Notes under the pieces: generated by a model
Told to the model about the DNA's origin: nothing
What the model saw: the letters and a program-made list of their open reading frames with translations, nothing else
Database searches by the model: none
Program-made: the position numbers and the translations under genes
Shown: positions 1-13,735 of the stretch, piece after piece
How positions within the stretch are numbered: the stretch's first letter is position 1
Layout: each line of letters opens with the position of its first letter
Assembly (NCBI GenBank): GCA_902479835.1
Contig: CABSQC010000008.1
Coordinates: 1 to 13,735 of the forward strand
Reading direction: 5' to 3'
Origin: an uncultured Streptococcus sp.
GTDB taxonomy: Bacteria > Bacillota > Bacilli > Lactobacillales > Streptococcaceae
DNA: 13,735 nucleotides

Positions 1-21
1 GAGAAATAGGAGGTCTATCCA

Positions 22-729
22 ATGAAAATTATTGAAGTAAAGGACCAAATTGAGGGTGGAAAAGTTGCCTTTGATATATTGAAAGAAACTTTACAGGAAG
101 GTGCGCAAACCTTAGGTCTTGCGACTGGAAGCAGTCCCCTTGAGTTTTATAAACAGATTCGTGAAAGTGATTTGGATCTGTCCAATCTAATCAGTGTTAA
201 CTTAGATGAATACGTAGGGTTGACGGGAGATGATCCTCAATCTTATCGGTATTTCATGGAAAAACATCTCTTTGATGCCAAACCATTCAAAGAAAGCTAT
301 CTCCCATCTGGTGTAGAAGAATCTGCCGATCAAGAAGTGATCCGTTATAACAAAATCCTCGAAGACCATCCAGTAGACCTTCAAATCTTAGGGATTGGAC
401 GCAATGGGCATATCGGTTTTAATGAGCCGGGAACTTCCTTTGATAGTCAGACCCACTTAGTTCAGTTGGATGCCTCTACGATTGAAGCCAATTCTCGTTT
501 CTTTGATAAGATCGAAGATGTACCAACCCAAGCCATCTCGATGGGGATTGCCAATATCTTAGCTGCAAAATCAATTGTCTTATTTGCCTATGGGGAATCA
601 AAAGCCCAAGCGATTAAAGGTACGGTAGAGGGTGAAAGGACAGAAAAAGTGCCCGCTAGTGCCCTTCAAGGCCATCCAGATGTGACCATTATAGCGGATA
701 AGGAAGCTTTGAGCTTGTTAAGTCGTTAA
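22..729 (+). CDS. nagB: Glucosamine-6-phosphate deaminase
   Basis: Cytoplasmic enzyme of 235 aa converting glucosamine-6-phosphate to fructose-6-phosphate and ammonia, the step that sends amino sugars into glycolysis. The sequence shows the sugar-phosphate-binding motif LATGSSP (residues 33-39), the NLDEYVGL segment carrying the proposed catalytic Asp62, and the family signature [15 protein letters not shown] (124-138) with active-site His130 and Glu135. Asn128 stands where the E. coli enzyme has Asp141, as I recall also for Gram-positive enzymes. The length suits the short, non-allosteric Firmicute class (the E. coli enzyme is about 266 aa). The ATG follows AGGAGG (8-13) with an 8-nt spacer. 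Its promoter lies before the window. It is monocistronic, since a strong terminator follows at once. Identification is secure. Confidence 0.97.
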
Positions 730-735
730 TAAACA

Positions 736-776
736 GGACCTATCGCCGATTTATTCGGGCCAGATAGGTTTTTTTC
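736..776 (+). terminator. Rho-independent terminator of nagB
   Basis: ACCTATC (738-744) pairs with GATAGGT near 763-769. An inner GCCGA/TCGGGC helix has one bulged base, and a run of T follows directly. It separates nagB from the carboxypeptidase gene. Confidence 0.85.
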
Positions 777-788
777 TGCTTCAAAGTA

Positions 789-797
789 TGGTACAAT
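789..797 (+). promoter_or_regulatory. Extended -10 promoter for the carboxypeptidase gene
   Basis: TGgTACAAT has the TG dinucleotide one base before a TACAAT hexamer (5 of 6 to consensus). No good -35 is visible, only T-rich DNA from the preceding terminator. It would give an mRNA leader of about 115 nt before the start at 918, containing a possible hairpin (GAGGGCTA near 860 with TAGCCTC near 880). Confidence 0.55.
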
Positions 798-917
798 ACA
801 AGTAATTATCTGCTGTGATTAGCTCTTTTCATCTACTGGGAGACAAGAGGAAAGGGCATGAGGGCTAGAAGCTTATTTTAGCCTCCAGCTGATTAGTCTG
901 TTATAAAGGAAAAGTTT

Positions 918-2264
918 ATGATAAAAAAATATTTGATGTCTATTTGCCTCCTTCTGAGTCTCTTATGCCAGCCAATTCTAGCTAGTGCGGATGAGTTGGT
1001 GGATATGGCGCAAAAGATGTATCCAAATGACAATGTCCAAGCCATTAACCGTCCACATTCTTCGCTCATTATTGACGGCAATACGGGAAATGTTCTTTGG
1101 AAAGACAATATCGATGAAGTCAGGGATCCGGCCAGCATGAGTAAGCTCATGACACTCTATCTCTTGTTTGAAGATATGGCAAATGGCAAGATCAGTAAAG
1201 ATACAGTGATCAAGGCGACCGCTTCAGATCAAGCGATCGGTAAGATCTATGAAATCTCAAATAATAATATTGTTGCTGGAGTAGACTATACAATTCCTGA
1301 GTTGATTACCATGACCGTGGTTCCATCCTCAAATGTATCGACCCTCATGTTGGCCAATCTTATGTCCAACAATGATCCAGACGCCTTTATCGAGCGCATG
1401 AATGCCAAGGCTAAGGAATTGGGGATGACCAATACGGTCTGGAATAACCCGAGTGGGGCGGCCATCTCCACCTTGCAGGGCTACTATCAGGTCAACAATT
1501 ATCCAAATGATGCGGCCAACCAGACAACTGCGCGTGATTTAGGGATTCTGGTTTATCATTTTATCAATCAATACCCAGATATTTTAAACTATACCAATCA
1601 AGCACAAGTCACGGTCAAAAAAGGGACTCCATATGAGGAAACCTTTGATACCTACAATTATTCATTGCCAGGAGCCAAGTATGCCTTGAAAGGTGTGGAT
1701 GGTTTGAAAACTGGTTCAAGCCCTCGTGGAGCTTTCAACTATATCGCGACCATCAAACGGGGCAATCAGCGCTTAATTGCTGTCATTATGGGCGTAGGAG
1801 ATTGGGCAGACCAAGATGGGGAATATTACCGTCACCCGTTTGGCAATGCCTTGATCGAAAAAGCCTATAAAGATTTTGGCTATAAAAAATTGCTAGATGC
1901 AGGTGTCCAGAAGATTGACGGCAAGACCTATACACTTGAAAAACCCTTCTATGCAACGGTCAAAAGAGGTGCTAAAGAACCGACCCTTGCGGTAAAAGAT
2001 GGCTATCTGACAGTAGATAATGATCTCTACACGTTGTCTGAAGGTATCCGAGATGATATGAAGGTAGAAGAAGGGGCCAAGCCAGAGCTTGTCAAAGAAA
2101 CAGCAAGTGGGAAGAAGACAACGGCTAAGCACAGTAAATGGCTTTCGCTGGATCACTTCCTGATCTTGATTCCAATTCTCATTCTTGTCATCATTCTCTC
2201 GATTGAAAAACAAAGTCGTGAGAGACGCAAAAAAGAGGCTCAAAAGCGCTATAATAAAGAGTAA
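918..2264 (+). CDS. dacA: D-alanyl-D-alanine carboxypeptidase, PBP3/DacA type
   Basis: Low-molecular-weight penicillin-binding protein (peptidase family S11, 448 aa) that removes the terminal D-Ala from peptidoglycan stem pentapeptides at the outer face of the membrane and so limits cross-linking. An N-terminal signal peptide (residues 1-24, ending ASA before DELV) is followed by the transpeptidase fold with all three penicilloyl-serine motifs: SMSK (73-76, nucleophile Ser73), SSN (137-139) and KTG (264-266). A PBP5-C-like domain covers roughly 300-390. Near the C terminus a hydrophobic segment (about 412-429) and a basic tail anchor the protein, instead of the amphipathic helix of E. coli PBP5. 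The start follows AAAGGAAAAG. A terminator follows, so it appears to be a single-gene unit. Family and motifs are certain; the name rests on similarity to streptococcal PBP3. Confidence 0.94.
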   Translation: MIKKYLMSICLLLSLLCQPILASADELVDMAQKMYPNDNVQAINRPHSSLIIDGNTGNVLWKDNIDEVRDPASMSKLMTLYLLFEDMANGKISKDTVIKATASDQAIGKIYEISNNNIVAGVDYTIPELITMTVVPSSNVSTLMLANLMSNNDPDAFIERMNAKAKELGMTNTVWNNPSGAAISTLQGYYQVNNYPNDAANQTTARDLGILVYHFINQYPDILNYTNQAQVTVKKGTPYEETFDTYNYSLPGAKYALKGVDGLKTGSSPRGAFNYIATIKRGNQRLIAVIMGVGDWADQDGEYYRHPFGNALIEKAYKDFGYKKLLDAGVQKIDGKTYTLEKPFYATVKRGAKEPTLAVKDGYLTVDNDLYTLSEGIRDDMKVEEGAKPELVKETASGKKTTAKHSKWLSLDHFLILIPILILVIILSIEKQSRERRKKEAQKRYNKE

Positions 2265-2267
2265 AAT

Positions 2268-2298
2268 AAAACCTAACTGATTGTCAGTTGGGTTTTGT
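2268..2298 (+). terminator. Terminator after the carboxypeptidase gene
   Basis: AACCTAACTGA and TCAGTTGGGTT form a stem of about 11 bp with a TTG loop, followed by TTTTGTCATTG. The T tract is short, so some read-through into the MFS gene is possible. No convincing promoter is visible between this hairpin and 2335. Confidence 0.75.
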
Positions 2299-2334
2299 CA
2301 TTGTCTCATTCCGATATTTTTAGAAAGGATTCAT

Positions 2335-3507
2335 ATGAAAAAATTCCGAAATTCTTATGCGGCTTATATGTTGCTCTATAGTTTTTATTTTATGTCCACA
2401 TCTCTCTTTACGACCCTCATTTCTGTCTATTTGATGGGAAAGCACTATAGTGCAACCCAAGTGTCGACCTTAGTATCGGTTGCTTTTTTCTTATCCATGG
2501 TAGCCCAACCCTTCTTTGGGTATATCAATGAACGATTTGGAATCGTAAAAATGACAACCCTCAGTCTGAGCATTATCATAGGTGGAGTCTTAGGTTTTCT
2601 TTGGGCTCCCAATCTCTTTTGGCTGACAGTTTTTTATGGAATCGTTCTAGTCTGTTTGAATGGAACAGCTCCCATGATGGAAGTTTTTGCAACGCAAAGT
2701 CCATACGCTTTTGGGAAGATTCGCGTTTGGGGAACGATTGGCTACTCAGTTGGAGTACAAATAGCCGGCTGGGTCTATCATCAGTTTAGTCCCCAAGCAG
2801 TCTATTATACGGTCTTAATCACGATTGTCCTAAGTATTTTCTGTCTGAGTGCCGTTCGAATGAAGAAAAAAGAGACAGTTATAGAAAAGGAAAAAGAGCC
2901 CGTTTCTATTTGGCCTCTTCTTCACAACGGTCCTTATCTCTTCTTTATTATTCTGATTGGCTTGGCTTCAGGGGTTGGTAATATCGGCCACACCTATATT
3001 CCTGAGTTGCTGATGGATAGTGGTCTACCGGTTCATATTGCCTCTACGGTTGTGGCTATCTCAGTTGTAGTAGAAGCTCCTTTGATATTTTTCTCCGATC
3101 GATTCATGGACCACTGGCCTTTACGGGTTTTGATCGCTCTTCCAATCGGGATTATTTTCGCTCAATATGCCGTCTATGCTCTTCCAAGTCCTGTCTTCTT
3201 AAAAGTGCTCCTGACACTCTTAGCCAAGCATACGACAGGCATGGTTTTGGTTATGGTTTCCTTACGGTTTATTGCCCAACAGGTGAAGGGGAAAGACTTG
3301 GTTCTTGCTATGGCTATTGTACAGGGGGCGCGCTACCTAGGTACGATTCTATTACAACCACTGGCTGCACACTTTATTGAATACGGCGGCTATCAACTTA
3401 TGAGCCTCTTTTTAGCAGGAGTAGTAGGAATCGTTTTTGTAATGACCTTTGCCTTAAAAATGCCCCAAGGAAGATCTCACAGCCTTTTTGGTGGCAATGT
3501 AGAATAA
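2335..3507 (+). CDS. MFS transporter, HcaT/LacY-like (MFS_1_like)
   Basis: Integral membrane carrier of 390 aa, within the normal 380-420 aa range for a 12-helix major facilitator. Hydrophobic helices run through the protein. A charged cytoplasmic loop at about 175-192 (MKKKETVIEKEKE) separates the two six-helix halves. The loop between helices 2 and 3 reads GYINERFGIVKM (62-73), a variant of MFS motif A. RVWGTIGYSVG (130-140) resembles the R-x-WGS-x-GY motif typical of the 3-phenylpropionate permease (HcaT)/nucleoside-symporter branch. The substrate cannot be told from sequence. I chose ATG 2335, preceded by GAAAGGA (2323-2329), over an upstream in-frame TTG at 2281 that has no ribosome binding site and lies inside the previous terminator. 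It is probably proton-coupled, by family analogy. Confidence 0.85.
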   Translation: MKKFRNSYAAYMLLYSFYFMSTSLFTTLISVYLMGKHYSATQVSTLVSVAFFLSMVAQPFFGYINERFGIVKMTTLSLSIIIGGVLGFLWAPNLFWLTVFYGIVLVCLNGTAPMMEVFATQSPYAFGKIRVWGTIGYSVGVQIAGWVYHQFSPQAVYYTVLITIVLSIFCLSAVRMKKKETVIEKEKEPVSIWPLLHNGPYLFFIILIGLASGVGNIGHTYIPELLMDSGLPVHIASTVVAISVVVEAPLIFFSDRFMDHWPLRVLIALPIGIIFAQYAVYALPSPVFLKVLLTLLAKHTTGMVLVMVSLRFIAQQVKGKDLVLAMAIVQGARYLGTILLQPLAAHFIEYGGYQLMSLFLAGVVGIVFVMTFALKMPQGRSHSLFGGNVE

Positions 3508-3542
3508 TTTATTTGCTAGAATTGTACAACTAGCTACAGAGG

Positions 3543-3588
3543 AATTGGACAGAAACACTGATTTCATCGTGTTCTGTCCAATTTTTTT
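3543..3588 (+). terminator. Rho-independent terminator after the MFS gene
   Basis: AATTGGACAGAA with CAC pairs with GTG and TTCTGTCCAATT, making a stem of about 15 bp with one bulged A, then T7. This is one of the strongest terminators in the window. Confidence 0.92.
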
Positions 3589-3614
3589 GCTATTATCAAG
3601 AACTAGTGATTAAT

Positions 3615-3643
3615 TTGACAATCAAAGTATTCGATGATAGAAT
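3615..3643 (+). promoter_or_regulatory. Sigma-A promoter for the lipoprotein gene
   Basis: TTGACA (3615-3620, perfect -35), a 17-bp spacer and TAGAAT (3638-3643, 5 of 6). It predicts a start near 3650 and a leader of about 25 nt containing AAGGAG before ATG 3675. Confidence 0.85.
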
Positions 3644-3674
3644 GAGGTGAAATAAAAATAAAGGAGACCATTTT

Positions 3675-4256
3675 ATGAAAAAAATGATCTTATCGACAGC
3701 TGCTCTTTTGACGATTGTTTCCCTAGTTGCTTGTTCAAATAAGCAAGAAACAAAGAAGGAAACTTCAAATAGTCAATCAACTACTAAAGTGACGAGCAAA
3801 TCTGCCAACACTTCAAAAAGTAAGGACACTTCAACAGATTCAGAAGATACTTCATCTTCTAGTCTCTTAACAGATGCTGAAATCAGTAAAGCAAAAACAG
3901 TTGGAGACTTCAAAAAGTTGTTTGCAAAATTAATGGATCAATCTGTATCTATTACTGAAGAAGCAGGTGGTTCTGTGACGGGTTCTGCAAAAGAGCAATA
4001 CGATGCAACGATTAGTGCCTTGAAGCAAGGATTGGAAAACCAAAAAGATATCTTTAATGAAGGATTGGAAAGCATCGGTTCAGATAGCACTGTTGTTCCT
4101 AAAGAAGATCGTGAAGCTTTGATCGAAAGCTTGAAAGATGCTCGAGAAGAGTTGGAAAGTACTCGTAAAGAAATGAAAGATATGCAGAAAGAATTGAGTA
4201 AATCTCCTGTTGCAGATGACGACAGTGATGATTCAGATTCAGATTCTGACGAATAA
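3675..4256 (+). CDS. Predicted lipoprotein with Ser/Thr-rich linker and coiled coil, function unknown
   Basis: I do not recognise a named family. The 193-aa product starts with a lipoprotein signal peptide whose lipobox is LVAC, placing the lipidated Cys at residue 20, so it should sit on the outer face of the membrane. Residues 21-65 are almost entirely Ser, Thr, Lys, Asp and Asn, a flexible wall-spanning linker. Residues about 68-175 look helical and charged, with a probable coiled coil at about 145-172 (EALIESLKDAREELESTRKE). The tail is an Asp/Ser run (DDDSDDSDSDSDE). It has its own strong promoter and terminator, so it is monocistronic although it sits just upstream of coiA. Codon use resembles its neighbours and gives no sign of transfer. 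Secretion and lipidation are well supported; function is open. Confidence 0.9.
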   Translation: MKKMILSTAALLTIVSLVACSNKQETKKETSNSQSTTKVTSKSANTSKSKDTSTDSEDTSSSSLLTDAEISKAKTVGDFKKLFAKLMDQSVSITEEAGGSVTGSAKEQYDATISALKQGLENQKDIFNEGLESIGSDSTVVPKEDREALIESLKDAREELESTRKEMKDMQKELSKSPVADDDSDDSDSDSDE

Positions 4257-4263
4257 AAGGAAG

Positions 4264-4300
4264 AAAAGGTTGGAATTTCCAGCCTTTTTCTTATTTTTTT
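4264..4300 (+). terminator. Terminator after the lipoprotein gene
   Basis: AAAAGGTTGG (4264-4273) and CCAGCCTTTTT (from 4279) form a hairpin with a 5-nt loop, then a T tract reaching 4301. The T tract runs directly into the competence-type promoter element of coiA. Confidence 0.85.
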
Positions 4301-4307
4301 TCGAATG
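4300..4307 (+). promoter_or_regulatory. Probable cin-box (ComX/SigX promoter) of coiA
   Basis: TTCGAATG lies 22 nt before the coiA start and directly after a T-rich run. The streptococcal cin-box, recognised by the competence sigma factor ComX, is TACGAATA (generally TNCGAATA), so 6 of 8 bases match, including the CGAAT core. CoiA is a known late competence gene in streptococci. No good sigma-A promoter is visible at this position. Confidence 0.7.
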
Positions 4308-4329
4308 ATATAGATGAGGAGGTGGGCCT

Positions 4330-5280
4330 ATGTTTATTGCCGTGGATAAAAATCAAAAGCGGTGGAACTGTATGGAAGAGATCCCAGCTGTGACAGACGG
4401 ACCCTTCTATTGCTTAGCTTGTCACAGCCCAGTACGTCTTAAAAATGGCACGGTTCTACGGGCTCATTTTGCCCATGTGGAGTTACAGCATTGTCCCTAT
4501 CATCACGAAGCTGAGAGTTTGGAACACCTGGAATTGAAAGCCAGTCTTTATGACTGGGCCTCCAAGGAAACTAGAACAGAAGTCGAAAGTTATTTAGCAG
4601 ATTTTCAACAAATTGCAGATCTCTTAGTAGTAGATAAGAAGTTAGCTTTGGAAGTGCAGTGCAGTTCCCTATCTTTAGAACGCTTGAAGGAGAGAAGTGA
4701 TGCTTATCGATCCCATGGTTATCAGGTCTATTGGTTACTCGGTAAAAAGTTATGGCTTAAGGAAAGACTGACCAAGCTGCAGGCTGGTTTTCTATATTTT
4801 AGTCAGAATCGTGGGTTTCATCTTTGGGAATTGGATTTGACCAAGCAAGAGCTCCGTTTGCATTACCTCATCCATGAGGATTTACGAGGGCGATTGCATT
4901 ATCAAACAGAAATTTTCCCTTTTAGTCAAAGGTCTTTACTAGAAGTCTTACGGACCCCTTATCTTTCGCAACCCATGCAGCAAATGGCAGTCGATCTCGA
5001 TCGTACATTTTTAACCTATATACAGCAGCAGCTCTTTTACCGTCACCCAAAGTGGATGAGGCTTCAGGAAGAACTCTATTTGCAGGGACACCATCTAATG
5101 GAACTGGGGCTGGATTACTTTTATCCTCTTTGTCGTCCAATCCTTTCACAGAACTTGCTTCAAATTGAAGAGGATGTAGAAGATTACTACCAGCAGTTTA
5201 TGACCTATTATCAGTCGCAAGGGATCCAACCTGTTCAGATCCTTTATCCCCCACGTTTTTATGCTCAGCAGAAAAGCTAA
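4330..5280 (+). CDS. coiA: Competence protein CoiA
   Basis: Late competence protein needed for natural transformation. In pneumococcus it is induced with the ComX regulon and acts on internalised single-stranded DNA at the recombination stage. The 316-aa product has an N-terminal Cys cluster (C28-x2-C31, then C55 and H58/H59) that may bind zinc. A nuclease-like domain of the restriction-endonuclease fold follows, with D97 in ADLLVVDKKLALEVQ and E108-x-Q110 in place of E-x-K, as is usual for CoiA. The C-terminal half is Tyr/Leu/Gln-rich and less conserved. The start follows GAGGAGGTGG (about 4317-4326). Upstream is a cin-box; downstream, 72 nt away, is pepF, the same neighbour as in pneumococcus. 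No truncation is seen. Confidence 0.93.
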   Translation: MFIAVDKNQKRWNCMEEIPAVTDGPFYCLACHSPVRLKNGTVLRAHFAHVELQHCPYHHEAESLEHLELKASLYDWASKETRTEVESYLADFQQIADLLVVDKKLALEVQCSSLSLERLKERSDAYRSHGYQVYWLLGKKLWLKERLTKLQAGFLYFSQNRGFHLWELDLTKQELRLHYLIHEDLRGRLHYQTEIFPFSQRSLLEVLRTPYLSQPMQQMAVDLDRTFLTYIQQQLFYRHPKWMRLQEELYLQGHHLMELGLDYFYPLCRPILSQNLLQIEEDVEDYYQQFMTYYQSQGIQPVQILYPPRFYAQQKS

Positions 5281-5319
5281 CTTTCTAAGATAGAAATCCT
5301 CCCGAAATGTTCATTTTTA

Positions 5320-5328
5320 TGCTAAAAT
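5320..5328 (+). promoter_or_regulatory. Extended -10 promoter upstream of pepF
   Basis: TGcTAAAAT is a TG-n extended -10 with a 5-of-6 hexamer, in the 72-nt gap between coiA and pepF. No strong -35 is present. It would let the peptidase, a housekeeping gene, be made when coiA is silent. Confidence 0.6.
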
Positions 5329-5352
5329 AGTACCATTGGAGGATTAATCGAA

Positions 5353-7155
5353 ATGGTAAAACAACGTAATGAAATTGATGAAAAATACCAATGGGATTTG
5401 TCGACAATTTTTGCGACAGATCAAGCTTGGGAAGAAGAAGCAGCTAGCTTAGCTGCAGATATTAAAGCAGCTAGCCACTATGCTGGCCATTTGTTGGATT
5501 CAGCGCAAACGCTTTTGGATACAACCAATGCATATTTGGAATTGAGCCGTCGTTTAGAAAAGGTCTACGTCTATGCTCATATGAAAAATGACCAAGACAC
5601 ACGAGTGGCTAAATACCAAGAGTACCAATCAAAAGGGATGTCGCTTTATAGCTTGTTGGGTGAAACCTTTGCCTTCTATGAGCCTGAATTCATGGCCATT
5701 ACAGATGAGCAGTACAAGGCTTTTGTGAGTGAGGTTCCAGCCTTGGAACAATATGGTCATTATTTTGATCGTTTGCTAGAGAAAAAAGAACATGTCTTGT
5801 CTCAAAAAGAAGAGGAATTACTTGCAGGAGCTGGTGAGATCTTTGCGGCAGGTGGTGAAACTTTTGAAATCTTGGACAATGCAGATATTGTTTTCCCAAC
5901 TGTGCATGATGACAAGGGCGAAGAAGTTCAATTAACCCATGGAAACTATATTTCTTTGGTAGAATCAAAAGATCGTGCTGTTCGTAAAGAAGCTTACGAA
6001 GGCCTCTACAAGGTTTATGAACAGTACCAACATACCTATGCTAAAACCTTGCAAACCAATGTGAAAGTTCACAACTTCAATGCCAAAGTTCGCAAATTCT
6101 CATCTGCCCGTGAAGCAGCCCTTTCTGAAAACTTTGTACCAGAAAGTGTTTATGATAGCTTGGTAGCAGCTGTGAACAAACATTTGCCACTCTTGCAACG
6201 CTATGTGCAATTGCGTTCAAAAATTCTTGGAATCTCAGACTTGAAGATGTACGATATGTATACGCCATTATCCGATACAGACTACAAGTTTACCTATGAA
6301 GAATCATTGGCCAAAGCAGAAGAAGTCTTGGCTGTTTTGGGTGAGGACTATCTTTCTCGTGTGAAACGTGCCTTTAGCGAACGGTGGATCGACGTGCATG
6401 TCAACCAAGGAAAACGCTCAGGTGCCTATTCAGGTGGTTCTTATGATACCAATGCCTTCATGTTGTTGAACTGGCAAGATACATTGGATAATCTCTTCAC
6501 CTTGGTGCATGAAACTGGTCACAGTATGCATTCTAGCTATACCCGTGAAACCCAGCCGTATGTTTATGGAGACTACTCTATTTTCCTTGCTGAAATTGCC
6601 TCTACAACCAATGAAAATATCTTGACAGAACGTCTCCTAGAAGAAGTAGAAGACGATGTAACTCGTTTTGCTATTTTGAATCACTTCTTGGATGGCTTCC
6701 GTGGAACCGTCTTCCGTCAAACTCAGTTTGCCGAATTTGAGCATGCTATCCATAAAGCAGACCAAGAAGGTACCGTTTTGACTAGTGAATTCTTGAACAA
6801 CCTCTATGCAGAACTCAATGAGAAATACTACGGTCTTTCAAAAGAAGACAACCCTGAAATCCAATATGAATGGGCTCGTATTCCTCACTTCTACTATAAC
6901 TACTACGTTTTCCAATATTCAACAGGTTTTGCAGCAGCTTCAGCTCTAGCTGAAAAAATCGTTCATGGAACCCAAGAAGATCGTGACAAATATATCGACT
7001 ACTTGAAGGCTGGAAACTCTGATTATCCACTAAATGTCATCCGCAAAGCAGGTGTAGATATGGAAAAAGAAGACTATTTGGACGCAGCCTTTGCAGTCTT
7101 TGAACGTCGTTTGAATGAATTTGAAGCCCTAGTAGAAAAATTAGGACTCGCATAA
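5353..7155 (+). CDS. pepF: Oligoendopeptidase F
   Basis: Cytoplasmic zinc metallopeptidase of family M3B (600 aa, the usual length) that cuts peptides of roughly 7-17 residues and serves in peptide nutrition and protein turnover. The zinc-binding motif HETGH spans residues 386-390, with His386 and His390 as ligands and Glu387 as catalytic base. The third ligand is probably Glu414 in [11 protein letters not shown]. The N-terminal 200 residues form the helical PepF lobe, rich in charged residues. The ATG is preceded by GGAGG (5338-5342). The stop at 7153-7155 lies one base before the methyltransferase ATG, so the two genes are very probably co-transcribed. Identification is secure. Confidence 0.96.
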
Positions 7156-7156
7156 A

Positions 7157-7876
7157 ATGGTAGAGTCTTATAGTAAAAATGCCAACCACAATATGCGTCG
7201 GCCAGTCGTTAAAGACGAGATCGTTGACTTTATGCGGACCCGTCAAAAGCCGGTAGCTGGTGCCCTGAAGGAATTAGAAGCATTCGCCCGCAAGGAAAAT
7301 ATTCCCATCATCCCGCATGAAACGGTAGCATACTTTAGACTACTCTTGCAAGCTTTACAACCAAAGAAAATCCTTGAAATTGGGACAGCAATTGGTTTTT
7401 CAGCTCTCTTAATGGCTGAACATGCTCCCAATGCACAAATTACCACTATTGATCGGAATGAAGAAATGATTGGTTTTGCTAAGGAAAATCTGGCTAAATA
7501 CGATCAGAGAAAGCAAATCACCTTGCTTGAAGGAGATGCAGTAGATGTCTTGCAGGATTTAACAGAGACCTATGACTTTGTCTTTATGGACTCTGCTAAG
7601 TCTAAGTACATCGTCTTTTTGCCACGGATTCTCGAACTCTTAGAGGTTGGGGGAGTCGTGGTATTGGATGATATTTTCCAAGGAGGAGATGTTGCCAAGG
7701 ACATCATGGAAGTGCGTCGTGGGCAACGAACCATTTACCGGGGGCTTCAAAATCTCTTTAATGCGACTCTCAATCATCCAGATTTGACCGCTAGTTTGGT
7801 GCCACTTGGAGATGGTATTTTGATGATTCGTAAAAATGCAGAGACGGTAACCTTGCCAGATCCTAGCTCTTTTTAG
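7157..7876 (+). CDS. Class I SAM-dependent O-methyltransferase, COMT-like (possible TrmR)
   Basis: Predicted cytoplasmic O-methyltransferase of 239 aa (Methyltransf_3/COMT family). SAM motif I is ILEIGTAIG (72-80), Asp99 ends the second strand and probably holds the ribose, and metal ligands are suggested by Asp145 (FVFMDSAKS) and Asp171/Asp172 (VVLDDIF). The bacterial family includes B. subtilis TrmR (YrrM), which methylates 5-hydroxyuridine at tRNA position 34. That role is possible but not shown here. The ATG lies 1 nt after the pepF stop, with AGGA at 7144-7147 inside pepF as the ribosome binding site. A later Met13 lacks one, so I keep the first. The pepF-methyltransferase-prsA order is conserved in pneumococcus. 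Confidence 0.87.
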   Translation: MVESYSKNANHNMRRPVVKDEIVDFMRTRQKPVAGALKELEAFARKENIPIIPHETVAYFRLLLQALQPKKILEIGTAIGFSALLMAEHAPNAQITTIDRNEEMIGFAKENLAKYDQRKQITLLEGDAVDVLQDLTETYDFVFMDSAKSKYIVFLPRILELLEVGGVVVLDDIFQGGDVAKDIMEVRRGQRTIYRGLQNLFNATLNHPDLTASLVPLGDGILMIRKNAETVTLPDPSSF

Positions 7877-7904
7877 GTAAATTTAAGGTATTCTCTCTAA
7901 TTTG

Positions 7905-7913
7905 TGGTAAAAT
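7905..7913 (+). promoter_or_regulatory. Extended -10 promoter for prsA
   Basis: TGgTAAAAT lies 36 nt before the prsA start. It is an extended -10 without a clear -35. No terminator hairpin lies between the methyltransferase and this site, so prsA may also be read from upstream. Confidence 0.6.
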
Positions 7914-7948
7914 AGAAGAAGTTTAAAAAGGAACGGAGAATAATTTTC

Positions 7949-8893
7949 ATGAAGAAAAAACTTGTAGCAGGTGCTGTGACCTTGCTATCAGTCGTAACGC
8001 TAGCAGCATGTGCCAATGGCACAAACAAAGACGTCGTGACCATGAAAGGGGACACGATTACAGTTTCTGATTTCTATGATGAAATCAAAACAAACCAAGG
8101 AGCTCAACAAGTTCTTTTCCAAATGACCATCAATAAAGTCTTTGAAAAAGAATATGGATCAAAAGTTTCTGATAAAGAAGTCGATAAAGAATTGGCTAAA
8201 CAAAAGAAACAATTAGGCAACCAATTCGATGCATACTTGGCGCAACAAGGTTTGACGGAAGAAACAGCGAAGAAACAAATCCGCAGCAATATGTTGTTGG
8301 AATATGCAGTTAACCAAGCAGCTAAGAAAGATATCAAAGAGTCTGACTACAAGGCGGCTTTTGAATCTTACACACCAGAAGTAACAGCACAAATTATCAA
8401 GTTGGATTCAGAAGATAAAGCAAAAGAAGTGTTGGAAGCAGCTAAAGCGGAAGGTGCAGACTTTGCCCAAATCGCCAAAGACAATTCAACAGATACTGCT
8501 ACAAAAGACAAAGGTGGCGAAGTCAAGTTTGATTCAGGAACAGCAGATATTCCATCTCAAGTCAAAGAAGCTGCCTTTAAGTTGGATGAAAATGGGATTT
8601 CAGATGTGATCACAGTTTCAGCAGGTCAAAACTATTCTGCTAGCTACTATATTGTCAAATTGAATAAGAAGACAGAAAAAGGTTCTGACTGGAAGAAATA
8701 CGAAAAACGTTTGAAAGAGATCATTGTTGACGGTCGTAAGCAAGATACTAACTACATCCGTAGCATTATTGCAAAAGCGATGACCAATGCCAATATCAAG
8801 GTCAAAGATGATGCCTTCAAATCAACCTTCAACCAATATTTGCAAAATATCGGTGTTCAAACAAGTGATAGCAGCTCATCATCTAAAAAATAG
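7949..8893 (+). CDS. prsA: Foldase lipoprotein PrsA (pneumococcal PpmA type)
   Basis: Extracytoplasmic foldase of 314 aa anchored by a lipid at Cys21 (lipobox LAAC) that helps exported proteins fold between membrane and wall. The order is signal peptide (1-20), N-terminal SurA-like helical region (about 25-140), parvulin/PPIC domain (about 143-242), C-terminal helical region and a Ser/Lys tail. In the parvulin domain the first strand reads TAQIIKL (146-152), where active parvulins carry a His (as in SHIL). Gln148 replaces that His, so chaperone action without efficient prolyl isomerisation is likely. The start has GGAG (7935-7938) upstream. The position after coiA, pepF and the methyltransferase matches ppmA in pneumococcus. 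Family call is secure; lost isomerase activity is inferred. Confidence 0.93.
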   Translation: MKKKLVAGAVTLLSVVTLAACANGTNKDVVTMKGDTITVSDFYDEIKTNQGAQQVLFQMTINKVFEKEYGSKVSDKEVDKELAKQKKQLGNQFDAYLAQQGLTEETAKKQIRSNMLLEYAVNQAAKKDIKESDYKAAFESYTPEVTAQIIKLDSEDKAKEVLEAAKAEGADFAQIAKDNSTDTATKDKGGEVKFDSGTADIPSQVKEAAFKLDENGISDVITVSAGQNYSASYYIVKLNKKTEKGSDWKKYEKRLKEIIVDGRKQDTNYIRSIIAKAMTNANIKVKDDAFKSTFNQYLQNIGVQTSDSSSSSKK

Positions 8894-8922
8894 TTGACGG
8901 TTCCTTTTGGAACTTGTATAAT
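8894..8922 (+). promoter_or_regulatory. Strong sigma-A promoter of the alaS T-box operon
   Basis: TTGACG (5 of 6), a 17-bp spacer and a perfect TATAAT (8917-8922). The spacer contains a small palindrome (GGTTCC, TTTT, GGAAC) that could also act as a weak terminator for prsA, though it has no T tract. Predicted start is near 8929. Confidence 0.9.
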
Positions 8923-8928
8923 GAAATA

Positions 8929-9116
8929 GTTGAGAATAAATCATTGTTACTCGGAATCAGAGAAGTGGCGGGGGGGGGGGCCATGGAAGAGAAAAGATTT
9001 TTTTACTCGGCTGAGACAAATGCATATAAAAAGAAGAAAGAAAAGTTTATTGAATGAAAGGGGGAACGCGGGTTTTTGCCCCTTGTTTTGTGGGTTTTTT
9101 TTTTTTTTTTGGGGGG
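8929..9116 (+). promoter_or_regulatory. Probable T-box leader (tRNA-Ala riboswitch), apparently damaged
   Basis: A 5' leader of about 218 nt precedes the LURP-alaS operon. T-box signs, in order: a stem I base pairing CATTGT and CTCGG (8942-8954) with CTGAG and ACAAATG (9011-9022); the conserved AGAGA (8959-8963) after AATC, with GATT opposite near 8997; a GCT triplet at 9010-9012 as a possible alanine specifier; then AGGGGGAACGCG (9059-9070), which equals the T-box core AGGGTGGAACCGCG minus one T and one C. AAGGGG (9058-9063) pairs with CCCCTT (9079-9084) as a terminator, followed by T-rich DNA. The missing T belongs to the UGGN that pairs with the tRNA acceptor end. G11 (8970-8980), T16 (9095-9110) and G6 (9111-9116) runs suggest sequence errors or decay. 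The leader's identity rests on this pattern and on alaS downstream. Confidence 0.75.
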
Positions 9117-9146
9117 TTTCTGGAGCTTTTTAAAGGAGATCAAAAG

Positions 9147-9632
9147 ATGCGAACCTATCAAGTGAAACAAAAATTTCGATTGGGTGGCGAGCGGTTCGAT
9201 ATCAAAGATGAGTTGGGAAATGTTGAGTACCAGGTTGAGGGATCTTTTCTTAAGATTCCCAAGACTTTTACCATCTACGATAAGAATGGACAAGAAGTGA
9301 GCCACATTACTAAAAAAACAATCAGCCTTCTTCCTAAGTTTGTGGTTGAGTTGAAGGATGGGGACCGCTTTTTTATCCATAAAAAGCTGACGCTCTTCAG
9401 GGATAAATACGATATCGAAGATTTGGGACTTCGGGTACAAGGAAATATCTGGGACCTAGAATTCAAATTATTCGATGATCGGGATCAAATCGTCGCTGAG
9501 ATTAGCAAGGAACTCTTTCATCTAACCTCTACCTACCAAGTATCGGTGTATGAGGATGAATACGCTGATTTAGTCATCTCACTTTGTGTCGCCATCGATT
9601 ATGTCGAAATGTTAGAAGCTGGCGCAAATTAA
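9147..9632 (+). CDS. LURP-one-related family protein
   Basis: A 161-aa cytoplasmic protein of the LURP-one-related family (Tubby-like 12-stranded barrel; bacterial members include YxjI). No enzymatic role is established for the family. Repeating beta-hairpin units are visible: YQVKQKFRLGGERFDIKDELGN, then GSFLKIPKTFTIYDKNGQEV, then HKKLTLFRDKYDIEDLGL, and EFKLFDDRDQIVAEISKE. This is the family's pattern of aromatic strands ending in Asp/Gly turns. I chose ATG 9147, after AAAGGAGAT (9132-9140). The reading frame stays open back to 9054, but that extension translates the T-box and T-run and is not protein. It ends 24 nt before alaS, so both should be under T-box control. No signal peptide. Confidence 0.82.
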   Translation: MRTYQVKQKFRLGGERFDIKDELGNVEYQVEGSFLKIPKTFTIYDKNGQEVSHITKKTISLLPKFVVELKDGDRFFIHKKLTLFRDKYDIEDLGLRVQGNIWDLEFKLFDDRDQIVAEISKELFHLTSTYQVSVYEDEYADLVISLCVAIDYVEMLEAGAN

Positions 9633-9656
9633 GCTTAAAAAAATTAGGAGAAAAAT

Positions 9657-12275
9657 ATGAAACAATTATCTAGTGCACAAGTTCGTCAAATGTGGCTTGA
9701 TTTCTGGGCAAGCAAAGGTCACTCTGTAGAACCATCTGTTAGCTTGGTTCCTGTAAACGACCCTACACTTTTGTGGATTAACTCAGGGGTTGCCACTCTT
9801 AAGAAATACTTCGATGGAACCATCAAACCTGAAAATCCACGGATTACAAATGCTCAAAAAGCCATCCGTACCAATGATATCGAAAACGTAGGGAAGACTG
9901 CTCGTCACCATACCATGTTTGAAATGTTGGGGAACTTCTCAATCGGAGATTATTTCCGTGATGAAGCCATTACGTGGGCTTATGAACTTTTGACAAGCCC
10001 TGAATGGTTTGATTTCCCTAAAGACAAACTTTACATGACCTATTACCCTGACGACAAGGATTCATACAACCGTTGGATCGCTGTTGGTGTAGATCCAAGT
10101 CACTTGATCCCAATCGAAGACAACTTCTGGGAAATCGGTGCGGGGCCTTCTGGACCAGATACAGAAATCTTCTTTGACCGTGGAGAAGCCTTTGACCCTG
10201 AAAATATCGGTCTTCGTCTGCTTGCAGAAGATATCGAAAACGACCGTTACATCGAAATCTGGAACATTGTCTTGTCACAATTTAACGCTGACCCTGCTGT
10301 TCCTCGTAGTGAGTACAAGGAATTGCCACACAAGAACATTGATACGGGTGCAGGTTTGGAACGTTTGGTAGCCGTTATCCAAGGGGCCAAGACTAACTTT
10401 GAAACAGACCTCTTCATGCCAATCATTCGTGAAGTGGAAAAGATGTCTGGTAAAACCTATGATCCAGATGGCGATAACATGAGCTTCAAGGTGATTGCTG
10501 ACCACATCCGTTCGCTTTCATTTGCGATTGGTGATGGGGCTCTTCCAGGTAATGAAGGACGCGGTTACGTTCTTCGTCGTCTCCTCCGTCGTGCTTCCAT
10601 GCATGGGCAAAAATTGGGGATTGAAGGAACCTTCTTGTATAAATTGGTTCCAACCGTTGGGAAGATCATGGAAAGTTACTACCCAGAAGTACTTGAAAAA
10701 CAAGACTTTATCGAAAAAATTATCAAGAGTGAAGAAGAGTCATTTGCTCGTACTTTGAATTCTGGTCAACACTTTGCCCAAACCATCGTTGAAGACTTGA
10801 AAGCCAAAGGTCAAACAGTGATTGCTGGTCAAGATGTCTTTAAACTTTATGATACATACGGATTCCCAGTAGAATTGACAGAAGAAATCGCTGAAGAAGC
10901 TGGAATGACAGTCGATCGTGAAGGTTTTGAAGCAGCTATGAAGGAACAACAAGAACGGGCGCGTGCATCTGCTGTCAAAGGTGGATCTATGGGGATGCAA
11001 AATGAAACCCTTCAAAACATTACAGTTGAAAGTAGCTTCAACTACAATGCCAGCCAATTGCCTTCTAAGTTGGTGGCTATCGTAGCGGACAATGCAGAAG
11101 TAGAAGCTGTATCTGAAGGGACTGCATCACTGATCTTTGCAGAAACTCCATTCTATGCTGAAATGGGTGGACAAGTTGCGGACCATGGTCAAATCTTGGA
11201 TGCTGCAGGAAACGTCGTAGCGACAGTGACAGATGTTCAAAAAGCACCAAATGGACAACCACTTCATACTGTTGAAGTTCTTGCTCCTCTTGCCTTGAAC
11301 CAAGAATACACCTTGGCGATCGATACCAATCGTCGTCATCGTGTTATGAAGAACCACACTGCAACTCACTTGCTCCATGCGGCTCTTCACAATATCCTTG
11401 GTAACCATGCAACCCAAGCAGGATCTCTTAACGAAGTAGAATTCCTTCGCTTTGACTTCACCCACTTCCAAGCCGTAACTCCAGAAGAATTGCGTGCTAT
11501 TGAGCAACAAGTCAATGAAAAGATTTGGGAAGCGATCGCAGTCGAAACGATTGAAACAGATATCGATACTGCTAAAGAAATGGGAGCTATGGCCCTCTTT
11601 GGTGAGAAATACGGTAAGGAAGTTCGCGTAGTCACTATCGGGGACTACTCTGTTGAGCTCTGTGGTGGTACCCACGTAGGCAATACTTCTGAAATTGGTC
11701 TCTTCAAGATTGTCAAAGAAGAAGGGATCGGATCAGGAACTCGTCGTATCTTGGCAGTGACTGGTAAGGAAGCCTTTGAAGCTTATCGTGAACAAGAAGA
11801 TGCTCTGAAAGCAGTCGCAGCAACTTTGAAAGCTCCTCAACTCAAAGAAGTACCTCACAAGGTTGAAGGACTTCAGGAACAACTCCGTCAGTTGCAAAAA
11901 GAAAATGCAGAATTGAAGGAAAAAGCAGCAGCAGCGGCAGCAGGGGATGTCTTCAAGAATGTTCAAGAAGCAAATGGACACCGTTACATTGCCAGCCAAG
12001 TTTCTGTATCAGATGCAGGTGCTCTTCGTACCTTTGCGGATAACTGGAAACAAAAAGATTACTCTGACGTCCTTGTTCTTGTCGCAGCCATCGGTGACAA
12101 GGTCAATGTCCTTGTAGCTAGCAAGACAAAAGAGGTCCATGCAGGTAATGTGATCAAAGAATTGGCTCCAATCGTCGATGGACGTGGTGGTGGTAAACCA
12201 GACATGGCCATGGCAGGAGGAAGCAACCAAGCTAAAATCCAAGAATTGTTGGATGCTGTAGCAGGTAAATTGTAA
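9657..12275 (+). CDS. alaS: Alanyl-tRNA synthetase
   Basis: Class II aminoacyl-tRNA synthetase of 872 aa (full length for bacteria) that charges tRNA-Ala and edits mischarged Ser and Gly. The catalytic domain (about 1-250) contains motif 2-like [13 protein letters not shown] (83-95). The tRNA-recognition domain extends to about 450. The editing domain carries the zinc-binding HTATH (His567, His571) and CGGTH (Cys669, His673). A coiled-coil linker (about 735-765, with an Ala run AAAAAAG) leads to the C-Ala domain ending in [14 protein letters not shown] (from about 842). The start has TAGGAG (9645-9650) upstream. It is the second gene of the T-box operon and is closed by a terminator. Identification is certain. 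Confidence 0.98.
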
Positions 12276-12282
12276 TCTAGAG

Positions 12283-12310
12283 AAGATCTACCCTCGGGTA
12301 GGTCTTTTTG
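12283..12310 (+). terminator. Rho-independent terminator of the alaS operon
   Basis: AAGATCTACC and GGTAGGTCTT form a 10-bp stem with one G-T pair around a CTCG loop, followed by T5 and more T-rich DNA. Confidence 0.92.
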
Positions 12311-12334
12311 TTTGTGTATTTTTTTATATATGGC

Positions 12335-12362
12335 TTGACTATTTTTGAAAATGTGATAAACT
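12335..12362 (+). promoter_or_regulatory. Possible promoter for the cas1 remnant and cas2
   Basis: TTGACT (12335-12340, 5 of 6), a 16-bp spacer and TAAACT (12357-12362, 4 of 6). It is the only promoter-like pair between the alaS terminator and the cas1 start, but the -10 is weak. Confidence 0.4.
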
Positions 12363-12395
12363 GATATCCTTTATCCATTGAGGAAGTGTCAGGAC

Positions 12396-12732
12396 ATGAG
12401 TGGTTTATTCGTACAAAAGTCGGACTATGCTTTAGGTCTATCTGAATACAGAATTATCGTGAAAAATGGGAATGGTGAAATTTTCAGGGAGAGCTAGAAA
12501 AGGAGCTATTTGAAAAAGAGGAGGATGATGCTGTCATATGAACAGATGAGGGAAGTGAAATCTTTATCCGAGGTATGAGGGAAAGGATGCTGGAAAATCA
12601 TCCATATGTTCAAGGTATAGCAAACGTTACAGTTTTTTCTATACTGCTGATCAGCAAATCAAAAGCTTGATCAGGTCGTTTGAGGAGCTAGGTCCTCAAT
12701 CTTATCGAATATGTGATACAGGAGATAACTAA
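12396..12732 (+). pseudogene. cas1: cas1 remnant with internal deletion, stop and frameshift
   Basis: Three pieces of a Cas1 integrase survive in three frames. Piece 1 (12396-12494) starts at an ATG behind GAGGAAG and encodes 33 residues, including LFVQKSDYALGLSEYRIIVK, like the Cas1 N-terminal strand domain, then stops at TAG 12495. Piece 2 (about 12491-12618) encodes LEKELFEKEEDDAVI, an in-frame TGA (12539-12541, probably a former Trp), then TDEGSEIFIRGMRERML and ENHPYVQG. Piece 3 (12619-12732) encodes KRYSFFYTADQQIKSLIRSF and ends SYRICDTGDN, a Cas1-like C terminus. Its TAA overlaps the cas2 ATG as TAATG, the coupling expected of cas1-cas2. About 110 codons remain of an expected 300-340, and the central catalytic region is gone, so no active integrase can be made. 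The family call is from pattern and context, not a search. Confidence 0.8.
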
Positions 12733-13061
12733 TGGGATTATTCTATCGTTTATCAGGAGATGAGAAAGAGTTCGCCAAGAAAAAGTCTCTCTTTTGCTTG
12801 ATTATCTACGATATCACCAGCAATAAACGGAGATTGAAATTGTCTAAACTACTAGAGGGATTTGGGGTTCAAGTGCAACGCTCCTGTTTTGAGGTAGATT
12901 TAGAGGGCTCTAGTTATCAGCTCTTACTTGGTGCTCTTCAAGATTTTTATGATGCCAAGCAAGAGGACAACATTATCATCTATGTCGGTAGTCGGGAGGA
13001 AACTGTTCGTTTGAATAGTGATGAGGGCTCAGTAGAACGTGAAGATTGTTTGTTCTTCTAG
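12732..13061 (+). CDS. cas2: CRISPR-associated protein Cas2
   Basis: Small ferredoxin-fold protein of 109 aa. Cas2 dimers hold Cas1 dimers together in the spacer-integration complex. The first strand FCLIIYDI (21-28) carries the conserved Asp27, followed by NKRRLKLSKLLEGFG (31-45) and VQRSCFEVDL (48-57), the standard Cas2 pattern. IIIYVG (81-86) is the fourth strand. An extra N-terminal stretch of about 18 residues (MGLFYRLSGDEKEFAKKK) makes it slightly longer than the usual 85-100 aa. The start has AGGAG at 12720-12724 inside the cas1 remnant and overlaps its stop. Cas2 is intact although its partner is destroyed, so it is probably orphaned here unless another Cas1 exists in the genome. The CRISPR leader begins at its stop codon. 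Confidence 0.92.
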   Translation: MGLFYRLSGDEKEFAKKKSLFCLIIYDITSNKRRLKLSKLLEGFGVQVQRSCFEVDLEGSSYQLLLGALQDFYDAKQEDNIIIYVGSREETVRLNSDEGSVEREDCLFF

Positions 13062-13154
13062 CTGAAAGCTCTCGTAAAATATGGTATACTTAAGATAGTT
13101 TCCAGGTAGGAACTATCTTGTGTGTTGATTTCCTTTTGGGGTACAAGATATGGG
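13062..13154 (+). promoter_or_regulatory. CRISPR leader with extended -10 promoter and inverted repeat
   Basis: The 93 bp between cas2 and the first repeat is AT-rich. TGgTATACT (13082-13090) is an extended -10 with a 4-of-6 -35 candidate CTGAAA 17 bp upstream (13062-13067), suited to starting pre-crRNA at about 13097. AAGATAGTT and CC (13092-13103) pair with GG and AACTATCTT (13109-13119) in a near-perfect inverted repeat without a T tract. Transcription would start inside it, so it is more likely a DNA site than a terminator. GGTAGGAAC in its right arm (13105-13113) recurs at the leader-repeat junction (13154-13162, with one base of flexibility in alignment). Confidence 0.6.
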
Positions 13155-13735
13155 GTAGGAACCCACCCAACCCTCGCGAGGGGACGGAAACTATACCTCT
13201 TTAGGGTATCTTACTTCTTTTGTAGTATTGTGGAAACCCACCCATACCTCGCGAGGGGACGGAAACTTTCCATTGTATACCTTCCCTATAATGCTCACTG
13301 TAGGAACCCACCCATACCTCGCGAGGGGCCGGAAACGCTTAGGCTCTGGTTTAGGTTCAGGCTTAGGCTCTGATTGTAGGAAACCACCTATACCTCGAGA
13401 GGGGCCGGAAACGTTGTGTCATTTTATGTTTCCTCCTTAAATGACTTGTAGGAGACCACCTATACCTCGAGAGGGGACGGAAACTAAACATGAACCGTTA
13501 CACCTTTAGGGTCTTCCACGTAGGAAACCACCCATACCTCGATAGGGGCCGGAAACTTGAATACATCAATTGGTTTGACCTTGTGCTTCAGTAGTACCCC
13601 ACCCATACCTCGACAGGGGCCGGAAACCCAAAGGGACTTTTTTATTCTCTGCCAGCTAACCGGTAGTACCCCACCCATACCTCGAGAGGGGACGGAAACA
13701 CTACATCCAATCTTTCTCTATGTGGACCTTCGTCT
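13155..13735 (+). CRISPR. Type III-A-like CRISPR array, 8 degenerate 37-bp repeats, runs off the window
   Basis: Repeats lie at 13155-13191, 13230-13266, 13300-13336, 13376-13412, 13448-13484, 13520-13556, 13591-13627 and 13663-13699. Spacers are 38, 33, 39, 35, 35, 34 and 35 nt, plus 36 nt of an eighth reaching the window end. The 5' half is near GTAGGAACCCACCCATA and the 3' half is CCTCGAGAGGGGACGGAAAC in the best-conserved form. That 3' half, from memory, equals the S. thermophilus CRISPR2 (type III-A) repeat, and ACGGAAAC is its known crRNA 5' handle, which fixes transcription as + strand from the leader. No two repeats are identical. Stem CCTC/GGGG is invariant; loops are GCGA (repeats 1-3), GAGA (4, 5, 8), GATA (6) and GACA (7). 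The handle starts with A in repeats 1, 2, 5, 8 and with C in 3, 4, 6, 7. cas6, cas10 and csm genes would be expected beyond 13735. Confidence 0.96.

What the first reader, a model, noticed from the sequence alone, without database searches (positions are those of the whole stretch)
12335..13735. Adaptation end of a type III-A CRISPR locus with cas1 destroyed, cas2 and array kept
The cas1-cas2-leader-array order and the repeat 3' half match the S. thermophilus CRISPR2 (Csm) locus. Here cas1 has an internal deletion, an in-frame stop and a frameshift, while cas2 is open and the array has at least eight repeats. Spacer uptake with its own Cas1 is impossible, yet interference could persist if cas6/cas10/csm are intact. 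It would be a frozen immune memory, or one depending on Cas1 from another locus.
Basis: partly seen in the sequence, partly recalled or inferred. Interest (0 to 1): 0.75.

Follow-up and report, generated by a model that had tools for sequence, protein, structure and literature searches.

The report
CRISPR immune locus missing its writer
An oral streptococcus carries a type III-A-like CRISPR array whose spacer-writing gene cas1 is destroyed while its companion cas2, leader and repeats still look sound, so it probably can only read old immune memories; this is a real but broadly known kind of CRISPR erosion.

Summary
Window 12396-12732 is a cas1 ruin: codons 1-32, then about 670 bases missing, then codons 267-334 broken by a stop and a frameshift. 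cas2 (12732-13061) is open, and a leader and at least eight repeats follow. Homology places it with type III-A loci of mitis-group streptococci. It is not a sequencing error: S. parasanguinis CC87K and Streptococcus sp. CF8_St5-11 carry the same lesions. In those two, cas2 is also broken, the array is down to two relic repeats, and no Cas1 or Cas10 was found, so kin give no support for rescue by another Cas1. Most of the ruin lies in a 417-base tract identical to the second species inside DNA differing by about 7-10%, so the null allele probably moved by recombination. Damage to cas1 recurs: 8 of 17 Streptococcus genomes with Cas10 have it broken or absent; G078, a single contig, has an independent internal deletion beside open cas2, array and csm genes. 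Repeat variability does not mark cas1 loss, since 6 of 8 examined arrays with intact cas1 show it. Whether this strain has cas6/cas10/csm cannot be read: the window ends in the array and its assembly is not held. Best reading: a read-only III-A locus.

The parts
9657..12275 (+). alaS, full length; left neighbour of the CRISPR insertion
   Evidence: 872-aa ORF; 98.5-99% identical at protein level to the alaS next to the ruin in L034/L035
12280..12309 (+). terminator-like hairpin after alaS; bases 12282-12313 or so match the region after alaS in other streptococci
   Evidence: pattern scan, 4 such sites found against 1.3 in shuffles; short matches in 8 other loci of 30 compared, G001 itself apart
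12335..12362 (+). promoter-like site before the cas1 ruin (9 of 12 letters)
   Evidence: pattern scan, 4 found against 2.5 in shuffles
12396..12491 (+). cas1 relic, codons 1-32
   Evidence: tblastn, 69% identity
12524..12613 (+). cas1 relic, codons 267-296, with in-frame TGA at 12539-12541
   Evidence: tblastn, second frame, one stop; frame translation
12622..12732 (+). cas1 relic, codons 300-334 in a third frame; its TAA overlaps the cas2 start (TAATG)
   Evidence: tblastn 60% identity over 12622-12726; sequence
12732..13061 (+). cas2, open, 109 aa
   Evidence: PF09827 E 1.1e-12; TIGR01573 over cut-off
13062..13154 (+). leader with extended -10 TATGGTATACT
   Evidence: -10 invariant in 7 of 7 aligned leaders, the decayed G001 among them; promoter-like 13062-13090
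13155..13191 (+). repeat 1
13230..13266 (+). repeat 2
13300..13336 (+). repeat 3
13376..13412 (+). repeat 4
13448..13484 (+). repeat 5
13520..13556 (+). repeat 6
13591..13627 (+). repeat 7
13663..13699 (+). repeat 8; at least the start of a further spacer follows to the window end

Best explanation
[quoted passage not shown] parasanguinis-like genome, whose Cas1 integrase was lost by an internal deletion and further lesions. Shown: cas1 null, cas2 open, leader promoter and repeat stem/handle undamaged, null allele shared with two other genomes. Strongly suggested: the null allele moved by recombination. Inferred: the leader transcribes the array, Cas6 cuts the transcript and a Csm (Cas10) complex encoded past the window end uses the crRNAs, so the locus reads old spacers but cannot add new ones.
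For: cas1 pieces and lesions; same lesions in G001 and G235. Unlike G001/G235, the window has an open cas2: of 25 cas2 differences from G001, 11 fall on the G001 side, 5 on the window side, 9 are unclear; of 12 leader differences, 7 on the G001 side, 1 on the window side, 4 unclear. The two relic repeats of G001/G235 carry core and handle changes, the window's eight do not. Relatives with a complete csm set and no usable cas1 beside it: G078 (independent deletion), G066, G123, G133. Two protein clusters of window-type Cas2 have the same longest-contig length as a Cas10 cluster (22,653 and 259,400 bases), which suggests, but does not show, Cas2 and Cas10 on one contig in this lineage.
Against: No cas6, cas10 or csm gene is in the window, and both genomes that share the cas1 ruin lack Cas10 and show none of these genes at the site. 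Three of the 5 window-side Cas2 changes alter the protein, one at an Arg kept in the ten other sequences (though P0006 and P0010 have Trp there and P0046 has the window's Gln). The undamaged repeat core is no proof of constraint: at the window-side rate seen in cas2 and leader (6 of about 420) no change in 136 positions is unremarkable, so the loss may simply be recent. The leader -10 is also intact in decayed G001. No protospacer for 7 of 8 spacers in IMG/VR by exact 21-24-base cores, nor in INPHARED outside low-complexity spacer 3.
Confidence: 0.57

Rival explanations
1. A dying remnant: the effector genes are already gone or broken downstream, as in S. parasanguinis CC87K and CF8_St5-11, and the array is inert DNA on its way out.
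For: Both genomes with the same cas1 ruin show cas2 with a stop and a frameshift, two relic repeats, then a truncated second alaS and nrdF, and no Cas10 hit. A review table lists S. parasanguinis with I-C only (PMC8841824, passage seen).
Against: In the window cas2 is open and leader and repeat core are undamaged; right of about 12,675 the window differs from both decayed genomes (48-49 columns in 12675-13154), while those two are nearly alike there, so it is a different, less decayed haplotype.
Confidence: 0.35
2. Adaptation goes on with a Cas1 supplied by another CRISPR locus of the same genome.
For: Cas2 and leader look usable; 140 of 284 Streptococcus genomes have some Cas1, and G123 and G133 combine a III-A locus without cas1 beside it with a Cas1 elsewhere.
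Against: Neither G001 nor G235 has a Cas1 hit; the own genome cannot be searched. That a type II Cas1 would serve a III-A leader is not known to me.
Confidence: 0.06
3. Assembly or sequencing error in an intact cas1.
For: None found.
Against: The same deletion, stop and frameshift in two other assemblies.
Confidence: 0.02

Closest known systems
Type III-A (Csm) loci of mitis-group streptococci, e.g. S. mitis SK667 (L032) and 850_SMIT (L033)
   Same: Order cas1-cas2-leader-array; Cas2 70-72% identical; leader promoter; repeat 3' half; strong variation among repeats
   Different: There the array is followed by cas6-cas10-csm2-6, and in SK667 alaS lies downstream of csm6 (L033 ends before that point); here the locus sits after alaS, the effector part is unseen and cas1 is ruined. 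SK667's own cas1 has a frameshift and 850_SMIT's an early stop near its end
G078 type III-A locus (unnamed single-contig Streptococcus genome, L044)
   Same: Internal cas1 deletion next to open cas2, leader and array; one weak Cas1 match in the genome (6e-11), its place not listed and taken to be this relic
   Different: Independent deletion (codons about 73-264), still in frame; cas6-cas10-csm2-6 present
S. parasanguinis CC87K (G001/L034) and Streptococcus sp. CF8_St5-11 (G235/L035)
   Same: The same cas1 lesions after alaS
   Different: cas2 broken, array reduced to two relic repeats, truncated second alaS then nrdF, no Cas10 hit
S. thermophilus CRISPR2 (III-A)
   Same: Same subtype; described as not acquiring spacers and perhaps a degenerated fragment (PMC5826314, passages seen); a Cas2 named S. 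thermophilus is 67% identical over 72% of the query (P0082; that it is CRISPR2's is assumed)
   Different: Whether its cas1 is intact was not examined here

Membership tests
CRISPR-Cas type III-A | cas10 (csm1) and csm2-5 effector genes | not testable with these tools
   Window ends in the array; own assembly not held
CRISPR-Cas type III-A | Cas2 of the III-A branch by profile | tested here: inconclusive
   PADLOC Cas2_IIIa is the best of 19 models for the window by a narrow lead (59.7 against 58.8 bits), but for the Cas2 of a complete III-A locus (L041) it ranks third, so the model does not discriminate
CRISPR-Cas type III-A | gene order, leader and repeat 3' half as in complete Streptococcus III-A loci | tested here: met
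   Cas2 70-72% identical to theirs
CRISPR-Cas adaptation module | full-length Cas1 with catalytic core | tested here: not met
   codons about 33-266 missing, stop and frameshift
CRISPR-Cas adaptation module | Cas2 | tested here: met
   PF09827 E 1.1e-12; TIGR01573 36.9 bits, cut-off 24.5
Functional CRISPR array | regular repeats with unlike spacers and a leader | tested here: met
Functional CRISPR array | transcription and processing to crRNA | not testable with these tools
   needs RNA
Functional CRISPR array | spacers matching phages or plasmids | tested here: inconclusive
   no exact core match for 7 of 8 spacers in IMG/VR (spacer 3 not scanned); only low-complexity spacer 3 matched in INPHARED at E up to 1; no match in plasmids for 12276-13735 at E 1e-5

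The most novel reading that the evidence does not exclude
In oral streptococci the III-A system is being turned repeatedly into a read-only immune memory: cas1 is lost by separate events that spare cas2, leader, array and effector, and cas1-null alleles themselves pass between species by recombination, switching off adaptation in recipients whose locus is otherwise sound.
Probability: 0.3. Interest if true: 0.62.

Novelty: new member of a known kind. Interest (0 to 1): 0.42.

Why it matters
CRISPR loci that keep interference but lose Cas1 bear on why bacteria give up spacer uptake while keeping old spacers. Here the same null allele is seen in three genomes at two stages of decay, and a separate deletion in a fourth, which gives a natural series for asking whether Cas1 loss is neutral decay or favoured.

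Tried and rejected
Sequencing error: rejected, lesions shared. Repeat variability as a sign of cas1 loss: rejected. Of 17 distinct arrays besides the window (L042 is L033 again), 15 vary with mean 4.6-8.2 differences per pair of 36-nt repeats, against 4.5 in the window; L046 and L055 are below 1. Of the 8 examined arrays with intact cas1, 6 vary and 2 (L046, L055) do not. A single steady clock for the whole locus: rejected, 2 of 335 differences in the cas1 ruin against 27 of 329 in cas2 for window against G235. Repeat-core conservation as proof of constraint: not upheld; 0 of 136 positions changed where the rate of mitis-type arrays predicts 3.2, but the 17 'constrained' positions were chosen after seeing which vary, and one further position where the window has a change was left out. 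Counting Cas1 against Cas10 clusters in the protein database: dropped, because the 'member' and 'contig' columns point opposite ways by eye. No Cas1 cluster among the 120 of 220 listed has longest contig 22,653 or 259,400; this fits Cas1 loss there but is not relied on. Association of 5' and 3' repeat halves: no consistent pattern. The viral contigs gave no locus with this cas2.

Full report
Observation. The window holds alaS (9657-12275), then a cas1 ruin, cas2, a leader and at least eight repeats. Against an intact 335-aa Cas1 from L041 the ruin keeps codons 1-32 (12396-12491), codons 267-296 (12524-12613, with a stop) and codons 300-334 (12622-12726), in three frames. The intact gene is 1008 bases, the ruin 337. 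The middle part, which by Cas1 motifs that I recall holds the catalytic residues (roughly codons 155-240 of L041; positions printed), is gone. cas2 is open and passes Pfam and NCBIfam; the overlapping stop/start TAATG between cas1 and cas2 is still there.

Origin. The own assembly is not held; the nearest genome G001 shares 36% of sampled words. G001's contig length (1,373,472) equals that of S. parasanguinis CC87K, and G235's (606,460) that of Streptococcus sp. CF8_St5-11, so I take them to be the same records; the window is probably from the S. parasanguinis group.

Same ruin elsewhere. In 284 Streptococcus genomes the DNA query (only the two best first-look candidates per genome were scored) gives long matches over 90% in G235 and G001 alone; five more (G101, G108, G103, G214, G078) match at 68-71%, and G199 at 65%, from the cas1 end through cas2 and leader. 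G001 and G235 share the cas1 lesions (5 and 2 differences in 335 bases), but have a stop and a frameshift in cas2, one degenerate leader-end repeat, about 600 bases of other DNA, one more degenerate repeat, a truncated alaS (codons 730-872) and nrdF. Neither is among the genomes with a Cas1 or a Cas10 match. G215, G148 and G007 show the plain order alaS-nrdF, so the locus is an insertion at that junction. In several mitis-type loci the order is csm6 - small gene - alaS, so the truncated second alaS may mark a larger ancestral insert ending in alaS; that is inference.

Recombination. Window and G235 are identical for 417 bases (12258-12674), which covers most of the ruin, while alaS differs at 173 of 2600 positions and 12675-13154 at 49 alignment columns, gaps included. 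With 6-8.5% independent divergence the chance of such a tract is about 6e-12 to 8e-17. So the null allele has very probably moved between lineages; the direction is unknown. It also means that the window's cas2 and array need not have been without Cas1 for long.

Is the rest sound? Of 25 cas2 differences between window and G001, 11 fall on the G001 side, 5 on the window side (3 change the protein), 9 are unclear, judged by five mitis-type sequences. Of 12 leader differences 7 fall on the G001 side, 1 on the window side, 4 unclear. In the repeats, the window has no change at 136 constrained 3' positions, where the rate in 221 mitis-type repeats (8 arrays, terminal repeats dropped) predicts 3.2. 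I chose those positions after seeing which ones vary, and left out one position where the window has a change. The chance of none is 0.06 at 2% and 0.016 at 3%, but the window-side rate seen in cas2 and leader is only about 1.4%, so the result is unremarkable and fits recency as well as constraint. The relic repeats of G001/G235 carry core and handle changes. The leader's extended -10 is invariant in 7 of 7 leaders compared, decayed G001 included. Predicted repeat hairpins are weak: z-scores from -0.92 to 1.36, so folding gives no support.

Relatives. 17 of 284 genomes have Cas10/Csm1 over the cut-off, 26 any match. I fetched the loci of 16 of the 17 (all but G065, judged) plus G027, which has cas6 but no Cas10 over the cut-off. 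cas1 is one uninterrupted frame in 9 of 17 (G020, G065, G101, G191, G193, G195, G199, G214, G240), damaged in 5 (G021, G025, G078, G103, G108) and not found beside the array in 3 (G066, G123, G133; 1.1-1.3 kb before the array were searched). Single stops or frameshifts in draft genomes (G025, G103, G108) could be errors, and G103 loses only the last 25 codons. G078 is one contig and has an in-frame internal deletion of its own, an open cas2, 28 repeats by motif scan and cas6-cas10-csm2-6; its genome has one Cas1 match, weak, taken to be this relic.

Link of window-type Cas2 with Cas10. Cas2 cluster P0024 (94% identical over 80%, lacking the first residues) and Cas10 cluster P0172 both have longest contig 22,653; P0054 (90% over 66%, its end out of frame) and P0117 both 259,400. 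A mitis-type triple (P0035, P0099, P0218, all 13,568) suggests that such equal lengths link parts of one locus. Three Cas2 clusters at 80% identity or more have contigs over 10 kb; the third (P0002, 40,651) has no partner among the 120 of 485 Cas10 hits listed. This is indirect.

Spacers. No exact core match in IMG/VR for 7 of 8 spacers (spacer 3 was not scanned). In INPHARED only spacer 3, a simple repeat, matched, in 16 records, none named a streptococcal phage. The same spacer matches many Streptococcus genomes in simple repeats.

Literature. A review table lists S. parasanguinis with I-C only (PMC8841824, passages seen). S. thermophilus CRISPR2 is described as not gaining spacers and perhaps degenerated (PMC5826314, passages seen). 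The start of an abstract says that M. tuberculosis III-A shows little evidence of acquisition while interference works (PMC13334790, search listing only). Nine searches listed no paper whose title or abstract start names this S. parasanguinis locus; most subscription papers are not in that library.

Verdict. A genuine, mostly ordinary case of adaptation loss in a III-A-type locus, made more interesting by the shared, probably recombined null allele and the parallel deletion in G078. Function in this strain rests on unread sequence.

Noticed in passing
L032, L033, L041, L043-L045, L047-L054, L056 arrays: 15 of 17 Streptococcus III-A arrays examined have strongly varied repeats (means 4.6-8.2 differences per pair of 36), with the 3' handle and stem mostly kept; in L041 and L053 identical variants recur at non-adjacent places by eye. 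Neighbours are more alike than random pairs (p under 0.05) in only 5 of 17 arrays, and in the window. How new repeats come to differ is unexplained.
   Followed up: partly
L034:9545-11620 and L035:9545-11620: The CRISPR remnant is flanked by a full alaS and a truncated alaS copy before nrdF, as if a large fragment ending in alaS had been inserted and then mostly deleted.
   Followed up: partly
window 13337-13375: Spacer 3 is a low-complexity sequence that matches simple repeats in many Streptococcus genomes, so it may target host-like sequence.
   Followed up: no
P0040: A database Cas2 named S. pneumoniae is a mosaic: mitis-type first half, and a second half like the decayed G001 cas2.
   Followed up: no
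window 13091-13120: A 12-pair hairpin in the leader between promoter and first repeat; the mitis-type leaders differ there by eye.
   Followed up: no
L035:10706-11032 and the same ORF in L001:2662-2988: A 108-aa ORF of unknown kind lies between the two relic repeats of G001/G235.
   Followed up: no
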